Source of the DNA: Methylomarinovum tepidoasis
GTDB taxonomy: Bacteria > Pseudomonadota > Gammaproteobacteria > Methylococcales > Methylothermaceae
Assembly (NCBI RefSeq): GCF_030294985.1
Contig: NZ_AP024718.1
Coordinates: 868,001-932,000, forward strand
Reading direction: 5' to 3'
Length of the DNA: 64,000 nt
Below the pieces are notes generated by a model. It worked only from the letters and a program-made list of their open reading frames with translations. It was not told the DNA's origin and searched no databases. The translations under genes and the position numbers were made by a program. Of this stretch, positions 1 to 64,000 are shown in pieces; the first letter of the stretch is position 1, and each line of letters starts with the position of its first letter.

Positions 1-92
1 GCGTCAACATAGCAGATTTGACAGCTGTTGGGCAGTCGCCGTTGGGCTATGATGAAAGCTGCACTGTAGCAACTTCCCCACGAGGTTTCGCC

Positions 93-386
93 ATGCTCGA
101 CCACGGAGAAAGACGCCGGTTTATCCGCATGGAAGCCCGGTGTAAAATGCGTTGCCGGATTCCTCAAAGCGACGAGGAATTCACCGCCACCTGCCACAAT
201 CTCAGCGGCGCGGGGGTGATGTTCACCACCGACCGTCCCGTCGAAGTCGGCAAAGCGCTGGAAATCCGCATCGAACCGGAAAGTGCGGTGACGCCGCCGC
301 TGGAGGCGTTCGTGGAGGTGCTGCGGGTGGAGAAGCGCGACGGCGAATACGCGGTGGCGGCGGAAATCAAAGGCATCAAGGGCTGA
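93..386 (+). CDS. PilZ-domain protein (c-di-GMP receptor type)
   Basis: A 97-residue protein that is essentially a lone PilZ domain. The two c-di-GMP binding elements are visible: an arginine-rich RRRFIR stretch at residues 7-12 and an NLSGAG motif (the [D/N]xSxxG element) at 36-41. PilZ proteins bind cyclic di-GMP and pass the signal to motility, pilus or polysaccharide machinery. The ATG at 93 was chosen over upstream starts because the domain begins immediately there and a CGAGG lies just upstream. The cyclic-nucleotide cluster 3-6 kb downstream and the type IV pilin operon at the other end of the window are possible functional partners, but that link is inference. Confidence 0.85.
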   Translation: MLDHGERRRFIRMEARCKMRCRIPQSDEEFTATCHNLSGAGVMFTTDRPVEVGKALEIRIEPESAVTPPLEAFVEVLRVEKRDGEYAVAAEIKGIKG

Positions 387-396
387 CAGAGCGAAC

Positions 397-801
397 GTGG
401 GTTATTCGGTCACCAAGGAAATCCGGTTCTGTTACGGACACCGGCTCATGAACCATCCGGGCAGGTGCCGCCATCTGCACGGCCACAGCGTGCGGGCGGC
501 GGTGACGGTGTCCGCCGCCGCGCTGGACGCGCAGGGGATGGTGTGCGATTTCGCCGATCTGAAACGGGCGGTCGCCGGGTACGTCAAGGAAACCCTGGAT
601 CACAACCTGCTGCTCCATGAGGCCGATCCGCTGGTGCCGCTGCTGCGGGACGCCGGCGAGCGCTTTCTGACGCTGGCCGAACATCCGACCGCGGAGGTGC
701 TGGCGCGCCTGATCTTCGAACACGTCGAGGCGCAGGGCTATCCGGTCACGGAAGTCGCACTGTGGGAAACCGACACCAGCTGCGCGCGTTACCGGCGCTG
801 A
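397..801 (+). CDS. 6-pyruvoyl-tetrahydropterin synthase / QueD family protein
   Basis: A 134-residue member of the PTPS/6-carboxytetrahydropterin synthase family. Zinc ligands are visible as H15 (FCYGH) and H28/H30 (LHGH), with the catalytic Cys at position 24, the DF-DLK element around 51-55, LDHN at 67-70 and a WETDTS segment near the C-terminus that carries the substrate-anchoring Glu. Family members act on dihydroneopterin triphosphate in queuosine or pterin synthesis. In a methanotroph a role in (tetrahydromethano)pterin synthesis is possible, but the sequence does not separate this from QueD. It starts with GTG, 10 bases after the PilZ gene, so the two are probably cotranscribed. Confidence 0.85.
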   Translation: MGYSVTKEIRFCYGHRLMNHPGRCRHLHGHSVRAAVTVSAAALDAQGMVCDFADLKRAVAGYVKETLDHNLLLHEADPLVPLLRDAGERFLTLAEHPTAEVLARLIFEHVEAQGYPVTEVALWETDTSCARYRR

Positions 802-806
802 AACCG

Positions 807-1259
807 ATGCCCAACCTGAAGCCCATCCATCCGCTCCGCACCCTGCAGGAGCTGTGCGAGTCGAACTACCGCAAGCTGCGCCGCCTCATTCCCGGCCTGC
901 GGCAGTTGGAAAGCGGGGCGGTCGCCTTCCCGAACGGTCAGCCGGCGTTGCACGTCAGGCTGTTGGAGAAGGCGCCTTTCACCCTGACCCTGGAGCTGAG
1001 CTACTGTTTCGATCACGGGCCGCAGCCGCTGTTCGAGCCGGCCCTCAGGCTGCGGGTCTATCTCGATGCCGGCATGGTGGAGGTGCTGGAAGATGCCGAA
1101 CGCCCGCCGCTGCGGATCCGGGGGCCGGTGGACCGGCAGGTGCTCGAGCACAAGTGGCAGATGAACTATTTCCTCGACAAGTGGCTGGACCATTGCCTCC
1201 AGCGCGGGTATCGTTTTAGCGCCGACGACCGCCCCGAAGCGGCCACCGCCAATCTTTAG
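807..1259 (+). CDS. DUF1249 family protein (YqiB-like)
   Basis: A 150-residue protein matching the DUF1249/YqiB family, recognised by the N-terminal YRKLRRLIPGL segment, the LTLELSYCF strand region and the C-terminal QMNYFLDKWLDHCL segment. The function of the family is unknown; in enterobacteria the gene sits beside nudF and cpdA. The ATG at 807 follows the preceding pterin synthase stop by five bases, so it is likely translated from the same message. No signal peptide or membrane segment is seen. Confidence 0.75.
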   Translation: MPNLKPIHPLRTLQELCESNYRKLRRLIPGLRQLESGAVAFPNGQPALHVRLLEKAPFTLTLELSYCFDHGPQPLFEPALRLRVYLDAGMVEVLEDAERPPLRIRGPVDRQVLEHKWQMNYFLDKWLDHCLQRGYRFSADDRPEAATANL

Positions 1260-1276
1260 ACACCAAGGAGACCGTT

Positions 1277-2359
1277 ATGCAGCGACGTCGTTTTCTGCAC
1301 CGACTGGGAACCGGCGCCCTGGCCGCCGGAGCGACCCTGGCCACCCCCTCGGTGGCGCTGGCGAAAAAGACCTTCCGCTGGAAGATGGTCACCGCCTGGC
1401 CCAAGAATTTCCCCGGTTTGGGGACCGGCGCCAATCGCCTGGCGGAACGCATCACCGCCATGAGCGGCGGCCGCATCCGGGTCAAGGTCTACGGCGCCGG
1501 CGAGCTGGTGCCGGCTTTCGAGGTCTTCGACGCGGTTTCCCGCGGCACCGCCCAGATGGGCCACGCCGGCGCCTATTACTGGAAGGGCAAGGGGGAGGTG
1601 TTCCAGTTCTTCTCCGCGGTGCCGTTCGGCTTCACCCCCCAGGAGGTCAACGCCTGGCTCTATTACGGCGGCGGCATGGAACTGTGGCGCGAGCTGTACG
1701 CCAACTTCGGCCTGGTGCCCACCGCCGCCGGCAACACCGGCACTCAGATGGCAGGCTGGTTCCGCAAGGAAATCAAATCCCTCGACGACCTCAAGGGACT
1801 GAAGATGCGGATTCCGGGCCTGGGGGGCGAGGTGCTCAAGCGTGCCGGCGGCACGCCGGTCAACATTCCCGGCGGCGAGCTGTTCACCGCCTTGCAGTCG
1901 GGCACCATCGACGCCACCGAATGGGTCGGCCCCTACAACGATTTGGCCTTCGGGCTCTACAAGGCGGCCAAGTACTACTACTATCCCGGCTGGCACGAGC
2001 CCGGTTCGGTGATCGAGTGCTTCATCAACAAGGCCGCGTTCGAAGCGCTGCCCAAGGATCTGCGCCAGATCGTGCTGGCCGCCTGTCAGGCCGCCAACCT
2101 CGACATGCTGGCGGAGATGACCGCCCGTAACCAGCAGGCGTTGGAGACCCTGGTGCAGGAACACGGAGTCCAGGTGAAGGCGCTGCCGGACGAGGTGCTC
2201 AGGACCCTGCACCGGTTGGCGGATCAGGTGGTGGAGGAAATCGCCGCCGGCGACCCCTTCGCCCGTAAGGTGTACGATTCCTACCGCAGCTTCCACCGCC
2301 AGGTATCGGCGTGGTCGGGCATCGCCGAATACGCCTTCATGCGGGCGCGCAGCCTATAG
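1277..2359 (+). CDS. TRAP transporter solute-binding protein (DctP family), Tat-exported
   Basis: A 360-residue periplasmic receptor of a TRAP (tripartite ATP-independent periplasmic) transporter. The N-terminus carries a twin-arginine type signal (RRRFLHRLG followed by an Ala-rich stretch ending near residue 29), indicating folded export. The mature part has the DctP fold with the conserved segment KMRIPGLGGEV and the Trp/Tyr-rich EWVGPYND region typical of the TakP-like 2-oxo-acid binding branch. An AAGGAGA ribosome site precedes the ATG. No DctQ or DctM membrane genes lie nearby, so it is an orphan receptor in this window; the substrate cannot be inferred. Confidence 0.85.
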   Translation: MQRRRFLHRLGTGALAAGATLATPSVALAKKTFRWKMVTAWPKNFPGLGTGANRLAERITAMSGGRIRVKVYGAGELVPAFEVFDAVSRGTAQMGHAGAYYWKGKGEVFQFFSAVPFGFTPQEVNAWLYYGGGMELWRELYANFGLVPTAAGNTGTQMAGWFRKEIKSLDDLKGLKMRIPGLGGEVLKRAGGTPVNIPGGELFTALQSGTIDATEWVGPYNDLAFGLYKAAKYYYYPGWHEPGSVIECFINKAAFEALPKDLRQIVLAACQAANLDMLAEMTARNQQALETLVQEHGVQVKALPDEVLRTLHRLADQVVEEIAAGDPFARKVYDSYRSFHRQVSAWSGIAEYAFMRARSL

Positions 2360-2361
2360 GC

Positions 2362-2538
2362 TCAGATCGTCTTGAGCTGGGCCAGCACCTTTTCCAGGGC
2401 GGCCTTCTTCTCCTTGAGTCGCTCGCGGAAGTCGGCCGAGTCGGTGTCGGCGATTTCGTAACGCAGGTCGGACAGATAGCTTTCCAGGGTTTCGATGAGG
2501 TGTTTTGTTTCTTTGTCGCTGAGGTCGAGCTGGATCAT
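2362..2538 (-). CDS. small conserved-looking hypothetical protein (58 aa)
   Basis: A short reading frame of 58 codons between the TRAP receptor and the esterase. Its start (MIQLDLSDKETKHLI) is preceded by an AGGGGG ribosome site. The sequence is charged and strongly helical, with a Lys/Glu/Leu-rich second half (RERLKEKKAALEKVLAQL) that looks like a coiled coil. It fits the pattern of small conserved proteobacterial proteins of unknown function. No function is assigned. It ends two bases beyond the convergent TRAP gene. Confidence 0.6.
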   Translation of the reverse strand: MIQLDLSDKETKHLIETLESYLSDLRYEIADTDSADFRERLKEKKAALEKVLAQLKTI

Positions 2539-2604
2539 GGCGCAGATTCCCCCTGTTGAAGTTTCGCTAACGTTTTACTCTCCCGCTTGAGAGGCGTCAA
2601 CACG

Positions 2605-3267
2605 ATGCAAGATTCTTCCCTGGAAGCGGTCGTGGTGGAAACCGGTCCCGATCCCGACGCCTGTATCGTCTGGCTGCACGGGCTGGGGGCCGACGGCCAC
2701 GACTTCGAGCCCATCGCCGCGGAGCTGAACCTGCCCGGGGCGGTACGTTTCATCTTTCCCCATGCGCCGGTGCGGCCGGTGACCATCAACGGCGGCATGG
2801 CGATGCGGGCCTGGTACGACATCGCCAGCCCCGACCTGCGCCGCCGGGTGGACGCGGCGGGCATCCGCCAGTCCCAGGCGTCGATCGACCGCCTGCTCGA
2901 CAGCCAGATCGCCGCCGGCGTTCCGCCGGGGCGGATCGTCCTCGGCGGTTTCTCTCAGGGCGGGGTGATCGCCCTGGAGACCGGGGTGCGCCGCCGCCCG
3001 CCCCTGGCGGGCATCGTCGCCCTGTCCACCTACGTCGCCCTGGCGGACGAATTCCCCCCGGCGCCGCCGGATGCGGCCCCCATCCTGATGATGCACGGCA
3101 GCCTCGATTCCATCGTGCCGCTGGCCTTGGCGGAGGACAGCCGCCGCCTGCTGGAGGCGCTGGGTTATCCGGTGGAATGGCACGTCTTCCCCATGGCCCA
3201 TGCGGTCTGCACCGAGGAGCTCGCCATCCTGCGCCGCTGGCTGTTGGCGCGCTTCGGCTGGCGTTAG
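2605..3267 (+). CDS. alpha/beta-hydrolase carboxylesterase (phospholipase/carboxylesterase family)
   Basis: A 220-residue serine hydrolase of the family that includes Pseudomonas carboxylesterase II and acyl-protein thioesterases. The oxyanion-loop WLHGLGADGHDF lies near the N-terminus, the nucleophile elbow GFSQGG around residue 115, the acid in HGSLDSIVP around 172 and the histidine in MAHAVC near 200. It hydrolyses short acyl esters; the natural substrate is unknown. The ATG at 2605 is preferred over an upstream TTG because GAGAGG lies at proper spacing. It overlaps the end of the convergent adenylate cyclase gene by four bases. Confidence 0.88.
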   Translation: MQDSSLEAVVVETGPDPDACIVWLHGLGADGHDFEPIAAELNLPGAVRFIFPHAPVRPVTINGGMAMRAWYDIASPDLRRRVDAAGIRQSQASIDRLLDSQIAAGVPPGRIVLGGFSQGGVIALETGVRRRPPLAGIVALSTYVALADEFPPAPPDAAPILMMHGSLDSIVPLALAEDSRRLLEALGYPVEWHVFPMAHAVCTEELAILRRWLLARFGWR

Positions 3268-5282
3268 TCCAGCGGGTACCAGACCAGACGTCCCCGACGC
3301 TGCCGAAAGTGGTAAACCCGGCCGGCGGCGGTGAGCTCGGCGGGGTGTCCGGCCGGCAGCGCCTCCGTCAGCTGCCGGTAGCACGCCGTCATCCGCCGGG
3401 CCAGCGTCGGGGCGGAAAAGCAGAAGGATTGCAACGTCAGCGCCTCCCCACCCTGTTGATACAGGTGGCAGAGGGCGTCGAACCAGCCTTCCAGCCCCTG
3501 ATAGCGCTGGCTTTCCCATTCCCCCCAGGTGTTGAGGGTGAGGATTTCCACGGTTTGGAGCAGACTGCGGCGTTCGGCGCCGTAGTCGAGCGGATCGAAG
3601 CGGGCGCTGGCGATTTCGAAATCCCCGCGCCGGGGACGGGTGGGGCGACCCGGATTGGCGGCCAGCAAGGCCCGCTGCAATCTTGCCGGCCGTGCGAAAG
3701 CGTCCAGTTCCGGTTCCCCGGCGGCCTGGAGAAAACGCCGGAGTTCGCGGTTGAGGGCGGCCAGTTCCGCCGCCGTCACGGGGGTCCCGGGCGGCAGCTG
3801 CCAGCGGGTGGCGGGGACGGCGAGCCGGTTGACCCAGCTCCAGGCCAGGGCGCCGAGCAGGGTGTCGGCCTGATGCAACGGCGTCGGTGATTTGCCGGGA
3901 AGGGCGATCTGCCACCGTTCGGTTTCCGGATCCCGGGACAGTTGCAGCCACGGCTCCGGGGTTGCCTGGAGTCGGATGACCGGAACCTTGCCCGGGCGGC
4001 TGCCGAGCACCGCCTGGAGGCGCCGGGTGAGCCGCTGCATGTCCGCCGTGGAGGAGTCCGGTTCACCGGCGAGGTGGCGGATCGTGGCGTAGGCATTCTC
4101 CAGGGCGTCGGTCAGCGCCTGCCATTCCTCCAGCGCCTGGGTGATCGCCAGTGTGCCGCGGCGTCGGGGTGGCGACAGTTCGCCGCGTTGTACCAGAGTG
4201 GCCGTCAGGCGGCGGTAGTCCGGATGCCGTTCGGCGTCGCCGATCTTGAGCGCGAAGCAATGGCGGGCGAGCTGCACCAGTGCCGGTGATCCCGTCCGCT
4301 GGGCGGCCTCGGTGGCGCGGTGGTACAGCAGCAGATACGGATCGAGGACGAAAGGATCGGGGGGGCCGGCGTACACTGCGGCCTTGATGGTGGTGGCGAG
4401 CCAGCGCGGTTGAGGGTGGTCGGCGGCGTAATCGAGCAGCAGCAGCAGTTTGAGCAGGGCCTTGTGCGGGGCGTCGAGGGCTTTGTGCAGATGCCACAGG
4501 CCGGCGCTGACCAGTTCCTGCGTCGGCAGCTGTTCCAGGCCGCCGAGGTCGATGAGGCCGCCGGGATCGATGAAGCGTTTGCCGAGGAGAAAATCGGCGT
4601 ATTCACGGTAACGTCCTTCCCATTCCGGCGGCACCAGCCACCACAGCGGCCGCTGCCCGGCCAGGTGGATGGCGGTGCGGTAGAACTCCTCCAGCAGCAG
4701 GATGTGCTGGGTGCTGCCGGCGCTTTCCTTGGACAGCGCCGGCGGGATCCCCCGGCGCAATGCCTCCGGCGACACCAGGAAACAGTGCAGCTCCAGCCCG
4801 AAACCGGCCATCCAGTCCTCGATGGCGCGGCATTTGGCCTGCAGGGCCGCCAGATCGCCGGACTCCAGGTCGCCGCGGTGGCAGATCCACAGATCCAGGT
4901 CGCTGCCGCGGGAAAACGCGATGCTGCCGACGCTGCCCATCAGAAACAGCGCCAGCAGCGGGGCTTCGGAATGGCCGCGGAGGCGGTGGTCGAGGCCGGG
5001 GAAGTGGCGTCTGGCCGCCCGGCGCATGAAGGGATCGGGACGATAGTCGCGGATGCCGGCGGGAGCGGGGCCGAGATCGTAGCCGGGCAGGGCGGGATGG
5101 TGCTGGTGCAGCAGCAGCGGCAGCAGCGCCAGGGCGTCGCGCTGGCGGGGGCTGAAGGTATCCGCCAGCAGCTGCAGTCGCTGGCGGTGGAAATGGAGGA
5201 AGCGCCGAATCAGGTGGTTGAGATCGCGGCGGCTGATCTCTCCGCCCGGCGCCGCCAGACGGATGGCGCGTGCCCGGTTCAA
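3264..5282 (-). CDS. cyaA: class I adenylate cyclase, short C-terminus
   Basis: A 672-residue class I (enterobacterial-type) adenylate cyclase making cAMP from ATP. The nucleotidyltransferase signature GSVGSIAFSRGSDLDLW (around residues 113-130) carries the metal-binding aspartates, and GSTQHILLLEEFYRTA follows. The long regulatory part is recognisable (LDLGGLEQLP, ALLKLLLLLDYA), but the protein stops roughly where E. coli CyaA still has about 150 residues, so the C-terminal tail is missing. The only start fitting the family's N-terminus is a TTG at 5282, eight bases after the upstream PAS/GGDEF gene stop, suggesting translational coupling. Confidence 0.88.
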   Translation of the reverse strand: MNRARAIRLAAPGGEISRRDLNHLIRRFLHFHRQRLQLLADTFSPRQRDALALLPLLLHQHHPALPGYDLGPAPAGIRDYRPDPFMRRAARRHFPGLDHRLRGHSEAPLLALFLMGSVGSIAFSRGSDLDLWICHRGDLESGDLAALQAKCRAIEDWMAGFGLELHCFLVSPEALRRGIPPALSKESAGSTQHILLLEEFYRTAIHLAGQRPLWWLVPPEWEGRYREYADFLLGKRFIDPGGLIDLGGLEQLPTQELVSAGLWHLHKALDAPHKALLKLLLLLDYAADHPQPRWLATTIKAAVYAGPPDPFVLDPYLLLYHRATEAAQRTGSPALVQLARHCFALKIGDAERHPDYRRLTATLVQRGELSPPRRRGTLAITQALEEWQALTDALENAYATIRHLAGEPDSSTADMQRLTRRLQAVLGSRPGKVPVIRLQATPEPWLQLSRDPETERWQIALPGKSPTPLHQADTLLGALAWSWVNRLAVPATRWQLPPGTPVTAAELAALNRELRRFLQAAGEPELDAFARPARLQRALLAANPGRPTRPRRGDFEIASARFDPLDYGAERRSLLQTVEILTLNTWGEWESQRYQGLEGWFDALCHLYQQGGEALTLQSFCFSAPTLARRMTACYRQLTEALPAGHPAELTAAGRVYHFRQRRGRLVWYPLD

Positions 5283-5289
5283 GCCGCGG

Positions 5290-6069
5290 TCAGGACAGCA
5301 AGGCGCTGAGGTCGATTTCCTGGTCCTGGGATACCCGCTTGAGCAGTTTGCCCAGATCGTCTCCCTTGTTCCAGGCGGCGACGCCGTAGCGGATCTTGCC
5401 TTCGCCGTCCTGGAGCTGGAAGGCGGCGCGGTCGCTGAGGAGCTTGACCGCCAGCTCGCGGGCATCCTCCAGGCCGGTCTCCGGCAATACCAGCAGGAAG
5501 GTGTCGTCGTCCAGGAGGCCGATTTCGTCGGCCCAGCGCAGTTTGTCCTTGAGCGCCTGGCTCAGCGCCCGCATCAGTTCCCGGCGCCGGGTCTCGTCGC
5601 TGTCGATTTCGAGGCTGAGGCGGATGACCGACAGCGGGTTCTCGTAACGACGGCTGCGGCTGATCTGACGGTCCAGCTCCCGCAGGATGGCGCGGCGGTT
5701 CTGCAGCCCGGTGACCGGGTCGCGGGTCTCCAGGGTTTCGAGGCGCTGCTGTAGCGCCTCGAGGTCGTCGATCATGTGCCGTTGCTCGGTGACGTCGGCG
5801 AAATAATGGGCCTCCCCTTCGGGAAGCGCATGGACGGACTGGCGCTGGAACCAGCGAACCCCGTCGGGCGTGGCGACCTCCACCAGATCCTCGCGCCACA
5901 GGCTTAGCGGTGTGTCCGCCAGAGGGCGGCCGATGAATTCCCCTTTGGGAAGGCCGGCCAGATCGGCCAGGGTCTGGTTGAGCCAAGCGATCCGGTTCCG
6001 CTGGACGATGAGGACGGCCAGGGGGGCCTTGTCGAGCGCGACGCTCAGGTCATCTTGCGTGACGATCAT
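5290..6069 (-). CDS. PAS protein with degenerate GGDEF domain
   Basis: A 259-residue protein: an N-terminal PAS-like sensor (residues about 8-105, including WLNQTLADLAGLPKGEFIGRP), a short linker helix, and a GGDEF-type domain beginning at DPVTGLQNRRAIL. The catalytic signature is altered: where diguanylate cyclases read GGDEF this protein reads DDDTF (in LLDDDTFLLVLPET), and no RxxD inhibitory site is visible. It is therefore unlikely to make c-di-GMP and may act as a sensor or adaptor, perhaps for the adenylate cyclase encoded directly downstream. ATG 6069 was chosen because PAS homology starts just after it. Confidence 0.85.
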   Translation of the reverse strand: MIVTQDDLSVALDKAPLAVLIVQRNRIAWLNQTLADLAGLPKGEFIGRPLADTPLSLWREDLVEVATPDGVRWFQRQSVHALPEGEAHYFADVTEQRHMIDDLEALQQRLETLETRDPVTGLQNRRAILRELDRQISRSRRYENPLSVIRLSLEIDSDETRRRELMRALSQALKDKLRWADEIGLLDDDTFLLVLPETGLEDARELAVKLLSDRAAFQLQDGEGKIRYGVAAWNKGDDLGKLLKRVSQDQEIDLSALLS

Positions 6070-6171
6070 GAGGGGTTCCCGTAGATTCGAATGATTTCGA
6101 CAGTATGGCACAACCGCTCGGCGGTTGGTCAAGTGTTGCGGCAGTAGTAGTGTCAATGCGCTTTCCTGACC

Positions 6172-6177
6172 TATACT
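6172..6177 (+). promoter_or_regulatory. possible -10 box of the EAL gene
   Basis: TATACT lies about 55 bases upstream of the EAL-protein start in the divergent intergenic region. The best -35 candidate is weak (TGTCAA at 6151, short spacing), so the assignment is tentative. Confidence 0.3.
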
Positions 6178-6232
6178 ACTTTAAAAATTTGAACCACGAC
6201 TCGCAAAAGAGTATGCGAAAGGACCGGTCTTT

Positions 6233-8278
6233 ATGTCTCCATCCTTTTCCGTGGCGGCCTCCCATCTGCAGGCGATTCTGGAAAGTCTGACCCGATTTCA
6301 GCGCGATTACGGGGGCCTGATCGAGCAGCTCGAATCCACACAACGAGAGCGCCTGCACACCATCCAAGAAACCTTTTTGAAGCATTTGCTCAACGGCGTC
6401 AGGGTTGACGGTGACGCGTTGGCTCGGGTGTTTCTGGATTTGGCACTGCCCTTCGATTTGCTGCTGGGCAGTCTCAACCATCTGAAGGCAGAAGTGCTCC
6501 GCTATGAAACGGTGGCGGGCCGGCAAGTGGAGCATGACGAGGCGCTGCAAGCCTTCGGTGCCATCAATCAAATTTTTTCCCTTGCCCGGAACCAGGCCGC
6601 AGAGGTCTATCTGCGGGTGGAGGTGCGTCGCCCGCTGTTGCTTGAGAAAGCCCAGATGCGGAGCAAAATGCTGATCCGTCTCTGTTTCGATTGGCTGGCG
6701 CAGATCAACGATGCCATTTTGAATGATTTGACGGCTTTCCCCCTCACGCCGGCCAAGGACAGTCCGTTTGCGAAAGCCCTCTACTATCCCGAGAGCCTGC
6801 TCATCTGTTTGGACATGAAAGTCTGCGACCAGCTGCAGGAGCGCCATCGCCTGTTGCTGCAGAATGCGGCCATTCTCTATGCCATGTTGACGGATCGGCG
6901 TTTCGAAGCGGCTTATCTGCTCTATCGGGAGATTCGTCGGCAACTGGCCGAGTTGCTGGATTTGCTGGGGGTGCTTTATTTCGAGAGCCAGACCAACCGG
7001 GTTCAAACGTTCTTCAAATTTCTCCAGGGGTTATTGTTTCTGCCCCGTGCCAAGTATCTCGGGGTCATCAATCTGAAGGAACTGACACGTATCAATCAGG
7101 TTTATGGTATCGAGGCCGGGGACCGGTGTATTACCCTGCTGGAACAGTGTCTGAACCAGGTGTTCGAGCGTCACGCTGCCTGGATGGTGTTCACTCGGGG
7201 GATTGCCGGGGATTTCTATCTGGCCTGTTATGGGGCTGACGGCCGGCAGGTCGGAGCGCTGCTGGCCGAGATCGAAGACTGTCTGAAACAGTGCAGCGAG
7301 GCGTTGCCGTATCAGGTTTCTCTGCGTTCGGTGGCCATCCGCTTCGACGAGCTCAAAGAAATGACCACCGAGAACATGCACCTGGTCATCCGTTATCTTT
7401 CCCAGCTGGCCCGCCGGCATCACAATCAGGTGCTGGAATCCTTTCAGGATCAAAGCGCTATGTGGGACTGGGTGCGAGCGCAATATCGGCAAACGCTGGA
7501 TATCCGCAGTCGTCTGCAAGCATCGGAACTGGAAATCTTCGTACAGCCATTGATGTCCCTGGAGACATGGGGGGAGCTCCATGCCTTCGAGGTGCTGGGA
7601 AGATTCCGTGAGGGCGATGGTTACCTATCCGCCGGTCTGTTCATCGATACCCTGGTCGAAATGGGGTTGGTGCAGACATTCGACCACCTCGTTCTGCAGC
7701 GGATCATCGCGCAGCGGGAGACTCTGGCGCAGCTGACCCGCCGCCTCTTCATCAACGTCTCGGCCGCCAGTCTGGAGGACGAATCCTATCTGAAGGCGCT
7801 GAAAGCCGCTCTCCAGGGCCCTCTGGCAGGATTCGAGGTCGTGTTGGAGCTGACCGAGCAGGTATTGTTGGAAAATCTTGAGCTGATATGTTGTCTCCAT
7901 CACCGCTATGACATGATCTTCGCCAGCGACGATTTCGGCAGTGGCTATTCCTCCCTGCAGACGGTCATTGAGCTGGCCCTGGGGGGCGGGTTGCGCTATC
8001 TCAAGATCGACGGTTCCCTGATCCGTCAGCTGGGAGAGAACCCCGCCAGCGAGCGCATCGTCCGCATCGTGCACCAGATGGCCCAGGAGCTGGAACTCAA
8101 AACTGTGGCCGAATACGTCGAAACCCAGACTCAGCTGGATAGCCTGCGCCAGGTGGCGGTCGACTTCGGCCAGGGGTATTTGCTGGGGGTGCCGGATCGG
8201 GTCGAAGTCTGGCTTAGCAAGCGGGCCTACCTTCAGAGCCGGTCTCAAACCGAGGCTCCCCCGGTACTGTTCAGCTGA
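6233..8278 (+). CDS. GGDEF(degenerate)-EAL c-di-GMP phosphodiesterase
   Basis: A 681-residue cytoplasmic protein. Residues 1-265 are an all-helical sensor region of unknown ligand; about 270-430 resemble a degenerate GGDEF domain with no GGDEF motif; about 440-665 form an EAL domain. The catalytic EAL set is present: FEVLGRF (EVL for EAL, about 452), NVSAAS (about 508), ELTE (about 538), DDFGSGYSS (about 565), KIDGS (about 590), AEYVET (about 625) and QGY (about 645), so c-di-GMP hydrolysis is plausible. The ATG at 6233 has a GAAAGGA ribosome site. It is divergent from the PAS/GGDEF gene and overlaps argH tail to tail by 34 bases. Confidence 0.87.
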
Positions 8279-9657
8279 GCCAGCCTCGCCCGTGCTTCCT
8301 CGACCGCTTGGCGCACCTGCTCCGGGGCGGTGCCGCCGTAATGACGGCGGGCGGCGACCGAGCCTTCCAGGGTCAGCACTTCATAGACGTCTTCCCCGAT
8401 GGCCGGACATAGCGCCTGCAGCGCCGCCAGCGGCAGCTCGGCCAGATCGCAGCCTGCTTCCATCGCCTGCCGCACCGCCTTGCCGACGATTTCGTGGGCG
8501 TCGCGGAAGGGCACGCCCTTGCGCACCAGGTAGTCGGCCAGGTCGGTGGCGGTGGCGAACCCCTGGCGGGCGGCGGCCTTCATCCGCTCGCGCTTGGGGC
8601 GGACGTGGGGCATCATGTCGGCGAAGGCGCGCAGGCAGGCGCGTACGGTATCGACGGTGTCGAACAGCGGTTCCTTGTCCTCCTGGTTGTCCTTGTTGTA
8701 GGCCAGCGGCTGGGCCTTCATCAGCGTCAAAAGTCCCATCAGGTGGCCGAACACCCGCCCGCTCTTGCCGCGCACCAGCTCCGGCACGTCCGGGTTTTTC
8801 TTCTGCGGCATGATCGAGGAGCCGGTGCAAAAGGCGTCGGGCAGCTCCAGAAAATCGAACTGGGCCGAGGTCCACAGCACCAGTTCCTCGGAGAAGCGCG
8901 ACAGGTGCATGAGGATCAGGGATGCGCAGGCCGCAAATTCGATGGCGAAATCGCGGTCCGAAACCGCATCGAGGGAGTTGGCCGCCGGCCGCTCGAAGCC
9001 CAGCAGCTCGGCGGTATGGAAACGGTCGATGGGGTAGGGGGTGCCGGCCAGGGCGGCGGCGCCCAGGGGCATGACGTTGACCCGGCGGCGGCAGTCGAGG
9101 AGGCGCTCGCGGTCGCGCTGGAGCATTTCGAACCAGGCCATGAGGTGGTGGCCGAAGGTGATCGGCTGGGCCACCTGCAGATGGGTGAAGCCGGGCATGA
9201 TCGTGTCGGCCTCGCGTTCGGCCAGGTCCAGCAGGGCGGTCTGCAGTCGCGTCAACTCGGCCAGGATCCGGTCGATCTCGTCGCGCAGCCACAGGCGGAT
9301 GTCGGTGGCCACTTGGTCGTTGCGGGAGCGGGCGGTGTGGAGCTTCTTGCCGGCGTCGCCGATCAGCCCGGTCAGGCGCGCCTCGATGTTCATGTGGACG
9401 TCCTCCAGGGCCACCGACCACTGGAATTCCCCCCGCTCGATCTCGTCCAATATCTGGTGCAGCCCGGAAACGATGGCCTGGCATTCCGCCTCCGTGAGCA
9501 CGCCGATCTTGTGCAGCATCCGGGCGTGGGCGATGGAGCCCTGGATGTCGTAGGGGGCCAGGCGCTTGTCGAAAGAGACCGAGGCGGTGAATTCCTCGAC
9601 GAATTGGTCGGTGGGCTGGCTGAAACGGCCGCCCCAGGGTTTGTCCTGCGTGGTCAT
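8245..9657 (-). CDS. argH: argininosuccinate lyase
   Basis: A 470-residue enzyme that cleaves argininosuccinate to arginine and fumarate, the last step of arginine synthesis. The fumarase/lyase superfamily signature [11 protein letters not shown] lies around residues 278-290; the N-terminal [16 protein letters not shown] and the [12 protein letters not shown] segment are diagnostic of ArgH. Length is normal for the family. It is transcribed alone, divergent from the HAD phosphatase gene, and its 3' end overlaps the convergent EAL gene by 34 bases. Confidence 0.97.
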
Positions 9658-9735
9658 GAAGCTCTCCTTGTGGCTTGGGCGGGACGATTATAGCGAAGTA
9701 TGATAGTGCGATCTGAATCGGGAGAAGGCAAACAC

Positions 9736-10560
9736 GTGAATCAGGAACGACCTTTGGCGGGTGTGCGCGCCCTCATCATCGACATGGACGGCGTGCTGTG
9801 GCATGGCAGCCAGCCCCTGCCCGGCATCCGGGAATTCTTCGCCGCCCTGCGGGCGCGGCGGCTGCCCTTCGTCCTGGCCACCAACAACGCCAGTTCCACC
9901 CCCGCACAGTACGTGGCCAAGCTGGCTGGCATGGGGGTGAAGGTGAGCGAGGATGAAATCCTCACCTCCGGCATCGCCACCGCCGCGTGGCTGGCCCAGC
10001 GCCGCGATCCCGCCTCCAGCCGGGTCTATGCCATCGGCGAGGCGGGGCTGACCGAACCGCTGCGGCAGCAAGGCTTCACTTTGGCCTGCAGCCACAAGGA
10101 AGGTGGCGATTGGCAGGCCGACGTGGTGGTGGTGGGCAAGGACGAAACCCTGACCTGGGACAAGCTCGCCACCGCCACCCTCAATCTTAACCGCGGCGCC
10201 GCGTTCATCGGTACCAATGCCGACGTCACCCTGCCGATGGAGCTTGGCATCAGCCACGGCAACGGGGCCATCCTCGCCGCCCTCACCGCCGCCACTGGCC
10301 GTGAGCCCACCATCATCGGCAAGCCGGAACCGGAACTGTACCGTCAGGCGTTGCGACGCCTCGAAGCGGCGCCGGAGGACGTAGTGGCCATCGGCGACCG
10401 GCTGGAAACCGACATCTTTGGCGCAGTGCGGGCCGGCATCCGCAGCCTGATGGTGCTGACCGGCGTCTCCAGGGAGGCCGACCTGGCTCAGGTGGACTAC
10501 CGGCCCGATTGGATTCTGGCCGACATCCGCGAGGTCACCCGGGTCCTGGAGGAAGGGTGA
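9736..10560 (+). CDS. HAD-superfamily (class IIA, NagD-like) phosphatase
   Basis: A 274-residue HAD hydrolase of the NagD/PGP type. Motif I is DMDGVLW, followed by a TNN motif, the GKPEPELY lysine segment and motif III GDRLETDIFGA; the long cap insertion typical of class IIA lies between. Such enzymes dephosphorylate small phosphorylated metabolites; substrate unknown. The GTG at 9736 is preferred because GGAGAAGG lies at ideal spacing, though an in-frame ATG exists at 9700. It is divergent from argH and is followed closely by a small membrane protein gene. Confidence 0.85.
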   Translation: MNQERPLAGVRALIIDMDGVLWHGSQPLPGIREFFAALRARRLPFVLATNNASSTPAQYVAKLAGMGVKVSEDEILTSGIATAAWLAQRRDPASSRVYAIGEAGLTEPLRQQGFTLACSHKEGGDWQADVVVVGKDETLTWDKLATATLNLNRGAAFIGTNADVTLPMELGISHGNGAILAALTAATGREPTIIGKPEPELYRQALRRLEAAPEDVVAIGDRLETDIFGAVRAGIRSLMVLTGVSREADLAQVDYRPDWILADIREVTRVLEEG

Positions 10561-10609
10561 CGCCGGAAGGATTACAATGGCAGGACGATCATTGAAAGAG
10601 GGGGGAGCC

Positions 10610-10813
10610 ATGACCATCGACCGTATCGTCCTCGCAGTCGCCGGCAGCCTGATCCTGATCTCCGTGCTGCTGGCGGTGTTTCACGACCAGCGCTGGCTGT
10701 GGCTGACGGCTTTTGTCGGCGCCAACATGCTGCAGTCGGCCTTCACTGGTTTTTGCCCGCTGGCGATCCTGCTCAAGAAGCTGGGCAAGCGGCCGGGAGC
10801 GGCGTTCGAATGA
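10610..10813 (+). CDS. DUF2892 family inner-membrane protein
   Basis: A 67-residue protein with two hydrophobic helices (VLAVAGSLILISVLLAVF and LTAFVGANMLQSAFTGFCPL) separated by a short basic turn, and ending LLKKLGKR. The GANMLQSAFTGFCPL segment matches the DUF2892 (YgaP transmembrane) family, which is often linked to rhodanese/sulfur proteins. The ATG at 10610 has a GGGGGAG ribosome site. It is the last core gene before the genomic island. Confidence 0.8.
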   Translation: MTIDRIVLAVAGSLILISVLLAVFHDQRWLWLTAFVGANMLQSAFTGFCPLAILLKKLGKRPGAAFE

Positions 10814-10831
10814 ACCTGCGGGACCTGACAG

Positions 10832-10867
10832 CTAGCTGCCGTCCTAGGAGTCCGGACGAAGGTTCGT
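10832..10867 (+). pseudogene. relic: 3' tail of the Cys-rich protein gene seen at 21,139-21,404
   Basis: The last codons before the stop at 10869 read ASCRPRSPDEGS, matching the end of the Cys-rich gene upstream of attL (ASFCPKKPDEDP). The DNA differs at several positions while the protein pattern is kept, so this is an old homologous copy. It directly abuts a truncated integrase, showing that the same gene order existed here before deletions. Confidence 0.55.
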
Positions 10868-10891
10868 GAAAAACGGAAACGAGAAAAACCG

Positions 10892-11783
10892 GCTTTCCAG
10901 TTGTACCGCTGGCACCAGGGCAGGCCCGTCAAGGTGACGCTGGGCCGCTTTCCGGCCATGACCGTTGAGCAGGCGCGCCAGGCCGCAAGGAAGCTGCTTG
11001 GCGAAATGGCCGAGGGCAAGAATCCGCAGGCCGAGAAACGCCGCCGCCGGGCCGAGGCCGTCACTCTGGCCCAGGCGGTGGACGACTATTTGGCCATCCG
11101 CGACCTGAAGCCTGGCACTGTGGCCGACGTGCGCAAGATGATGGCCTGGGGGCTGGCCGACTGGCAGGACAAGCGCCTGAGCGCCATCCGCCAGGACATG
11201 GTGGAGCGTCGCTATCAGGCTCTGTGCGAGAAGTCACCGGCCTGCGCCAACCAGACCATGCGCTACCTGCGGGCGGTGCTGAACTTCGCCATGGCCCGCT
11301 ACAGCGCGCCCGACGGATCGCCCATCCTGCCGGCCAATCCGGTGCAGCGCCTGACCCTCACCCGCGCCTGGAAGCGGGTGGACCGCCGCCGCACCCTGAT
11401 CCGTCCGCACGAGCTGCCCGCCTGGTGGCAGGCCCTGGACCAGATCAATCTGCTGCACGCCGACTTCTTCCGCCTGGTGCTGCTCACCGGCCTGAGAAAG
11501 TCCGAGGCCCTGGGGCTGACCTGGGAAGACGTGGACCTGAAGGCCCGCCTGCTCACCGTCACCGACACCAAGGCCAGGCGGCCGCACGCCCTGCCATTGA
11601 CCGACTACCTGGCCGGGATGCTGGAACGGCACCGCCACCGGCAGCGATGTGACCGCCGGCTACATCGTCATCGATACCGAGCGGCTGCGGGACCCGATGC
11701 AGCAGGTAACCGACTACGTGCTGAAAACGGTGGGGGAGAAGGAAAGCGCCGCTGTCATGCCATTGCGACAGAAGGAGGTTTGA
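10892..11783 (+). pseudogene. decayed P4-type tyrosine integrase (copy 1)
   Basis: Nearly identical to the intact integrase at 21,617-22,861, but lacking the first 53 codons and carrying an internal out-of-frame deletion of about 205 bp after TDYLAGMLER (junction near 11,629). The deletion removes the HxxR catalytic box. The catalytic arginine segment TGLRKSE survives; the remainder is read in the wrong frame. It is non-functional. The deletion at its 5' side, between a CCGGC and the codon for Phe, also removed any attachment site that would have marked this copy's left end. Confidence 0.9.
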
Positions 11784-11785
11784 CC

Positions 11786-11881
11786 ATGTGCCGACAGGAG
11801 ACCGCCGAACGCATCCGGGAGATGGCCCAGGAACTGCCGGAGGAAGACGCCATCGCCCGGTGCCGGTACCACACTGAGTGA
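11786..11881 (+). pseudogene. in-frame fusion relic of the YoeB antitoxin-toxin pair
   Basis: A 31-codon frame whose first 22 residues equal the antitoxin encoded at 22,864 and whose last residues (RCRYHTE) equal the end of the YoeB toxin encoded at 23,093. About 385 bp between them has been lost, apparently through a short CATCG homology. The toxin active site Glu and Arg are gone, so the locus is dead. Confidence 0.8.
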
Positions 11882-11888
11882 CCCGATT

Positions 11889-11948
11889 TCGCCGCGCCTA
11901 GGTTGGCCACCGAAAGCCGGGAAACCCCTTGCCCGGTTGGCGCGGCGA
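11889..11948 (+). ncRNA. C4-like structured RNA element (copy 1)
   Basis: A perfect 10-bp inverted repeat (TCGCCGCGCC ... GGCGCGGCGA) encloses CTAGGTTGGCCACC, then a small hairpin CCGGG-AAACCCCTT-GCCCGG. An almost identical element lies at 23,359-23,418 in the same genetic position although the neighbouring genes have diverged. The size, nested hairpin and position in a phage-like immunity region resemble the C4 antisense RNAs of P1-type phages and prophages; this family assignment is from memory and not tested. A CAAGGGG at 11956-11962, just before the next gene, is complementary to the loop. Confidence 0.5.
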
Positions 11949-11985
11949 TCCTTCACAAGGGGGACTGCGTTGGAAGGGGGACGCA

Positions 11986-12615
11986 ATGCTGCCTGCCTGG
12001 GTAAATCAATATCCACCGCTGCTGGCCGAACTGGAAGAGGCGGTTGATCTATTGCGAAAACGAGATCGCTTTTTTCCCGGTCCTGGCAGGGGAGCGATCC
12101 TCAACCAGGATACCAAAGACATGCTTGCCCTGGTGGCGCAGATGAAAGCCAAACTGGCGCGAGTCTTGGAAGAAAATTCCATCATCGCGTTCTTAGAAAT
12201 CACCACGCGCCCAATCTCCCAGGATGCAAAGGAAACCTGCGAATGGTTGCGCGAACACGACGAACTGCTTGCCGAGGCTTACAAAGCGGGGCGCAATCTG
12301 TACCTGATGCAAGCCTGCCTGATGGGATTCGAGAATGCCTTGCTGGGATTGCAGGCGCACACCAAACCTCAGCGCAAGCGCCCCGGCAAGTATCTTGAGT
12401 GTTTTGTCATACACCACATCTTACGTGCCTGCGACTGTCACCTCATCGAGGACAAGGTGCGAAGGCAGGCGCTGGTCGATTTTGTCTTTGGCAAGGCTGG
12501 TGTTGAGCCGCCGTCAGAACGCACCTACAGGCGGTGGGTGCGGCACCAGGCCAAGGTGAGGCGGCAAATTATGGAGATGAGGACAAAAATACCCCCAAAA
12601 TTCATCGATTTTTGA
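11986..12615 (+). CDS. hypothetical protein in the variable slot (copy 1)
   Basis: A 209-residue protein of unknown function, rich in helices, with no signal peptide. Residues 20-130 look like helical repeats; the last 60 residues are basic (QALVDFVFGKAG then ERTYRRWVRHQAKVRRQ) and could bind nucleic acid. ATG 11986 is preceded by GGAAGGGGG. It sits between the structured RNA and the HTH gene, exactly where the intact element has an unrelated 231-residue protein, so this is a replaceable cargo position. Lower GC and AT-rich codons than its neighbours suggest separate acquisition. Confidence 0.6.
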   Translation: MLPAWVNQYPPLLAELEEAVDLLRKRDRFFPGPGRGAILNQDTKDMLALVAQMKAKLARVLEENSIIAFLEITTRPISQDAKETCEWLREHDELLAEAYKAGRNLYLMQACLMGFENALLGLQAHTKPQRKRPGKYLECFVIHHILRACDCHLIEDKVRRQALVDFVFGKAGVEPPSERTYRRWVRHQAKVRRQIMEMRTKIPPKFIDF

Positions 12616-12678
12616 CCGGACACCAACACCGGTTTCCCAGAAACTGCTCCCCATCACCAACACACGATGGAGAGCACT

Positions 12679-12879
12679 ATGCGTTCACCGCTGATCACCC
12701 CAGAAGAAGCCTCCGAGATACTGGGCGTCAGTCCCCGCACCCTCGCAACGTGGCGGTGCCTGGGCCGTTACAACCTGCCGTATGTGAAAGTCGGCGCACG
12801 GGTTCGCTACCGTCTGGCAGATGTCGAGGGTTTCATTGAGCGCCGCACCCGCGAGCACACCGGGGGGGAGGCCGCCTGA
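12679..12879 (+). CDS. AlpA/excisionase-like helix-turn-helix protein (copy 1)
   Basis: A 66-residue DNA-binding protein of the MerR-like/excisionase HTH class. It reads TPEEASEILGVSPRTLATW (recognition helix), then VGARVRYRLADVEGFIERR, the wing and second helix typical of AlpA/Xis proteins. It is about 85% identical to the protein at 24,214. ATG 12679 is chosen over one at 12667 because GGAG lies between them. Such proteins activate excision or early genes of P4-like elements. Its partner integrase is dead here. Confidence 0.8.
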   Translation: MRSPLITPEEASEILGVSPRTLATWRCLGRYNLPYVKVGARVRYRLADVEGFIERRTREHTGGEAA

Positions 12880-12889
12880 TGCCCTCTGC

Positions 12890-13222
12890 TCACTGCTGCG
12901 ACTCGATCCACTCCTTCAGCGCCTCGTCCATCCGGGTCTGCCAGCCGGGGCCCGTGGCGCGGAAGTATTCCAGAACCTCCTGGCTGAAGCGGATGGAGAC
13001 CAGGCGTTTCGTCGGCGCTTTCTGGGGGCCGCGTTGCCCACGACGGCGCTTGAGCGCGCCGGCCTTGTATGCGGCCACGACTTCCGGCACCACCTCGCTG
13101 GCAGGGCGCATCTTGCCGAAATCCTCATCGGTGAGTTCCCGCGTGTCTGGGTCTGCCTCGATACCGCGCTGGATTTCGGCATCATCTTCCGCAGTTGGCA
13201 CATGTAATGGCTTCTTACCCAT
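12890..13222 (-). CDS. brnA: BrnA-type antitoxin
   Basis: A 110-residue antitoxin of the BrnA family. The C-terminal KRLVSIRFSQEVLEYFRATGPGWQTRMDEALKEW is the ribbon-helix-helix DNA-binding module characteristic of BrnA; the N-terminal DTRELTDEDFGKMRPASEV binds the toxin. It starts inside the end of the toxin gene (8-base overlap), the usual brnT-brnA arrangement, and the dimer would autorepress the operon. It is convergent with the HTH gene. Confidence 0.9.
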   Translation of the reverse strand: MGKKPLHVPTAEDDAEIQRGIEADPDTRELTDEDFGKMRPASEVVPEVVAAYKAGALKRRRGQRGPQKAPTKRLVSIRFSQEVLEYFRATGPGWQTRMDEALKEWIESQQ

Positions 13223-13478
13223 AGCGTCTTACCTCTCTGCTGTTGGCCTTGCGCAGACTGATGACGCGAATTCGGCGCCCACGCAGGGTGAAGACAAGGC
13301 AATGGAGACGATCGCCGATCGGGCCATAGGCGATGAAACGGTGCTCACCGTAGTCTCTTCGGTCGTCTTCAAGGATGGTGGCCGCTTCCCAATCGAAGTC
13401 CATCACCGCCTCGAAGGTTACCCCGTGGTTGCGCAAGTTGGTGGCCGCTTTGTTGTCGTCCCATTCGTATTCCATCAT
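13215..13478 (-). CDS. brnT: BrnT-type ribonuclease toxin
   Basis: An 87-residue toxin of the BrnT family, an RNase with a RelE-like fold. The signatures are EWDDNKAATNLRNHGVTFEAV at the N-terminus, the DRRDYGEHRFIAYG strand and the RRIRVISLRKANSREVRRY C-terminus. Its start sits about three bases downstream of the predicted transcription start, so the mRNA may be leaderless. It is the first gene of a brnT-brnA operon and appears complete. Confidence 0.9.
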   Translation of the reverse strand: MMEYEWDDNKAATNLRNHGVTFEAVMDFDWEAATILEDDRRDYGEHRFIAYGPIGDRLHCLVFTLRGRRIRVISLRKANSREVRRYG

Positions 13479-13481
13479 TGG

Positions 13482-13510
13482 ACTGTAGATACAAAAAAAA
13501 GTGCGGTCAA
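13482..13510 (-). promoter_or_regulatory. promoter of brnT-brnA
   Basis: On the minus strand: TTGACC (13505-13510), 17-bp spacer, TACAGT (13482-13487). Transcription would begin at or next to the brnT start codon. Confidence 0.5.
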
Positions 13511-13532
13511 GGGCAGGGCAATTGCATGAAGC

Positions 13533-13742
13533 CTACGCCAATCCAAGCAGCTGAGCCCGGTAGTGGTCACTGGAGGCGGCCAAGAGCCGTCTTGCCTTGA
13601 TACCTCCGCGACGGTTGGTGGGGTCAAGGCGAAAGAGGTTGAGCACCATCTGTTTGAGCAGCGCCAGGTTATGGGCGGCATGTCGGGTTCGAAGGCGCAT
13701 CTGGTCATCGCCCAAGGCGACATCCATACACCAGTGAAGCGG
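13533..13742 (-). pseudogene. C-terminal relic of an ISAs1-family transposase
   Basis: About 70 residues matching the end of ISAs1-type (IS4-like DDE) transposases: LHWCMDVALGDDQ, RHAAHNLALLKQMVLNL and GGIKARRLLAAS are recognisable. The catalytic core, the start and any terminal repeat are missing, so this is debris from an old insertion. No reading frame in the adjoining stretch 13,743-13,910 can be supported. Confidence 0.7.
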
Positions 13743-13913
13743 GGTAACTCCACCACCCTTGGGTGAAATTGATCTGGAGGATTGTGTCGACCAGACTGAC
13801 CGCGCCGTTGAAGACCATGTGATCGTAGCTTCCCGGCGTGTTGCCCCAGATGTTGAGCGAGACGATGCTAAATAGTGCCGTTACAAGATTGATGCCCAAA
13901 TGGCAATACAGCG

Positions 13914-13985
13914 GATGTGCACGGCGGCGACACCGGCGAGCTGGCCCTGGTTATGCGATCAGCATCCACAAATTCCAGGGCGCGG
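13914..13985 (+). pseudogene. relic of a RecD2-like helicase, C-terminal motifs (plus strand)
   Basis: Two fragments of the RecD-like helicase C-terminus lie side by side: DVHGGDTGEL (the NGD-GxI element) and, one frame over, GYAISIHKFQG (motif VI, normally AYAISIHKSQG). A base is missing between them and the intervening residues are deleted. It runs head-on into an N-terminal fragment of the same kind of gene on the other strand. Confidence 0.5.
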
Positions 13986-14080
13986 ACCTTGACCCGCAGG
14001 ATGCAGAAGCCGCTCTCCTCGCTGTGGAAGGTAATCCGCTCGACGGTGCCGGTGACGTGGGATTTAAGTTCTTGTTCTTT
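13982..14080 (-). pseudogene. relic of a RecD2-like helicase, N-terminus (minus strand)
   Basis: About 30 residues (HVTGTVERITFHSEESGF, then CILRVKVR) match the OB-fold N-terminus of RecD2-type helicases. The frame breaks at about 13,982, where the oppositely oriented C-terminal fragment begins. Non-functional. Confidence 0.55.
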
Positions 14081-14124
14081 CTTGCCCAGTCCGGACTGGG
14101 CAGACTCGATATCCCGCCGCCGAA

Positions 14125-14877
14125 TCAGACACGTCCCCTCCGTACATGAGCATCGGCATACCGTTTGGCGCTCCGGGTCGAAGGCATGCCCGGTCGGATC
14201 CGCCTTCCATCCAGCGTCGTCACGCCGGTCAGACCGACGCCAAGCACCCGGATATCGGGAACGATTTCGGCCTCGTAGTCGGTGTGATGGTGGCCGTGGA
14301 CCACCCATCTGGCCCCCAGGGACCGGGCCAGCTCGTCGATGGCGATAAACCCATGAGGGTGACAAGTGGGCGCCTCGTGGGTCACCAGAATGTCGGCCCG
14401 GTTCCGCCTCAAAACCTCGAAATCTTCCGGAAAGATCGACACCCGGTGTTTCCTCGGCAGTCCACCCCGCCAGCGGTTACCCTTGCCCATCGCATGTAGC
14501 CATTCCTTTTTGGTGGGCCAACCTCTGGTGTCGGCATTTTCGCGCGGATACCAAACTTTCCGGCGGAACACGCCGCCCAAACCGGCAATCCGGAGTGTGT
14601 TGCCAATCTGGACCACCCGGCCGTGCAGGTTGCGGTCGGCCAACCCGGCGCCGAACAGGTGGTCGTGCCACTCGTCCCGGTCGCCATCGTGGTTGCCCGG
14701 AATCCAATAAACCTGGGTGATCCCCAGAATGGAAGCGAGAACCTCGTCCAGGGGACGCTCCAGGTCCAGATCCCCCAGGATGACTAGGGCATCGGGACGG
14801 TGTTCGAGGACCGCCTCGATCATGGGATCGAACGCGCCGTGGGGATCGCCGGCAAAGAAGATGGTCAGTTCGCTCAT
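14125..14877 (-). CDS. calcineurin-like metallophosphoesterase
   Basis: A 250-residue binuclear-metal phosphoesterase. The five-block signature is intact: FFAGDPHGAFD (DxH), VILGDLD (GD), WIPGNHDGD (GNHD), ILVTHEAP (H) and VVHGHHHTDY (GHxH). The substrate (nucleotide, phosphoprotein or nucleic acid) cannot be inferred. ATG 14877 has AGGAACGG upstream; longer frames lack a ribosome site. It lies among mobile debris and toxin-antitoxin genes and looks like island cargo. Confidence 0.8.
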   Translation of the reverse strand: MSELTIFFAGDPHGAFDPMIEAVLEHRPDALVILGDLDLERPLDEVLASILGITQVYWIPGNHDGDRDEWHDHLFGAGLADRNLHGRVVQIGNTLRIAGLGGVFRRKVWYPRENADTRGWPTKKEWLHAMGKGNRWRGGLPRKHRVSIFPEDFEVLRRNRADILVTHEAPTCHPHGFIAIDELARSLGARWVVHGHHHTDYEAEIVPDIRVLGVGLTGVTTLDGRRIRPGMPSTRSAKRYADAHVRRGRV

Positions 14878-14990
14878 CCGTTCCTGCCAATCCTGTTGCC
14901 GATAACCACGCAATACAATCTTATGATTTATAACGGCTTTTATCGAAATCCCGAACCTGCGTCCGTGGTTCCGTCGCCGATTCAAAAGAT

Positions 14991-15031
14991 CCGACATGGT
15001 GCGGCTTCCGGGTTATAATATTGGTTATAAC
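14991..15031 (+). promoter_or_regulatory. promoter and operator of the AbrB-Doc operon
   Basis: CCGACA (14991), 17-bp spacer, a perfect TATAAT (15014-15019). The -10 box lies inside an inverted repeat GTTATAA (15012-15018) and TTATAAC (15025-15031), a natural operator for autorepression by the AbrB-type antitoxin encoded 20 bases downstream. Confidence 0.6.
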
Positions 15032-15050
15032 GATACAGCGGTACCGAATC

Positions 15051-15275
15051 ATGTTGAAAGTCAAAGTTACCACCGTCGGCAACTCGGTGGGTATCGTTTT
15101 GCCCAAGGAAGCACTGGCCAAACTGAAGGTGGGCAAGGGCGATGTACTCTATCTGGTCGAAGGCCCCGAAGGGTTGACATTGACGCCGTACCGGGAGGAT
15201 TTCGAGCAGCAGCTCGATGCCGCCAGGAAAGTGATGCGCCGTTACCGTCACGCCCTGCGCGCGCTGGCCAAATGA
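15051..15275 (+). CDS. AbrB/MazE-type antitoxin paired with Doc
   Basis: A 74-residue antitoxin. The N-terminal swapped-hairpin AbrB fold is seen in KVTTVGNSVGIVLPKEALAKLKVGKGDVLYL; the C-terminal tail (FEQQLDAARKVMRRYRHALRALA) would neutralise the toxin. Its stop overlaps the toxin start as ATGA, ensuring coupled translation. An operator-like palindrome covers the promoter. The combination of an AbrB-fold antitoxin with Doc is common in proteobacteria. Confidence 0.85.
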   Translation: MLKVKVTTVGNSVGIVLPKEALAKLKVGKGDVLYLVEGPEGLTLTPYREDFEQQLDAARKVMRRYRHALRALAK

Positions 15276-15667
15276 CGCCGAAGTGGTTGCTGCCCGAGGC
15301 GGTGCTTGCCATTCACCAGATGCTGCTTGCCGAACACGGCGGCGCGTCGGGCGTTCGAGATCCAGGGCTGCTCGAATCGGCGCTGAACCGTCCAAGACAC
15401 CGCTTCGAGTACGGGCAGACGGTTTCGCTGTTCGATCTGGCGGCGGCCTATGGTTACGGGATCGCCCGCAACCACCCTTTCGTGGACGGCAACAAGCGGA
15501 CGGCGCTCGCCGTCTCGGCGGTGTTTCTGGAGATCAACGGCCGGATGCTCGAGGCGCCCGAGGCGGAGACGGTCGTCGTGATCGAATCTCTGGCCGGCGG
15601 CGATATGACCGAAGCGGAGTATTCCCGCTGGTTGCAAAAGTGGTCGCACGCAAAGTCCGGGCTGTGA
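15272..15667 (+). CDS. doc: Doc-type toxin (Fic/Doc family)
   Basis: A 131-residue Doc toxin. Doc kinases phosphorylate EF-Tu and arrest translation. The Fic motif reads HPFVDGNKRTA, with the catalytic His and the anion-loop GNKR; the N-terminal GVRDPGLLESALNRP segment is also diagnostic. Length is normal and the motif is intact, so it should be active. It is translationally coupled to the antitoxin by an ATGA overlap. Confidence 0.92.
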   Translation: MTPKWLLPEAVLAIHQMLLAEHGGASGVRDPGLLESALNRPRHRFEYGQTVSLFDLAAAYGYGIARNHPFVDGNKRTALAVSAVFLEINGRMLEAPEAETVVVIESLAGGDMTEAEYSRWLQKWSHAKSGL

Positions 15668-15681
15668 CCGCTGTGTGCTGT

Positions 15682-15699
15682 GCATAGCGTGCGCTATGC
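15682..15699. repeat. palindrome flanking the next gene, left copy
   Basis: GCATAGCG-TG-CGCTATGC: 8-bp arms with a 2-bp centre. A nearly identical palindrome (16 of 18 bases) lies at 16,129-16,146 on the other side of the hypothetical gene 15,728-16,099. It could be a regulator-binding site or a cassette boundary. Confidence 0.6.
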
Positions 15700-15727
15700 G
15701 CTTGGGAAAATCGTCGAGAAATTTTCA

Positions 15728-16099
15728 GTGAACGCCGTCGTCTATCGTAACCGTCCCGACTCCCTCCACGAGCTCGCCTGCCGTGTCCGCGAAGGCGGCG
15801 ATTTCAGTATCGAGTTCCGCGAATTTCTCGATCACTGGTATGGTCTTTCCGGCGACGACGCCAGGACGGCCGCCATCGCATCCGAGCCGGAGGAAATCGG
15901 CGAAGTGGAGGACACCTGGCTGGCGCTTCGGGCGGGACTTCGGCCGCCGCGATGGGTCAACCACCCCAAGCGCTTTCTCAAGCGGGCCTATTTCGCCGGC
16001 GGCCTGGAATCGTTGAAGGCGGTCCTGCTGGTGGAATCCCCGACCCCTTTCCGCCGCCGGCAGGTCTTCGTGTCGGCCAACGCCTTGTCGAGGGCCTGA
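15728..16099 (+). CDS. hypothetical protein bracketed by palindromes
   Basis: A 123-residue protein with no recognised domain. It is acidic in the middle (SEPEEIGEVEDTWLALR) and ends with basic, Phe-rich segments (NHPKRFLKRAYFAGGLESL). GTG 15728 is preferred because the longer frame would start inside the palindrome at 15,682; the start is uncertain. It lies between the Doc and HicAB loci and is flanked by matching 18-bp palindromes, which may make it an independent unit. No second small gene is coupled to it, so it is not obviously a toxin-antitoxin pair. Confidence 0.5.
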   Translation: MNAVVYRNRPDSLHELACRVREGGDFSIEFREFLDHWYGLSGDDARTAAIASEPEEIGEVEDTWLALRAGLRPPRWVNHPKRFLKRAYFAGGLESLKAVLLVESPTPFRRRQVFVSANALSRA

Positions 16100-16128
16100 A
16101 GGCGTCTTCGCCACCGTTTTCTCCAACT

Positions 16129-16146
16129 GTATAGCGCGCGCTATGC
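16129..16146. repeat. palindrome flanking the previous gene, right copy
   Basis: GTATAGCG-CG-CGCTATGC, matching the palindrome at 15,682-15,699 at 16 of 18 bases. Confidence 0.6.
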
Positions 16147-16223
16147 AGTCTCCATACATTGTCGGTGTTGCCTCCGCGACCGCAGAGCATTTGCATTTCA
16201 CGCGGCTACATCATCCATGCGAT

Positions 16224-16266
16224 AGCAACTAAAAATGGTTGCACACATCCGCAACAGCAACTAAAA
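16224..16266 (+). promoter_or_regulatory. direct repeats upstream of hicA (operator candidate)
   Basis: AGCAACTAAAA occurs at 16,224-16,234 and again at 16,256-16,266, 32 bp apart (three helical turns), with a GGTTGC/GCAAC inverted pair between. This is a plausible binding site for the HicB antitoxin, whose C-terminal domain is a DNA-binding fold. Confidence 0.45.
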
Positions 16267-16292
16267 TTGATACCAGGGCAAAGGGGGATGAT

Positions 16293-16541
16293 ATGGCCGC
16301 CCGGAACAAGCTGCTGAACAAACTGCACAATGCCAACAAGACGTTTCCCTGGAACGACCTGGTGACGCTGTTGAACCATTTGGATTACGAGAAGCAGGAA
16401 ATGGCAGGTTCCCGGGTGCGGTTTTACAACCCCAAGACGAAGCACATGATCCGCTTGCACCGCCCGCATCCCGAAAACGCCATCAAGGGCGGCGCCTTGC
16501 GGGACATCAAAAACACCCTGAGAGCGGAGGGCTACCTGTGA
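16293..16541 (+). CDS. hicA: HicA-family toxin
   Basis: An 82-residue HicA mRNA interferase with the dsRBD-like fold: LNKLHNANKTFPWNDLVTLLNHLDY, then GSRVRFYNPKTKHMIRLHRPHPEN. Position 41 is Arg in GSR, where classical HicA has His (GSH); the KHMIRLHRPHP histidines remain, as in the longer HicA subgroup. The ATG has an AAGGGGG ribosome site. The GTGA overlap with hicB gives translational coupling. Confidence 0.9.
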   Translation: MAARNKLLNKLHNANKTFPWNDLVTLLNHLDYEKQEMAGSRVRFYNPKTKHMIRLHRPHPENAIKGGALRDIKNTLRAEGYL

Positions 16542-16873
16542 CGACTTACCTCACCCACAAGGGTTACCTTGGCTCCATCGAGCCGGATCTGGAAACCGGT
16601 CGGCTGTACGGCAAGCTGCTGTTCATCCGTGATCTTGTCACCTACGAGGCGGAAACCCTGGAGGACCTGAAAAAAGAGTTCATCGCTTCGGTCGAAGCCT
16701 ATCTGGAGGATTGCAAGGCGCTCGGCAAAGAGCCGGACAGGCCCTGCAAAGGCACCTTCAACGTCCGCATCCCGCCGGAACTGCACCGGAAGGTTGTCCT
16801 GGCAGCCAAAGGCAAAAGCCTCAACCAATTCGTGCGTGAAGCGCTGGAGGAAAAACTGTCCCATGCGGAGTAA
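16538..16873 (+). CDS. hicB: HicB-family antitoxin
   Basis: A 111-residue HicB antitoxin: the N-terminal partial RNase-H fold (GYLGSIEPDLETGRLYGKLLFI, ETLEDLKKEFIASVEAYLEDC) followed by a C-terminal ribbon-helix-helix (FNVRIPPELHRKVVLAAKGKSLNQFV) for DNA binding and autoregulation. It starts with GTG inside the hicA stop codon. Both genes look intact. Confidence 0.92.
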   Translation: MTTYLTHKGYLGSIEPDLETGRLYGKLLFIRDLVTYEAETLEDLKKEFIASVEAYLEDCKALGKEPDRPCKGTFNVRIPPELHRKVVLAAKGKSLNQFVREALEEKLSHAE

Positions 16874-16877
16874 CGCT

Positions 16878-17042
16878 GTGCCAACCGATTCCATCCGCCG
16901 CCTTAAGGAGGATGGCAGGCTCGTTATCGAACCCGTTCCCCGGGGAAGAAAGCTCAAGGAGTTGCTGGATCGGTGGGAACCCCTGGAGTAGGAATTCCCC
17001 GACATCAAGGACATGCCCGTGGAACCGGAAGACATTTTCTGA
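16878..17042 (+). pseudogene. VapB-type antitoxin relic with in-frame stop
   Basis: The frame reads DGRLVIEPVPRGRKLKELL, then WEPLE-stop-EFPDIKDMP, then VEPEDIF, the typical toxin-binding C-terminus of AbrB-fold VapB antitoxins. The N-terminal DNA-binding half is missing and a TAG at 16,989-16,991 breaks the frame. It ends TGATG at the start of a VapC stump, preserving the operon junction. Confidence 0.7.
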
Positions 17043-17086
17043 TGTCCGGCTTCCGGTACCTGTTCGATACCAACATTCTCTCCTCG
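17042..17086 (+). pseudogene. VapC toxin relic (first 14 codons)
   Basis: MSGFRYLFDTNILS is the start of a PIN-domain VapC toxin including the first catalytic Asp (DTN). The frame then runs into unrelated sequence and ends at 17,227 without other PIN motifs. Together with the preceding VapB relic it marks a destroyed vapBC locus. Confidence 0.7.
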
Positions 17087-17168
17087 TCATCGCCGCAGGC
17101 TTTGTCAGATCCGGGTTCCGGATACCGGGAATCCGAGGTTCCGGGAAGAATGCCGCCGGCAATCGAGA

Positions 17169-17246
17169 ATGCTCAGAGACGACGATCAGGAACAGGAGCT
17201 TCTCGACTGGATTGGGAATGTGGCTGACAGGACGGGCTGGGAGTGA
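17169..17246 (+). CDS. short coupled peptide or antitoxin tail (25 aa)
   Basis: An ATG frame MLRDDDQEQELLDWIGNVAD ending RTGWE, whose stop overlaps the GTG of the next gene (GTGA). It may be the surviving 3' end of a gene once translationally coupled to the gene at 17,243. Acidic and short; function unknown. Confidence 0.35.
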   Translation: MLRDDDQEQELLDWIGNVADRTGWE

Positions 17247-17596
17247 ACCGCTATCACCCTTTCCACGACCGCGCCGCCGCCAAGCAGTGGTTCTGGTACT
17301 GCCATCTGGCCGACCACCTGGCCCGCCATCCGGAGAAGATCGAGCGCTGCAAACAGAATCTCGCCCGCATGCGCGAGAGCAATCCATGGGGCAAGCTGTT
17401 CCACGACAGGTGGGAACGGCTTCTGGAAGGCCCCCTGGACGCGCTCCTCGAGGCGATGAAGGACCCCTCTTCGGAAATGTGCGACCTGCGCCAGGAGTCG
17501 CCGTTTTGCGGCATCATCAGCCAGAAGGAGCGTCTCCGGATATTCATGTCCTTCGAGGACGAGTTCGAGGCGATGCGAAAGCGGGTGCTTGGTTGA
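17243..17596 (+). CDS. hypothetical protein (117 aa), possible toxin-locus partner
   Basis: A 117-residue soluble protein rich in Trp, His, Arg and Glu (FHDRAAAKQWFWYCHLADHL, then NPWGKLFHDRWERLLEGPL). No domain is recognised. It starts with GTG overlapping a tiny upstream frame by GTGA and is followed without a gap by a helix-turn-helix fragment (TQKIVAERAGISRGTLIS at 17,593), an order seen in toxin plus Xre-antitoxin loci. A toxin role is only inference from this context. Confidence 0.5.
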   Translation: MNRYHPFHDRAAAKQWFWYCHLADHLARHPEKIERCKQNLARMRESNPWGKLFHDRWERLLEGPLDALLEAMKDPSSEMCDLRQESPFCGIISQKERLRIFMSFEDEFEAMRKRVLG

Positions 17597-17650
17597 CCCA
17601 GAAGATCGTCGCCGAGCGTGCCGGGATCTCCAGGGGAACGCTGATCAGCG
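17593..17650 (+). pseudogene. helix-turn-helix (Xre-like) fragment
   Basis: TQKIVAERAGISRGTLIS is the core of an Xre-type helix-turn-helix. It lies right after the preceding hypothetical gene and is cut off by the 3' end of the convergent VapC gene. It is probably the remnant of that gene's antitoxin partner. Confidence 0.45.
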
Positions 17651-18040
17651 CAAGAGATCGATCCGAATTCCCAGGTCGAGCAAGGTCCAGCTACGGTCGG
17701 CGGTCAACACACCGAGATGCAGACGACTTCCCAGGGCCAGGCAAGCGCGGTCCCCCAGGGAAAGCCCTTTGGAGCGGGTGAGGGGATACAGCTTCGCCAC
17801 GCCATGCGCATCCTCCTCGGAAAACGCCACCACCTCCAGTCCCAAAGCCTGCAATCTCGAGGCGATGGCGTGGGCATCCTTGCCTTTTGCTGCCGCTTTC
17901 GAAAGCACCTCGGCCAGGTTGACCGAACTGATGGCGGCGCCTTCAGCCAGGGCGGCGCTGACCTTTTCAAAGCCGGTTTCGCGTTGCAGATAGGCAAGTA
18001 CTGCCGAGGCGTCCAGAACGACACTGAGCTCAGTTTTCAC
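17645..18040 (-). CDS. vapC: PIN-domain ribonuclease toxin (VapC type)
   Basis: A 131-residue PIN-domain protein. Acidic catalytic residues are in place: VVLDASAVLAYLQRE (first Asp), NLAEVLSKAA (Glu), LSLGDRACLALG (Asp) and LTADRSWTLL (Asp). VapC toxins cleave tRNA or rRNA. Its start overlaps the antitoxin gene's end by 11 bases. Length and motifs suggest an active toxin. Confidence 0.9.
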   Translation of the reverse strand: MKTELSVVLDASAVLAYLQRETGFEKVSAALAEGAAISSVNLAEVLSKAAAKGKDAHAIASRLQALGLEVVAFSEEDAHGVAKLYPLTRSKGLSLGDRACLALGSRLHLGVLTADRSWTLLDLGIRIDLLR

Positions 18041-18293
18041 GGGCGGCTTCTTCCCGTCGTTCAGCGATCAGCGTCTCGGCCAGATCTTCCTCCACATCCT
18101 CAAACATGGCCCACAGCTCCTGCTCAAGGTCCCGACGGGGTTTGAGCACCAGGCGGCCATCCTCGACCCAAGCCACCACGACATCGCCCGGCTTAAGCCC
18201 CATGGCCCGGCGTAGCCGTTTGGGGATGAGCAGGCGCCCCTGGGCATCGAGAGGAAGAGGATAGATTTCTGGTGATTTTAATGTTTTCTCCAT
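18030..18293 (-). CDS. vapB: AbrB-fold antitoxin (VapB type)
   Basis: An 87-residue antitoxin: the SpoVT/AbrB fold occupies residues 11-50 (LPLDAQGRLLIPKRLRRAMGLKPGDVVV), followed by an acidic helical tail (EQELWAMFEDVEEDLAETLI) for toxin binding. The promoter -10 box lies eight bases from the ATG and no ribosome site is visible, so translation is probably leaderless. Confidence 0.9.
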   Translation of the reverse strand: MEKTLKSPEIYPLPLDAQGRLLIPKRLRRAMGLKPGDVVVAWVEDGRLVLKPRRDLEQELWAMFEDVEEDLAETLIAERREEAAREN

Positions 18294-18300
18294 GAAATTA

Positions 18301-18330
18301 ATTTTATGGCAATATATAAAATCGTGTCAA
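18301..18330 (-). promoter_or_regulatory. strong promoter of the vapB-vapC operon
   Basis: On the minus strand: perfect TTGACA (18325-18330), 18-bp spacer, TAAAAT (18301-18306). The transcription start would fall at 18,293-18,294, i.e. on the antitoxin start codon. Confidence 0.65.
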
Positions 18331-18399
18331 TTCGGCAGCGTAAGGAGGACCTGCCCCGGCGGGTCCAGGTTAAGCCGAAATGGTGAGTTCGGAACAAAC

Positions 18400-18501
18400 A
18401 TGTCCGCAGCATCGAAAAAGCAATCGGTAGTCTTACTGCTGGCCGGGTTTTCCCTGGCTTTTCTGCTTGGCATGTTTCGGGCAGGATGGCAAATCGTCAC
18501 A
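18400..18501 (+). pseudogene. membrane protein gene start cut by IS3 insertion
   Basis: An ATG frame beginning MSAASKKQSVVLLLAG, followed by a hydrophobic helix (FSLAFLLGMF) and then RAGWQIVT, runs directly into the left end of the IS3-family element at 18,502. The rest of the gene is not found beyond the element. Identity unknown. Confidence 0.4.
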
Positions 18502-18506
18502 TGGAG

Positions 18507-19400
18507 TTACCCCGCTTCAGTGGACAGTTCCACATTTTGGGTCTGAATCCCGCCCTTGCGCTGGGTATGCTGACGCTCGAAGTTGATCGGCGACAGATAG
18601 CCCAGCGCTGAATGCCGACGATGCGGATTGTACCAACCCTCGATGAACTCGAAGATGGCACGCTCCGCCTCGGCACGTGTGTGGAATGTGCTCCGGTCCA
18701 GCAACTCACATTCCAGCGTGGCGAAAAAGCTCTCCGCCATGGCATTGTCGAAGCAGTCTCCGACGCTGCCCATCGACGGCCGTACACCGGCTTCCTCACA
18801 GCGTCGGCTGAAGGCCAGCGACGTGTACTGGCACCCCTGGTCCGAGTGATGAACGACTTCCTCGGGCTGGCGTTGCCACAGCGCCATGTTGAGCGCCGAG
18901 AGCACCAGTTCGGTCCGCAGGTGCGCCGCCATGGCCCAGCCCACGATACGCCGGCTGAACACATCCAACACTACCGCCAGGTACAGGAACCCCTCCCAGG
19001 TCGGCACGTAGGTAATATCCGCCACCCACAGCCGGTCCGGGGCCTCGGCGGTAAATTGCCGCTCCACCAGGTCCGGCGCCGGCCGGGCAGCTTCGTCGCG
19101 CGATGTCGTGCACCAACCCCTGCGGCGGCTGGCGCCCTCCAGCCCCTTGGCCTTCATCAGCCGTGCCACCCGCTTGCGGCCGATCCGCTCGCCCTCAGCA
19201 CGCAATTCGGCATGGATGCGAGGGGCGCCGTAGGTCCCGCGAGAGCGCTTGTGAATCGCCTCGACCTTGTCAGCCAGCTCGGCATCCCGCCGCGCCCTGG
19301 CCGACTCAGGACGCTTCAGCCACGCATAAAACCCGCTCGTGGAGACACCGAGCAGCCGGCACATCGTGGCAACAGGATAATCGGCCCGATTCACCTTCAC
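18507..19400 (-). CDS. IS3-family transposase OrfB (DDE)
   Basis: A 297-residue catalytic subunit with an HTH_21 segment (RGTYGAPRIHAELR) and the rve integrase core: WVADITYVPT (first D), VHHSDQGCQYTS (second D) and the C-terminal E in FDNAMAESFFATLECE, then the WYNPHRRHSALGYLSP tail. It is normally made as an OrfAB fusion by -1 frameshifting; here the orfA and orfB frames overlap by four bases. The standalone start would be GTG at 19,400. Confidence 0.92.
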   Translation of the reverse strand: MKVNRADYPVATMCRLLGVSTSGFYAWLKRPESARARRDAELADKVEAIHKRSRGTYGAPRIHAELRAEGERIGRKRVARLMKAKGLEGASRRRGWCTTSRDEAARPAPDLVERQFTAEAPDRLWVADITYVPTWEGFLYLAVVLDVFSRRIVGWAMAAHLRTELVLSALNMALWQRQPEEVVHHSDQGCQYTSLAFSRRCEEAGVRPSMGSVGDCFDNAMAESFFATLECELLDRSTFHTRAEAERAIFEFIEGWYNPHRRHSALGYLSPINFERQHTQRKGGIQTQNVELSTEAG

Positions 19401-19711
19401 GAACTCGAAGATTTCGGGGGCACCGAGTCGGTCTCCCGAGCGAACCAGGCCGCGGCTTTTGCCAGGATCTCCCGTTCGATCTTCAGCTGGCGGACCTCAT
19501 GCCGCAGGCGGCGCAACTCCTCTCTCTCCGGGCTTGTCAGGCCATCCTCACAACGTCCCTCGTCACGGTCGGCCTGCTTGACCCAGTTGCGGATGCTCTC
19601 CGCCGTCGGCTCGAACTCCCGAGCCAGCGACTCCGGCGTCCGTCCAGCCCGAACCAACTCGACCATCTGTCGCCGGAACTCCGGCGGATACGGTTTTCTC
19701 GTCTTTCCCAT
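19397..19711 (-). CDS. IS3-family transposase OrfA (helix-turn-helix)
   Basis: A 104-residue protein: YPPEFRRQMVELVRAGRTPESLAREF is the N-terminal HTH that binds the IS ends, followed by a Leu-zipper-like helix (EELRRLRHEVRQLKIEREIL) ending AKAAAWFARE. Intact. Confidence 0.9.
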   Translation of the reverse strand: MGKTRKPYPPEFRRQMVELVRAGRTPESLAREFEPTAESIRNWVKQADRDEGRCEDGLTSPEREELRRLRHEVRQLKIEREILAKAAAWFARETDSVPPKSSSS

Positions 19712-19816
19712 TTCCAGACACCTCCTCTCAAATCATCAGGTGTCCACAAAAACGGGTCAACTCCAGTTGTTGGCCGAGATGGTCCTTCCGAGAGGCGTTT
19801 CAGCCGTTCCAGATAG

Positions 19817-20004
19817 CTATTCACGGCCCCCTTCTCCTTGCAGTAGCTTGGGATTGATGTGGTATTCAACGGTGGGACGCCCCTCGGTATCAACCGTTTT
19901 TGACCGCACCCATCCGAGATCCTCCAGCACTGTCAGGGATCGGATTGTGCCCTGCCGGTCTAGGAGTCGCCAACCTTTGCGATAAACGTCCCGGGGCCGG
20001 AAAG
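19817..20004 (-). pseudogene. C-terminal relic of a DUF3987-type replication protein
   Basis: FRPRDVYRKGWRLLD, TVLEDLGWVRSK and GRPTVEYHINPKLL are the conserved end of DUF3987 (primase/helicase-like) proteins of mobile elements. The N-terminal part is absent; the fragment starts exactly at the IS481 insertion. It differs from the complete DUF3987 protein at 25,991, so it belonged to another element. Confidence 0.6.
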
Positions 20005-21134
20005 GGTTAGATGTCAAGCCCCGTGAGATTATATACACGTTTTTTGAAGAGCTCCGGCCGCTTCTTCTGCCAGTCTTTGAGGGCCTGTACTGGTGAGATG
20101 TGTCCCAGGGCCTTCTGGGGGATCTGATGGTTGTAGACGCTGGCATACTGCATCAGGGCCCGATCCAGATCCTGGCTGCTTTGGAAGCGAGTGGTTTTGA
20201 GGATTTCGGCGATCCGACCGTTGAAGCGTTCTACCATGCCGTTGGTCTGGGGGTGTTTGGGCGGGATGAGGCGGTGCTCGATGCCATGGCGTTGGCAGCC
20301 CTGGTCGAAAAGGTGACGGCCGGTCGGTTCGCGCTCCCCGGTGGCGCAGAAGCGGTCGGTGAACTCTTTGCCGTTGTCGGTCAGGACCTTGGTGATTGTG
20401 AAGGGGGCCTTGGCGATCAGGCGCTCGAGGAAGGCGGCGGCGACCCTGGCTTCCTTGGTGGGATGGATTTCCAGGTAGACCCAGCGGGTGGCCCGATCGA
20501 TGGCGACGAAGAGGTAACGGCCCCGGCTCTCGTCGGGCATCTTAGGCAGGTACTTGATGTCGATGTGGACAAACCCGGGCTCGTAGTCCTTGAAGCCCTT
20601 CTTCTTGCCCTTGGAAGGGGCGTTCTCTCCTTCCTTGGCGGCGATCAGTTCTTTGAGGTTGGAAACCCCATGGCGGCGCAGCAGCCGGTCCAGAGCCGAG
20701 CGGGACATCTCGGGATAGATGAAGCGATGAACGACCGCCAGCAGGTCATCCAGGGGCAACAGCAGGGTTTCGCGCAGACAGACGACGATCGCTTCCTGCT
20801 GCGGGGTCAGGGTGGCATGGATGCGATGGGGCCGGTGCGAGGCGTCCTCGACCGAATCGCGCTGGCGCCACTTGCGGATGGTATGACGATGAACCCCGTA
20901 TTTCCTGGCCAGAACCGTGGCCGGCAGCTTGGAGTTCTGGATCTCCCGGCGGATCTCGGGCGTGGTGCGGGCTTTCTTGTGGAGACGGATGACCATGACT
21001 TCCTCCTCGTCCATCAAGCTTGAGTCGTCTTTCCGGCCTGGGACTCTGCCATCAGCTCGCTCAGAACATCCCAAGCACGGAACAAAGGATAGCTCCTCTT
21101 GGGAATATGATCACACGGGACCCAACAGCTAACC
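20005..21134 (-). mobile_element. IS481-family insertion sequence (1,130 bp)
   Basis: Inverted ends GGTTAGATGTCAAGCCCCGT (left) and GGTTAGCTGTTGGGTCCCGT (right, read inward). AAAG is present on both outer sides (20,001-20,004 and 21,135-21,138), consistent with a 4-bp target duplication and a recent simple insertion. It carries one complete transposase gene. Confidence 0.85.
20007..20996 (-). CDS. IS481-family transposase
   Basis: A 329-residue DDE transposase. N-terminal HTH (TTPEIRREIQNSKLPATVLARKYGVHR), then the integrase core: VHIDIKYLP (first D), VLTDNGKEFTDRF (second D) and HPQTNGMVERFNGRI (E), as in IS481 elements. ATG 20,996 is chosen because GAGGAGGAA lies seven bases upstream; earlier ATGs lack this. 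The stop codon lies inside the left terminal repeat. Confidence 0.93.
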   Translation of the reverse strand: MVIRLHKKARTTPEIRREIQNSKLPATVLARKYGVHRHTIRKWRQRDSVEDASHRPHRIHATLTPQQEAIVVCLRETLLLPLDDLLAVVHRFIYPEMSRSALDRLLRRHGVSNLKELIAAKEGENAPSKGKKKGFKDYEPGFVHIDIKYLPKMPDESRGRYLFVAIDRATRWVYLEIHPTKEARVAAAFLERLIAKAPFTITKVLTDNGKEFTDRFCATGEREPTGRHLFDQGCQRHGIEHRLIPPKHPQTNGMVERFNGRIAEILKTTRFQSSQDLDRALMQYASVYNHQIPQKALGHISPVQALKDWQKKRPELFKKRVYNLTGLDI

Positions 21135-21138
21135 AAAG

Positions 21139-21404
21139 CGGACCTGAAGGCGCTTTGGCCTGTTAGGAACCAGTTCGGGGCCGCCTTTGTGCCACCGCGG
21201 CCGGAGGAGTCCACACCGCCAGCGGTAGCCTCGGACAGTCGTGTCCTCTGCGGCGATTGTATCCACTTCCAGCCGGATACGATAGGAGATGGGTCAGGCA
21301 TAGGGAGCTGCAGGGCAGAGGCCAAGACGACGGCACCCTTGTTTCCTCGGATACCGCGCTGTTGCGCTAGCTTCTGCCCTAAGAAGCCGGATGAAGATCC
21401 GTGA
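21139..21404 (+). pseudogene. 5'-truncated Cys-rich (zinc-binding-like) protein gene
   Basis: The frame is open from the IS481 boundary and reads LKALWPVRNQFGAAFV, then VLCGDCIHFQPD, GIGSCRAEA and RCCASFCPKKPDEDP, a CxxC...C...CC...C pattern typical of small zinc-binding domains at the ends of mobile-element proteins. A GTG at 21,189 could allow a 71-residue product. The same tail occurs at 10,832, so the gene belongs to the island's repeated architecture. Confidence 0.5.
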
Positions 21405-21427
21405 AAAGCGGCAACTGAACGGTAACG

Positions 21428-21456
21428 AAAAAAGCCGGCGAACAGCCGGCTTTTTT
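21428..21456. terminator. bidirectional rho-independent terminator next to attL
   Basis: AAAAAAGCCGGC-GAACA-GCCGGCTTTTTT. It would end rightward transcription of the Cys-rich gene and, on the minus strand, transcription of the tRNA-Phe that originally lay to its right. Confidence 0.8.
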
Positions 21457-21472
21457 GTAAGTTATTGAATCT

Positions 21473-21522
21473 ATTGGTGGCCAGGGACGGAATCGAACCG
21501 CCGACACGGGGATTTTCAGTCC
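21473..21522. repeat. attL: 50-bp tRNA-Phe duplication
   Basis: Perfect copy of 31,114-31,163, covering the tRNA-Phe 3' end, T-arm, variable region and anticodon arm up to the middle of its stem. The sequences diverge immediately outside on the right (ACCGCATT versus CCTGCTCT). Confidence 0.93.
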
Positions 21523-21570
21523 ACCGCATTAGCGGTTGACGCAGTTTGACGTGGTTCGCTTGCCATTGAT

Positions 21571-21617
21571 TTTCCAGCGATTTACCATTGCCGGAAATTG
21601 ACGGAAATCGCTGGAAA
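21571..21617. repeat. 13-bp inverted repeat before the integrase gene
   Basis: TTTCCAGCGATTT (21,571-21,583) and AAATCGCTGGAAA (21,605-21,617), 21 bp apart, ending on the integrase start codon. Likely a binding site for the integrase, the AlpA-like protein or a repressor controlling int. Confidence 0.6.
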
Positions 21618-22861
21618 TGGCTACCGAACATAGCACCGGCATAGCCCCACCCGACAAAGGGACCCTCACCAAGCGGGTGGTGGAATCCATAGCACCGCCT
21701 AGCACCGGCCGCCGATTCGTCTATGACGCCAAGGTGCCCGGCCTGCGGGTGCAGGTCACCGCCGCCGGCACCAAGTCCTTCCAGTTGTACCGCTGGCACC
21801 AGGGCAAGCCCGTCAAGGTGACCCTTGGCCGCTTCCCGGCCATGACTGTTGAGCAGGCCCGCCAGGCCGCAAGGAAGCTGCTGGGGGAGATGGCCGAGGG
21901 CAAGAATCCGCAGACCGAGAAACGCCGCCGCCAGGCCGAGGCCGTCACCCTGGCCCATGCGGTGGACGACTATCTGGCCATCCGCGACCTGAAGCCTGGC
22001 ACTGTGGCCGACGTGCGCAAGATGATGGCCTGGGGGCTGGCCGATTGGCTGGACAAGCGCCTGACCGCCATACACCAGGACATGGTGGAGCGCCGCTATC
22101 AGTCCCTGTGCGAGAAGTCGCCGGCCTGCGCCAACCGGACCATGCGCTACCTGCGGGCGGTGCTGAACTTCGCCATGGCCCGCTACAGCGCGCCCGACGG
22201 ATCGCCCATCCTGCCGGCCAATCCGGTGCAGCGCCTGACCCTCACCCGCGCCTGGAAGCGGGTGGACCGCCGCCGCACCCTGATCCGTCCGCACGAGCTG
22301 CCCGCCTGGTGGCAGGCCCTGGACCAGATCAATCTGCTGCACGCCGACTTCTTCCGCCTGGTGCTGCTCACCGGCCTGAGAAAGTCCGAGGCCCTGGGGC
22401 TGACCTGGGCCGACGTGGACCTGAATGCCCGCCTGCTCACCGTCACCGACACCAAAGCCAGACGGCCGCACGCCCTGCCATTGACCGACTACCTGGCCGG
22501 GATGCTGGAACGGTGCCGCCGCCTGGCGGTGGCCGATCACGTCTTCGCCGACCACCACGGGCGGGTGGTTTCCAACTTCCGCTATTCCCAGGCCAAGGTG
22601 GAGGCCGTCAGCGGGGTGAAGTTCTGCATCCACGACCTGCGCCGCACCTTCGTCACCATTGCCGAAAGCCTGGACATTCCGGCCTACGCCCTCAAGCGCC
22701 TGCTCAACCATGCCACCGGCAGCGATGTGACCGCCAGCTACATCGTCATCGATACCGAGCGGCTGCGGGACCCGATGCAGCAGGTGACCGACTACGTGCT
22801 GAAAACGGTGGGGGAGAAGGAAAGCGCCGCTGTCATGCCATTGCGACAGAAGGAGGTTTGA
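21617..22861 (+). CDS. int: tyrosine-recombinase integrase (P4-like)
   Basis: A 414-residue integrase. The N-terminal DUF4102 arm-binding domain (YDAKVPGLRVQVTAAGTKSF) is followed by a SAM-like core-binding domain and the catalytic domain: Arg in TGLRKSE (about 254), HDLRRTF (His 339/Arg 342), the second His in LNHATGSD (about 365) and the nucleophile Tyr in ASYIVID (about 374). All catalytic residues are present. It lies 95 bp inside attL and is followed two bases later by a YoeB antitoxin gene. It is nearly identical over long stretches to the decayed copy at 10,892. Confidence 0.95.
   Translation: MATEHSTGIAPPDKGTLTKRVVESIAPPSTGRRFVYDAKVPGLRVQVTAAGTKSFQLYRWHQGKPVKVTLGRFPAMTVEQARQAARKLLGEMAEGKNPQTEKRRRQAEAVTLAHAVDDYLAIRDLKPGTVADVRKMMAWGLADWLDKRLTAIHQDMVERRYQSLCEKSPACANRTMRYLRAVLNFAMARYSAPDGSPILPANPVQRLTLTRAWKRVDRRRTLIRPHELPAWWQALDQINLLHADFFRLVLLTGLRKSEALGLTWADVDLNARLLTVTDTKARRPHALPLTDYLAGMLERCRRLAVADHVFADHHGRVVSNFRYSQAKVEAVSGVKFCIHDLRRTFVTIAESLDIPAYALKRLLNHATGSDVTASYIVIDTERLRDPMQQVTDYVLKTVGEKESAAVMPLRQKEV
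21628..21649 (+). repeat. 22-bp repeat inside the int 5' end (paired with 31,049)
   Basis: A perfect 22-bp match to 31,049-31,070 near attR, containing the TAGCACCGGC-ATAGC core. Further partial TAGCACCG copies occur near 21,690. It could be an integrase arm-type site, present at both ends of the element. Confidence 0.55.
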
Positions 22862-22863
22862 CC

Positions 22864-23100
22864 ATGTGCCGACAGGAGACCGCCGAACGCATCCGGGAGA
22901 TGGCCCAGGAACTGCCGGAGGAAGACGCCATCGAGGTGCTGAAGTTCATCGAGTACCTGCGCTTCCGGCGTCTGGCCGGAGAAGACGAGACCACCTATTT
23001 ATTGAGGGAACCGGCCAACCGCCGCCGCCTGCTGGAGGCGGTGGAGAACATCCGCAAGGGACGCGATATCGAGGCCAAGGAGCTGCTGCCGGATGATTAG
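22864..23100 (+). CDS. antitoxin of a YoeB-type pair
   Basis: A 78-residue protein. The C-terminal half (TYLLREPANRRRLLEAVENI) matches the toxin-binding tail of YefM/Axe antitoxins. The N-terminal half (ETAERIREMAQELPEEDAIEVLKFIEYLR) is not the usual Phd/YefM DNA-binding fold but resembles short DUF2281-like antitoxins, so it looks like a domain swap. AGGAGG precedes the ATG. It overlaps the toxin start by eight bases. Confidence 0.8.
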   Translation: MCRQETAERIREMAQELPEEDAIEVLKFIEYLRFRRLAGEDETTYLLREPANRRRLLEAVENIRKGRDIEAKELLPDD

Positions 23101-23347
23101 CTTCGAGCGCCAGGCTTGGGAGGATTACCTGTACTGGCAGAAACACGACAAGGCCAAACTCAGGCGCATCAATCAGTTGATCCGGGACATCCAGCGCGAT
23201 CCATTCACCGGCCTTGGCAAACCTGAACCGCTCAAGCATGAACTGGCCGGCTTCTGGTCCCGCCGGATCGATCACGAGCACCGCCTGGTTTACACCGTCC
23301 AGGGCGATCACGTCATCATCGCCCAATGCCGATACCACTATGACTGA
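23093..23347 (+). CDS. yoeB: YoeB/Txe-family mRNA interferase toxin
   Basis: An 84-residue toxin closely matching YoeB: WEDYLYWQKHDKAKLRRINQLI, GKPEPLKHELAGFWSRRIDHEHRLVY. Catalytic residues correspond to E45, R64, H82 and Y83. YoeB cleaves mRNA at the ribosomal A site. Carried between int and the immunity-like RNA, it may stabilise the element in the host. Confidence 0.95.
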   Translation: MISFERQAWEDYLYWQKHDKAKLRRINQLIRDIQRDPFTGLGKPEPLKHELAGFWSRRIDHEHRLVYTVQGDHVIIAQCRYHYD

Positions 23348-23358
23348 GTGACCGAGTT

Positions 23359-23418
23359 CCGCCGCGCCTAGGTTGGCCACCGAAAGCCGGGGAAACCCTT
23401 GCCCGGTTGGCGCGGCGA
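23359..23418 (+). ncRNA. C4-like structured RNA element (copy 2)
   Basis: The same fold as at 11,889: outer stem CGCCGCGCC/GGCGCGGCG, conserved CTAGGTTGGCCACC, inner hairpin CCGGGG-AAACCC-TT-GCCCGG. The inner segment changes from GGGAAACCCC to GGGGAAACCC relative to copy 1, keeping length. Conservation while the downstream gene is unrelated argues for function as RNA. Candidate antisense regulator of the C4 class. Confidence 0.55.
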
Positions 23419-23446
23419 CCCTTTGAGGGAGTGCCTGGAGGGGGGT

Positions 23447-24142
23447 ATGAAGATTCCCGAGTGGGTGCCGAAGGAAGGCGCTGACTATCTGGCCTGGTAC
23501 CACAAATTAATGACAAGGCGTGCAGATTCTCATCCGATGGATGAGAACGTACTCAGGCAGAAAATCCAAGTATTGGAAAAACTGGCCATTTCTGACGAGA
23601 TACGAACCAATGCTGTTGAGCCGCTGAAACAGATGGGATTCACCCGGTGGCGAGATTTCTATGGTGCCGCTGTCAATGCTTGCCTAGCGGCCATTTCCTC
23701 GATGGCCTATGAATTGAACATGCCGCCTAATGAATACAAAGCGGAACTGAACCGCTTTGCCGCAACTGCAAAAGACTTGATTGCCCGCTGGGAGCGTCTC
23801 AACATCGGCGGCCTTGGGTATGTCGAAAACGTGCCCTTGGAAGACGGCTATTGGATAGCTGAGCGCCTGAAGCAATTGGCAACCGAGATTGAGGCGGTTT
23901 CTGATGTCCATCTATTGTTTGCCGGTATCCGTGCCGGCCATCATAGGAATATGGCAAGGGATGAGGCTGCGATGGCCATATGCACCTATTTACACGAGGT
24001 AACAGGGCGCCCCAGGTATCGGATTGTGGCGGCTGTGTTGCGAGCATCCAGAATAGACTGCCTTGCCTCTGAAGACACGGTGCGATCCATCTGGCGCCGC
24101 AGCTATGACCTAAGTGGTCAAAATTCTCAAGAAAACGGCTGA
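23447..24142 (+). CDS. hypothetical protein in the variable slot (copy 2)
   Basis: A 231-residue protein of unknown function, largely helical, more AT-rich than its neighbours. Its C-terminus (AMAICTYLHEVTGRPRYRIVAAVLRAS, then DTVRSIWRRSY) resembles the tail of other phage-encoded hypothetical proteins and may bind DNA. It is unrelated overall to the protein in the same position of copy 1. ATG 23,447 has GGAGGGGGG upstream. The position between the RNA and the HTH gene is a typical cargo site; defence or superinfection control are possible but unproven roles. Confidence 0.6.
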   Translation: MKIPEWVPKEGADYLAWYHKLMTRRADSHPMDENVLRQKIQVLEKLAISDEIRTNAVEPLKQMGFTRWRDFYGAAVNACLAAISSMAYELNMPPNEYKAELNRFAATAKDLIARWERLNIGGLGYVENVPLEDGYWIAERLKQLATEIEAVSDVHLLFAGIRAGHHRNMARDEAAMAICTYLHEVTGRPRYRIVAAVLRASRIDCLASEDTVRSIWRRSYDLSGQNSQENG

Positions 24143-24213
24143 TTTTTCACCGCGACGACTGCGCCGTTTTTTCCGAAACTGTCCCCCGTCATCAACATGC
24201 AATGGGGGACACC

Positions 24214-24411
24214 ATGCCTTCACCGCTGATCACGCCTGAGGAGGCCGCCCGGATGCTGGGTGTGAGCCCGCGCACCCTCGCGACGTGGCGGTGCCTCGGC
24301 CGCTACCGCTTGCCCTACGTCAAAATCGGCGCCCGTGTCAGATACCGCCAGGAGGATGTCGAGGCCTTCATTGAGCGCCGCACCCGCGAGCATACGGGGG
24401 AGGCGGCATGA
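24214..24411 (+). CDS. AlpA/excisionase-like helix-turn-helix protein (copy 2)
   Basis: A 65-residue HTH protein: TPEEAARMLGVSPRTLATW, then IGARVRYRQEDVEAFIERR. Proteins of this class activate integrase or excision in P4-like elements and are a hallmark of Gram-negative phage-inducible islands. ATG 24,214 has GGGGGAC at close spacing. Its stop overlaps the next start (ATGA). Confidence 0.82.
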   Translation: MPSPLITPEEAARMLGVSPRTLATWRCLGRYRLPYVKIGARVRYRQEDVEAFIERRTREHTGEAA

Positions 24412-24686
24412 CCGCCTTGACACCCAAAAGCGGCAGCGCATATCCTGAGCCTGCACCGGCAAAATCCGGTGTCCGGGTCCGCCAACCCGGAACGCTCACG
24501 GCGCCTGGGCGCCACATCACGAGCGCCTTTTTTGTGCTCTGGAAGTCGATGGTGTCCTGTACGGATTCCCCTTCGGGGGAGCCGGTGTCCCGTGAGGCCG
24601 GTCTTGGCGGGTCCGTGCAGGACGCCGCCCCTCTCGCCAAGATGAGGGCGGCAAACGCCAATCTACTCACGGGAGATTTGCCATGA
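24408..24686 (+). CDS. hypothetical frame, possibly Ash/Icd-like
   Basis: A 92-residue frame coupled by ATGA at both ends (with the HTH gene and with the gene at 24,683). Residues about 25-70 (RQPGTLTAPGRHITSAFF, then SGEPVSREAGLGGS) have the low-complexity look of Ash- or Icd-like phage peptides found beside C4/CI-type immunity RNAs. It may instead be a regulatory leader: CGCCAACCCGG near 24,484 is nearly complementary to CCGGTTGGCG of the C4-like RNA. Low certainty as a protein. Confidence 0.4.
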   Translation: MTALTPKSGSAYPEPAPAKSGVRVRQPGTLTAPGRHITSAFFVLWKSMVSCTDSPSGEPVSREAGLGGSVQDAAPLAKMRAANANLLTGDLP

Positions 24687-25099
24687 GCACTACATCCACC
24701 ACCCGCGCCCCCGAGCGCCCCCACATATCCGACGCAAAAGCCGAACTGGCAAGTAAGCTTTACCGTGTCAGCCGCGACCTGGCATACATGGCCGCCGACA
24801 TCGAAGCTGCCGTGGATCGCCTGGCCGGTGAGGGCGGGACCGACGCCGCCCTGGCTGCCGCCGCCCTGATCCGTAGGGCATCCGACGCCTGCGACTTGGC
24901 CAGCGGGAGCGCTCCCGGCGATCTGGTCGCTTTTCTCCACCACCTTGCCTACGATCTGAAGATGTCCTGCGAGCGGCTGGACGACATGACCGACCGCATG
25001 CCGGGGCGCTTGGGCGATCTGTTTGACCTGCTGCGCCTGGCCAACCGCGCCGCTATCGAGGCCGCCACCGAGTTGGCGGGGGAGGTGTGCGATGAGTGA
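24683..25099 (+). CDS. hypothetical helical protein (138 aa)
   Basis: Starts ATGAG overlapping the previous stop. Entirely Ala/Leu/Asp-rich helices (YMAADIEAAVDRLAGEGG, LVAFLHHLAYDLKMSCERL); no membrane segment. No known domain. It overlaps the next gene by eight bases, so it belongs to one operon from the HTH gene onward. Confidence 0.6.
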   Translation: MSTTSTTRAPERPHISDAKAELASKLYRVSRDLAYMAADIEAAVDRLAGEGGTDAALAAAALIRRASDACDLASGSAPGDLVAFLHHLAYDLKMSCERLDDMTDRMPGRLGDLFDLLRLANRAAIEAATELAGEVCDE

Positions 25100-25457
25100 A
25101 GTGCACAGCATCGCCAGCGCCGTGGCCGCCTTCCAAAAGCACTTCGCCCGCGACGTGACCTTTGGTGCGCGCGCATACACGGCAGAAGAACTGGAGCTGC
25201 TTGACCGGATCGAGGGCATGAGTCAGCCCAAACTTGAGGCTGAAAATCTGGCTTCAGCGCTCAAAGCGTTGTGGAACGCCGTCCAGTCGGGCGAGCTTGA
25301 CGAGGAAGATTTGGCGAACACGATCTGGTTACTACACGAGCATGCCCGCCTTGTAGCCGACGCCATCAATGCCGCCTTTGGCGCGGCGATCCTGCGCTAC
25401 GAGGCCCGCTTGGCCGCAGAGGAACAGAAGGCTGCTGCCCCCGAGGCGGAGGCCTAG
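25092..25457 (+). CDS. hypothetical helical protein (121 aa)
   Basis: A soluble protein with acidic helices (AEELELLDRIEGMSQPKLEAE, then SGELDEEDLANTIWLLHEHA) and an Ala/Glu-rich tail. Start overlaps the previous stop. Function unknown; conserved operon position between the HTH and primase genes suggests a replication or regulatory accessory role. Confidence 0.6.
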   Translation: MSEVHSIASAVAAFQKHFARDVTFGARAYTAEELELLDRIEGMSQPKLEAENLASALKALWNAVQSGELDEEDLANTIWLLHEHARLVADAINAAFGAAILRYEARLAAEEQKAAAPEAEA

Positions 25458-25470
25458 CTAGAACGCAAAA

Positions 25471-25498
25471 GCCCCCGCCGGCGCCTACCGACGGGGGC
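25471..25498 (+). other. GC-rich hairpin between operon halves
   Basis: GCCCCCG ... CGGGGGC with a 14-base loop and no U-run afterward. It could be an attenuator or mRNA-stability structure before the CHC2 gene; not a classical terminator. Confidence 0.45.
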
Positions 25499-25526
25499 AT
25501 CAACCTTTCACCGCGTGGAGGTTATC

Positions 25527-25994
25527 GTGCAACCGAATTTTAGCCAAAAACATCCCTCAACGCACCGTCCCATTGATCTAATTCTGCCCCGCCTTGAAAA
25601 GGCACGACGCAGCAAGAACGGCTGGATCGCCCGCTGCCCTGCCCACTTGGATAAGACGCCGAGCCTCGGCGTTCGAGAACTCGACGATGGCCGGGTGTTG
25701 ATCCATTGCTTCAGCGGCTGCGATGCCGCCGACGTGGTGGCGGCCGTCGGCCTGACGCTGGCCGACCTGTTCCCGCCGCGGCCGCCGGGACCTGAAAGGC
25801 AGTTTGCGCCGTCATCGAATCCCGCCTTCTCGCCCTTCGACGTTCTGCGCCTGATCCAACACGAAATCCATATCGTTCTGGCCGCTGCCTGCACTGCCTT
25901 GAATGGCGAGCTTACACGCGAAGACATCGAACGGTTGCAGACGGCAATCAACCGCATCACCGACGCGATCCGACTGGCGGGGGTGAAACGATGA
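25527..25994 (+). CDS. CHC2 zinc-finger primase-like protein
   Basis: A 155-residue protein with a DnaG-type zinc-binding module: C37 and H40 in RCPAHLDKTPS and C61/C65 in HCFSGCDAADVV. No TOPRIM catalytic domain is present, so it would recognise template DNA but need a partner to prime; the DUF3987 protein encoded immediately after (ATGA overlap) is the obvious candidate. GTG 25,527 follows GGAGG; a GTG at 25,515 is the alternative. Confidence 0.8.
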   Translation: MQPNFSQKHPSTHRPIDLILPRLEKARRSKNGWIARCPAHLDKTPSLGVRELDDGRVLIHCFSGCDAADVVAAVGLTLADLFPPRPPGPERQFAPSSNPAFSPFDVLRLIQHEIHIVLAAACTALNGELTREDIERLQTAINRITDAIRLAGVKR

Positions 25995-27481
25995 GCGCGC
26001 AAATCGAGGCAATCGCCGACCGCATCGAGGAGCGCCTTCACGGCAAGAAGCGGCACGGCAAGAAGCAGTCGTTGACCGAAGCGGATAAGGTCTGGCTTCT
26101 CAAGGCGGCAGAATCGCGGTTGCTGAACTCGCCCATCGATCTGCCCGAGTACTCGGCCGAGGCCCTGGGACCACTGGCGCCGGTAGCGCGCGCCATCGCC
26201 GATGGTGGACAGATGGACATCGCCTTGGCCGGCCAGTCGGTACTGGGGGCGGCGGCATTGTGTACCCAGGCTGTGGTCAACGTGGAGACGCTGACAGGGG
26301 ATGATCCGCTTGTTCTGTATCTACTATCCATCGCAGACAGCGGCGACGGCAAGACGCTGGCCGAAAACGCCGCCCTGGCGCCGATTCGGCACTACCAGCG
26401 CGAGCGCACCGAAGCATACAAGGCCGCGCTGCGGGACTGGAAGCAGGCCAAACCCGACGACCGCGACGAGGAGCCGCCGCGCGCGCCATATCTGCTGATG
26501 AGCGACGCGACGATCGAAGGTATCCGCCGATCTTTCATGGAGGGATCGCCATCCCAGGGACTGTTCTCGTCAGAGGCGGCCGTAGTGCTGACCGGATACG
26601 GCATGCAGCCAGAGCACAAGGCCAAAACCGCCGCCGAACTGAACGCCTTGTGGGACCGGGGCGAAATTTCGGTGACCCGTGGCGGGATCGGCCGCGTTCA
26701 ATTGTACGACCGGCGCCTGTCGGTCCATCTGATGATCCAACCGTCAGCCGCCAGAGCAGCCTTGTTCGATGACCTGTTCGCAAACATTGGGTTTTGGCCG
26801 CGATTCCTTTTCGCCTGGCCGCAGCCTGCGCCGCCGCGCAAGGCCAAGGGGTTCCGGCCGGACAAGGACCCGGCCATCGGTCAATTCTGGCGCCGCTGTG
26901 CGCAGCTACTGCCCGCGACGGAGCGGGAGTCATGCGACGACCTACCCACGCTGACGTTGAGCAATGCCGCCCGCCGCCGGATCGAAACCTTTTTCGAGGG
27001 GCTGGAGCGATCCGCCAAGCTGGCCGGCGGCCGCTACGAGCAAATCAAGCCGTTCGCTTTGCGGGCATCACAACAGGCTTGTCGAATCGCCGGAGTTCTC
27101 GCCGCCTACGAAGACGCCACCGCCGTCAGCGAAGCGCACATTGACTGCGGCATCAGATTGGCCACCTACTCGCTCGAATCATGGCGCGCAGCATTCGGCG
27201 ACCGCGACGCCGCCGAGAACGCAAGACGCGCCTATCGGCTGTTTGAATGGCTGGTGAACGTTCGCAATGGCGCCGCGACCGAGACCGACATGCTCAAGAA
27301 CGGACCAAAACCGAGGAGCCGCAGTATTCGGGATGCCGCAACCGCCCTTCTGCATGCGCACGGATTCATTGACCTGGATGCCGACCAAAAACCGCCCAAG
27401 TGGATCGCCGTTCGCCCCGAAGAAGGCGGCGGGGCGAATCTTACGCCGGGCGAAAGGGGCGAATTGGGCGAAACGCCTTGA
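25991..27481 (+). CDS. DUF3987 replication ATPase
   Basis: A 496-residue DUF3987 (YfjI-like) protein. A Walker-A-like loop ADSGDGKT is at about residues 114-121; ASQQACRIAGVLAAYE and the Ala-rich first third are characteristic. Members are thought to be helicase-like replication proteins of mobile elements, often paired with primase zinc fingers as here. Its last 15 codons (NLTPGERGELGE) are themselves built of GGCGAA repeats belonging to the downstream iteron array, tying the protein to its likely origin. Confidence 0.8.
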   Translation: MSAQIEAIADRIEERLHGKKRHGKKQSLTEADKVWLLKAAESRLLNSPIDLPEYSAEALGPLAPVARAIADGGQMDIALAGQSVLGAAALCTQAVVNVETLTGDDPLVLYLLSIADSGDGKTLAENAALAPIRHYQRERTEAYKAALRDWKQAKPDDRDEEPPRAPYLLMSDATIEGIRRSFMEGSPSQGLFSSEAAVVLTGYGMQPEHKAKTAAELNALWDRGEISVTRGGIGRVQLYDRRLSVHLMIQPSAARAALFDDLFANIGFWPRFLFAWPQPAPPRKAKGFRPDKDPAIGQFWRRCAQLLPATERESCDDLPTLTLSNAARRRIETFFEGLERSAKLAGGRYEQIKPFALRASQQACRIAGVLAAYEDATAVSEAHIDCGIRLATYSLESWRAAFGDRDAAENARRAYRLFEWLVNVRNGAATETDMLKNGPKPRSRSIRDAATALLHAHGFIDLDADQKPPKWIAVRPEEGGGANLTPGERGELGETP

Positions 27482-27721
27482 TTCATGCGGGGGTGCAGGC
27501 GAGGCGAACGTGGGCGAAAAAGGCGAATCCTGGGGCGAATCGCCCGTTTTGCCTGGGATTTTCGCCCCGTTCGCCCCGTGTCCAAACACCTGGCAAACGC
27601 CAGAGAAGCTAGCAACTATGCGGGTTTTCGCCTTTTTCGCCCCGCGTTCGCCACTCAGAGAAACAAGAAGCCATGCGGGTTTTCGCCCAAATCGCCCCTT
27701 TCGCCCGGGGTAAGATTCGCC
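27433..27721. repeat. 8+8 inverted iteron array: candidate replication origin
   Basis: GGCGAA occurs eight times on the plus strand (starting 27433, 27449, 27458, 27467, 27503, 27513, 27522, 27534), then TTCGCC occurs eight times (27561, 27570, 27627, 27636, 27647, 27682, 27700, 27716), with spacing often 9-10 bases. ATGCGGGTTTTCGCC is repeated at 27618 and 27673. The array starts in the end of the DUF3987 gene and fills the gap to the next gene. Iterons next to a replication protein suggest an origin. Confidence 0.7.
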
Positions 27722-27735
27722 CGAAGGAGTAGCAC

Positions 27736-27999
27736 ATGAAAATCGACGACGTTCTGACGGAAATCTGCACCGATGACATGAGCCACGAACCTGCATCCAG
27801 CCCAAACGAAACCGGCGCCGATGGCCCGCTGAGGATGCAGCACTGCCGACACTGCGACACCGCCACCCTGCACCAGCGCATCGATGGCCGCTGGCAATGC
27901 ACCCGCCTTCACCGGGCCAAGATCATCGCCATGCCACCCAGGGACAGCCGCCATGCCGAATGGCTGGCCCGATACGACGAAGACTTCGAAGTGTTCTGA
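27736..27999 (+). CDS. hypothetical protein with a small zinc-ribbon-like motif
   Basis: An 87-residue protein; QHCRHCDTATLHQRIDGRWQC gives CxxC...C spacing, a possible half zinc ribbon. GAAGGAG precedes the ATG. The stop overlaps the next start as TGATG. Unknown function. Confidence 0.6.
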   Translation: MKIDDVLTEICTDDMSHEPASSPNETGADGPLRMQHCRHCDTATLHQRIDGRWQCTRLHRAKIIAMPPRDSRHAEWLARYDEDFEVF

Positions 28000-28508
28000 T
28001 GCTGGCCGAGAAAATCACCGCCGCCGGGTTCGCCCTGGAGACCGATGGCGCCCGCCTGGTGGTCAAGCCATCTGGCAAGCTGACTGCCGCCCAATGGGAT
28101 TTCATCCGCCGCCACCGTGACGCCATCATCGCCGAACTGGTCGGCCAAGCTGCCAACGAAGGCGGTGATACCCTCGCCGAAGCCCTACGGCAAGCCTGCC
28201 AGGGATTGACGGTGACTCCGGATCAGGTACGGGCCGCCATGAGCGCCGAGGACCTGGACGACTGGCGCGCCGGCCGGATACCGCTGGCCGAGCTGGAGGC
28301 CTTCGCCAAGGCGCTGGATCGGCGACTGCATCGGAAACCGGACCCGGCGCTGGTGGTGGACGATCCGCTGACGGTGCCCTGTTGGACCTTGGCCGGGAGT
28401 GTGGTGCTGATCCGGGCCTGCGACGCTGAACATGCCAAATGGCTTCGCCGGTGGAATCCGGCGCCGCCGATTGATTCAGAAACGCAATCAGAGGAACCGA
28501 CAGCATGA
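27999..28508 (+). CDS. hypothetical protein (169 aa), TubC-N-like N-terminus
   Basis: The first 45 residues (AGFALETDGARLVVKPSGKLTAAQWDFIRRHRDAIIAEL) resemble the TubC N-terminal docking fold found fused to many mobile-element replication proteins. The rest (LTVTPDQVRAAMSAEDLDDW) is unassigned. It is coupled by overlaps to both neighbours. Confidence 0.6.
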   Translation: MLAEKITAAGFALETDGARLVVKPSGKLTAAQWDFIRRHRDAIIAELVGQAANEGGDTLAEALRQACQGLTVTPDQVRAAMSAEDLDDWRAGRIPLAELEAFAKALDRRLHRKPDPALVVDDPLTVPCWTLAGSVVLIRACDAEHAKWLRRWNPAPPIDSETQSEEPTA

Positions 28509-28897
28509 TGCAAGCCGCCATTCACGGCCGCCTTGGCCGCGACCCTGAGACCCGCATCACGTCCACCGGCAAGACGATGGCCACCTGTTCGGTGGCGGTG
28601 GACGTGACCGCCCACAACGCCGAGGCCGATGAAACCATCTGGATTCGCCTGGTCGCCTTCAGACGCCTGGCCGATCAATTGGCGCGCCACCGCCAGGGGG
28701 ATATGGTGTCGGCATTCGGCCGCCTGGTGCTGAACCGATGGATAGGCCGCGACGGTGAGGAGCGCACCGGCTGGGAGATGGTGGCCAACGATCTGGTGTC
28801 CGCCCGTACCGTTCGGCCTGGTGGGGGGAGGCGTAAGAAAGCAGCCGCCCAACCCGCGCCAGTGGCCGCATTCGATGACGATCCGATGCCATTATGA
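28505..28897 (+). CDS. ssb: single-stranded DNA-binding protein
   Basis: A 130-residue OB-fold SSB: IHGRLGRDPETRITSTGKTMATCSVAV, then ETIWIRLVAFRRLADQLARH and GDMVSAFGRLVLNRW. The C-terminal tip DDDPMPL is an acidic SSB tail for partner binding. An element-encoded SSB supports autonomous replication. Start overlaps the previous stop. Confidence 0.88.
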   Translation: MMQAAIHGRLGRDPETRITSTGKTMATCSVAVDVTAHNAEADETIWIRLVAFRRLADQLARHRQGDMVSAFGRLVLNRWIGRDGEERTGWEMVANDLVSARTVRPGGGRRKKAAAQPAPVAAFDDDPMPL

Positions 28898-28906
28898 GGA
28901 GAGGAG

Positions 28907-29320
28907 ATGACCATGAAGTTAACACCGAAACAGGAGCGCTTTTGCCTGGAATACGTCAAGACCGGCAACGCCAGTGAAGCCTACCGCTGCGCCTATGACG
29001 CCGACAGGATGAAGCCGGAGGCGGTCCACGTGGCCGCCTGTCGGCTGCTTGAGAAGGCTAAGGTTGCGCTAAGGATTGACGAGCTGCGCCAGGCCATCGA
29101 GGAGGAAGCTATTGCCGACGCCAAGGCCCGGCAGCGGTGGTGGACGCAGATCATGTACGACGAAACCGCCGAGCTGAAAGACCGCCTGAAGGCATCGGAA
29201 CTGCTGGCCAAGGCCCAGGGCGACTTCATCGAACGGCGGGAGGTCAGCGGCCAGGGCGGCGGGCCGGTGATTCTGAAGATCGGCGACAAGGATATTGACC
29301 CGGAGGCCCTTGGTTGGTGA
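28907..29320 (+). CDS. phage terminase small subunit (terS)
   Basis: A 137-residue protein with the Terminase_2 (XtmA-like) N-terminal DNA-binding segment LTPKQERFCLEYVKTGNASEAY, helical middle (RQRWWTQIMYDETAELKDRLKASELLAKAQGDF) and C-terminal GPVILKIGD strand. Small terminases select the DNA to be packaged. No large subunit is encoded, so the protein would have to work with a helper phage enzyme, the mechanism used by packaging-redirecting satellites. Confidence 0.88.
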   Translation: MTMKLTPKQERFCLEYVKTGNASEAYRCAYDADRMKPEAVHVAACRLLEKAKVALRIDELRQAIEEEAIADAKARQRWWTQIMYDETAELKDRLKASELLAKAQGDFIERREVSGQGGGPVILKIGDKDIDPEALGW

Positions 29321-29321
29321 T

Positions 29322-29441
29322 GTGCTGCTACCTTCCTGGGCAGATGGCCGGCGGGTGACGGCCTATCCGCTGGATGAGGGTGTCGATCCGAACGATCTGG
29401 GAGAATCGCTATGGCCGATCGGCGAGCTGAAAACGCTTTGA
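29322..29441 (+). CDS. possible short protein (39 aa)
   Basis: GTG frame following the terS stop: LLPSWADGRRVTAYPLDEG, then VDPNDLGESLWPIGELKTL. It has a reasonable composition and fills the gap, overlapping the next gene by 31 bases. May be a gene or a gene remnant. Confidence 0.35.
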   Translation: MLLPSWADGRRVTAYPLDEGVDPNDLGESLWPIGELKTL

Positions 29442-29755
29442 AAACCCTGCATGAGGTGGTGTGGTATAGCCTGGACTTCGGTCATGGCGCCGAATATCCG
29501 GCGATACGCGACGATCTGGCCGGCATGGACATGGATGAGCCGCAAGCAGAGAGATTGCGACGTCTGGACGAGCTTGCCATCGATTACATCCTGACCGCCG
29601 ATCTGGACGACATCTGGCCCGGCCTGCTCGAAGACCACCCCGACAGGCCCATCGAACGCTGGTGGTGGCATCTGGGCGCCATCCGCCGCGGCCGCTATCC
29701 TATCGAAACCCTTCCCGAACACCTGCAACGGGCGATCCGCGAGGCAAGCGCCTGA
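29411..29755 (+). CDS. hypothetical acidic protein (114 aa)
   Basis: Soluble, acidic and Trp-rich: WYSLDFGHGAEYPAIRDDLAG, DYILTADLDDIWPGLLEDHP, ERWWWHLGAIRRG. No known family. Lies between the two terminase-like genes; a packaging-accessory role is only a guess. Confidence 0.55.
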   Translation: MADRRAENALKTLHEVVWYSLDFGHGAEYPAIRDDLAGMDMDEPQAERLRRLDELAIDYILTADLDDIWPGLLEDHPDRPIERWWWHLGAIRRGRYPIETLPEHLQRAIREASA

Positions 29756-30113
29756 GTGCCACTTTCCCACCTCCACCGCATCCCTGGCCGATCTGAGGCG
29801 GTCGGTCTGCGGCGGAGGGTGTTGCTATCAAGAAACAATCAAGCAGGATGCCAATCCCGTGCCACGCTGGTGAAGAATGACGCTATGACGTGCTGCACAG
29901 TTTTTGGTCAGCCTGTATCCAGCGCCATACAACGATGGAAAAATCCGTGCCATGTTACCCGAGTGAAACAATCACCAGGGCGCCGCCGCTGGGGAAGTCA
30001 GGGGAATGTCGTGGTGACGTGGCGCGCCGGGTCCTTCCTGGCAAATCGTGGGTTGCGGGGAGTTCGAACCCCGGTTTTCGACAGTTTTTCAACTCCCTAG
30101 GCGACCACCACCC
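29756..30113. other. about 360 bp without a supported gene
   Basis: Open frames here have no convincing composition or ribosome sites. The stretch contains a hairpin near 30,050-30,075 (CGGGG-AGTTCGAA-CCCCG) that mimics a tRNA T-arm but does not fold as one. It may hold the promoter for the Nu1-like gene or debris. Confidence 0.4.
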
Positions 30114-30590
30114 ATGTCCAACGATCTGGCCAAAACCGCCGTTTCACTGCGCCGTCTGGCCGCACTCACCGGCTTGCATCGGGACACCATCCGCCGCCGG
30201 CTGGAAGACATCGAACCAAGACACAAGCTGGGCGGGCATCCCGCCTATGAACTGGCCGAAGCCTTGCGCGCCATCTGCAAGCCATCTTCGAATGTCGATC
30301 CTGAAGCATTGCCGCCAGCTGACCGCAAAGCCTGGTACGAAAGCGAGTTGAAGCGCCGTCAGCTACAGGTCAATGACCGCGAGCTGATCCTGGCCGCCGA
30401 GGTGGAACGGGTGGTGGCCACCGCCTTCGCCGCCCTGGCCCAGGGGCTGCGGTCCATCCCGGACATCATCGAACGCCGCTGCGCCGTCGGTCCCGAAACG
30501 CTGGAGCAGATCGAGCGCATCATCGATGCCGAGATGGACGCCATGGCCGACAGGCTGGAACGACTGGGCGGCAAAGTGGGGGGCACCTGA
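30114..30590 (+). CDS. DUF1441 / Nu1-like DNA-packaging protein
   Basis: A 158-residue protein of the DUF1441 class (related to terminase small subunit Nu1): the N-terminal winged HTH SLRRLAALTGLHRDTIRRRL, the coiled region KAWYESELKRRQLQVNDREL, then VVATAFAALAQGLRSIPDI and EIDAEMD-type ending. It is a second, different small-terminase-like protein in the same element. ATG 30,114 fits the domain start although no strong ribosome site precedes it. Confidence 0.75.
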   Translation: MSNDLAKTAVSLRRLAALTGLHRDTIRRRLEDIEPRHKLGGHPAYELAEALRAICKPSSNVDPEALPPADRKAWYESELKRRQLQVNDRELILAAEVERVVATAFAALAQGLRSIPDIIERRCAVGPETLEQIERIIDAEMDAMADRLERLGGKVGGT

Positions 30591-30745
30591 CCGAAAGCCA
30601 GCGGGCGATGGTGGCGGCGGAGGTGGCGAATATGAGGCGCGAAGACACGCTGAATCGCGGTTCCCGAAGGGCAAATTTGCCTGACGGAAAAACTTCCACC
30701 ACCGAAGCCGCCGCCCTGCTCAACGTCTCGCCCAGAAGCAGGTGA
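30587..30745 (+). pseudogene. ParB-like/regulator fragment
   Basis: The frame LTESQRAMVAAEVANM, then ANLPDGKTSTTEAAALLNVSPRS, matches the helix-turn-helix stretch of ParB-like or methyltransferase-associated proteins (LTxSQRAxxAAxxAN...AAxLLNVS). The stop at 30,743 and absence of upstream coding show a truncated relic. Confidence 0.5.
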
Positions 30746-30799
30746 AAGCCGCCTTCCTGCTATTCTTGCCTTGTGGTTGCAAGACAGACGGGGCGAAGC

Positions 30800-31012
30800 A
30801 TGATCCTATTCGTACCCACCAGGAAGCGGCCGCGATGGATTGAATGGCTGGAATGGGCGGAAGCCGGGTGCATCTGTGCACTTTTCCTGGTCGCCTATTT
30901 CAATGAGGAGCGACGGGGTGAGGCCATCGTCGCCCTCATCTTATGGCCAATCGCCCGCGCGGCAATCTTGGGATTCCGGGATGGCTGGATGCGCAGCAAA
31001 TCTCGCCGGTGA
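30800..31012 (+). CDS. small membrane protein (70 aa)
   Basis: Starts MILFVPTRKRPRWIEW; two hydrophobic stretches (AGCICALFLVAYF and AIVALILWPIARAAILGF) suggest two membrane helices. GGGGCGAAG precedes the ATG at 30,800; a GTG at 30,773 is possible. Last gene of the element. Unknown role. Confidence 0.5.
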   Translation: MILFVPTRKRPRWIEWLEWAEAGCICALFLVAYFNEERRGEAIVALILWPIARAAILGFRDGWMRSKSRR

Positions 31013-31048
31013 ATGAATTGAGGCGCCAGGGACGCATTTCTGATCCAG

Positions 31049-31070
31049 ACATAGCACCGGCATAGCCCCA
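31049..31070 (+). repeat. 22-bp repeat near attR (paired with 21,628)
   Basis: Perfect match to the segment inside the int 5' end; candidate integrase arm site on the right arm of the element. Confidence 0.55.
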
Positions 31071-31072
31071 AG

Positions 31073-31107
31073 AAAAAAGCCCTGCCAGAGCAATCCGGCA
31101 AGGCTTT
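31073..31107 (-). terminator. rho-independent terminator of tRNA-Phe (element-supplied)
   Basis: On the minus strand: AAAGCCTTGCC-GGATTGCTCT-GGCAGGGCTTTTTT, eight bases after the CCA end of tRNA-Phe. The element thus brings a replacement terminator for the tRNA it invades. Confidence 0.8.
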
Positions 31108-31113
31108 GATTTC

Positions 31114-31163
31114 ATTGGTGGCCAGGGACGGAATCGAACCGCCGACACGGGGATTTTCAGTCC
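31114..31163. repeat. attR: 50-bp repeat within intact tRNA-Phe
   Basis: Identical to attL at 21,473-21,522; it overlaps the 3' part of the functional tRNA gene. Confidence 0.93.
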
Positions 31164-31191
31164 CCTGCTCTACCAACTGAGCTACCTGGCC
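31116..31191 (-). tRNA. tRNA-Phe(GAA)
   Basis: A 76-nt cloverleaf including encoded CCA: acceptor stem GGCCAGG/CCTGGCC, D-arm GCTCAGTTGGTAGAGC, anticodon arm GGGGA-CTGAAAA-TCCCC (anticodon GAA), T-arm GGCGG-TTCGATT-CCGTC. Integration target of the element. Confidence 0.98.
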
Positions 31192-31231
31192 AAACAGAAA
31201 GCAAGTATTAAACTAGGCCGTTGGGGTGCTG

Positions 31232-31519
31232 TCAAGTCCGATCGATGGTTTCCGGAGGTGGTGTGTAGCCTTCGGGTGTGGCGGTGCCGCCCCCGAAAAG
31301 GAACTTTTCCCGCTCTCGGGCCAGGAATTCCTTGGATTCCGGTTCGAATACCACCAGCCGATGCTCGTTGATGATCATGGTCTGGATCTGCAGCCATTCT
31401 TCCCAGGCCTGTTTGGAGATGTTCTCGTAGATGCGCTGGCCTTCCGGGCCCGGGAACGGGGGGGCGTCCAGTCCTTCGGCTTCGATCCCGAGTTTGGCGC
31501 ATTTGACCTTGCGTGGCAT
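31232..31519 (-). CDS. yggX: Fe(II)-trafficking / oxidative-damage protection protein YggX
   Basis: A 95-residue Ygg[37 protein letters not shown] with the conserved Cys, then [14 protein letters not shown]. YggX protects iron-sulfur clusters from oxidation. It follows mutY on the same strand as in other gammaproteobacteria. Confidence 0.95.
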
Positions 31520-31556
31520 GGTGAAAATCCTGTCGATTGAAGCGAATTCGATTATG

Positions 31557-32606
31557 TTAGCATGCCGCTGGGCCCAATTCGGTGATCAGGTTCCGAACCG
31601 GGGCAGGCAGGGCCAGATCCAGCGCTTCACGCGGGTGAAGCCAGCTTCCCGGGTGATCGTGACATTGGGTGAGCGAATTTGCGTTCGCGATGACCGGGCG
31701 GTAGTGCAACCGGAAGTGGGTGAACGTATGGCGCCGGGGGGGAAGCAGAGCCAGGGATTCGGGGGTGATGCCCAGACGATGGCAATGGTGCGTCAACGCA
31801 TCGGAATCCGGCCATTCGGGGAAGGCCCAAAGACCGCCCCATACCCCGGCAGGTGGGCGTCGTTCCAGATAAATTCGCAGCTGGCCGTCGCGCAGGATCA
31901 GCCAGTAAGCGGTGCGTTGCGGCAGTTGGCGTTTGGGCCGGGGGATGGGGAGGCGGGTTTCGATACCGGCCTTTCTGACCTGACAGAAAAGCTCGAACGG
32001 GCATGCGTTGCAGCGGGGCCGGGTGCGCGTACAGACCGTGGCGCCAAAGTCCATCAGCGCCTGGGTATAGTCGGCAGCCCGGTATCCGGGCAGATGGGTT
32101 TCGCTGAGCCGCCAAAGACGGCGCTGGGTGGCGCTGTCTCCGGGCCAGGTGTCGATGCGGTGGAGGCGGCACCAAAGGCGCCTGACGTTGCCGTCGAGGA
32201 TCGGGGCCGGCTGTTCGAAACCGAGGCTCAGAATCGCCCCGGCCGTCGAGCGGCCGATGCCGGGCAGCGCGGCTAGCGCCTGCGGATCGGCCGGCAGTTC
32301 GCCGCCATGCCTTTCGACGATCTGCCGGGCAGCGAGGTGGAGGTTGCGGGCGCGGGCGTAATAGCCCAGCCCGGACCAGAGGCCCAGTACCTCGTCGAGC
32401 GGCGCGTCCGCCAGGTCTTGGACATGGGCGAAACGGGTGGTGAAGCGCTCGAAATATGGAATGACGGTTGCTACCTGGGTCTGCTGCAGCATGATTTCCG
32501 AGATCCAGACCCGGTAAGGGGTGCGGGGATGCTGCCAGGGCAGATCCTTGCGTCCATGGCGGTCGAACCAGTCCAGCAGGCGGGTGGCGAATTCGGCCGG
32601 GGTCAT
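31557..32606 (-). CDS. mutY: A/G-specific adenine DNA glycosylase
   Basis: A 349-residue MutY that removes adenine opposite 8-oxoguanine. Helix-hairpin-helix [13 protein letters not shown] with the catalytic Asp in ILDGNVRRL, the 4Fe-4S loop [17 protein letters not shown] (C-x6-C-x2-C-x5-C) and a C-terminal NUDIX-like domain ([12 protein letters not shown]). The start overlaps the AsmA gene stop by four bases. Confidence 0.97.
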
Positions 32607-34705
32607 GGTCCGAACAGCCCCTTCAGTAGCTGACCGGCGCCCGGTCCCAGTTTTTTCTCCAGTTTTTCACCAAGCTTCCGTTCCAGTTTGGTTTTGGTTT
32701 TCTGGATCTTTTCCTGGAATTTCTCCTGCGCCATCTGAACCAGGTCGAGGCGGTATTTTGGTTTGGCCAGGGGGCCCTCGATGCGGACGATGATGGGCAG
32801 GTTGCGGGCGATCTTGCCGAGTTTGCTGCCGGGTTTGCGGTTGCCGCTGGTGTGCAGAGCGCGGATGCGGTAATCCAGCCATTCGCGGACCAGGTCCACG
32901 GTGCCTGTGCCGGTGATCTTCAGCTTCGGATTGTCGATCAGCAGGCGCTCCGTTTGGATGATGCCGTCATCCACGTTGGCGAGAAAGTCCAGGGTGACGA
33001 AATCCAGCTGCTGAAGCGTTTCCGCCACCTGGGGGGACTCGCCCCGGGCCTGCCACCAGGCCAGCCCCTGTTCGAGCATCTGCAACAGTTCGATGTTGGC
33101 GAGACGGCCATCCTGCACCTGTAGGGCGATCCGGCCGTCGAGGCTCTGTTTCAGGTCCGTCGCCGTCTGGCCGTCTGCCTGGAGATCGAGATTCAGGGCC
33201 GCTGTTCCGATCAGAGGCGGCTGCTTGGCGAGATAGTCCTGCAGCAAGTCGCCGATTTTCACCCGCTCCAGTTGCGAAGTCAGGGTAAGATGCGGGGTTT
33301 TCCCCCGGGCGTTTATCTGCATCCGCCCCTGATAGCGTCCCTGATAAAGCTGTAGCGAGGGTGTGAGCGTCGTGATCCCGTGGTCGCCCTTGAGCTTGAG
33401 GCGCACGTTTTGCATTTGCAGGCGTTGGACTTTGAGGCGGTCTATCCGTACCACCCCGTCCACGCGCTGGGCGGCCAGGGCCGCCAGCGGCAACGGTTTT
33501 TCCTGGGCCGCTTTGGGGGCGGCGGCGGTCTTCCCGGCCGCTTCATCCGGTGCCGGCTTGGGAAGATAACGGTCCGCGTCCAGGGCGTCGGCCTTGAAGT
33601 CGAAGCGCACGGACGGTCGGGCGAAATTCGTCACTTTGAGCCAACCACCGATGGTGGTGTCGTCGAGTTTGGCCTGGAAGGCGTCGATGGCCATGTTCTG
33701 GCGGTCGGCCTGCAGTTTGAAGGCCAGTTGCAGCTGCTGCATCGCGTTGGGGTCGGCGGGAGTGACGGCGATGGCCAGTGCCGTCAGCGTTTCCTTAAGC
33801 GGCGCTTCCAGTTGGAAGCTGCCCTGGAATTTCGGCGCGTCCACGATGGCGTCGCCTTTAAGTTCTCCCCGGAGCTGTGCCTTGGCGGCGGAAAGCAGCA
33901 GATCCCTGGCTTCGAGGGTCTGCCGGGTCAGGTCGGCGGTGATTGCCGCGGCGGTCAGTTCGGCACGAAGCTGTTTGCCGGGCAGGGACTCCCCTTCGGT
34001 GTGGGAGTGGACTTCCAGTCGCGCCAGCTCGAAACGTTGCAAATCGGCGCTGACGGTGAGCCGGGTTTCCAGCGCCAGGGTTTCCTTGAGATGTGCTTGC
34101 GGCAATGTCAGCACGAAGCCGAGCGCGAGATCGGCAGGACGGCCGAATTCGAAATCTCCAAGATCCAGATTGACATGCGCCAGCTGGATTTTCTTGCCGC
34201 CTTGCCGATCCTCCCAGAAGATCTCCCCATCCTTGATCGTCAGGCCGCCGATGACCAGGGCTGGAAGCGGTTGCGGCCGGGCGCTTTTTTCCGCCGGGGC
34301 GGGCGGCTGGTTTTCGCCGGTAGAGAATTCCCAGTTCCCCCGTCCACGGGCGTCCTTGACCAGATGGATGCGGGGGGCTGCAAGAACGATGCGGTCCAGT
34401 TCCACCCGTTTGTGCAGCAGAGGAAGCAGCCTGACCCGGATCTCCGCCCCCTCGACCCGGAGCATGGGTTCATCCCCGAAACCGGGCGGATTGGCGAGCG
34501 CCAATGGGCCGGTTTGGATTCCCAGCCAGGGAAAGACGGACAGATGCAGTTCGCCTTCGATGGTCAGGGTGCGGCCGGTTTTTTCTTCGACCACCCTGGC
34601 GATGTCGTCGCGGTACGCATTGGGATCGACGAAAAGGATCAGTCCAGCGACGGCCACGATGATCACGAGTATCAGACCGGCGAGGACATACAGCAAATAT
34701 CTCAT
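32603..34705 (-). CDS. AsmA family protein
   Basis: A 700-residue envelope protein: one N-terminal membrane anchor (LLYVLAGLILVIIVAVAGLILF), then a long periplasmic part with the AsmA N-terminal signature (VEEKTGRTLTIEGELHLSVFPWLG) and the AsmA_2 C-terminal block (DNPKLKITGTGTVDLVREWLDY). AsmA-like proteins bridge inner and outer membranes and are linked to phospholipid transport. Operon: asmA-mutY-yggX. ATG 34,705 is set by the anchor. Confidence 0.92.
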   Translation of the reverse strand: MRYLLYVLAGLILVIIVAVAGLILFVDPNAYRDDIARVVEEKTGRTLTIEGELHLSVFPWLGIQTGPLALANPPGFGDEPMLRVEGAEIRVRLLPLLHKRVELDRIVLAAPRIHLVKDARGRGNWEFSTGENQPPAPAEKSARPQPLPALVIGGLTIKDGEIFWEDRQGGKKIQLAHVNLDLGDFEFGRPADLALGFVLTLPQAHLKETLALETRLTVSADLQRFELARLEVHSHTEGESLPGKQLRAELTAAAITADLTRQTLEARDLLLSAAKAQLRGELKGDAIVDAPKFQGSFQLEAPLKETLTALAIAVTPADPNAMQQLQLAFKLQADRQNMAIDAFQAKLDDTTIGGWLKVTNFARPSVRFDFKADALDADRYLPKPAPDEAAGKTAAAPKAAQEKPLPLAALAAQRVDGVVRIDRLKVQRLQMQNVRLKLKGDHGITTLTPSLQLYQGRYQGRMQINARGKTPHLTLTSQLERVKIGDLLQDYLAKQPPLIGTAALNLDLQADGQTATDLKQSLDGRIALQVQDGRLANIELLQMLEQGLAWWQARGESPQVAETLQQLDFVTLDFLANVDDGIIQTERLLIDNPKLKITGTGTVDLVREWLDYRIRALHTSGNRKPGSKLGKIARNLPIIVRIEGPLAKPKYRLDLVQMAQEKFQEKIQKTKTKLERKLGEKLEKKLGPGAGQLLKGLFGP

Positions 34706-34827
34706 GTTCCCTTCTCCTGCGGCGGGGATTCCAACGGAGGACATCATCGGTCCGCCCGGCTGAATTCCACCTGAAACTGCCCTATCATGTACGGGCTTAT
34801 CATAACAGGCAAGAGAGGAGGCAGGTT

Positions 34828-35121
34828 ATGCTCGGAGGACTCGTCGCCCTGGCGATCGCCATCTGGTTCTACCGCACCGCGGTGGAGATCGACGACCCCA
34901 AACCCTTCATGTGGGCGGCCAATGGCGTCATCGTCTATTACCTCGTCGTTTTCATCTGGTGGTTTCTGGTACTAAAACCAGCCAGCGAGGCGCTGCATCA
35001 TCAGAGCCAAGCCATGCTGGCGGCCATCAAGTACGGCGGCATTCTGCTGGGACTGGGGGTCGCCTGGTTCGTCCGCAGCCGCTGGGTGGCCAGCCAGCGC
35101 AAGCAGGATTCGGAAGAATGA
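34828..35121 (+). CDS. hypothetical membrane protein (97 aa)
   Basis: Three hydrophobic helices: GGLVALAIAIWFY, GVIVYYLVVFIWWFLVL and YGGILLGLGVAWFV, with a basic C-terminal tail. Strong ribosome site AGAGAGGAGG. Divergent from asmA and convergent with the peroxiredoxin gene. Not assigned to a family. Confidence 0.65.
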   Translation: MLGGLVALAIAIWFYRTAVEIDDPKPFMWAANGVIVYYLVVFIWWFLVLKPASEALHHQSQAMLAAIKYGGILLGLGVAWFVRSRWVASQRKQDSEE

Positions 35122-35154
35122 AAAAAGGCTGCCGAACGCCTGTTCGGCAGCCTT
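35121..35154. terminator. bidirectional terminator between membrane protein and peroxiredoxin genes
   Basis: AAGGCTGCCGAAC-GCCT-GTTCGGCAGCCTT with an A-run on the left that becomes a U-run for the minus-strand peroxiredoxin transcript. Confidence 0.88.
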
Positions 35155-35175
35155 CCCTAAGGCGATGTGCAGGGA

Positions 35176-35781
35176 TCAGAGTTCCTGCGCGTGCTTGGCC
35201 AGATATTCGGCCACACCCTGGGGGTCAGGCTTCATGCCTTCCTGGCCCGGTTTCCAGTTGGCCGGGCATACTTCGCCGTGCTGTTCGAAGAATTGCAGGG
35301 CATCGACCATCCGGATCAGCTCGTCCATGTTGCGCCCCAGAGGCAGATCGTTGATCACCTGATGGCGCACGATGCCTTCCTTGTCCACCAGGAAGCTGCC
35401 GCGATAGGCTACGTGGGCCCCTTCGGCCTCCACGTCATAGGCACGCACTACTTCATGGCCGATATCCGCCGCCAGGGTATAGCGCACCGGACCGATGCCG
35501 CCCTTCTCCACCGGGGTATTGCGCCAGGCGTTGTGGGTGAACTGGGAGTCGATGGAAATGGCGATCACTTCGGTGTTGCGCTTGGCGAACTGGTCCACAC
35601 GGTGATCGAGGGCGATCAGTTCGCTGGGGCAGACGAAGGTGAAATCGAGCGGATAGAACACCAGAACGGCGTATTTGCCTTTGGTGGCTTCGGAAAAGTT
35701 GAATTCGTCAACAATCTGGCCGTCGGCCAGGACTGCCGGAACGGTGAAGTCAGGTGCCGGTTTGCCTACGAGTACGCTCAT
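35176..35781 (-). CDS. 2-Cys peroxiredoxin (AhpC/TSA family)
   Basis: A 201-residue typical 2-Cys peroxiredoxin. Peroxidatic Cys in DFTFVCPSE (near 51), resolving Cys in HGEVCPANW (near 172), and GGIGPVRYTLAAD region. Reduces hydrogen peroxide and organic peroxides. Single-gene unit with its own terminator. Could be named ahpC or prxA; not resolved. Confidence 0.93.
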   Translation of the reverse strand: MSVLVGKPAPDFTVPAVLADGQIVDEFNFSEATKGKYAVLVFYPLDFTFVCPSELIALDHRVDQFAKRNTEVIAISIDSQFTHNAWRNTPVEKGGIGPVRYTLAADIGHEVVRAYDVEAEGAHVAYRGSFLVDKEGIVRHQVINDLPLGRNMDELIRMVDALQFFEQHGEVCPANWKPGQEGMKPDPQGVAEYLAKHAQEL

Positions 35782-35940
35782 CGCAATCCCTCCAGATAGT
35801 TTTGGTTTCTTGTTGCAGGGTCCCTTCGTTACAGGGACGAACGGCTTGATTTTACACTAATTTAGTCTGAAATTCGCCGCTTTGCATATCAGATTTTTCT
35901 GATGTTTGCGCGCATCCAGCGATTTTTGTAAGATTATTCT

Positions 35941-35970
35941 GACAGCAGGCGACGTAAGTCGCCTGTCGTC
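35941..35970 (+). promoter_or_regulatory. hairpin in the AP2 gene leader
   Basis: AGGCGAC-GTAA-GTCGCCT (35,947-35,964) extended by GAC/GTC outer pairs, 40 bases before the AP2-domain gene in a 229-bp AT-richer divergent region that must hold promoters for both genes. Possible operator or RNA hairpin. Confidence 0.45.
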
Positions 35971-36010
35971 CACAACAACAATAACCACTTAACTTTCAGG
36001 TTGGAAGATC

Positions 36011-36571
36011 ATGGCTGAACATAAGCATATCACCGAGCCCGATCCGTTCGGGTATCAGGTGCGAATCGTACGCCGGGGGGTGGAACGGAGTCGTTATTTC
36101 TCCCACAAGCTGTGGGGTGGGAAGCGGAAATCCCTGCAGGCCGCCATCCGCTGGCGGGATCAGATGCTGGTGATCCTCAAAGGCAGCCGCACCCGCTTCA
36201 TGAAGACCCCGCGCAATAAGATTTCCACCGGGGTGACGGGGGTGTCGCGGACGATCAAGTACGACAAGCGCAAGGACAAGAGCTACTTGTGTTACACCGT
36301 TTTCTGGATCAAGGACGGCAAACCGCGCAACAAGACTTTTCAGGTTGGAAACGTCAAGAGCGTGACTGCGGACCAGGAGCTGCACGCCTACCGGACCGCG
36401 GTGGCGTTCCGTAAGGCCTACGAATATGCGATCGACCACGACTATCCGTTCGACGACACGCTGTTCCGCAACTGGAAGCGGATCCGACTTTACGAGCCGC
36501 CGGAAGAAGGTGTGGTGCGAAACGATCGTTCTGCTTCATCGGGGGTGACGGTGCAATTCGCCAGCGCCTGA
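36011..36571 (+). CDS. AP2-domain DNA-binding protein
   Basis: A 186-residue protein. Two AP2-like beta-sheet modules are suggested: GYQVRIVRRGVERSRYFSHK, followed by TGVTGVSRTIKYDKRKDKSY ending in the helix AYRTAVAFRKAYEYA. AP2 domains bind DNA and in bacteria occur in homing endonucleases and stand-alone regulators. This one has no nuclease domain and is convergent with orphan pmoC, so a regulatory role is possible. Confidence 0.75.
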   Translation: MAEHKHITEPDPFGYQVRIVRRGVERSRYFSHKLWGGKRKSLQAAIRWRDQMLVILKGSRTRFMKTPRNKISTGVTGVSRTIKYDKRKDKSYLCYTVFWIKDGKPRNKTFQVGNVKSVTADQELHAYRTAVAFRKAYEYAIDHDYPFDDTLFRNWKRIRLYEPPEEGVVRNDRSASSGVTVQFASA

Positions 36572-36612
36572 CACTGGCGCACCCATGCCGCGGAACCGGC
36601 AGGTGGCAAAAG

Positions 36613-36648
36613 AAAAGCCCCGGCACCTGCAAATGGTGCCGGGGCTTT
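36613..36648. terminator. bidirectional terminator between AP2 gene and pmoC
   Basis: AAAGCCCCGGCACC-TGCAAAT-GGTGCCGGGGCTTT, a 14-bp perfect stem with A/T tails on both sides. Confidence 0.93.
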
Positions 36649-36678
36649 CTTGAAGCCTTTCGGATTCCGGTCAGGGAA

Positions 36679-37500
36679 TCAGTCGGTCCACACAGCCTGG
36701 TCTTCGCCGACGCGGGCGACCGCCTGGTCGTAAACCTCACCGCACAGCGGCTTGCCAATCAGATTCAGGAAGCTGGCAAACACCTGAAGCAGCAGCCCCA
36801 GAATCGCCAGCGCAAACCACCCAAACACCACAAATCCGTAGTGCAGCGGCGCCACAAACAGCTCTTCCATGAACCAGAAAGTGTGACCCCATTCGTTCAG
36901 ACCCACGTTCGGCAGAATCATGAACGGCCCCACCACCGAAATCAGATACGGCAGCGACAGACCCTTCTTCTGGTAATTCCAGTACGGAAGACGGGTGTGC
37001 GCATAAATAAACGCCGCAAAGCCAGTGATGATGTAGATCGGGTAGCTCAGATAGAACTCGATAATGTGGCTCGGCGTGAAGTCCGTGTCACGAACGATGG
37101 TCTGATGCCAGGTGCCGTCCTGTTCGGTGAAGTAGCTCGCACCCCAGTAAATCGCCCACGCATAGGCCACCAGCCAGACAAGATGGGTGAAATTGCGGCG
37201 CAGCTCTTCTCGCGTCCCGGCAATCGCTTCCACATTGCGGTCACGGGTCCGCCACAGATAGCCCCACAGCACCGAGGCCGTAATAACCTCAGCCACAATC
37301 TCGATGTACAGGAAGTTCATCCAGTAAGTCTCAAATTCCGGCGCAAAAGAGTCCAGACCGGCACTCCAGCCATAAACCCCTTCGTACCACCGGACCCAGG
37401 CGTAAAACACCGAGTAAATCAGAATCGCAAATGCCAGCCAGCGCACGTTCAGAAGCGGTTTTTCCTGGGCAGTTGCTACTGCTTGAGTTGTTGCAGCCAT
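36679..37500 (-). CDS. pmoC: particulate methane monooxygenase subunit C (orphan copy)
   Basis: A 273-residue integral membrane subunit of pMMO: LLNVRWLAFAILIYSVFYAW at the start and the copper-site segment (NFLYIEIVAEVITASVLWGY, FTHLVWLVAYAWAIYWGAS), with conserved Asp/His ligands in DTDFTPSHIIEFYLSYP. Full length. No pmoA or pmoB follows, so it is a singleton, as found as extra copies in many methanotrophs. A very strong ribosome site (AAAGGAGGTAAG) implies high translation. It lies downstream of yacG on the same strand. Confidence 0.96.
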   Translation of the reverse strand: MAATTQAVATAQEKPLLNVRWLAFAILIYSVFYAWVRWYEGVYGWSAGLDSFAPEFETYWMNFLYIEIVAEVITASVLWGYLWRTRDRNVEAIAGTREELRRNFTHLVWLVAYAWAIYWGASYFTEQDGTWHQTIVRDTDFTPSHIIEFYLSYPIYIITGFAAFIYAHTRLPYWNYQKKGLSLPYLISVVGPFMILPNVGLNEWGHTFWFMEELFVAPLHYGFVVFGWFALAILGLLLQVFASFLNLIGKPLCGEVYDQAVARVGEDQAVWTD

Positions 37501-37576
37501 CTCTTACCTCCTTTGGGAAGTCTTGTCGGATCGACGACTCTGTGACCATCGATTTTCGAGAAAGTTCCCGAAAACG

Positions 37577-37762
37577 TCACGGGTCGAAATCTTCCGGCGG
37601 GGAGGACTGGTTGTCTTCGGTGGGCGGACCGGGGATATAGCGCTTTTCCGTCGCCCATTCCCCCAGGTCGATCAACTTGCAGCGCCGGCTGCAAAACGGC
37701 CGGTAAGGATTGTCGCGGCGCCATTCCACTGGTTTGCGGCAAATCGGACAGGGAACGTGCAT
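37577..37762 (-). CDS. yacG: DNA gyrase inhibitor YacG
   Basis: A 61-residue zinc protein: [10 protein letters not shown] ... [25 protein letters not shown] with the four Cys ligands (CxxC, CxxxC). YacG binds GyrB and inhibits gyrase. Follows zapD by three bases, as in E. coli. Confidence 0.95.
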
Positions 37763-37765
37763 AGC

Positions 37766-38533
37766 TCAGAAAAGGCAGCGGGTGAGTTGGAAGGGAATAT
37801 CGGTCTCGGTTTGACACGGGCGCTCCTCGAACGCCGGTTCCATGAAGCGGATGGTGAACCGGTGCTTGCCGCCGCTGATTTCCGCGAAGACCGGCAGTTC
37901 CTCGTCAAGGGTGACGCGCAGCATCTGATACGGCAGGGATCGGTCCAGATTTTGCTGGAAAAAACCCGCCTGGGCCAGCTCGGCGGTCGGCAGGGTGCTG
38001 TGGCGGATGGTATCGAGCACGAAACCGAGGGCGTCCTGAATGGGACTGAAAGGGGCGATCCAGGCGCTGAGGTCGGCCTGGCGCCGGCTGGCTGGTTGCT
38101 GCAGCCAGTAGTGGTAGCCGGGGAGATCGAAGTTACAGGTCCCCCCGGGGATGGCGCTGCGCTGGGCGATGCTTTTGAACAGGCCGTTGCTGTTCAGCTG
38201 GGCGCTCAGTTTGCCGTTGATACCTTGCAGCCGTTTGCTGAGGGTGTCGATCTGTGCCACCACTGCCTGCAGCTTGTCGCGGTCGATTCCCTGACTGCGG
38301 GCGATGCGGGCCAGCACCTTGTAATGGCGTTCCAATTCCTTGAGCAGTTCGGAGCGGATATCGTTGCGGCTGAAGATGGCGAGGATGTCCAGCAGACCGT
38401 CCACCGCTGCCCGGCTGTCGTATTCGGAACCGCCACGGGCGAAATGGTGCACGTGTCGAAACAGTTGCTCCAGACGGATGAAGGTCCGCATCCGCTCGTT
38501 CAGGGGAAATTCGTAGGTGATATGGCCGTTCAA
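37766..38533 (-). CDS. zapD: cell division protein ZapD
   Basis: A 255-residue ZapD, which crosslinks FtsZ filaments. The N-terminus HITYEFPLNERMRTFIRLEQLF, the GGTCNFDLPGYHYWL motif and the PIQDALGFVLDTIR region are diagnostic. No ATG fits; a TTG at 38,533 places the family's start correctly, with a longer TTG start at 38,611 as alternative. It follows lptB. Confidence 0.92.
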   Translation of the reverse strand: MNGHITYEFPLNERMRTFIRLEQLFRHVHHFARGGSEYDSRAAVDGLLDILAIFSRNDIRSELLKELERHYKVLARIARSQGIDRDKLQAVVAQIDTLSKRLQGINGKLSAQLNSNGLFKSIAQRSAIPGGTCNFDLPGYHYWLQQPASRRQADLSAWIAPFSPIQDALGFVLDTIRHSTLPTAELAQAGFFQQNLDRSLPYQMLRVTLDEELPVFAEISGGKHRFTIRFMEPAFEERPCQTETDIPFQLTRCLF

Positions 38534-38613
38534 CGTGACAGCGATCCGCTTGGGTATGGAAGGTGGATGGAAAAAAATTATTGTAGAGCCTTTTCCGGGC
38601 CGGTGCAGCAAAC

Positions 38614-39342
38614 TTAGAGGTTGAAGTTTTCGCCCAGGTACACTTCCCGCACCTGGGGGTGGGCCAGAATCTGTTCCGGGGTGCCGGTGGTGAGAACCCG
38701 GCCCTGATTGATGATGTAGGCCCGCTGGCAGATCCCCAGGGTTTCGCGCACGTTGTGGTCGGTGATGAGTACGCCGATGCCGCGTTCGCTCAGATGGCGG
38801 ACGATTTTTTGAATGTCGAGGATGGAAATGGGATCGACGCCGGCGAATGGTTCGTCCAGCAGCACGAAACGCGGTTCCAGCGCCAGGGCCCGGGCGATCT
38901 CCAGACGGCGGCGTTCGCCGCCGGAAAGGCTGGCGGCCTGCTGCGGGGCCAGAGGGCTCAGGCCGAATTCCTGCAGCAGCTCGGCGGCGATGAGTTCCCG
39001 CTGCCCCGGCGTCAGTTCGGGGCGCAGTTCCAGCACCCCCAGGAGGTTGTCCATCACGCTGAGACGGCGGAAGACCGAAGCCTCCTGGGGCAGATAGCCG
39101 ATGCCGAGGTGGGCGCGGACGTGAATCGGCAGGGCGGTGATGTCCTGGCCATCGAGGCGGATCTTTCCGTCGCTGGGGGCGATCAGGCCGACGATCATGT
39201 AGAAGGTGGTGGTCTTGCCGGCGCCGTTGGGTCCCAGCAGGCCGACGATTTCCCCGCTTTTGAGGGTCAGCGACACGCCGTCCACCACAGTGCGACGACG
39301 GTAACGTTTGACCAGCCGTTCGGCTTCGAGCAGCGCCGCCAT
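38614..39342 (-). CDS. lptB: LPS export ABC transporter ATP-binding protein LptB
   Basis: A 242-residue ATPase that powers LPS extraction from the inner membrane. Walker A GPNGAGKTT (37-45), Q-loop YLPQEASVFRRLSV, signature LSGGERRR, Walker B FVLLDEPFAGVDP and H-loop ITDHNVRE. It starts directly after lptA. Confidence 0.97.
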   Translation of the reverse strand: MAALLEAERLVKRYRRRTVVDGVSLTLKSGEIVGLLGPNGAGKTTTFYMIVGLIAPSDGKIRLDGQDITALPIHVRAHLGIGYLPQEASVFRRLSVMDNLLGVLELRPELTPGQRELIAAELLQEFGLSPLAPQQAASLSGGERRRLEIARALALEPRFVLLDEPFAGVDPISILDIQKIVRHLSERGIGVLITDHNVRETLGICQRAYIINQGRVLTTGTPEQILAHPQVREVYLGENFNL

Positions 39343-39343
39343 G

Positions 39344-39826
39344 TCAGTCCTTTTTCGGTTTGAGCAGGATCTTGACCCGCTTGGTGTCCGAGGTGGGTTC
39401 GCCGGCCCTGATCAGGCCCTTGATCTGGTCGTATTCGATGCGGTCGCTGGCGTATTTGTTGCCATCCTGCCAAACCACGGCATCGCCGATGAGGACGATC
39501 AGCTCCTTGTCCAGATAGTATTCGGCCTTTTTAGCGGTGCCGTGGATCTCCTCGTCGGGTTTGGGTTTCCGCCAGAAGCGGACCGGCTTGCCGTAGGCGA
39601 TCACTTTCTGGACCTCACCGCCCGGGCTGTAGGCGACCAGTTTGTCGGCCTCGACCCGCAGGCTGCCCTGAATCAGGATCACCTTGCCGGTGTAGGTGCT
39701 GGTGTCGGTCTTTTCGTCGTAATGGGCGCTGTTGGCCTCGATGTAGACCGGCTTTTCCGAATCGTCCTCCAGCGCCGGCGCCAGGTTCGGCGCCAGCAGG
39801 GCAAGGCAGAGCAGCAGCCGCTTCAT
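39344..39826 (-). CDS. lptA: LPS transport periplasmic protein LptA
   Basis: A 160-residue periplasmic bridge protein with a signal peptide (MKRLLLCLALLAPNLAPAL) and the OstA-type beta-jellyroll (YIEANSAHYDEKTDTSTYTG, ADKLVAYSPGG). Its start overlaps the kdsC stop by ATGA; lptC, normally in between, is absent. Confidence 0.93.
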   Translation of the reverse strand: MKRLLLCLALLAPNLAPALEDDSEKPVYIEANSAHYDEKTDTSTYTGKVILIQGSLRVEADKLVAYSPGGEVQKVIAYGKPVRFWRKPKPDEEIHGTAKKAEYYLDKELIVLIGDAVVWQDGNKYASDRIEYDQIKGLIRAGEPTSDTKRVKILLKPKKD

Positions 39827-40350
39827 CGCAAATACTCCCCGATGGCCGCATCCAGGGTATGCTGTGCCGCCATGACGAGATCGCACACCTCTCGGGCCGC
39901 GCCCTGGCCGCCTGGCAGCTCGGTGACCCAATGAACGTGACGTTTGACCAGCGGGTGGGCGTCGGCCACGGCGATGGCCAGATGCACCCGGGTCAGCAGC
40001 GGCAGATCGAGCACGTCGTCGCCGACGCAGGCCATCGCTTCCGGGGCGATGCCGGTGGCCTGCTGCAGGGATTGCAGCGCCAAGCGCTTGTCCTCGTAGC
40101 CTTGATAGACGTGCTCTATCCCTAGACTCTCGCAGCGCAGCGCTACCGAGCGGGAGGTGCGGCCGGAGATCACCGCCGTCGCCACGCCGCTGCGGCGCAG
40201 CAGTTTGAGCCCGTGGCCGTCGCGGGCGTGAAAGCCCTTGTATTCCCGGCCTTCGTGGTCGAAGAACAACCGGCCGTCGGTGAGGACGCCATCGACGTCG
40301 AAGATCACCAGACGCACCCGGCTGGCCCGTTCCAGAATCTCGTCTCGCAT
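39823..40350 (-). CDS. kdsC: KDO-8-phosphate phosphatase
   Basis: A 175-residue HAD phosphatase without a cap domain: FDVDGVLTDGRLF, HARDGHGLKLL, ISGRTS and GDDVLDLPLL. Releases phosphate from Kdo-8-P for LPS core synthesis. Overlaps kdsD by one base and lptA by four. Confidence 0.97.
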   Translation of the reverse strand: MRDEILERASRVRLVIFDVDGVLTDGRLFFDHEGREYKGFHARDGHGLKLLRRSGVATAVISGRTSRSVALRCESLGIEHVYQGYEDKRLALQSLQQATGIAPEAMACVGDDVLDLPLLTRVHLAIAVADAHPLVKRHVHWVTELPGGQGAAREVCDLVMAAQHTLDAAIGEYLR

Positions 40351-41333
40351 CAGAACACTCCCGCGCGCAGCAGATCGTGCATGTTCAAGGCCCCCACCAG
40401 GCGGTTGTCGTCATCGACCACCAGCAGGGCGTTGATCTTACGGTCCTCCATCAGCTTGACCGCCTCGGCGGCGAGCATCCCCGGCGAGGCGGTGGCGCAT
40501 CCTCGGGTCATGACCTCGCGAATGGGGGTGGTGTGGATGTCGCAGTCGCCTCGCTCGAACAGCCGCCGCAGGTCGCCGTCGGTGAAGATGCCCTGCACAC
40601 GGCCGTCCCCGTCCACCACAGCGGTCATGCCCAGCTTCTTGGCGGTCATTTCCAGCAGCGCCTGATCGAGGGTGGCGGTTTCGGGCACCCTGGGGATGGC
40701 GTCGCCGGTGTGCATGATGTCATCGATCTTCAGCAGCAGCCGCCTTCCCAGGCTGCCGGCTGGATGGGAGCGGGCGAAATCCTCCCGGGTGAAACCGCGG
40801 GCTTCCAGCAAAGCGACCGCAAGGGCGTCGCCCATCGCCAGGGCCGCAGTGGTGCTGGCGGTCGGCGCCAAGCCCAGCGGACAGGCTTCCTGCGCGACGC
40901 TGACGTCGATGTGGACGGTGGCCTGGCGCGCCAGGGTGGAATCGGGGCGGCCGGTCATGGCGATCAGCGGTACCCCGAGGCGTTTGATCAGGGGAATGAT
41001 GAAGACCAGCTCGTCGGTTTCGCCAGAGTTGGACAGTGCCAGGACCACGTCCTTGGGCGTGATCATTCCCAGGTCGCCGTGGCTGGCCTCGCCGGGATGG
41101 ACGAAGAAGGCCGGGGTGCCGGTACTGGCCAGGGTGGCGGCGATCTTGCCGCAGATATGGCCGGATTTTCCCATGCCGGTCACCACCACCCGCCCTTCAC
41201 AGCGCAGCATCAGCTGACAGGCGCGGGCGAAGTTGGCGTCGATGCGCGTCGCCAGGCGGGCGACCGCTTCCGCCTCCAGGCGGATGACTTCCAGTCCCAG
41301 TTGACACAGGCGCTGGCGTTCGTTTTCGGTCAT
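40350..41333 (-). CDS. kdsD: D-arabinose-5-phosphate isomerase
   Basis: A 327-residue enzyme with an N-terminal SIS domain ([31 protein letters not shown]) and two C-terminal CBS domains ([25 protein letters not shown]). Converts ribulose-5-P to arabinose-5-P, the first Kdo step. ATG 41,333 overlaps yrbG's stop by four bases. Confidence 0.97.
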
Positions 41334-42310
41334 GGATGCAGGCTTCGATAGAGCGTGAACTGGTAGGTGCAGAAACCGGCCAGCAGCACCAGGCCACCGA
41401 GGCGGCCGATCTGCGGGGAGCGGCGCCAGCCGTTGCCCAGGAGCAGCAGGGCGACGGTGAAGCCGAGCATCCAGGGGAAATCCCGCCGGATCACGACCGC
41501 TTCCAGACGGCCCGGGTGGATCAGGCCGGGCATGGCGAACACCGCCAACATGTTGAACATGTTGGAACCGACGATATTGCCGATGGCCAGATCGTCCTCT
41601 TGTTTGAGCACGCTGGCAAGGGATGCGGCCAGTTCCGGCAGGCTGGTTCCCAGGGCGACGATGGTCAGGCCGATGATCAAATCGCTGATGCCGAAGGTGT
41701 GAGCGATGCCGCTGGCCGACCACACCAGCAGCCTGGAGCTGAGCACCAGTCCGAACAGCCCGAAACCGAACCAGAACCAGGCCTGGCCGGTGGGAAGGGG
41801 GGGCGGGATTTCGTTTTCCACCTCCAGGGCCAGCGGGTCGGCGGCCGGTGCCTGGCGCGCAATCCATCCCAGCCAGCCCAGGAAGGCGATCAGGGCGGCC
41901 AGCAACAGCCCCCCTTCGAGACGGCTCAGTTCCTGGTCGTAGCTGAGGCCGAAGGCCGTCAGGCAGGCGGCGAGGAGCATGGGGATCTCCCGTTTCAAGG
42001 TGCGCGAATGCACCGCCACCGGCGCCAGCAGGGCGGTGCAGCCCAGAATCAGGCCGATGTTGGCGATGTTGGAGCCGATGGCGTTGCCCACCGCCAGGCC
42101 GGTGTTGCCGCGCCAGGCCGCCACCGAGGATACCAGGATCTCCGGCGCCGAGGTCCCGAAGCCGACGATGGTCAGGCCGATGATGAGAGATGGCACCCCC
42201 AGATTGCGGGCGATGCTCGCGGCTCCGATCACGAAACGGTCGGCGCAGTAAACCAGGGCGATGAGGCCGACGACAAGGGCGTCGGCATAGATCCACAAGT
42301 CGGTCGTCAT
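41330..42310 (-). CDS. calcium/sodium antiporter (YrbG/CaxA family)
   Basis: A 326-residue cation exchanger with two inverted alpha repeats: [12 protein letters not shown] and [14 protein letters not shown] in the first, [13 protein letters not shown] and [14 protein letters not shown] in the second. Ten or so membrane helices. First gene of the yrbG-kdsD-kdsC-lptA-lptB-zapD-yacG run. Confidence 0.95.
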
Positions 42311-42387
42311 AAGCCGGTCATTATAACCAGTTGCCTTTTCCTCCGTGGGAATTAAGATGACCGCACCATGACCGCAGGATTCCAGCC

Positions 42388-44433
42388 ATGACCAATCCCC
42401 TGTTGGAAACTTACGAATTTCCGCCCTTTTCCCGCATCCGGCCCGAGCATGTGGAGCCGGCCATCACCCGCATTCTCCACGACAACCGCCAGCAGGTGGC
42501 GCGCCTGCTCCAGCACGGCGGTCCCTACACCTGGGACAATCTCATCCGTCCCCTGGAAGATCTGGACGACCGCCTCGACAAGGCGTGGTCGCCGGTGCGC
42601 CATCTCAACGCCGTGGTCAACAGCGAGGCGCTCCGGCAGGCCTACAACGCCTGTCTGCCGAAGCTGAGCGACTACGCCACCGACCTGGGCCAGAACGAAG
42701 CCCTTTACCAGGCCCACCAGGCCATCGCCGACAGTGAGGAATTCCAGCGCTTGGACCCGGCCCAGCGAAAGATCGTCCAGGACGCCCTGCGCGACTTTCG
42801 CCTGGCCGGCGTCGCTCTGTCTTCGGAGCGCAAGGCGCGCTTCAAGGCCATCGAGCAGCGCCTGTCGAAACTGGCGAGCCACTTCGAGGAGAACGTTCTC
42901 GACGCCACCAATGCTTGGACCAAACACATCACCGACGAAGCCCGTCTCCAGGGGCTGCCGGAAACCGCCAGAACGGTCGCCCGTCAGGCCGCCGCCGCTC
43001 GGGGGCTGGACGGCTGGCTCCTGACCTTGGAGTTTCCCTGCTACGCTGCGGTGATGACCTTCGCCGACGACCGCAACCTGCGCCGGGAGCTGTACGAGGC
43101 TTACGTCACCCGCGCCTCCGACCAGGGTCCCCACGCCGGCCGCTGGGACAATACCGAAGTGATGGAGGAGATCCTGCGTCTGCGTCATGAAAAAGCCCGG
43201 CTTTTGGGGTATGCCAACTTCGCCGAGCTGTCGCTGGCCACCAAGATGGCGGAAACCCCGCAACAGGTGCTGGATTTCCTCTGCGAGCTGGCGGCCCGCT
43301 CCAGACCTGTGGCCGAGCGCGATCTGGCCGAATTGCGCCGCTTCGCCCGCGATCATCACGGCATCGACGAAGTGCAGGCGTGGGACCTGATGTACTATTC
43401 GGAAAAGCTGCGCCAGCACAAGTTCCGGCTGTCCCAGGAGGAGGTCAAGCAATACTTCCCCGCCACCCGGGTGGTGCCCGGGCTGTTCCGGGTGGTCGAG
43501 CGCTTGTACGGACTGGACATCCGGGCGCTGGAAGGGATCGACGTCTGGCATCCGGACGTGCGCTGTTACGAAATCCGCGACGCCCGGGGCGAGGTCCGCG
43601 GCCGTTTTTATCTCGATCTCTACGCCCGCCCCAAGAAACGTGGCGGGGCCTGGATGGACGAGTGCGTCGCCCGCCGCCGGCTCCAGGGCCAGGTGCAGGT
43701 GCCCATCGCCTTCCTCACCTGCAACTTCACCCCGCCGGCCGGAAACGATCCCGCCCTCTTGACCCACGACGAAGTCCTGACCCTGTTCCACGAGTTCGGC
43801 CACGGCCTCCACCACCTGCTCACCCAGGTGGACTACAGTGGCGTTTCCGGCATCCGCGGGGTGGAATGGGACGCGGTGGAACTGCCGAGCCAGTTCATGG
43901 AGAACTTTTGCTGGCAGCGCGAAACCCTCGATCTGATTGCGGGCCACTACCGCAGCGGTGAGCCCCTGCCGGAGGCGCTGTTCCAGAAGATGCTCGCGGC
44001 CAAGAATTTCCAGGCCGGCATGATGATGGTGCGCCAGCTGGAGTTCGCTCTGTTCGATTTCCGCATCCACATGGAATACGATCCGGCCCGGGGCGGGCGC
44101 ATCTACGAGATTCTGGAAGAAGTGCGCGATCAGGTGGCGGTGTTCAGGCCGCCGGCCTTCAACCGCTTCGCCCACAGTTTCTCTCACATCTTCGGCGGCG
44201 GTTACGCGGCCGGCTACTACAGTTACAAGTGGGCCGAAGTGCTGTCGGCGGATGCCTTCTCCCGCTTCGAGGAGGAGGGCATCTTCGACCCGGCCACCGG
44301 GCGGGCCTTCCTCCAGCACATCCTGGAAGTGGGCGGCAGCCGCCCGGCGCTGGAATCCTTCAAGGCCTTCCGCGGGCGCGAGCCGAAGATCGACGCGTTG
44401 CTGCGCCACAGCGGCATCAGCACCGAGGCGTGA
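42388..44433 (+). CDS. prlC: oligopeptidase A (M3 metallopeptidase)
   Basis: A 681-residue cytosolic zinc endopeptidase that degrades signal peptides and short peptides. The zinc site HEFGHGLHHLL is present, with the downstream Glu in the WDAVELPSQFMENF segment, and AHSFSHIFGGGYAAGYYSYKWAEVLSAD near the end. Divergent from yrbG; length normal. Confidence 0.97.
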   Translation: MTNPLLETYEFPPFSRIRPEHVEPAITRILHDNRQQVARLLQHGGPYTWDNLIRPLEDLDDRLDKAWSPVRHLNAVVNSEALRQAYNACLPKLSDYATDLGQNEALYQAHQAIADSEEFQRLDPAQRKIVQDALRDFRLAGVALSSERKARFKAIEQRLSKLASHFEENVLDATNAWTKHITDEARLQGLPETARTVARQAAAARGLDGWLLTLEFPCYAAVMTFADDRNLRRELYEAYVTRASDQGPHAGRWDNTEVMEEILRLRHEKARLLGYANFAELSLATKMAETPQQVLDFLCELAARSRPVAERDLAELRRFARDHHGIDEVQAWDLMYYSEKLRQHKFRLSQEEVKQYFPATRVVPGLFRVVERLYGLDIRALEGIDVWHPDVRCYEIRDARGEVRGRFYLDLYARPKKRGGAWMDECVARRRLQGQVQVPIAFLTCNFTPPAGNDPALLTHDEVLTLFHEFGHGLHHLLTQVDYSGVSGIRGVEWDAVELPSQFMENFCWQRETLDLIAGHYRSGEPLPEALFQKMLAAKNFQAGMMMVRQLEFALFDFRIHMEYDPARGGRIYEILEEVRDQVAVFRPPAFNRFAHSFSHIFGGGYAAGYYSYKWAEVLSADAFSRFEEEGIFDPATGRAFLQHILEVGGSRPALESFKAFRGREPKIDALLRHSGISTEA

Positions 44434-45141
44434 TTAAGCGTTACCCTGCTGCTGGCCGTCGCCTGTCAGCAGGGTTTTGACTTCCGCTTCAGGCACGTCG
44501 TACCAGTGGCGATAGGCTTCGGCCACGGCGTAGACCCAGCCGCTGCGGACGTTGGGACAGTAGATCCTGTCCACCAGTGGGGCGATGCGCCGCAATGCCT
44601 GCCGGTGGGCGGTGGGGACGGCGACGATGATTTTGCCGGCTCCCAGCTTCTTCAGTGCCCTGATGGCCACTTCCATGGTGTAGCCGCTGGCCAGGCCGTC
44701 GTCCACGAGAATGACGGTGCGGCCGCGCACCTCCGGCATTCCCGTTTCCCCCAGGAAGTTCCGGTAACGGCGGGCTACCTTGGCCTTGGCCCGGGCCAGA
44801 CCTTCGGCGACTTCCGCCTCGCTTAGCCCCAGCCGTTCGACGGCCTCGGGGTTGATAAGCTCGGTGTCGTCGAAGGCGACGGCACCGAAGCCCACTTCGG
44901 TGTTCCACGAAGGCGTCGCTTTGCTGGTTACCAACAGCGACAGAGGCGCCTTCAGCTGCCGGGCGATGACCGCCGCTACCGGCACGCCGCCGGCAGGGAT
45001 GGCGAGAACGATAGGTTTTTCCTCTGCCAGCTCGGCGAGCATCTCCGCCAGCACCTCGCCGGCTTCGGTGCGGTTCTCGAAGACGCCGACGGTGTCGCGC
45101 AGCTCCGGCTGGTCGATGACGTTGGCGGGCAGATCGGTCAC
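44434..45141 (-). CDS. phosphoribosyltransferase-domain protein
   Basis: A 235-residue PRTase-fold protein: the PRPP loop VILVDDGLASGYTMEVAIRAL, N-terminal RTEAGEVLAEMLAEL and AIPAGGVPVAAVIARQL. This class of predicted phosphoribosyltransferases is of uncertain substrate. Starts a few bases after the SDH-type protease gene on the same strand. Confidence 0.85.
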   Translation of the reverse strand: MTDLPANVIDQPELRDTVGVFENRTEAGEVLAEMLAELAEEKPIVLAIPAGGVPVAAVIARQLKAPLSLLVTSKATPSWNTEVGFGAVAFDDTELINPEAVERLGLSEAEVAEGLARAKAKVARRYRNFLGETGMPEVRGRTVILVDDGLASGYTMEVAIRALKKLGAGKIIVAVPTAHRQALRRIAPLVDRIYCPNVRSGWVYAVAEAYRHWYDVPEAEVKTLLTGDGQQQGNA

Positions 45142-45148
45142 GGCCGGT

Positions 45149-45985
45149 TCATTGCTTTCTTTGGGTGGTGGGTTGGGCCATGCGCCGCTCCGGCAGGTAT
45201 TCCACCGTTGGCATGCGCTTGACCGGCTGTGGGTACAAGCTCATGAGCTGCAGGAACTCCTCCGGCATGTCGGTGTTGACCGGCAGCCCCATCCGTTTGG
45301 CCTCGTCGGCGGTGATAGGATAGTCGTGGGTCCAGGTGCCGGTGGAGAGAAGCTCGGCCAGTTCGCGGGCCTTGTTTTCCGGGAACTTGGGCCGGAGCAG
45401 TTCGTAGACCGCCTCGCGTACCTGACGGATGGCCTTTTCCGACTGGTCGGCAAGGATCAGGGTCTGATCGTCGACCTCGTTGACGTCCTTTTGCGATACC
45501 GCCTTGATGATGGAGGCGGCGGCGTACTGGCCCAGCTGGGGATCGACCGGGCCGAGGACGGCGTGCTCGCACAGGATGATTTCGTCGGCGGCCAGGGCGA
45601 TCAGGGTGCCGCCGGACATGGCGTAATGAGGCACGATGACCCGCACCCGGCCTTTGTGGCGGGCGATGGCGCGGGCGATCTGGAGGGCGGCGAGCACCAG
45701 GCCGCCGGGGGTGTGGAGCACCAGATCGATAGGCACTTCCGGATCGGTCAGATGGATGGCGCGGATGACCTCCTCGGAATCGTTGACGTCGATGTAACGC
45801 ACCACGGGGAAGCCGAGGAAGTTCATGGATTCCTGGCGGTGGATCATGAGGATCACCCGGCTGCCGCGCTTGGCCTCGATGCGTGAGAGTAGGCGGGCCC
45901 GACTGGCCTCCAGCATGCGCTGGTGAATGACCGGCTGCAGCGCCGACAGAATGAAGAACAGCCAGAACAGGGAAGCGAAATCCAT
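45149..45985 (-). CDS. SDH-type Clp-fold serine protease, membrane anchored
   Basis: A 278-residue protein of the SDH_protease/SppA-like family (PF01972 type). An N-terminal hydrophobic helix (FASLFWLFFILSALQPVI) anchors it; LHTPGGLVLAALQIA, then the nucleophile region PHYAMSGGTLIALAAD and LGPVDPQLG form the ClpP-like core. It starts next to the rhomboid gene's stop (TGATGG junction), suggesting a membrane-proteolysis operon. Confidence 0.88.
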   Translation of the reverse strand: MDFASLFWLFFILSALQPVIHQRMLEASRARLLSRIEAKRGSRVILMIHRQESMNFLGFPVVRYIDVNDSEEVIRAIHLTDPEVPIDLVLHTPGGLVLAALQIARAIARHKGRVRVIVPHYAMSGGTLIALAADEIILCEHAVLGPVDPQLGQYAAASIIKAVSQKDVNEVDDQTLILADQSEKAIRQVREAVYELLRPKFPENKARELAELLSTGTWTHDYPITADEAKRMGLPVNTDMPEEFLQLMSLYPQPVKRMPTVEYLPERRMAQPTTQRKQ

Positions 45986-46755
45986 CACGAGTCTCCTTTG
46001 AGTTTTTCTTTGGGTTCGTCCAGCGCCACGTCCCAGGCGTTCTCGAAGGCAAATTCATCCTTGTAGAAGTGTTGACGCCGGTTGGGATCGAGAAACGGCT
46101 TGCACAAAATCATGCCGGCGATGAAACCGCCGATGTGGGCCCACCAGGCCACCCCGCCCACCTGTTCCGGCCCCAACAGGGCGGCGACGCCGGAGAACAG
46201 CTGGGAAAAGAACCAGATCAGGATGAAGGTGGCCGCCGGCAAGGCGACGAAGAGCGGGTAGAAGAACAGCGGAATCAGGGTGATGATGTGCGCACGCGGA
46301 TAGAGCAGGAGATAGGCGCCCATCACCCCGGCGATGGCGCCGGAGGCGCCCACGGTGGGCACGGTAGAATCCAGGTTGGTGGCCCAGTGGACAATGCCGG
46401 CGATGACGCCGCACAACAGATAGAAGATCAGGAACCGCCACGGACCCATGCGGTCTTCCACATTGTCGCCGAAGATCCACAGGGCCCACATGTTGCTGAT
46501 GAGATGGAGCCAGCCGCCGTGGAGGAACAGGCAGGTCAGGAAGGGCCAGTAATTGTCCACCGGCAGGCCCAGAATCATGGCCCATTCGGGATGGGTGTAG
46601 CGGGCCGGGACGATGCCGAACCAGTAGAACATCGCCTGCAGCTGTTCCGGCGGCAGCGCCAGTTCGAACAGGAAGACCGCACAGTTGGCGCCGATCAACG
46701 CCCAGGTCATCAGCGGCGGTGAATGGCTGGGAATGGTGTCGCGTATCGGAAACAT
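45985..46755 (-). CDS. rhomboid-family intramembrane serine protease
   Basis: A 256-residue polytopic protein. Nucleophile Ser in VGASGAIAGVMGAYL (about 139) and catalytic His in WWAHIGGFIAGMIL (about 210); the HGGWLHLISNMWALWIFGDNVED region is the rhomboid L1/TM2 signature. Cleaves membrane proteins within the bilayer. Operon with the ClpP-fold protease and PRTase genes. Confidence 0.92.
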   Translation of the reverse strand: MFPIRDTIPSHSPPLMTWALIGANCAVFLFELALPPEQLQAMFYWFGIVPARYTHPEWAMILGLPVDNYWPFLTCLFLHGGWLHLISNMWALWIFGDNVEDRMGPWRFLIFYLLCGVIAGIVHWATNLDSTVPTVGASGAIAGVMGAYLLLYPRAHIITLIPLFFYPLFVALPAATFILIWFFSQLFSGVAALLGPEQVGGVAWWAHIGGFIAGMILCKPFLDPNRRQHFYKDEFAFENAWDVALDEPKEKLKGDS

Positions 46756-46818
46756 GGACGTGCCCCCTTATTTGTCGTTTGCCTGCCATTGTAAAGCAGA
46801 CCGTCTTATTTCTTGGCC

Positions 46819-46824
46819 TATAAT
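46819..46824 (+). promoter_or_regulatory. -10 box upstream of the MEKHLA gene
   Basis: A perfect TATAAT 31 bases before the start codon; the -35 is not convincing. Confidence 0.4.
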
Positions 46825-46855
46825 TTCGACCTTCGTGACATTCGAGCGGAGCATC

Positions 46856-47356
46856 ATGTCCGACTATCGCCGCGCCCCTCTGACACCCCCTTCCCCGGCC
46901 AACGCCTGGCTGGCGGAGCACACCGAACGGCTGCGGTGCAGTTTCCATCACTGGACCGGGCGCGATCTGGTCGATCCGGCGCTGGATCCGGTAGCGGCGG
47001 CGCGCTGGCTGTACCAGGCCCCTTTCGCCCTGGTGTCCCACGATGACCAGGCCGATCCTTGCTTCAATTATGCCAATCTCACCGCCCAGCGTCTGTTCGA
47101 ACGCCGCTGGGAGGAATTTGTCGGCCTGCCATCACGCCTTTCCGCCGAGGCGCCTCTGCGGGAGGAACGCCGGCGTTTGCTGGAGCAGGTGTCGCGCCAC
47201 GGTTACATCGACGACTATCGCGGCGTCCGCATCAGCCGCAGCGGCCGCCGTTTCCTCATCGAGCAGGCGACGGTCTGGAACGTGCTCGACATCCAGGGGC
47301 GGCTCATCGGTCAGGCCGCCTGCTTTTCCCGTTGGCGCTGGCTCGGGATGCCATGA
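46856..47356 (+). CDS. MEKHLA-domain protein
   Basis: A 166-residue stand-alone MEKHLA (PAS-like) domain: FNYANLTAQRLFERRWEEFVGLPSRLSAEA, then DDYRGVRISRSGRRFLIEQATVWN and LDIQGRLIGQAA. The domain is thought to bind small molecules or light; stand-alone copies are common in methylotrophs and cyanobacteria. Monocistronic. Confidence 0.85.
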   Translation: MSDYRRAPLTPPSPANAWLAEHTERLRCSFHHWTGRDLVDPALDPVAAARWLYQAPFALVSHDDQADPCFNYANLTAQRLFERRWEEFVGLPSRLSAEAPLREERRRLLEQVSRHGYIDDYRGVRISRSGRRFLIEQATVWNVLDIQGRLIGQAACFSRWRWLGMP

Positions 47357-47444
47357 CGGGTGGGGCTGGTTGATTTCGCCTAGGTTTGCACCTAAGCTGC
47401 GCAGTCATGAAAAAAACGATAACGGAATCCCGGAGGAGAGGCTT

Positions 47445-47936
47445 ATGCAAGAAGGACTGGTCGATATCAAACTGGTTATCTTTCAATCGCTGGTGGTGCT
47501 GTCCCTGCTGTTGATCCTGGTTGGGGTGGTCCGGCCCCAGTGGTTTCTGGGCTGGATGAAAAATCCCAGGCCGGCCTATATGTTCGCCGCCGGTTCGCTG
47601 CTGTTTCTGGTCAGCTACTTCTTCTACAGTCTGCGCATCGGCAACCCTTGGCAGGTCGCCGCCATTCACGCGGTGGTGCTGTTCTCGGTGATTTTCCTGC
47701 TCTTCGGATTGATCAGTCCCCGCTGGGTCTTCGGCACCGACAGGCTGGACCGCCTGTGGGTGATGGCGATCGCGGCAGCGCTGTTCATGGGCTTCATGAC
47801 CCTGCTGGGAATCTACTACGGCCCCAAGAACAAGCGCCAGATGCCGCCTCCCGACCGCAAACCGGCGGTTGTGGCGCCGCAAGCGAACGACTCCCCCGCA
47901 GCGCCCGCACCGGCCGACGAGGCGCCGGCGCCATGA
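47445..47936 (+). CDS. hypothetical four-helix membrane protein
   Basis: A 163-residue protein with four membrane helices (LVIFQSLVVLSLLLILVGVV, AYMFAAGSLLFLVSYFFY, VAAIHAVVLFSVIFLLFGLI, LWVMAIAAALFMGFMTLLGI) and a Pro/Ala-rich C-terminal tail. GGAGGAGAG ribosome site. Overlaps the TPR lipoprotein gene by four bases. Confidence 0.7.
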   Translation: MQEGLVDIKLVIFQSLVVLSLLLILVGVVRPQWFLGWMKNPRPAYMFAAGSLLFLVSYFFYSLRIGNPWQVAAIHAVVLFSVIFLLFGLISPRWVFGTDRLDRLWVMAIAAALFMGFMTLLGIYYGPKNKRQMPPPDRKPAVVAPQANDSPAAPAPADEAPAP

Positions 47937-48451
47937 AACGTGCGCTGATCCTCGCCCTGATGCTGGGGCTGTCCGCCTGTTCCCTCGATCCCCTGTTCAT
48001 GCCGGGGCCGGCGGTGCAGCCGCAACCGGGTTACCCGGTCCCGCCGGCCCCTCCCGCGCCCCAGGCCCGCAAACCCGCCGCACCGCCGCCGGCTGCCGCC
48101 GCGCCTCCGCCGCCAGTTCACGCCGAAGCGCCCCCGCCGGCCGTGGTGGCGCTCGTGGAACAGGCCCGGCAGGACCGCCGCCGCGGGGATCTGGAACGGG
48201 CCGCCGGGCGTTTGGAACGGGCTTTGAGAATTCAGCCGGACGACGCCCGGCTGTGGTACGAGCTGGCCGTGGTGCGGCTGGAGCAGGGCCAGCCGCGTCT
48301 GGCCGAGGAACTGGCCAAGAAATCCCTGCAGCTGGCGCGGGGCGATATCGAATTGCAACAGCGCGACTGGCGCCTGATCGCCGAGGCCCGCCGCCGCAGC
48401 AGGGATGCCATCGGGGCGCGCGAGGCCGAGCGCCGCGCCGCCGGTTATTGA
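47933..48451 (+). CDS. TPR-containing lipoprotein
   Basis: A 172-residue protein with a lipobox signal (LILALMLGLSAC, Cys at 16), a long Pro/Ala linker (residues 24-70) and a C-terminal TPR pair (RRGDLERAAGRLERALRIQPDDARLWYELA, VRLEQGQPRLAEELAKKSL). Outer-membrane scaffold of unknown system. Coupled to the membrane protein upstream and overlapping the convergent RibD-like gene by seven bases. Confidence 0.82.
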   Translation: MKRALILALMLGLSACSLDPLFMPGPAVQPQPGYPVPPAPPAPQARKPAAPPPAAAAPPPPVHAEAPPPAVVALVEQARQDRRRGDLERAAGRLERALRIQPDDARLWYELAVVRLEQGQPRLAEELAKKSLQLARGDIELQQRDWRLIAEARRRSRDAIGAREAERRAAGY

Positions 48452-49275
48452 TTGTCGAAGCAGGCGAACCATTGCCCCGCCCCGCCGGGGCCGGCGGGAT
48501 CGTAATGCAAGGCGCGCAGGATCAGGTGGCCGGCCGGTCCCAGTTCCGGACCCGGCACCATGGTGCGGAACGCCTCCCCACCCATGAGCTGATGGGTGAT
48601 GGTCTGATACAGACGCTGCAGGTGGCCACTGCGCACCACGGTGTCGAGCATGGCAGGACCGGCGATCAGATAGATGCTGTGAAAACCCAGTTCCCCCAGA
48701 ATGGGGATCAGGCGGCGTCCTTCCACCAGGGTGTCACGGCCGGCGAAGATGACCGGATACCCCTCCTTGCGCCAGGCGGTCACCTTGTCGGGATCGGCCC
48801 CTTCCCCGGTGAAGATGAACACCTGCTGGCGGTGCGCCCGGACCGAGTCGGGAATGACGAAATCCAGGCTGGCGCTGGCGATAGCGATGGCCGGCTGCGG
48901 CGCCAATCCCTGCTGCCGGCGCCACGGGAGCAGATCCGCCCCGCTGGGATGGGCGCCGATCTGGAGGATGTTGCCCAGCCTCCCTTCCGCGAGGGCCCGC
49001 AGATAGCCGCCGTGGGTGATGAGGCAGTCGGCCTGGGCCTCCAGCTCCAGAAACAGGCGAAAATCAGCCGGGGTGGTCAGGGTTTTGGGCAGATAGGTTT
49101 GGCCTGTGTGCAGATCTTCCAGGGCGATGCGGCCGTCGAGGCTGGCGAGGAAATTGGCATAGACGAAGGGCTTTTGCGGCGATCCCAAAGCGAAGACCCG
49201 GTGCTGTAGATACAGCCCAGGCAGCGGGACTTCCGCAAAGGGTGCAGGATAGAGACGAAAAATTTGTTTTTGCAT
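48445..49275 (-). CDS. RibD C-terminal-like (dihydrofolate-reductase fold) reductase
   Basis: A 276-residue protein of the pyrimidine reductase class: YANFLASLDGRIALE, LPKTLTTPADFRLFLELEAQADCLITHGGYL, and LGFHSIYLIAGPAMLDTVVRSG. It lacks the deaminase half of RibD. Placed divergently beside the mtdB pair; a role in a pterin or flavin step of C1 metabolism is possible but not shown. ATG 49,275 chosen by the domain start. Confidence 0.78.
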   Translation of the reverse strand: MQKQIFRLYPAPFAEVPLPGLYLQHRVFALGSPQKPFVYANFLASLDGRIALEDLHTGQTYLPKTLTTPADFRLFLELEAQADCLITHGGYLRALAEGRLGNILQIGAHPSGADLLPWRRQQGLAPQPAIAIASASLDFVIPDSVRAHRQQVFIFTGEGADPDKVTAWRKEGYPVIFAGRDTLVEGRRLIPILGELGFHSIYLIAGPAMLDTVVRSGHLQRLYQTITHQLMGGEAFRTMVPGPELGPAGHLILRALHYDPAGPGGAGQWFACFDNQ

Positions 49276-49358
49276 ATCGGCCACGTAATAATTGGGGAAA
49301 TCTGCCGTCTGCGGCGCGCTGCGACGGTTTCCGGTCAACAAGAACAAGAGTCCGTCCG

Positions 49359-50270
49359 ATGGAAAAACCCTACATCCTTCACATGCTCACCACGGAGAAG
49401 AATCTCAGCCCCTTCGACGTCAACATGGCCCAGGATGCCGGCTGGCAGGTGACCATGCCGTACCTGCAGGTGGAAGAAGGCGAGGTTCAGGGCCTGATCC
49501 AGGATGCGATCTTCTCCCGTGGACCCAAAGGCGTCAAGCGCACCGCCGCCTTCATCGGCGGGCGCGATCCCGAGGCGGCGATGAAGATGCTCGGGATCGC
49601 CCGCACCTCGATGGTGCCGCCTTTCGAGATTTCGGTCCTGGCCGATCCCTCCGGCGCTTTCACCACCGCCGCCGCCATGGTTGCCGCCGCCGAGCGTGAA
49701 CTTAAGGACAAGTTCGACACCACCCTGAGCGGCCGCAAGGTGTTGATTCTCGCCGGCACCGGTCCCGTGGGCCAGATCGCCGCGGTCCTGTGCGCCAAGG
49801 CCGGCTGCGACGTGAGCATTCTCGGCCGCCAGCAGGAAAAGTCCGAGCGCATCGCGAAACTGTGCAACGAGTTCTTCGGTCAGAGCCAGACCCGCATCAA
49901 GGGGCTGGGCAACGACAAACTGCCGGAGCTGCTGCCGGAGGCCGAGGTCATCTTCGCCACCGGAGCGGCCGGCATTCAGCTGCTGACCGCCGAGCAGGTC
50001 GCGGCCGCCACGAAGCTGATGGTCGCCGCCGACGTCAATGCGGTGCCGCCGCCGGGAATCGCCGGCATCGATCCGCAGGCCGACGGCGCGCCGATCGAGG
50101 ATTCCCCTTCGGGGGCGGTAGGCATCGGGGCGCTTGCCATCGGCAACGTCAAATACCAGACCCACGCCCGTCTGCTCGGGCAGATGCGTGAAACCGAAAA
50201 GCCGGTCTATCTCGCCTTCGACGAGGCCTTCGCCACGGCCCGGGAAATCGTGCAAGCCGAACGAGGATAA
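49359..50270 (+). CDS. mtdB: NAD(P)-dependent methylene-H4MPT dehydrogenase, paralog 1
   Basis: A 303-residue MtdB-type enzyme oxidising methylene- to methenyl-tetrahydromethanopterin in formaldehyde oxidation. The N-terminal substrate domain has LSPFDVNMAQDAGW, AIFSRGP and VPPFEISVLADPSGAFTTAAAMVA; the Rossmann loop is LAGTGPVGQIAA; the C-terminal VNAVPPPGIAGIDP and GIGALAIGNVKYQT match known MtdB closely. Followed five bases later by a second paralog. Confidence 0.92.
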   Translation: MEKPYILHMLTTEKNLSPFDVNMAQDAGWQVTMPYLQVEEGEVQGLIQDAIFSRGPKGVKRTAAFIGGRDPEAAMKMLGIARTSMVPPFEISVLADPSGAFTTAAAMVAAAERELKDKFDTTLSGRKVLILAGTGPVGQIAAVLCAKAGCDVSILGRQQEKSERIAKLCNEFFGQSQTRIKGLGNDKLPELLPEAEVIFATGAAGIQLLTAEQVAAATKLMVAADVNAVPPPGIAGIDPQADGAPIEDSPSGAVGIGALAIGNVKYQTHARLLGQMRETEKPVYLAFDEAFATAREIVQAERG

Positions 50271-50275
50271 TTCCG

Positions 50276-51181
50276 ATGACCACGCGCACCGTACTCCACA
50301 TGCTCAGCCCCCGGCCCCAGGTGAGCCCGTTCGACATCAACATGGCGGTCGATGCCGGTTTCGACATGATCTTCCCCCACGCCAGCGTCGAACCGGACCA
50401 GGTTTACGGGCTGACCCAGGACATCATCTTTTCCCGCGGACCTTCCGGGGTGAAACGGACCGCCATCTTCATCGGCGGCCGCGACATCGGCCTCGCCCTC
50501 GACATGATGGAAACCGCCAAAAAGGCGATGGTGCCGCCCTTCGAGGTCTCCGTCCTGGCCGATCCGTCCGGGGCTTTCACCACCGCCACGGCGCTGGTGG
50601 CGGCGGTGGAAAAGCAGCTCAAGGAAAAGCACGGGCTGGAAATGCAAGGCTGCCGCGCCATCGTCTTCGGCGGCACCGGGCCGGTGGGGATTTCCACCGG
50701 CGTCATCGCCGCCCTGGCGGGGGCCGACGTCACCATCGTCGATCACCTGAGCCTGGATACGGCGATGCAGATCGCCTCGGAATACAGCCGCCGCTGCGGC
50801 TGCAACATCAAGGGCACCTTCGCCAGCTCCGGGGCCAGCAAAGCCTGGCTGGTGGCGCGGGCGGACATCATCTTCAACACCACCAAGGCCGGAATCCAGG
50901 TTCTCGACGAGGAGATCCTCGAAGACGCCCGCCGCCTCAAGGTGGTCGGCGACGTCAACGCGGTGCCGCCGGCAGGGATCGCCGGCGTCAAACCCCGCGA
51001 CATGGGGACGCCGCTGAGCACCGCCCCCAACAGTCCCGGCGCGGTGGCGGTGGGGCCGCTGGCGGTCGGCAACCTCAAGTACAAGATTCAGAACGCCATG
51101 CTGCGCGACCTGCTGCAGACCGAGAAACCGGTCTACTTCGACTTTCACGAGGCATTCAACCGCGCCCGCAAGTGGGTGTGA
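50276..51181 (+). CDS. NAD(P)-dependent methylene-H4MPT dehydrogenase, paralog 2
   Basis: A 301-residue homologue of the preceding protein (about half identical by eye): VSPFDINMAVDAGFD, IIFSRGPSGVKRT, LADPSGAFTTATALVAAVE; Rossmann loop FGGTGPVGISTG; VNAVPPAGIAGV near the end. The C-terminal VGPLAVGNLKYKIQ departs from the MtdB consensus, so cofactor or substrate preference may differ. Tandem duplication, same operon. Confidence 0.88.
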   Translation: MTTRTVLHMLSPRPQVSPFDINMAVDAGFDMIFPHASVEPDQVYGLTQDIIFSRGPSGVKRTAIFIGGRDIGLALDMMETAKKAMVPPFEVSVLADPSGAFTTATALVAAVEKQLKEKHGLEMQGCRAIVFGGTGPVGISTGVIAALAGADVTIVDHLSLDTAMQIASEYSRRCGCNIKGTFASSGASKAWLVARADIIFNTTKAGIQVLDEEILEDARRLKVVGDVNAVPPAGIAGVKPRDMGTPLSTAPNSPGAVAVGPLAVGNLKYKIQNAMLRDLLQTEKPVYFDFHEAFNRARKWV

Positions 51182-51186
51182 ACCCG

Positions 51187-51840
51187 CTACACCAGCAGTA
51201 CCGGGCAGCGCGCCACCTGCGGTAACCGCGCGGCCCGGGGTTGACTGCGGGGGCAGACGACGGCGCTGCATTCCCGGCCGGCGAGGAAGTCGGCCAGCTG
51301 TTCGGGAGGAACCGGCACCACCGCTTCCGGCAGTTCGGGATGCTGCTGGAGCGGGGCGACGACCCTCAGCGGACAGCCTTCGGCGGCGGCCAGTTCCCGG
51401 GCCAGCCGCAAAGCCCGTTTCCCCGCCTCGCTGCCGTCGTACCAGACCCAGACCGGCGGCTGGGTCTGGGCGGTGGATGATGCCGGGGTGGCGAGCACCA
51501 GCAGGTCGCTGTCCCGGCTCCAGGCCAGGGCGGTCTCCGGATAGCGGCCGGTTTCGATCCGCAGCCGTCCCGGCTGGGCGTGGCGGGACAGCCAGCGTTC
51601 GATTTCCCGACGGCGCTGTTGCCACCAGTGCCGCAGCCTTTGGGCGTCGAAAGGTTGCAGGTTGGCCGACAGGCGGTCGATTTCCCGCACCCAGGGCAAT
51701 TCGGCGGCCCGCTGCAGGTCCACGCTTTCGATGAGGAGCACCGTCAGCTCGCGGCGCTGGATCAGCGCCAGGCGGGCGCCGATCTCCAAAGCCCGGTACT
51801 GACGGCAGCTCAGGTCGATGGCGACGATGATCCGGCTCAT
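51187..51840 (-). CDS. universal stress (UspA-like) protein
   Basis: A 217-residue protein starting MSRIIVAIDLSCRQYRALEIGARLA; two USP-like lobes, the second around VWVWYDGSEAGKRALRLARELAA. The ATP-binding GxxG(x)9G(S/T) motif is not clear. Its start overlaps the Lon-like gene's stop by four bases. Confidence 0.75.
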   Translation of the reverse strand: MSRIIVAIDLSCRQYRALEIGARLALIQRRELTVLLIESVDLQRAAELPWVREIDRLSANLQPFDAQRLRHWWQQRRREIERWLSRHAQPGRLRIETGRYPETALAWSRDSDLLVLATPASSTAQTQPPVWVWYDGSEAGKRALRLARELAAAEGCPLRVVAPLQQHPELPEAVVPVPPEQLADFLAGRECSAVVCPRSQPRAARLPQVARCPVLLV

Positions 51841-54263
51841 GCCTCTTTGCCCCCGCGATTGTCCTGATCCTTGCTCTTGGCGAAGCGGCGCCGCAGTTCG
51901 GCGAATTCCTGGAGCTGCCGCTCCACCCGGCCGTTGACCGTCTCGGGTGGGAAGCGGCCGTCGGGACCGCGTTCCCCGGCGGGTACGCCGAGCAGCAGCT
52001 CCAGGGCCTGATCCACGGTGGCGACGGCGTGGATGCGGAATTTGCCGTCACGGGCCGCTGTCACCACGTCCTGGCGCAGCATCAGGTTCTGGACGTTGGC
52101 CTGGGGGATGACGACCCCCTGGGTGCCGGTCAGCCCCTTGCGACGGCAGACGTCGAAAAAGCCTTCGATCTTCTCGTTGACTCCGCCGATGGGCTGGACC
52201 TTGCCATGCTGGCTGACCGAGCCGGTCACCGCCAGATCCTGGCGCAGCGGCAGATCGGCCAACACCGACAACAGCGCGCACAGTTCTGCCAGCGAGGCGC
52301 TGTCGCCCTCCACCGGTCCGTAGGACTGTTCGAACACCAGGCTGGCGGCCACGGACAGGGGTTGGATCCGGGCGTAGCGGGCGGCCATGAAGTTGGCCAG
52401 GATCATCACCCCTTTGGAATGGATCGCGCCACCCAGCTCGGTTTCGCGCTCGATGTCGATGACTTTGCCGTCGCCGAGACGGGCGGTGGCGGTGATCCGC
52501 GACGGGCGGCCGAAGCTGAAGTCCCCGAGAGAAATCACCGACAGGCCGTTGATCTGGCCCACCTGGCTGCCTTCGGTGTCGATCAGCAGCACGTCGCGCT
52601 CGATCAGTTCCTGGATGCGCTCGCGCAAGCGGCTGTTGCGGTCGATGCGGGCGTCGATGGCCGCCTCCACGTCGGCTTGGGTGATGTGCCCGCGGCCGGC
52701 CTGGCGGGCGCGGAAGTCGGCTTCCTTGAGCAGATCGGTGACGCCGCGCAGATGGACGCTGACCTTGTGGGCGTCTCCCACCTCGCGCGCTCCCTGCTCC
52801 ACCATGCGGATGACCGCGTCGCGCGCCAGCGGCAGCAGTTTCTCCTTGCGTGCCAGGGTGGCGAGCACGCGGGCATAGAGCCGGTGGGTTTCCGGGCTGC
52901 GGGGCAGATCCTCCTCGAAATCGGCGGCGACCTTGAACAGGTCGCGGAATTCGGGGTCAAGGGCGTCGAGCAGGTAGTAGAGCAGGTGGTCGCCGAGCAG
53001 GATCACCCGCACGTTGAGCGGGATCGGCTCCGGCTCCAGAGGCACGGTGCTGATCAGGCTCAGGGTGCGTTCCAGCGATTCGATCCGGATCTCGCCGGCC
53101 TGAAGGGTGCGTTTGAGGGTGTCCCAGGCGTGGGGCTGAAGCAAGACCTTGCGGGCGTCGAGGATGAGGAAGCCGCCGTTGGCCCGGTGCAGGGCGCCGG
53201 GTTTGATCATGGAGAAGTCGGTCACCAGAGTGCCCATAAAGGCGCGGTAGTCGATACGGCCGATCAGGTTGGTATGGTTGGGGAGCGCTTCGTGGACCAC
53301 TGGAGCGCCGCGGGTTTCGCTGTGATCCACCAGCAGGTGGACCCGGTAGTGCTTGAGGCGTTCCTCGGCCCGGTTGATAAGAAAGGGTAGCGGGATGGGC
53401 GGGGCCGGCTGGGGCAGGAAGTCCTCCAGATGATCGACGATGTCCTGCTGGATCGCCTCCAGGTGGGTCAGCACGCCCTCGAACTCCCGGTACTTCTCCC
53501 GCAGGTCCTCGATCAGATGGCCGACGGCGTTCTGGGTGACCTGGCGGTTGAGCTGGCGCAGCTTCTCACGCATTTCCTTGCGCCAGGCGGGGAACTGGCG
53601 CACTACCTTTTGCAGTTCCTGCTGCAGTTCGGCGACCGTGGATTCGATCTGCTTCTGTACCTCCGGTGGCAGCTGATTGAAGACTTGCGGCGGCATCACC
53701 TGGCCTTCATGGGTCAGGGGGGCGAAGGCGAATCCGGTGGGGGTTTCCAGCAGGGCGATGCCCTTCTCCCGGGCCTTCTGACGCAGTTCCTCGATGGCCT
53801 TGGCTTCGCGCTCGCGGGCGGACTGCTCCAATTCCTCCACCCGGGCGCGGTATTCCTCACCCTCGAAGGCGGCCGGAATGGCGGTGCGCAGCTCGTCGAT
53901 CAGTTCCTGGATGTCCTGCTGCAACCGGCGGCCGTGCCCGGCGGGCAATCGCAGCCGTTTGGGTTTGAACGGGTCCTTGAAGTTGTGCAGGTAGCACCAG
54001 TCCGGAGGCGCCGGCCGCCGGGCGGCCCGCTGGTTCACCACGTCCGTGACCGCGGTCTGCTTGCCGACGCCGGTGGGACCGAGAACGAAGACGTTGAAGC
54101 CGGGATCGGCCATGTCCACGCCGAAATCCAGCGCCTCCATGGCGCGGTGCTGATCGAACACCAGGGGAACGTCGGGCAGTTCCTCGGTGGTGGAGAAGGG
54201 GAAGTCGGCCGGGTCGCAGGCACGGTAAAGCTGATCGGGTGAAAGCGGTTCGTGCGGATCCAT
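51837..54263 (-). CDS. Lon-like ATP-dependent protease
   Basis: An 808-residue Lon-related AAA+ protease (LonB/LonC-like, no Lon N-domain). Walker A GPTGVGKQT at about 60-68, a long coiled-coil insertion (about 110-260), the second ATPase half (ANGGFLILDARKVL) and a C-terminal S16 protease domain with nucleophile GDSASLAELCALL (about 654) and Lys in GGVNEKIEGFF (about 699). The catalytic Ser-Lys dyad is intact. Confidence 0.92.
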   Translation of the reverse strand: MDPHEPLSPDQLYRACDPADFPFSTTEELPDVPLVFDQHRAMEALDFGVDMADPGFNVFVLGPTGVGKQTAVTDVVNQRAARRPAPPDWCYLHNFKDPFKPKRLRLPAGHGRRLQQDIQELIDELRTAIPAAFEGEEYRARVEELEQSAREREAKAIEELRQKAREKGIALLETPTGFAFAPLTHEGQVMPPQVFNQLPPEVQKQIESTVAELQQELQKVVRQFPAWRKEMREKLRQLNRQVTQNAVGHLIEDLREKYREFEGVLTHLEAIQQDIVDHLEDFLPQPAPPIPLPFLINRAEERLKHYRVHLLVDHSETRGAPVVHEALPNHTNLIGRIDYRAFMGTLVTDFSMIKPGALHRANGGFLILDARKVLLQPHAWDTLKRTLQAGEIRIESLERTLSLISTVPLEPEPIPLNVRVILLGDHLLYYLLDALDPEFRDLFKVAADFEEDLPRSPETHRLYARVLATLARKEKLLPLARDAVIRMVEQGAREVGDAHKVSVHLRGVTDLLKEADFRARQAGRGHITQADVEAAIDARIDRNSRLRERIQELIERDVLLIDTEGSQVGQINGLSVISLGDFSFGRPSRITATARLGDGKVIDIERETELGGAIHSKGVMILANFMAARYARIQPLSVAASLVFEQSYGPVEGDSASLAELCALLSVLADLPLRQDLAVTGSVSQHGKVQPIGGVNEKIEGFFDVCRRKGLTGTQGVVIPQANVQNLMLRQDVVTAARDGKFRIHAVATVDQALELLLGVPAGERGPDGRFPPETVNGRVERQLQEFAELRRRFAKSKDQDNRGGKEA

Positions 54264-54359
54264 GGGCGCTCCTCCGTAATGTTTTCCCTGGCATTGTAGG
54301 TTTGCGCCGCCGGTCGGGCAAACGCTATGCTGAGGTTCGGGCATTTTCCGGGAGACGCC

Positions 54360-55637
54360 ATGGAAGACTATCTGATCCTGTTCCGCAATCTGCTGATCGC
54401 CCTGGCGCTGGGGTTTCTCATCGGCCTGGAGCGGGGCTGGTCCAAGCGCGAACTGGAGCCGGGGCGGCGCATCGCCGGCATCCGCACCTTCGGTCTCATC
54501 GCCCTGCTCGGCGCCCTGACGATGCTGCTGGCGCACGAGTCCAGCCTGTGGGTGATCACCCTGGCTTTTGCCGGTCTGGGGGTGCTGATCGCCGCGGTCA
54601 CCCACGTGGAGGCCCAGAAGACCGGGGAATATGGGATCACCACCGAGGTGGCGGTCTTCATCGCTTTCGTCCTGGGGGCGCTGACGATGACGCCGCACAT
54701 CAAACTGGCCGCCGCCGCTGCGGTCATCGCCACCATCGTTCTCGGCACCAAGCCGGTGCTGCATGCCTGGATCCGGCGGCTGTCGCCGGAGGAGCTGCAG
54801 GCGGTCCTCAAGCTGCTGCTGATCTCGGTGGTGCTGCTGCCGATTCTGCCGAACCGGACCTTCGATCCCTGGAACGCCCTCAACCCCTACGAGATCTGGT
54901 GGATGGTGGTGCTGATCTCGGCGATCTCCTTTCTGGGCTATTTCGCCATCAAGATCGCCGGTCCCGGCCGGGGCGTCCTGCTGACCGGCCTGCTGGGCGG
55001 GCTGGTTTCCTCCACCGCCGTGACCTTGAACCTGTCGCGACTGGCCCGCCTGCAGCCGGGAAGCGAGCGCTTGCTGGCGGGCGGCATCGTCATCGCCTCC
55101 ACCACCATGTTCGTGCGCATCCTGGTCATCACCCTGCTGCTGCGGCCCCCGTTGACGCAGCTTCTGGCCGCGCCGCTGCTGGCCATGGCCGTGGCCGGTT
55201 ATCTGGCATCCTGGCAATTGGTGCACCGGCGGGCAGGGCAGGCAGGGGTCTCCGGTGCCCAGATCGGGCTGCACAATCCCTTCGAGCTGGACACCGCCTT
55301 GGGATTCGGCCTCTTTCTCGCCTTCATCCTGTGGTTGACCCAGGTGCTGCGCCAGTGGATCGGTGCGGCCGGGGTCTATCTGACAGCGGCGCTGTCGGGG
55401 TTGACCGACGTGGACGCCATCACCCTGTCGCTGACACGGCTGGCGGAGGATCCGGCGCTGCTGGCGGTGGCGGTGCGGGGGATCCTGCTGGCGGCGGTGG
55501 TCAACACCCTGGTGAAAGGCGGCATGGCGGCGGTCATCGGCGGCTGGCGGCTCGGAACGGCCGTCGGCGGCGTGTTCCTGGGGCAGATCGCCGTCGGCAT
55601 CGGGATATTGCTGTGGCAGGAATGGGCTTACAATTGA
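54360..55637 (+). CDS. MgtC/SapB-DUF4010 family membrane protein
   Basis: A 425-residue polytopic membrane protein. The N-terminal MgtC-like domain (ALALGFLIGLERGWSKRE, RIAGIRTFGLIALLGALTMLL) is followed by DUF4010 (GLLGGLVSSTAVTLNLSRLA, ALSGLTDVDAITLSLTRLA). Transport or regulation of ions is presumed. Divergent from the Lon-like gene. Confidence 0.9.
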   Translation: MEDYLILFRNLLIALALGFLIGLERGWSKRELEPGRRIAGIRTFGLIALLGALTMLLAHESSLWVITLAFAGLGVLIAAVTHVEAQKTGEYGITTEVAVFIAFVLGALTMTPHIKLAAAAAVIATIVLGTKPVLHAWIRRLSPEELQAVLKLLLISVVLLPILPNRTFDPWNALNPYEIWWMVVLISAISFLGYFAIKIAGPGRGVLLTGLLGGLVSSTAVTLNLSRLARLQPGSERLLAGGIVIASTTMFVRILVITLLLRPPLTQLLAAPLLAMAVAGYLASWQLVHRRAGQAGVSGAQIGLHNPFELDTALGFGLFLAFILWLTQVLRQWIGAAGVYLTAALSGLTDVDAITLSLTRLAEDPALLAVAVRGILLAAVVNTLVKGGMAAVIGGWRLGTAVGGVFLGQIAVGIGILLWQEWAYN

Positions 55638-55666
55638 CCGCAGGCCATTTTTTGAGGAGATGCGCC

Positions 55667-56251
55667 ATGAGCTTGCCCAAACGCGACAATGTCCGCCATA
55701 CCTACGGGGAATACCGCCGCTGGCGGGACGATGTCCGCTACGAGCTGATCGACGGCGTGGCCTACGCCATGGCCCCGGCGCCTTCCCGGATTCATCAGGA
55801 AGTGCTCGGCGAGCTGTTCCGCCAGGTGGCCAACGCCCTGGTGGGCCATCCCTGCCGGGCGTTCATCGCCCCCTTCGACGTGCGTCTGCCGAAGGGGAAC
55901 GAGGCCGACGACGAGATCGACACCGTGGTGCAGCCGGATCTGTCGGTGGTCTGCGATCCCGGCAAGCTGGACGCGCGCGGCTGCCGCGGGGCGCCGGACT
56001 GGATCGTGGAGGTGCTGTCACCGGCCACCGCCGGCCACGATCACATCCTAAAACGCGTCGTTTACGAACGCGCCGGGGTGCGGGAATACTGGCTGGTGCA
56101 TCCGGTGGACCGGATCGTGACCATCTACCGCCTGGAAGACGGGCGCTATGGCGTTCCCGAGGTGCGCGAGCTGCAGGGCCGGCAGCAGGTCGCAGCGGTC
56201 GAGGGGGTGGAAATCGACTGGGAATCGTTTGCGGCGTTTTCGGGCGATTGA
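55667..56251 (+). CDS. Uma2 family (DUF820) endonuclease-fold protein
   Basis: A 194-residue PD-(D/E)xK-fold protein: YGEYRRWRDDVRYELIDGVAYAM, VQPDLSVVCDPGKLD and PDWIVEVLSPATAGHD then VREYWLVHP. The catalytic D..ExL triad is visible (PDLSV, VEVLS). The family is abundant in cyanobacteria; the biological role is unclear. GAGGAGA ribosome site. Confidence 0.92.
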   Translation: MSLPKRDNVRHTYGEYRRWRDDVRYELIDGVAYAMAPAPSRIHQEVLGELFRQVANALVGHPCRAFIAPFDVRLPKGNEADDEIDTVVQPDLSVVCDPGKLDARGCRGAPDWIVEVLSPATAGHDHILKRVVYERAGVREYWLVHPVDRIVTIYRLEDGRYGVPEVRELQGRQQVAAVEGVEIDWESFAAFSGD

Positions 56252-56264
56252 AACCCTGAATGGA

Positions 56265-56696
56265 TCACCAACAGTCAGCGACCGTGACACCACTGGCGGC
56301 ATCCTGAATGCCCTTCTGACCAATGTGGTCGAAAGTGAGCTTGCCGCATTTGTCGTTGGCCTGGTCGTTCTGGGGGGCGGCCTGCAGGGTGAAAGCGGTG
56401 GCGGTAAGGGTAGTGGCAGAGAGGGTGTAATAGCCCTCGTCAGTGCCGGTGTAGGCAGTGGCGAGCTTGGTATTGTCACTGTCGTCCACCGCCGGGCAAC
56501 TGGTGTCGTTGTAGGCGTTGTACTCGGTGTAACAGCGCTCCAACACCTGGGCGGTTTTCAGCAGCGCTGCGATCGCGTCGGATCTTCGGCTCTTGCGCAC
56601 CTGCTCAAGATAGCTGGGGTAGGCGATCGCCGCCAGGATGGCGGCAATCGCGACGGCGATCATCAGTTCGATGAGGGTGAAGCCTTTGGTTTTCAT
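56265..56696 (-). CDS. pilE: type IV pilin-like protein PilE
   Basis: A 143-residue pilin with a prepilin cleavage site (KTKG-FTLIELMIAVAIAAILAAI), basic S-R-R segment (VRKSRRSDAIAAL) and four Cys, including a C-terminal disulfide pair candidate. Last gene of the fimT-pilV-pilW-pilX-pilY1-pilE operon. ATG 56,696 precedes the leader directly. Confidence 0.92.
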   Translation of the reverse strand: MKTKGFTLIELMIAVAIAAILAAIAYPSYLEQVRKSRRSDAIAALLKTAQVLERCYTEYNAYNDTSCPAVDDSDNTKLATAYTGTDEGYYTLSATTLTATAFTLQAAPQNDQANDKCGKLTFDHIGQKGIQDAASGVTVADCW

Positions 56697-56698
56697 GG

Positions 56699-59600
56699 TC
56701 ACTCCGTAATGATTTGTCGCCAGGACAGACGGCCAGTTTTTGCAGAACCTGCCTTCTCCGTCAATGGTTGAACATTGCCCGAAGAACCACTGATATATTT
56801 CTTTTCTTTGTTGTCGTCCATTGAGACAATCCCAGGAGAGGAAGGAATCCCCACTGTGGATTGAATTCCAGATACAGGAACAGCATCATCGGCATCCACA
56901 GTACCATCCCCGTTGACATCCCATATCGCCTGAACAAGATCATCGTTGCCAAAGCCGCCGTTGCCATTGAGGTCAAAGGGCGAAGAGGGTAGGCGCGTAC
57001 CCTGCACCGCATCCAGTTCCATGATCCACCCGCTGCCTCCGGCGCTACAGGGATCCTCCGAAGGCACCAATGTGGTGAAAATCACCCGGTTGCCGCGCAG
57101 GATCGGCTCGGTGACGACCCGTTCTCCTTGGTTGTCGGTGTTGCCGCCCTGGGTATTGATCAGATCGAGGTACCAGCCCAGTTGGGTGTTCCAGTCGATC
57201 TCCCCACCGCCATCAGCAGCATCATCGTTGATCCCGCTAGTCAGGCGAAGATTTAAGCCGAAATCGCTGACCTCAGCCAGGATTTTCCTCGGTTGCAGGT
57301 CATTGCGGTCGAAACTGGTCAAACTGCTTTCATCCTTATCCCAGATGGCATAGAGACTCTGGGTCAATTGGGCGAGCGAAGAATTGTCGCCGTTTTCAAA
57401 ATACTTTCCGGTACCAAAAAACACCAGGTAGCCACTGCCACTGGGATGTCTGGCCACCCGGGGTCTTGCGGTGATCGGCTGGCGGTTGGAGTCCGTGCAG
57501 GGAGCTGTACTGCAGGCGGTAAACAATGGCTGGGCCTGACTCCCGCTCTTGTAGGCGACATCCCATTGGCCAGGATCAGAATCGGTCAGATCGAACTTCC
57601 AAAGATTGCCGTAGAGATCGCCGCCGTAGACGTAATCGGCGACAGCATCGCCGTCGACATCTACGGGAGCGACCGTGGCCAGACCGTTGGGTTTGCCGCC
57701 GCTGGCCGAATCGCTCGTCCCGACTCCGGTGTCGATCTTTCTGATCAGGGCGCCATCCGACAACCGGACCACGTAGAGCACGGCATTGCCGCTGGTGGAG
57801 GCATGGCTGTCCGCCTCAGTATTATCATATCCGTTGCCGAAAACAGCGGCCCAGTCGCCATTGTACAGGCGGACGACGTTGGGACGGCTGAAGGTGTAGC
57901 CCAAATCAGTATCGTTATTATCGGTGAATTCCCAGAGCACGTGGGTAGCGCCGTTGCTTTCGGTATCCCATGCCGCGGGATCCGTGACATCGAGGGCGTA
58001 AATGCCCTGTCCCCCACCCCGCAATCCGGCAACCAGAACGGTGTGCCAGGCGCTTCCATAGAAGGCATCGACCACCGTGGGGGGAGCGTCCACCGTGTAT
58101 TGGTGAACATAATTCGGATCGGTGAGCGCTTGGAGACGGTTGTACACCACCTTGGGAACGTAGGCGAACTTTTCCTCTCCCGTGGCGGCGTCGAAGGCGT
58201 GCAGCATGCCGTCGTTGGCGCCGACGTAGATCATGGGATTGCGGCTCGCGTGGCTCGTCCTGAAACTGGAATACGGATAGGCCGTGCCCTCCATGTCATC
58301 GGGATAAGGGAAGGAAGGTGGTCCCACGTAGACCGGGGCCGAGTGGACGATGTCTCCCAACAGACCGCTGCGATTGCGGAAAGTGCCGCCATTCTTGCTC
58401 TCCTGGCTCTGGTCCCCGCGCAGGTAATCCAGGACCGGACTGGTGGAATTGCTGGCATTGCTCGGATCCAGCAGGTTCTTTTGGTCGATACTGAGATTGC
58501 TCCACCGGAAAGGGGTGCCTGAGATTCCATTATAGGAGACGATTACCCGAGTCGAGGGAATCGAGGCTTGCCAGCCGTTGGCGTCTGGGATCATCAGGCC
58601 GTTGGCATCGGTGGTATAAGCCAGGGAACCATCCGCCTCGATCTTGAACGCCAGCAGATTCCCGGACCAGTCACTGCTGTCAAAGCGGGCCAAGTACAGT
58701 TTGCTGTTGCTTTGCAGGCTGGTGGAGTTGACAGCCACGGCGGCGGCGGAACCGCCCACGACCTTGCTGAACACGCTTTGCAGGGCCTGGGCCAAGGCTA
58801 GGCCGTCCTCGGCGGCATAGGCGGTCCCTCCGGCATTGTCCGCCGTGTCCTGCAGGATGGGACGGATGGTACCGCCGGCGAATCCGACGGTGTCGATCCG
58901 AAGGTATTGATCGCCGCTGATGTCGGAACGAAGATCCCTTGAAGGGTTCCCGGCCTTGCCCGTGGCGGCGTCGATGCAGGATCCCTGGGATGTGTTGCAA
59001 TAGGCCCAATAAGCCACGTCGTCCAGGTTGTTGTGCCCCCAGGCGTCCAGATCCATACTGGCACAGTCCTTGTCTTTGTTGGAACTGCTCGTACAGTTGG
59101 ATGCTGTCTTGCCATCGCCGTCGTAATCCACCAGTGCGGCAGGAATATCCGCATCCTTGTAGGGAAAACCGTCCGTGAAGATCAGGACGTTGGCGCTGGT
59201 GCACTCCATGATCTTTCCGTGAACCGGATGGTAATAGGGATCCCGTTCAGGATGGGAAGTGTCCGCCAGGTCGAAATCTTCGAATCCGGAGACCACAGCC
59301 GGATAATAGGGGGCGTCCTGCTCGAAGTATTGGATGACTTCCCAGAGGTTTTCTGCAATCGGTGTGGTGCCCCAGACCAGGGGATAGTGCTCGATGGCGT
59401 CTACGATTTGCTCTATGGGAGTGCCGATATAACCGCTCAGTTCCCGGTAGCCCTGTTGGTCGGCTGGCAGGGCCGGGTCGGTGGGCTTTTTAACGAATGG
59501 ATTCTTGGGGATCTTGAACTTCAAAGTTCCGCCCTGAATCTTGTTGCCGTTGTAGATGTCGCTGCGGTTGGGATCGTAGCGGTAGAACGAAACCCCAAGT

Positions 59601-61252
59601 CTGACCTTGTCCTTGACCTGCTGGAGGATGCCTTCTTTCAGGGTGGGGACGACCACAGCGATGTTGTAGGCCGAACTGGTTCCGGAAAGCGCCAGATAGC
59701 CCACGGTTTCGTTTGTATGGTTCCTTTCGGACTCGCAGGATTGCTCCTCTTCGACGAAAAGGGTCGCCCCGGTGGAATTTACGGATTTGGTGCGCAATAC
59801 CGCGGTGTCCGGACCATTGACGGAATTCAAGGTAGCCAGCAGGGCTGGGGTACCAGAAAAGCCAGCGCCGATGTTGAAGGAAAAGGTTTTGTTGGCGCTG
59901 GAGACGTTGTATACACGACCAGCATCCAGATGGATTGGACGGCTGGCATCGTTGAACTGCCCTTGCTGGATGGCTACGTAGGCGACTGTCTCTGTCGCAT
60001 GGGAATCGCCATCTTCCTGTTCTTCCAGAGCGAGCTGGAAACCTGAAGCCGTGACGTCCTTGACGCGGACGGCGATGGTATCCGTTTCGTTGTAAGTGAT
60101 CACGGTGGCGATGATTACTGGTGTGGCAGAGAAAGTGGATGGAAAGGTGACGCTGGCGAAACTGCCTGCCGATCCTCCACCGCAGCGGGTGTAATAAGTT
60201 TTGTTGGTGTTTTTCGTGTCGGCGACGATTTTGAGCCCGCCGGCCAGAGTATGACTTCCCGGCTCGACAACCAGATAAGGTATGGTCTCGGTGGTGTGGT
60301 TGCCGTCCTTGTAAGGCCATTCCTGGAACACGATGTCGAAACCGGTGGCATCGACGTTTTTGATCCGTACCGTTCCCGGATCACCGCCATTATAGGATGG
60401 CGCCCCGGCAACCACCACCGGCGTGGTACTGTAACTATGCTGGAAAGTGACGTGGGTCCAGCTGGAAGATTTAATGTTCTTGGCAGCATCGACGGTGGTT
60501 TTGACCATAGCCTCGCCGTATTCTCCGATGACCGAGTTGCTGCTGTCGTACAGAAAACCGCTCAGTCCTCCCCGAACCAGAATTTTCGCGTAAGGATCAT
60601 AGGAAGACCTTATCGCTCCGGAATCGGCGGGGGAATCCAGGGTGATCGTGGCACCGTCTGGAATAGGGGAATACTGGCTGCTGTTTGCGTAACTGCCGGT
60701 GATGGTGCGATCGGAACGCTCGTTGTTTCCCAAGATCTTGTATTGCAGAGAGCCGTTGCCGAGATAGTCGAAACCAGCGCGATTTTCGACCTTACCGCCG
60801 ACGAGGACCATTCTGGAAGCGTCTATCCGTCTGGTGGTGAGCCAGTTCAGGAAATTGCCACTCCAACAGGTCGTGTCCGATGCGGAGGGGGTGCAGGAGG
60901 ATTCCACGAAAGCCCCTGACACGTTGGCAGAAATGGGGACACCGTAAGCCGAAGTGTCGACCGGTATGGATGGATCGTATTGGTAATTTTTGCTGCTGTC
61001 GAAGATGCCGTAATAGCTTTTTGCCGGATCGAAATTGGCGAGAGTCAACCCGCTTCCCTCGTACATGGGATCCTTCATGCTGCCGGAGTTGTCCAGCATG
61101 ACCATCACGATCGGCTCGACCTGGTTCGCCAGGAACAACGGTTTCTGGGCAATGTCGAGATCGGCCGCGGGTACGGTTGCCGAATAGAACGTGGCTAGCG
61201 AGAAACCCGCCGCAAACCAAAAGTGCAGAACTGTTGATGACCAGCGTTTCAT
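56699..61252 (-). CDS. pilY1: type IV pilus tip/assembly protein PilY1
   Basis: A 1,517-residue secreted protein with signal peptide. An N-terminal VWA-like MIDAS (MVMLDNSGSMKDPMYEG), a large middle region with repeated beta-strands of the type SATPVIIATVITYNETD and FSGTPALLATLNSVNG (residues about 290-560), the PilY1 beta-propeller (IYVGANDGMLHAFDAATGEE, LVAGLRGGGQGIYALDVTDP), a calcium loop DVDGDAVADYV, and two dockerin/EF-hand-like loops near the end (DLNGNGGFGNDD, DVNGDGTVDADD). Primes pilus assembly and mediates adhesion. Confidence 0.93.
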   Translation of the reverse strand: MKRWSSTVLHFWFAAGFSLATFYSATVPAADLDIAQKPLFLANQVEPIVMVMLDNSGSMKDPMYEGSGLTLANFDPAKSYYGIFDSSKNYQYDPSIPVDTSAYGVPISANVSGAFVESSCTPSASDTTCWSGNFLNWLTTRRIDASRMVLVGGKVENRAGFDYLGNGSLQYKILGNNERSDRTITGSYANSSQYSPIPDGATITLDSPADSGAIRSSYDPYAKILVRGGLSGFLYDSSNSVIGEYGEAMVKTTVDAAKNIKSSSWTHVTFQHSYSTTPVVVAGAPSYNGGDPGTVRIKNVDATGFDIVFQEWPYKDGNHTTETIPYLVVEPGSHTLAGGLKIVADTKNTNKTYYTRCGGGSAGSFASVTFPSTFSATPVIIATVITYNETDTIAVRVKDVTASGFQLALEEQEDGDSHATETVAYVAIQQGQFNDASRPIHLDAGRVYNVSSANKTFSFNIGAGFSGTPALLATLNSVNGPDTAVLRTKSVNSTGATLFVEEEQSCESERNHTNETVGYLALSGTSSAYNIAVVVPTLKEGILQQVKDKVRLGVSFYRYDPNRSDIYNGNKIQGGTLKFKIPKNPFVKKPTDPALPADQQGYRELSGYIGTPIEQIVDAIEHYPLVWGTTPIAENLWEVIQYFEQDAPYYPAVVSGFEDFDLADTSHPERDPYYHPVHGKIMECTSANVLIFTDGFPYKDADIPAALVDYDGDGKTASNCTSSSNKDKDCASMDLDAWGHNNLDDVAYWAYCNTSQGSCIDAATGKAGNPSRDLRSDISGDQYLRIDTVGFAGGTIRPILQDTADNAGGTAYAAEDGLALAQALQSVFSKVVGGSAAAVAVNSTSLQSNSKLYLARFDSSDWSGNLLAFKIEADGSLAYTTDANGLMIPDANGWQASIPSTRVIVSYNGISGTPFRWSNLSIDQKNLLDPSNASNSTSPVLDYLRGDQSQESKNGGTFRNRSGLLGDIVHSAPVYVGPPSFPYPDDMEGTAYPYSSFRTSHASRNPMIYVGANDGMLHAFDAATGEEKFAYVPKVVYNRLQALTDPNYVHQYTVDAPPTVVDAFYGSAWHTVLVAGLRGGGQGIYALDVTDPAAWDTESNGATHVLWEFTDNNDTDLGYTFSRPNVVRLYNGDWAAVFGNGYDNTEADSHASTSGNAVLYVVRLSDGALIRKIDTGVGTSDSASGGKPNGLATVAPVDVDGDAVADYVYGGDLYGNLWKFDLTDSDPGQWDVAYKSGSQAQPLFTACSTAPCTDSNRQPITARPRVARHPSGSGYLVFFGTGKYFENGDNSSLAQLTQSLYAIWDKDESSLTSFDRNDLQPRKILAEVSDFGLNLRLTSGINDDAADGGGEIDWNTQLGWYLDLINTQGGNTDNQGERVVTEPILRGNRVIFTTLVPSEDPCSAGGSGWIMELDAVQGTRLPSSPFDLNGNGGFGNDDLVQAIWDVNGDGTVDADDAVPVSGIQSTVGIPSSPGIVSMDDNKEKKYISGSSGNVQPLTEKAGSAKTGRLSWRQIITE

Positions 61253-61256
61253 CGGA

Positions 61257-61808
61257 TCAGAACCTCTTGGCGTAAATGCTTTGCAGAACGATTTTTGCCG
61301 TAGCTGTGCCACCGGTCCCCTGGCTGGTAATCCGATACAGGACTCGTCCCGAACTGTCCTGCGGCAGGCCGATGGTCAGACTGGAGCCGTCTTTCAGGAA
61401 GGCGACGCGTTCAATGACCCGAACGGGATCGGATTGAACGACCCCGAGCCCGGGGACAGCCTGACCATAGGCAAAGGGATTCGTCGTGTTTTCCTCCCAC
61501 CAGGGGGACACGGTAAACAGGTCTTCCAACTCTGCCGTCTTCCATACTTTGTCTATGAAATCGTCCTCGGCTGCGAAAGCCGGTTCCACCGTCAACGTCG
61601 ACAACCAACCCTCACCATTCCGCAGTGCCATTTCGGCAGCCTGAAAAGCCAAATCGTGATCCCGAAAGTTGCCGGCCATCTTTTCTTCCAGCAGATTGGT
61701 CTGCATGGCGGCGACTCCGAGCACGGTCATCACCAGTAGCATCATCAGGCTGACGATCAGGGCGGCGCCGGTCTGAAAGTTTTTGCAGGTTTTCATCCCG
61801 TTCCTCAT
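61257..61808 (-). CDS. pilX: minor pilin-operon protein PilX
   Basis: A 183-residue PilX: QTGAALIVSLMMLLVMTVLGVAAM (class III-like N-terminal helix), then LLEEKMAGNFRDHDLAFQAAEMALRNGE, the PilX N-terminal signature. ATG 61,808 overlaps the pilW stop (ATGA). Confidence 0.9.
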   Translation of the reverse strand: MRNGMKTCKNFQTGAALIVSLMMLLVMTVLGVAAMQTNLLEEKMAGNFRDHDLAFQAAEMALRNGEGWLSTLTVEPAFAAEDDFIDKVWKTAELEDLFTVSPWWEENTTNPFAYGQAVPGLGVVQSDPVRVIERVAFLKDGSSLTIGLPQDSSGRVLYRITSQGTGGTATAKIVLQSIYAKRF

Positions 61809-62575
61809 GGCAGGCGGTTGCGCAGGCCGACGGTGGTGGTGAACACCCGCCGCAGGCGGCGGTCCGCCGGCGTCACGGTGGCGCCTTTGAAGGTGTAGGG
61901 TTGGGGGGCGGTGGTAATATTGTCCTCGGATTGCAGCAGCAGGCTGATGCGGACGCTGACGACCTGATTCCAATCCGCAACCCTCGTGCTTCGGTCGTAA
62001 CGGTCGGCGGTACCGTCGCCGTTATTATCGATACCGTAAGTGATTTGGATGTTCTCAACCCCCTGCAGTAAAGGTTGAGCATTGTAGCCCACGACCTGAG
62101 CGCCATCCTGCTGAAAGATCTCAGATCCACATTTCAGAACCGTATCGCTGATGAAGAAGCGCTGGTTGATGATTTGGCCGGAAGATGCCGTGCTGCCGGC
62201 GCAGGTCTGGATCGTGCCGTCATCGTTGCCAAGATATCGGATCGTAATGTTGTCTATGGCACCGTCCGTGCCGCTGATTATTTGACCGGCGGTGGAAAAT
62301 GCAGCATTCAGCGTCCCGCCATCAAGTACAGGAAAAGCTTCTGTGGTGCTTTGTGTCACGTCTTGGCGATATCCGGCCATACGTAACTGACGGCCTAAAA
62401 TTTCCATGGCGAAGCGAGCGTTTTCCTGGATTCTGGCCGAAGCATCGGCGACGCGGTAGGTTTGCTTGTTGGCGGCATAGATCTGAATCCCCCCGGCAGT
62501 GAGAATCAGGCCGGCGACCAGAGCCACCATGATCTCGACCAGGGAAACGCCGTCTTGTTTGAGAGAACCGTTCAT
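61805..62575 (-). CDS. pilW: minor pilin-operon protein PilW
   Basis: A 256-residue PilW: prepilin-like helix (GVSLVEIMVALVAGLILTAGG), IYAANKQTYRVADASARIQENARFAMEIL, and a C-terminal beta region containing the DNNGDGTADRY calcium-like loop. Start overlaps pilV's stop by four bases. Confidence 0.9.
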   Translation of the reverse strand: MNGSLKQDGVSLVEIMVALVAGLILTAGGIQIYAANKQTYRVADASARIQENARFAMEILGRQLRMAGYRQDVTQSTTEAFPVLDGGTLNAAFSTAGQIISGTDGAIDNITIRYLGNDDGTIQTCAGSTASSGQIINQRFFISDTVLKCGSEIFQQDGAQVVGYNAQPLLQGVENIQITYGIDNNGDGTADRYDRSTRVADWNQVVSVRISLLLQSEDNITTAPQPYTFKGATVTPADRRLRRVFTTTVGLRNRLP

Positions 62576-63114
62576 GGTTGGAAGGTGGTCATGAAATGTT
62601 TGATGACTGGATCGCCGGCGCTGTCGAACTCGTCCACCCACCAGATTTTGACGGCATAGACAGCGCCGGCACCATCACAAGCGTATTCGGTGGCTCCAAC
62701 AATGCCGTCACCGTCGGTGTCGCCACCATCGTTTGGCGTGGCATCCAGACATACCGTTCCAACGCCACTGGGTAGGTTGGAGGCCAACGTATTGCGCCAG
62801 GTAGCAAGGTCGAACTGAGCCATCTCCGTAGGCGTACAGTTTTCCACGGCCGTGCCGTTCCATTCACACTGCTTGGTGGTGGTGCCTGCAGGAGGATCGA
62901 TGTAATTGCCGGTGGCGTCGAGATAGGCCGCCCGGTTGGCGCGCATCCGGTCGGTGATGTCGTAGGCCAGCAGGGTGGCCTGGGTACGCAGGTTGGCGCT
63001 GTGGCTGTTGTGGAGGCCGAAGGTTTGTAGCTTGGCCAAACCCAGCAGGCCGATGGCCAGCACCAGGACGGCGACGAGGATTTCGAGAAGCGTGAAACCG
63101 GTTTCCTGTTTCAT
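62572..63114 (-). CDS. pilV: minor pilin PilV
   Basis: A 180-residue PilV with the cleavage site QETG-FTLLEILVAVLVLAIGLLGLAKLQ and the family RTQATLLAYDITDRMRANRAAYL block. A DTDGDGIVGATE loop resembles a calcium site. Overlaps fimT by four bases. Confidence 0.92.
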   Translation of the reverse strand: MKQETGFTLLEILVAVLVLAIGLLGLAKLQTFGLHNSHSANLRTQATLLAYDITDRMRANRAAYLDATGNYIDPPAGTTTKQCEWNGTAVENCTPTEMAQFDLATWRNTLASNLPSGVGTVCLDATPNDGGDTDGDGIVGATEYACDGAGAVYAVKIWWVDEFDSAGDPVIKHFMTTFQP

Positions 63115-63650
63115 GGACAGCTGACTCCGGTATCGAGACGGATCTTGCCGGTAGAGGACAGAACCAGGTCTTTTCCCACGTTGCCGCTGCGGTCGTCGCA
63201 GATCGTGATCGTCCCGGCCTGGAAGCCGCCGCCAGTGAGCTGGCTCCGGCCGCTGGCCACATAGGAAATGTAGTCGGCGACATTGGTGTTGCCGGTCATG
63301 GTGAGCTGCCCTTCAATAGCCTCCTGCACCCGCAGCAAGGTTTCGCTGGCGCTGTCATAGGCCGCATCGTTATCCTCATCGGTGAAAACGATCCAGCCTT
63401 GCTCCCAGTTGCCGCTGGTGGCGCAGCTTGCCCCGTCAGCGCTTTTGCAGACGGTCACCCGCACCCCCCGCTTGATCGCCTCGCTGCGGGCCAGGTTGAG
63501 GGCGCCGACCAGTTCGTTGGCGGCGGTGGTCAGGCGGTTGTTCTTGACCAGCGCCTGAAAGCTCGGCACCCCCACCGTCAGCACGATAGCAGCCATGGCC
63601 ACGGTGACCATCAGTTCGATGAGGGTGAAGCCTGTGGCTCTGGAAAACAT
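63111..63650 (-). CDS. fimT: minor pseudopilin FimT/FimU (GspH family)
   Basis: A 179-residue pseudopilin: ATG-FTLIELMVTVAMAAIVLTVGVPSF, NELVGALNLARSEAIKRG and the GspH C-terminal DLVLSSTGKIRLDTGVSC. First gene of the pilin operon; ATG 63,650 is set by the leader. Confidence 0.92.
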   Translation of the reverse strand: MFSRATGFTLIELMVTVAMAAIVLTVGVPSFQALVKNNRLTTAANELVGALNLARSEAIKRGVRVTVCKSADGASCATSGNWEQGWIVFTDEDNDAAYDSASETLLRVQEAIEGQLTMTGNTNVADYISYVASGRSQLTGGGFQAGTITICDDRSGNVGKDLVLSSTGKIRLDTGVSCP

Positions 63651-63680
63651 GAAACATCCGCCGATCCGGTTCAGGGTAAT

Positions 63681-64000
63681 ATGAAGCATAGTTCATCCAC
63701 GCGGAAGTTGAATGTGAGTCGTCTCACGAATCCGTTGATTCATTTGGTGCTCCTGACGCTGCTGTTGGCGGGGCTGCCTCTGGCCGGGGTGTGGTGGGGC
63801 GGCGGGACTCCGTCGGACTATCTCCGTTTCCCGCCGCGGCCGCCGGCACCGCCCGAAACATCGTTTTCCTGGCCTGTTTTCCTGCTCCTGACGGTACTGG
63901 AGGCCGGTCTTTACGGGATGCTGGTAGGGTTATTGCGGTACTGCCTCCCTCCTTCGCGAAGGATTCGACCGTTCCCGGGCTGGGGCTGGGCGGCGCTGGC
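63681..64000 (+). CDS. unidentified membrane protein, partial (runs off window)
   Basis: An open frame from ATG 63,681 to the window end: a hydrophobic helix LVLLTLLLAGLPLAGVWW, a Pro-rich loop (FPPRPPAPPE) and a second helix (WPVFLLLTVLEAGLYGMLV). Divergent from fimT, 30 bases away. Not recognised. Confidence 0.55.
   Translation, partial: MKHSSSTRKLNVSRLTNPLIHLVLLTLLLAGLPLAGVWWGGGTPSDYLRFPPRPPAPPETSFSWPVFLLLTVLEAGLYGMLVGLLRYCLPPSRRIRPFPGWGWAAL

Follow-up and report, generated by a model that had tools for sequence, protein, structure and literature searches.

A Mirrored Iteron Array Beside a DUF3987 Gene as the Probable Replication Origin of a Satellite-Like Element of Methylomarinovum tepidoasis

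Introduction

Phage P4 is a satellite whose alpha protein, a helicase-primase, binds short repeats in two places (ori and crr). In PICIs, the origins consist of two iteron sets located directly 3' of the rep gene, and in EcCICFT073 the region downstream of rep has been shown to be important to the maintenance of a plasmid (PMC6092414, accessible text). The SaPI Rep protein and the SCCmec Cch and Cch2 proteins are self-loading helicases, the C-terminal domain of which recognises iterons just downstream of the gene (PMC7581432, accessible text). The search model for PICMI satellites of Vibrionaceae takes DUF3987 or DUF5906 as the primase, and deletion of the primase gene lowers the copy number (PMC10803314, accessible text). 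DUF3987 has been described as a predicted helicase family of mobile elements, and the winged helices of such proteins have been suggested to recognise origins (Kazlauskas et al. 2018, PMC5862659, accessible text). In the literature that we searched, which left out most subscription journals, we found no work linking DUF3987 to iterons, to an MCM-like structure or to a specificity code.

What is known of the origins and initiators of phage satellites comes from a few models. Here, we describe one design that recurs beside DUF3987 genes, starting from a window of 64,000 nucleotides of M. tepidoasis DNA (contig NZ_AP024718.1, positions 868,001 to 932,000), in which an array of GGCGAA repeats follows a DUF3987 gene. 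Positions refer to the window unless a locus is named.

Results

The Array in the Window

The initial annotation had reported eight GGCGAA followed by eight TTCGCC with one switch of orientation, and the count within 27433-27721 was the same (Table 1). An extra TTCGCC at 27411, in the DUF3987 gene, lies outside this stretch, and counting it raises the number of switches to two. Block B starts 36 bp after block A and block A' stands 35 bp after block B', with the one-mismatch site at 27691 occupying a 9-bp slot in the right arm. The whole array is enclosed by the two halves of an inverted repeat that are 95% complementary. As was also proposed, the array is partly coding: its first four iterons (block A) lie within the last codons of the DUF3987 gene, and the right arm falls between annotated ORFs. 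The initial annotation also mentioned a 15-bp repeat, for which it gave no position; we found a direct pair of 15 nt that is 80% alike (27409/27645), a perfect inverted pair of 16 bp (27512-27527/27627-27642), and a direct pair of 43 bp that is 79% alike (27601/27656).

The hexamer occurs 17 times in 27380-27760, whereas 2,000 dinucleotide shuffles of this stretch had 0.9 copies on average and at most 5. The maximum for any hexamer in shuffles of this region was 13, and the best hexamer elsewhere in the window, among 1,257 other stretches of 381 bases, reached 12 copies. Between the inner blocks the AT content is 41%, compared with 37% in the element, i.e., the centre of the array is not AT-rich. 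A search of the same genome for a second copy of the array returned only the array itself and its arms matching each other, and there was no Rfam gathering match on the array.

Table 1. Positions of the array, its subdivisions and the surrounding features in the window.
Feature	Position	Strand	Remarks
Left attachment repeat	21465..21527		63-nt repeat
Tyrosine integrase	21617..22861	+	family match
Small helix-turn-helix regulator	24202..24411	+	matches HTH_17 and excise, not an AlpA model
CHC2 zinc-finger protein, primase-type finger	25515..25994	+	just above family cut-off
DUF3987 gene, proposed initiator helicase	25991..27481	+	Pfam DUF3987, 1.5e-62
Inverted repeat, left half	27432..27473		42 bp, array boundary
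Left arm, outer block A	27433..27472	+	GGCGAA at 27433, 27449, 27458, 27467; spacing 16, 9, 9
Left arm, inner block B	27503..27539	+	GGCGAA at 27503, 27513, 27522, 27534; spacing 10, 9, 12
Added central pair	27561..27575	-	TTCGCC at 27561, 27570; not part of the common layout of the family
Right arm, inner block B'	27627..27652	-	TTCGCC at 27627, 27636, 27647
Inverted repeat, right half	27681..27722		42 bp, array boundary
Right arm, outer block A'	27682..27721	-	TTCGCC at 27682, 27700, 27716; one-mismatch site at 27691
87-aa ORF after the array	27736..27999	+	no family match
Single-strand DNA-binding protein (SSB) gene	28505..28897	+	family match
Terminase small subunit-like gene	28907..29320	+	family match
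Second terminase small subunit-like gene (DUF1441)	30048..30590	+	family match
Right attachment repeat	31106..31168		overlaps tRNA-Phe 31116-31191 (-)

The Host Element

The array sits in a satellite-like integrated element of 9.64 kb, located at a tRNA-Phe gene and flanked by 63-nt repeats that are 92% alike. The order of the element is tyrosine integrase, YoeB-type toxin, int-alpA RNA, helix-turn-helix regulator, C4 antisense RNA, CHC2, DUF3987 and the array, followed by the 87-aa ORF, one further ORF, the SSB gene and the two terminase small subunit-like genes; all genes assigned to the element are on the + strand. By its size and position, the regulator is AlpA-like. Among the element ORFs scanned there was no match to a Rep family, the gene adjacent to the array being DUF3987, and none to the curated structural or lytic phage families. 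The DUF1441 ORF gave one weak, sub-cut-off match to a GTA head protein.

Several other features of this region were observed. Two different terminase small subunit-like genes occur in this one small element. The region 22831-23347 holds the YoeB-type toxin gene and an upstream small ORF with a weak DUF2281 match, and is likely a toxin-antitoxin pair inside the element. The C4 antisense RNA (24545-24632), of a type known from P1 and P4 immunity, is encoded after the small regulator and ahead of the replication genes, and may act as a switch of the replication operon. At 10901-12615 there is a second element, apparently decayed; it carries the same integrase in shortened form, another int-alpA RNA (11891-11961), and an ORF with a beginning similar to that of the ORF at 23399.

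Recurrence of the Arrays Beside DUF3987 Genes

A DUF3987 match (E of at most 1e-10) was present in 30 of the 311 genomes of the order to which the window belongs, its own genome included. Within the genus (10 genomes), the protein was found only in the genome of the window, apart from one weak match (G002, 24% identity). Alignment-based scans confirmed 300 genome loci, of which 80 were kept, and added 14 viral loci; the 94 loci retained, together with the window and 6 loci from the genome search, made up a survey set of 101 loci. The search of viral contigs with the single protein confirmed no relative, and phage records gave no protein match and no close DNA match. To score an array, we counted same-strand pairs of one hexamer 8-12 bp apart in a 1-kb region around the gene end.

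At the 3' end of DUF3987, at least three phased hexamer pairs were found in 68 of the 101 loci, compared with 3/93 upstream, 0/95 downstream and 0/101 shuffled 1-kb controls. Two of the three upstream matches (L078, TGCGAA; L127, AGTAGC) themselves look like iteron arrays. With a threshold of at least two pairs, the count was 83/101, versus 5/93, 6/95 and 0/101 in the respective controls; the remaining 18 loci had fewer than two. A GC[TG]A core was present in 56 of the 68 best hexamers, but in only 5% of random hexamers and in 4/95 best hexamers of the downstream controls. Around this core the motifs of relatives vary (GGCGAA, GGCGAC, GGCTAA, TGCTAA, TGCGAC, GCTACA, GCTATT and others), and the records with arrays beside DUF3987 bear names from Pseudomonas and Paracoccus to Meiothermus. 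The motif scan of the homologous region, which the initial annotation had proposed as a check, thus placed arrays at the same position in relatives. Their absence there had been named as evidence against an origin, and, since the repeats do recur, that objection falls away.

Two kinds of loci stood apart by their motif. Eight loci (L051, L054, L055, L058, L070, L073, L087 and L089) have TGCGGA or GGCGGA repeats, i.e., a GCGG instead of a GCGA core, which suggests that a further residue sets the fourth core base. On two Psychrobacter plasmids (L136 and L138), a convergent GCTTAA/TTAAGC array, outside the GC[TG]A class, lies just after DUF3987.

Geometry of the Arrays

The geometry was determined for 66 loci with GC[TG]A motifs. 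These, like the 51 training loci used below, come from a first survey table, which missed arrays found on one strand only and held 66 and 80 of the 101 loci at the thresholds of at least three and at least two pairs, versus 68 and 83 in the fuller one. In this set, 43 arrays were purely convergent, 10 mixed, 7 on one strand and 6 divergent; the array of the window is classed as mixed because of the site at 27411. Five of the six divergent arrays are on viral contigs (L123, L124, L125, L128 and L132), about 475 bp after DUF3987, possibly representing a separate origin layout.

Spacings were quantised. Among 303 same-strand spacings of at most 16 bp, 189 were 9 bp, 42 were 10 bp and 41 were 11 bp. 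In the short layout, three sites at 9 bp face three sites at 9 bp; in the long layout, three sites at 9 bp are followed by a gap, by three sites at 10-11 bp, and then by the mirror image. Of 36 gaps measured, 25 were 33-35 bp and 8 were 42-45 bp long, the two sizes being about one helical turn apart, although two of the eight longer gaps (L090 and L092, 43 bp) may be 34-bp gaps in which one degenerate site was missed. The distances across the centre of arrays with an inner spacing of 8-9 bp cluster near 8, 19, 30 and 40 bp. For a period of 10.5 bp, the Rayleigh test gave R 0.89 for 28 loci, and R 0.88 (p ~3.5e-7) for the 19 distinct motif/distance combinations, values that are inflated because the loci share ancestry. 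For the long layout, R was 0.85 (14 loci) or 0.75 (8 distinct combinations, p 0.011), and periods of 10-11.5 bp fit the phase data about as well as 10.5 bp.

The view that the 8+8 mirrored layout is unusual was not upheld. In the 42 purely convergent maps, 3+3 (12 maps) and 6+6 (5 maps) were the commonest site counts, and the 8+8 array of the window is an enlarged version of this mirrored family layout: it has the long layout, its gaps measuring 36 and 35 bp, and adds the central pair and extra outer sites. The centres of the 42 convergent loci are 4 points richer in AT, with 26 of the 42 positive.

Covariation of DUF3987 Residues and Iteron Bases

The columns of 81 aligned DUF3987 proteins were screened as predictors of the variable iteron bases. 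Motif calls, which were hexamer-based, could be made for 84 of 118 protein rows, and the 34 rows without a call do not enter the counts. Residue 436 predicted the third core base (T or G) with 0.94 bits, compared with 0.52 for the next column and 0.65 for the largest of 500 permutations. In the 51 training loci, Gln436 was present in 22 of 23 loci with T, and Arg, Lys, His or Asn436 in all 28 loci with G. Of the 33 held-out loci, 25 agreed, one (L053) disagreed, and seven had Thr436, all with T; Thr436 was absent from training, and its class, which the tree test also uses, was added after the held-out loci had been examined. With Thr included, the rule (Gln or Thr for T; Arg, Lys, His or Asn for G) holds in 82 of 84 loci, the exceptions being L052 and L053. 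One more locus, L014, goes against it with Gln and TTGCGA, but its single pair is below the threshold.

On a tree built from the ATPase domain only, the third core base changes at least 16 times, and among 10 independent pairs on supported branches residue 436 followed the base in a mean of 9.6 and went against it in none (median p 0.002). For residue 432, Arg was present in 44/46 loci with C after the core, versus 1/29 loci with A, and in 8 independent pairs the change was the same way in 7.3 and opposite in none (median p 0.016). Residue 440 was Lys or Arg in 17/18 loci with G before the core versus 1/47 with T; its association is not significant on the tree (5 independent pairs, median p 0.125), and a column of the ATPase domain rivals it (0.92 versus 1.01 bits). 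The protein of the window has Thr432, Lys436 and Lys440, the residues expected for GGCGAA.

Whole-motif similarity followed winged-helix similarity weakly after ATPase similarity was removed (partial correlation 0.17, reached by 0 of 300 permutations). The signal of covariation is in single positions, not in overall winged-helix similarity. Judging by about a hundred related sequences, this suggests that single DUF3987 residues read single letters of the repeat.

Predicted Fold of the DUF3987 Protein

A first model of the protein (9 sequences, pLDDT 68) was superseded by a second one (81 sequences, mean pLDDT 91.7), which predicts an AAA+ core and a C-terminal winged helix at residues ~405-475. 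All 50 Foldseek matches listed were MCM, CMG, OCCM or replisome entries (best E 2.6e-6), with a low whole-chain TM of 0.30-0.39. A second aligner likewise listed 50 matches, all of them MCM or CMG entries (Z 16.3-18.2), the best with Z 18.2 and an rmsd of 3.5 over 265 aligned residues; the rmsd was 3.3-3.8 for the core alone versus 7-10 with the winged helix included. A profile search of PDB sequences for solved relatives gave one match, not an MCM, with E 0.28. In the model, the ATPase core folds like that of MCM helicases, a shared fold being no proof of function. Residues 432 and 436 are placed in helix 2 of the predicted winged helix and residue 440 in the turn after it, and not in the canonical recognition helix 3.

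Arms at Both Ends of the Gene and a Possible Cassette Swap

Phased left-arm sites near the DUF3987 start were found in 11 of 74 loci tested. Ten of them belong to the clade of the window (L035, L036, L038, L039, L040, L042, L043, L045, L046 and L047), and in these ten the left arm lies inside the first DUF3987 codons, about 1.4 kb from the right arm; the sites at the gene start of L098 were taken as chance. In L039 the two arms are identical at 79 of 81 positions, spacer included. Gene conversion between arms is clear only there: in the window, L035, L036, L038 and L040, the two arms of an element resemble each other no more than they resemble arms of other elements. The genome of L039 also has another TTCGCC array like a right arm (L039:14847-14925), about 5.7 kb downstream of the right arm, possibly a second element or a remote site of control.

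In one genome, the DNA of the loci L037 and L035 is 83% identical as far as the first iterons of the left arm and 75% identical from immediately beyond the right arm, but unlike in between. The initiator core, residue 436 (Gln instead of Lys in L037) and the iterons (GCTATT instead of GGCGAA) differ together.

Discussion

The array is very probably the replication origin of the 9.6-kb satellite-like element, with iterons bound by the adjacent DUF3987 initiator helicase. The initial annotation's proposal of an origin beside a replication gene is supported by the recurrence of arrays in 68/101 loci and by the covariation of the motif with the DNA-binding domain of the adjacent protein. Each GGCGAA would be a binding site for the C-terminal winged helix of this protein, contacted directly, in which residue 436 would read the third core base, residue 432 the base after the core A, and residue 440 probably the base before GC. 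On the two converging arms, protein subunits would face opposite ways on a constant side of the helix; the arms would probably load a pair of opposed helicase rings, and these would open the origin with the help of the CHC2 protein and the SSB of the element. We infer that replication would be bidirectional and that the origin would be used after excision. Plasmids were also considered as proof of autonomous replication and set aside: repM is also listed for two Psychrobacter plasmids; for one of P. putida, YfjI is the sole replication-type gene listed, in an incomplete gene table, and only a right arm is present.

Could the array be an operator or silencer instead, by which DUF3987 or a regulator controls the replication operon or the genes that follow the array, while replication starts elsewhere? 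The left arm inside the DUF3987 start of ten relatives is where a bound protein could affect expression, and the covariation indicates recognition by DUF3987, not its consequence. However, at least six sites per arm in mirror symmetry are seldom needed for such control, and the corresponding region of EcCICFT073 matters for plasmid maintenance (PMC6092414, accessible text). We consider an operator alone to be unlikely, and the same array may have operator and origin functions together. Terminase small subunit proteins can bind repeats, and the presence of two genes of this kind in the element would fit a packaging site (pac- or cos-like) read by its terminase small subunit. This possibility is slight, given that the motif covaries with DUF3987 residues and that the arrays adjoin DUF3987 in two-thirds of the loci surveyed.

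The two remaining explanations do without a protein that reads the repeats. An RNA hairpin, a terminator or a cruciform would account for the long inverted repeat and for the further inverted repeats nested in it, but it is highly improbable when the arms may stand about 1.4 kb apart, the motif changes together with protein residues, the spacings are quantised, and no Rfam family lies on the array. A low-complexity peptide (GERGE) or a GC-rich composition, and not a DNA signal, is scarcely credible as the source of the repeats: although the array is partly coding and 9 bp make up three codons, in the window the right arm lies between annotated ORFs; depending on the locus, related arrays code at the start or at the end of the gene or are non-coding; and shuffles fall short of the hexamer count.

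The origin reading of the window can be extended to the family. DUF3987 proteins would then be a broad bacterial family of MCM-like initiators, each reading its own origin; residues 432, 436 and 440 would specify three iteron bases, the mirrored and phased arms would load two opposed hexamers without host loaders, and initiator and origin would be exchanged as one cassette with ends near the arms. For this wider proposal as a whole, the case for and against seems to us evenly balanced. If it is true, origin specificity would be predictable from the protein sequence and could be reprogrammed. If the code holds, one could predict the origins, and foretell the compatibility, of many mobile elements that are now unannotated, and MCM-like ring loading on double-stranded DNA could be studied by residue and base swaps in a one-protein system.

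In comparison with MCM helicases, the AAA+ core fold and the C-terminal winged helix are common to the DUF3987 model and MCM. The structural matches begin at about residue 60 of the model, corresponding to about residue 330-365 of human and yeast MCM5 and MCM6 chains, and the MCM N-terminal domain is outside them. At the sequence level, Pfam assigns DUF3987.

Among satellites, the accessible text on PICMI (PMC10803314) does not mention iterons and names an origin of replication once, and that of Kazlauskas et al. 2018 (PMC5862659) contains neither the word iteron nor a motif or specificity residues. The SaPI and SCCmec initiators are of the DUF927 and Primase_Cterm/D5 types, and DUF3987 is absent from the accessible text of PMC7581432. 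A SaPI-type trait, the specification of the iteron by the C-terminal domain, is borne out statistically, as residues 436 and 432 covary with iteron bases on independent branches.

A close likeness is to EcCICFT073, where the repeats run in both orientations (TCTACC/GGTAGA), some of them 9 bp apart, and precede an 85-aa ORF and the SSB gene. The order of rep, repeats, small ORF and SSB is nearly the same in the window, with an 87-aa ORF and one more ORF. The replication proteins belong to different Pfam families (D5_N/DUF5906 in EcCICFT073, DUF3987 in the window), and the AT-rich region between the iteron sets of PICIs is lacking. The element shares with Gram-negative PICIs the integrase with an attachment site and the two iteron sets directly 3' of rep, but we withhold the strict PICI label because neither the AT-rich centre nor, by Pfam family, a rep homologous to that of EcCICFT073 was found. 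Iteron origins 3' of rep are already known in phage-inducible islands, and the origin proposed for the window is a variant thereof; the helical phasing and the residue-base code found in DUF3987 loci are not described for PICI origins in the accessible text of PMC6092414.
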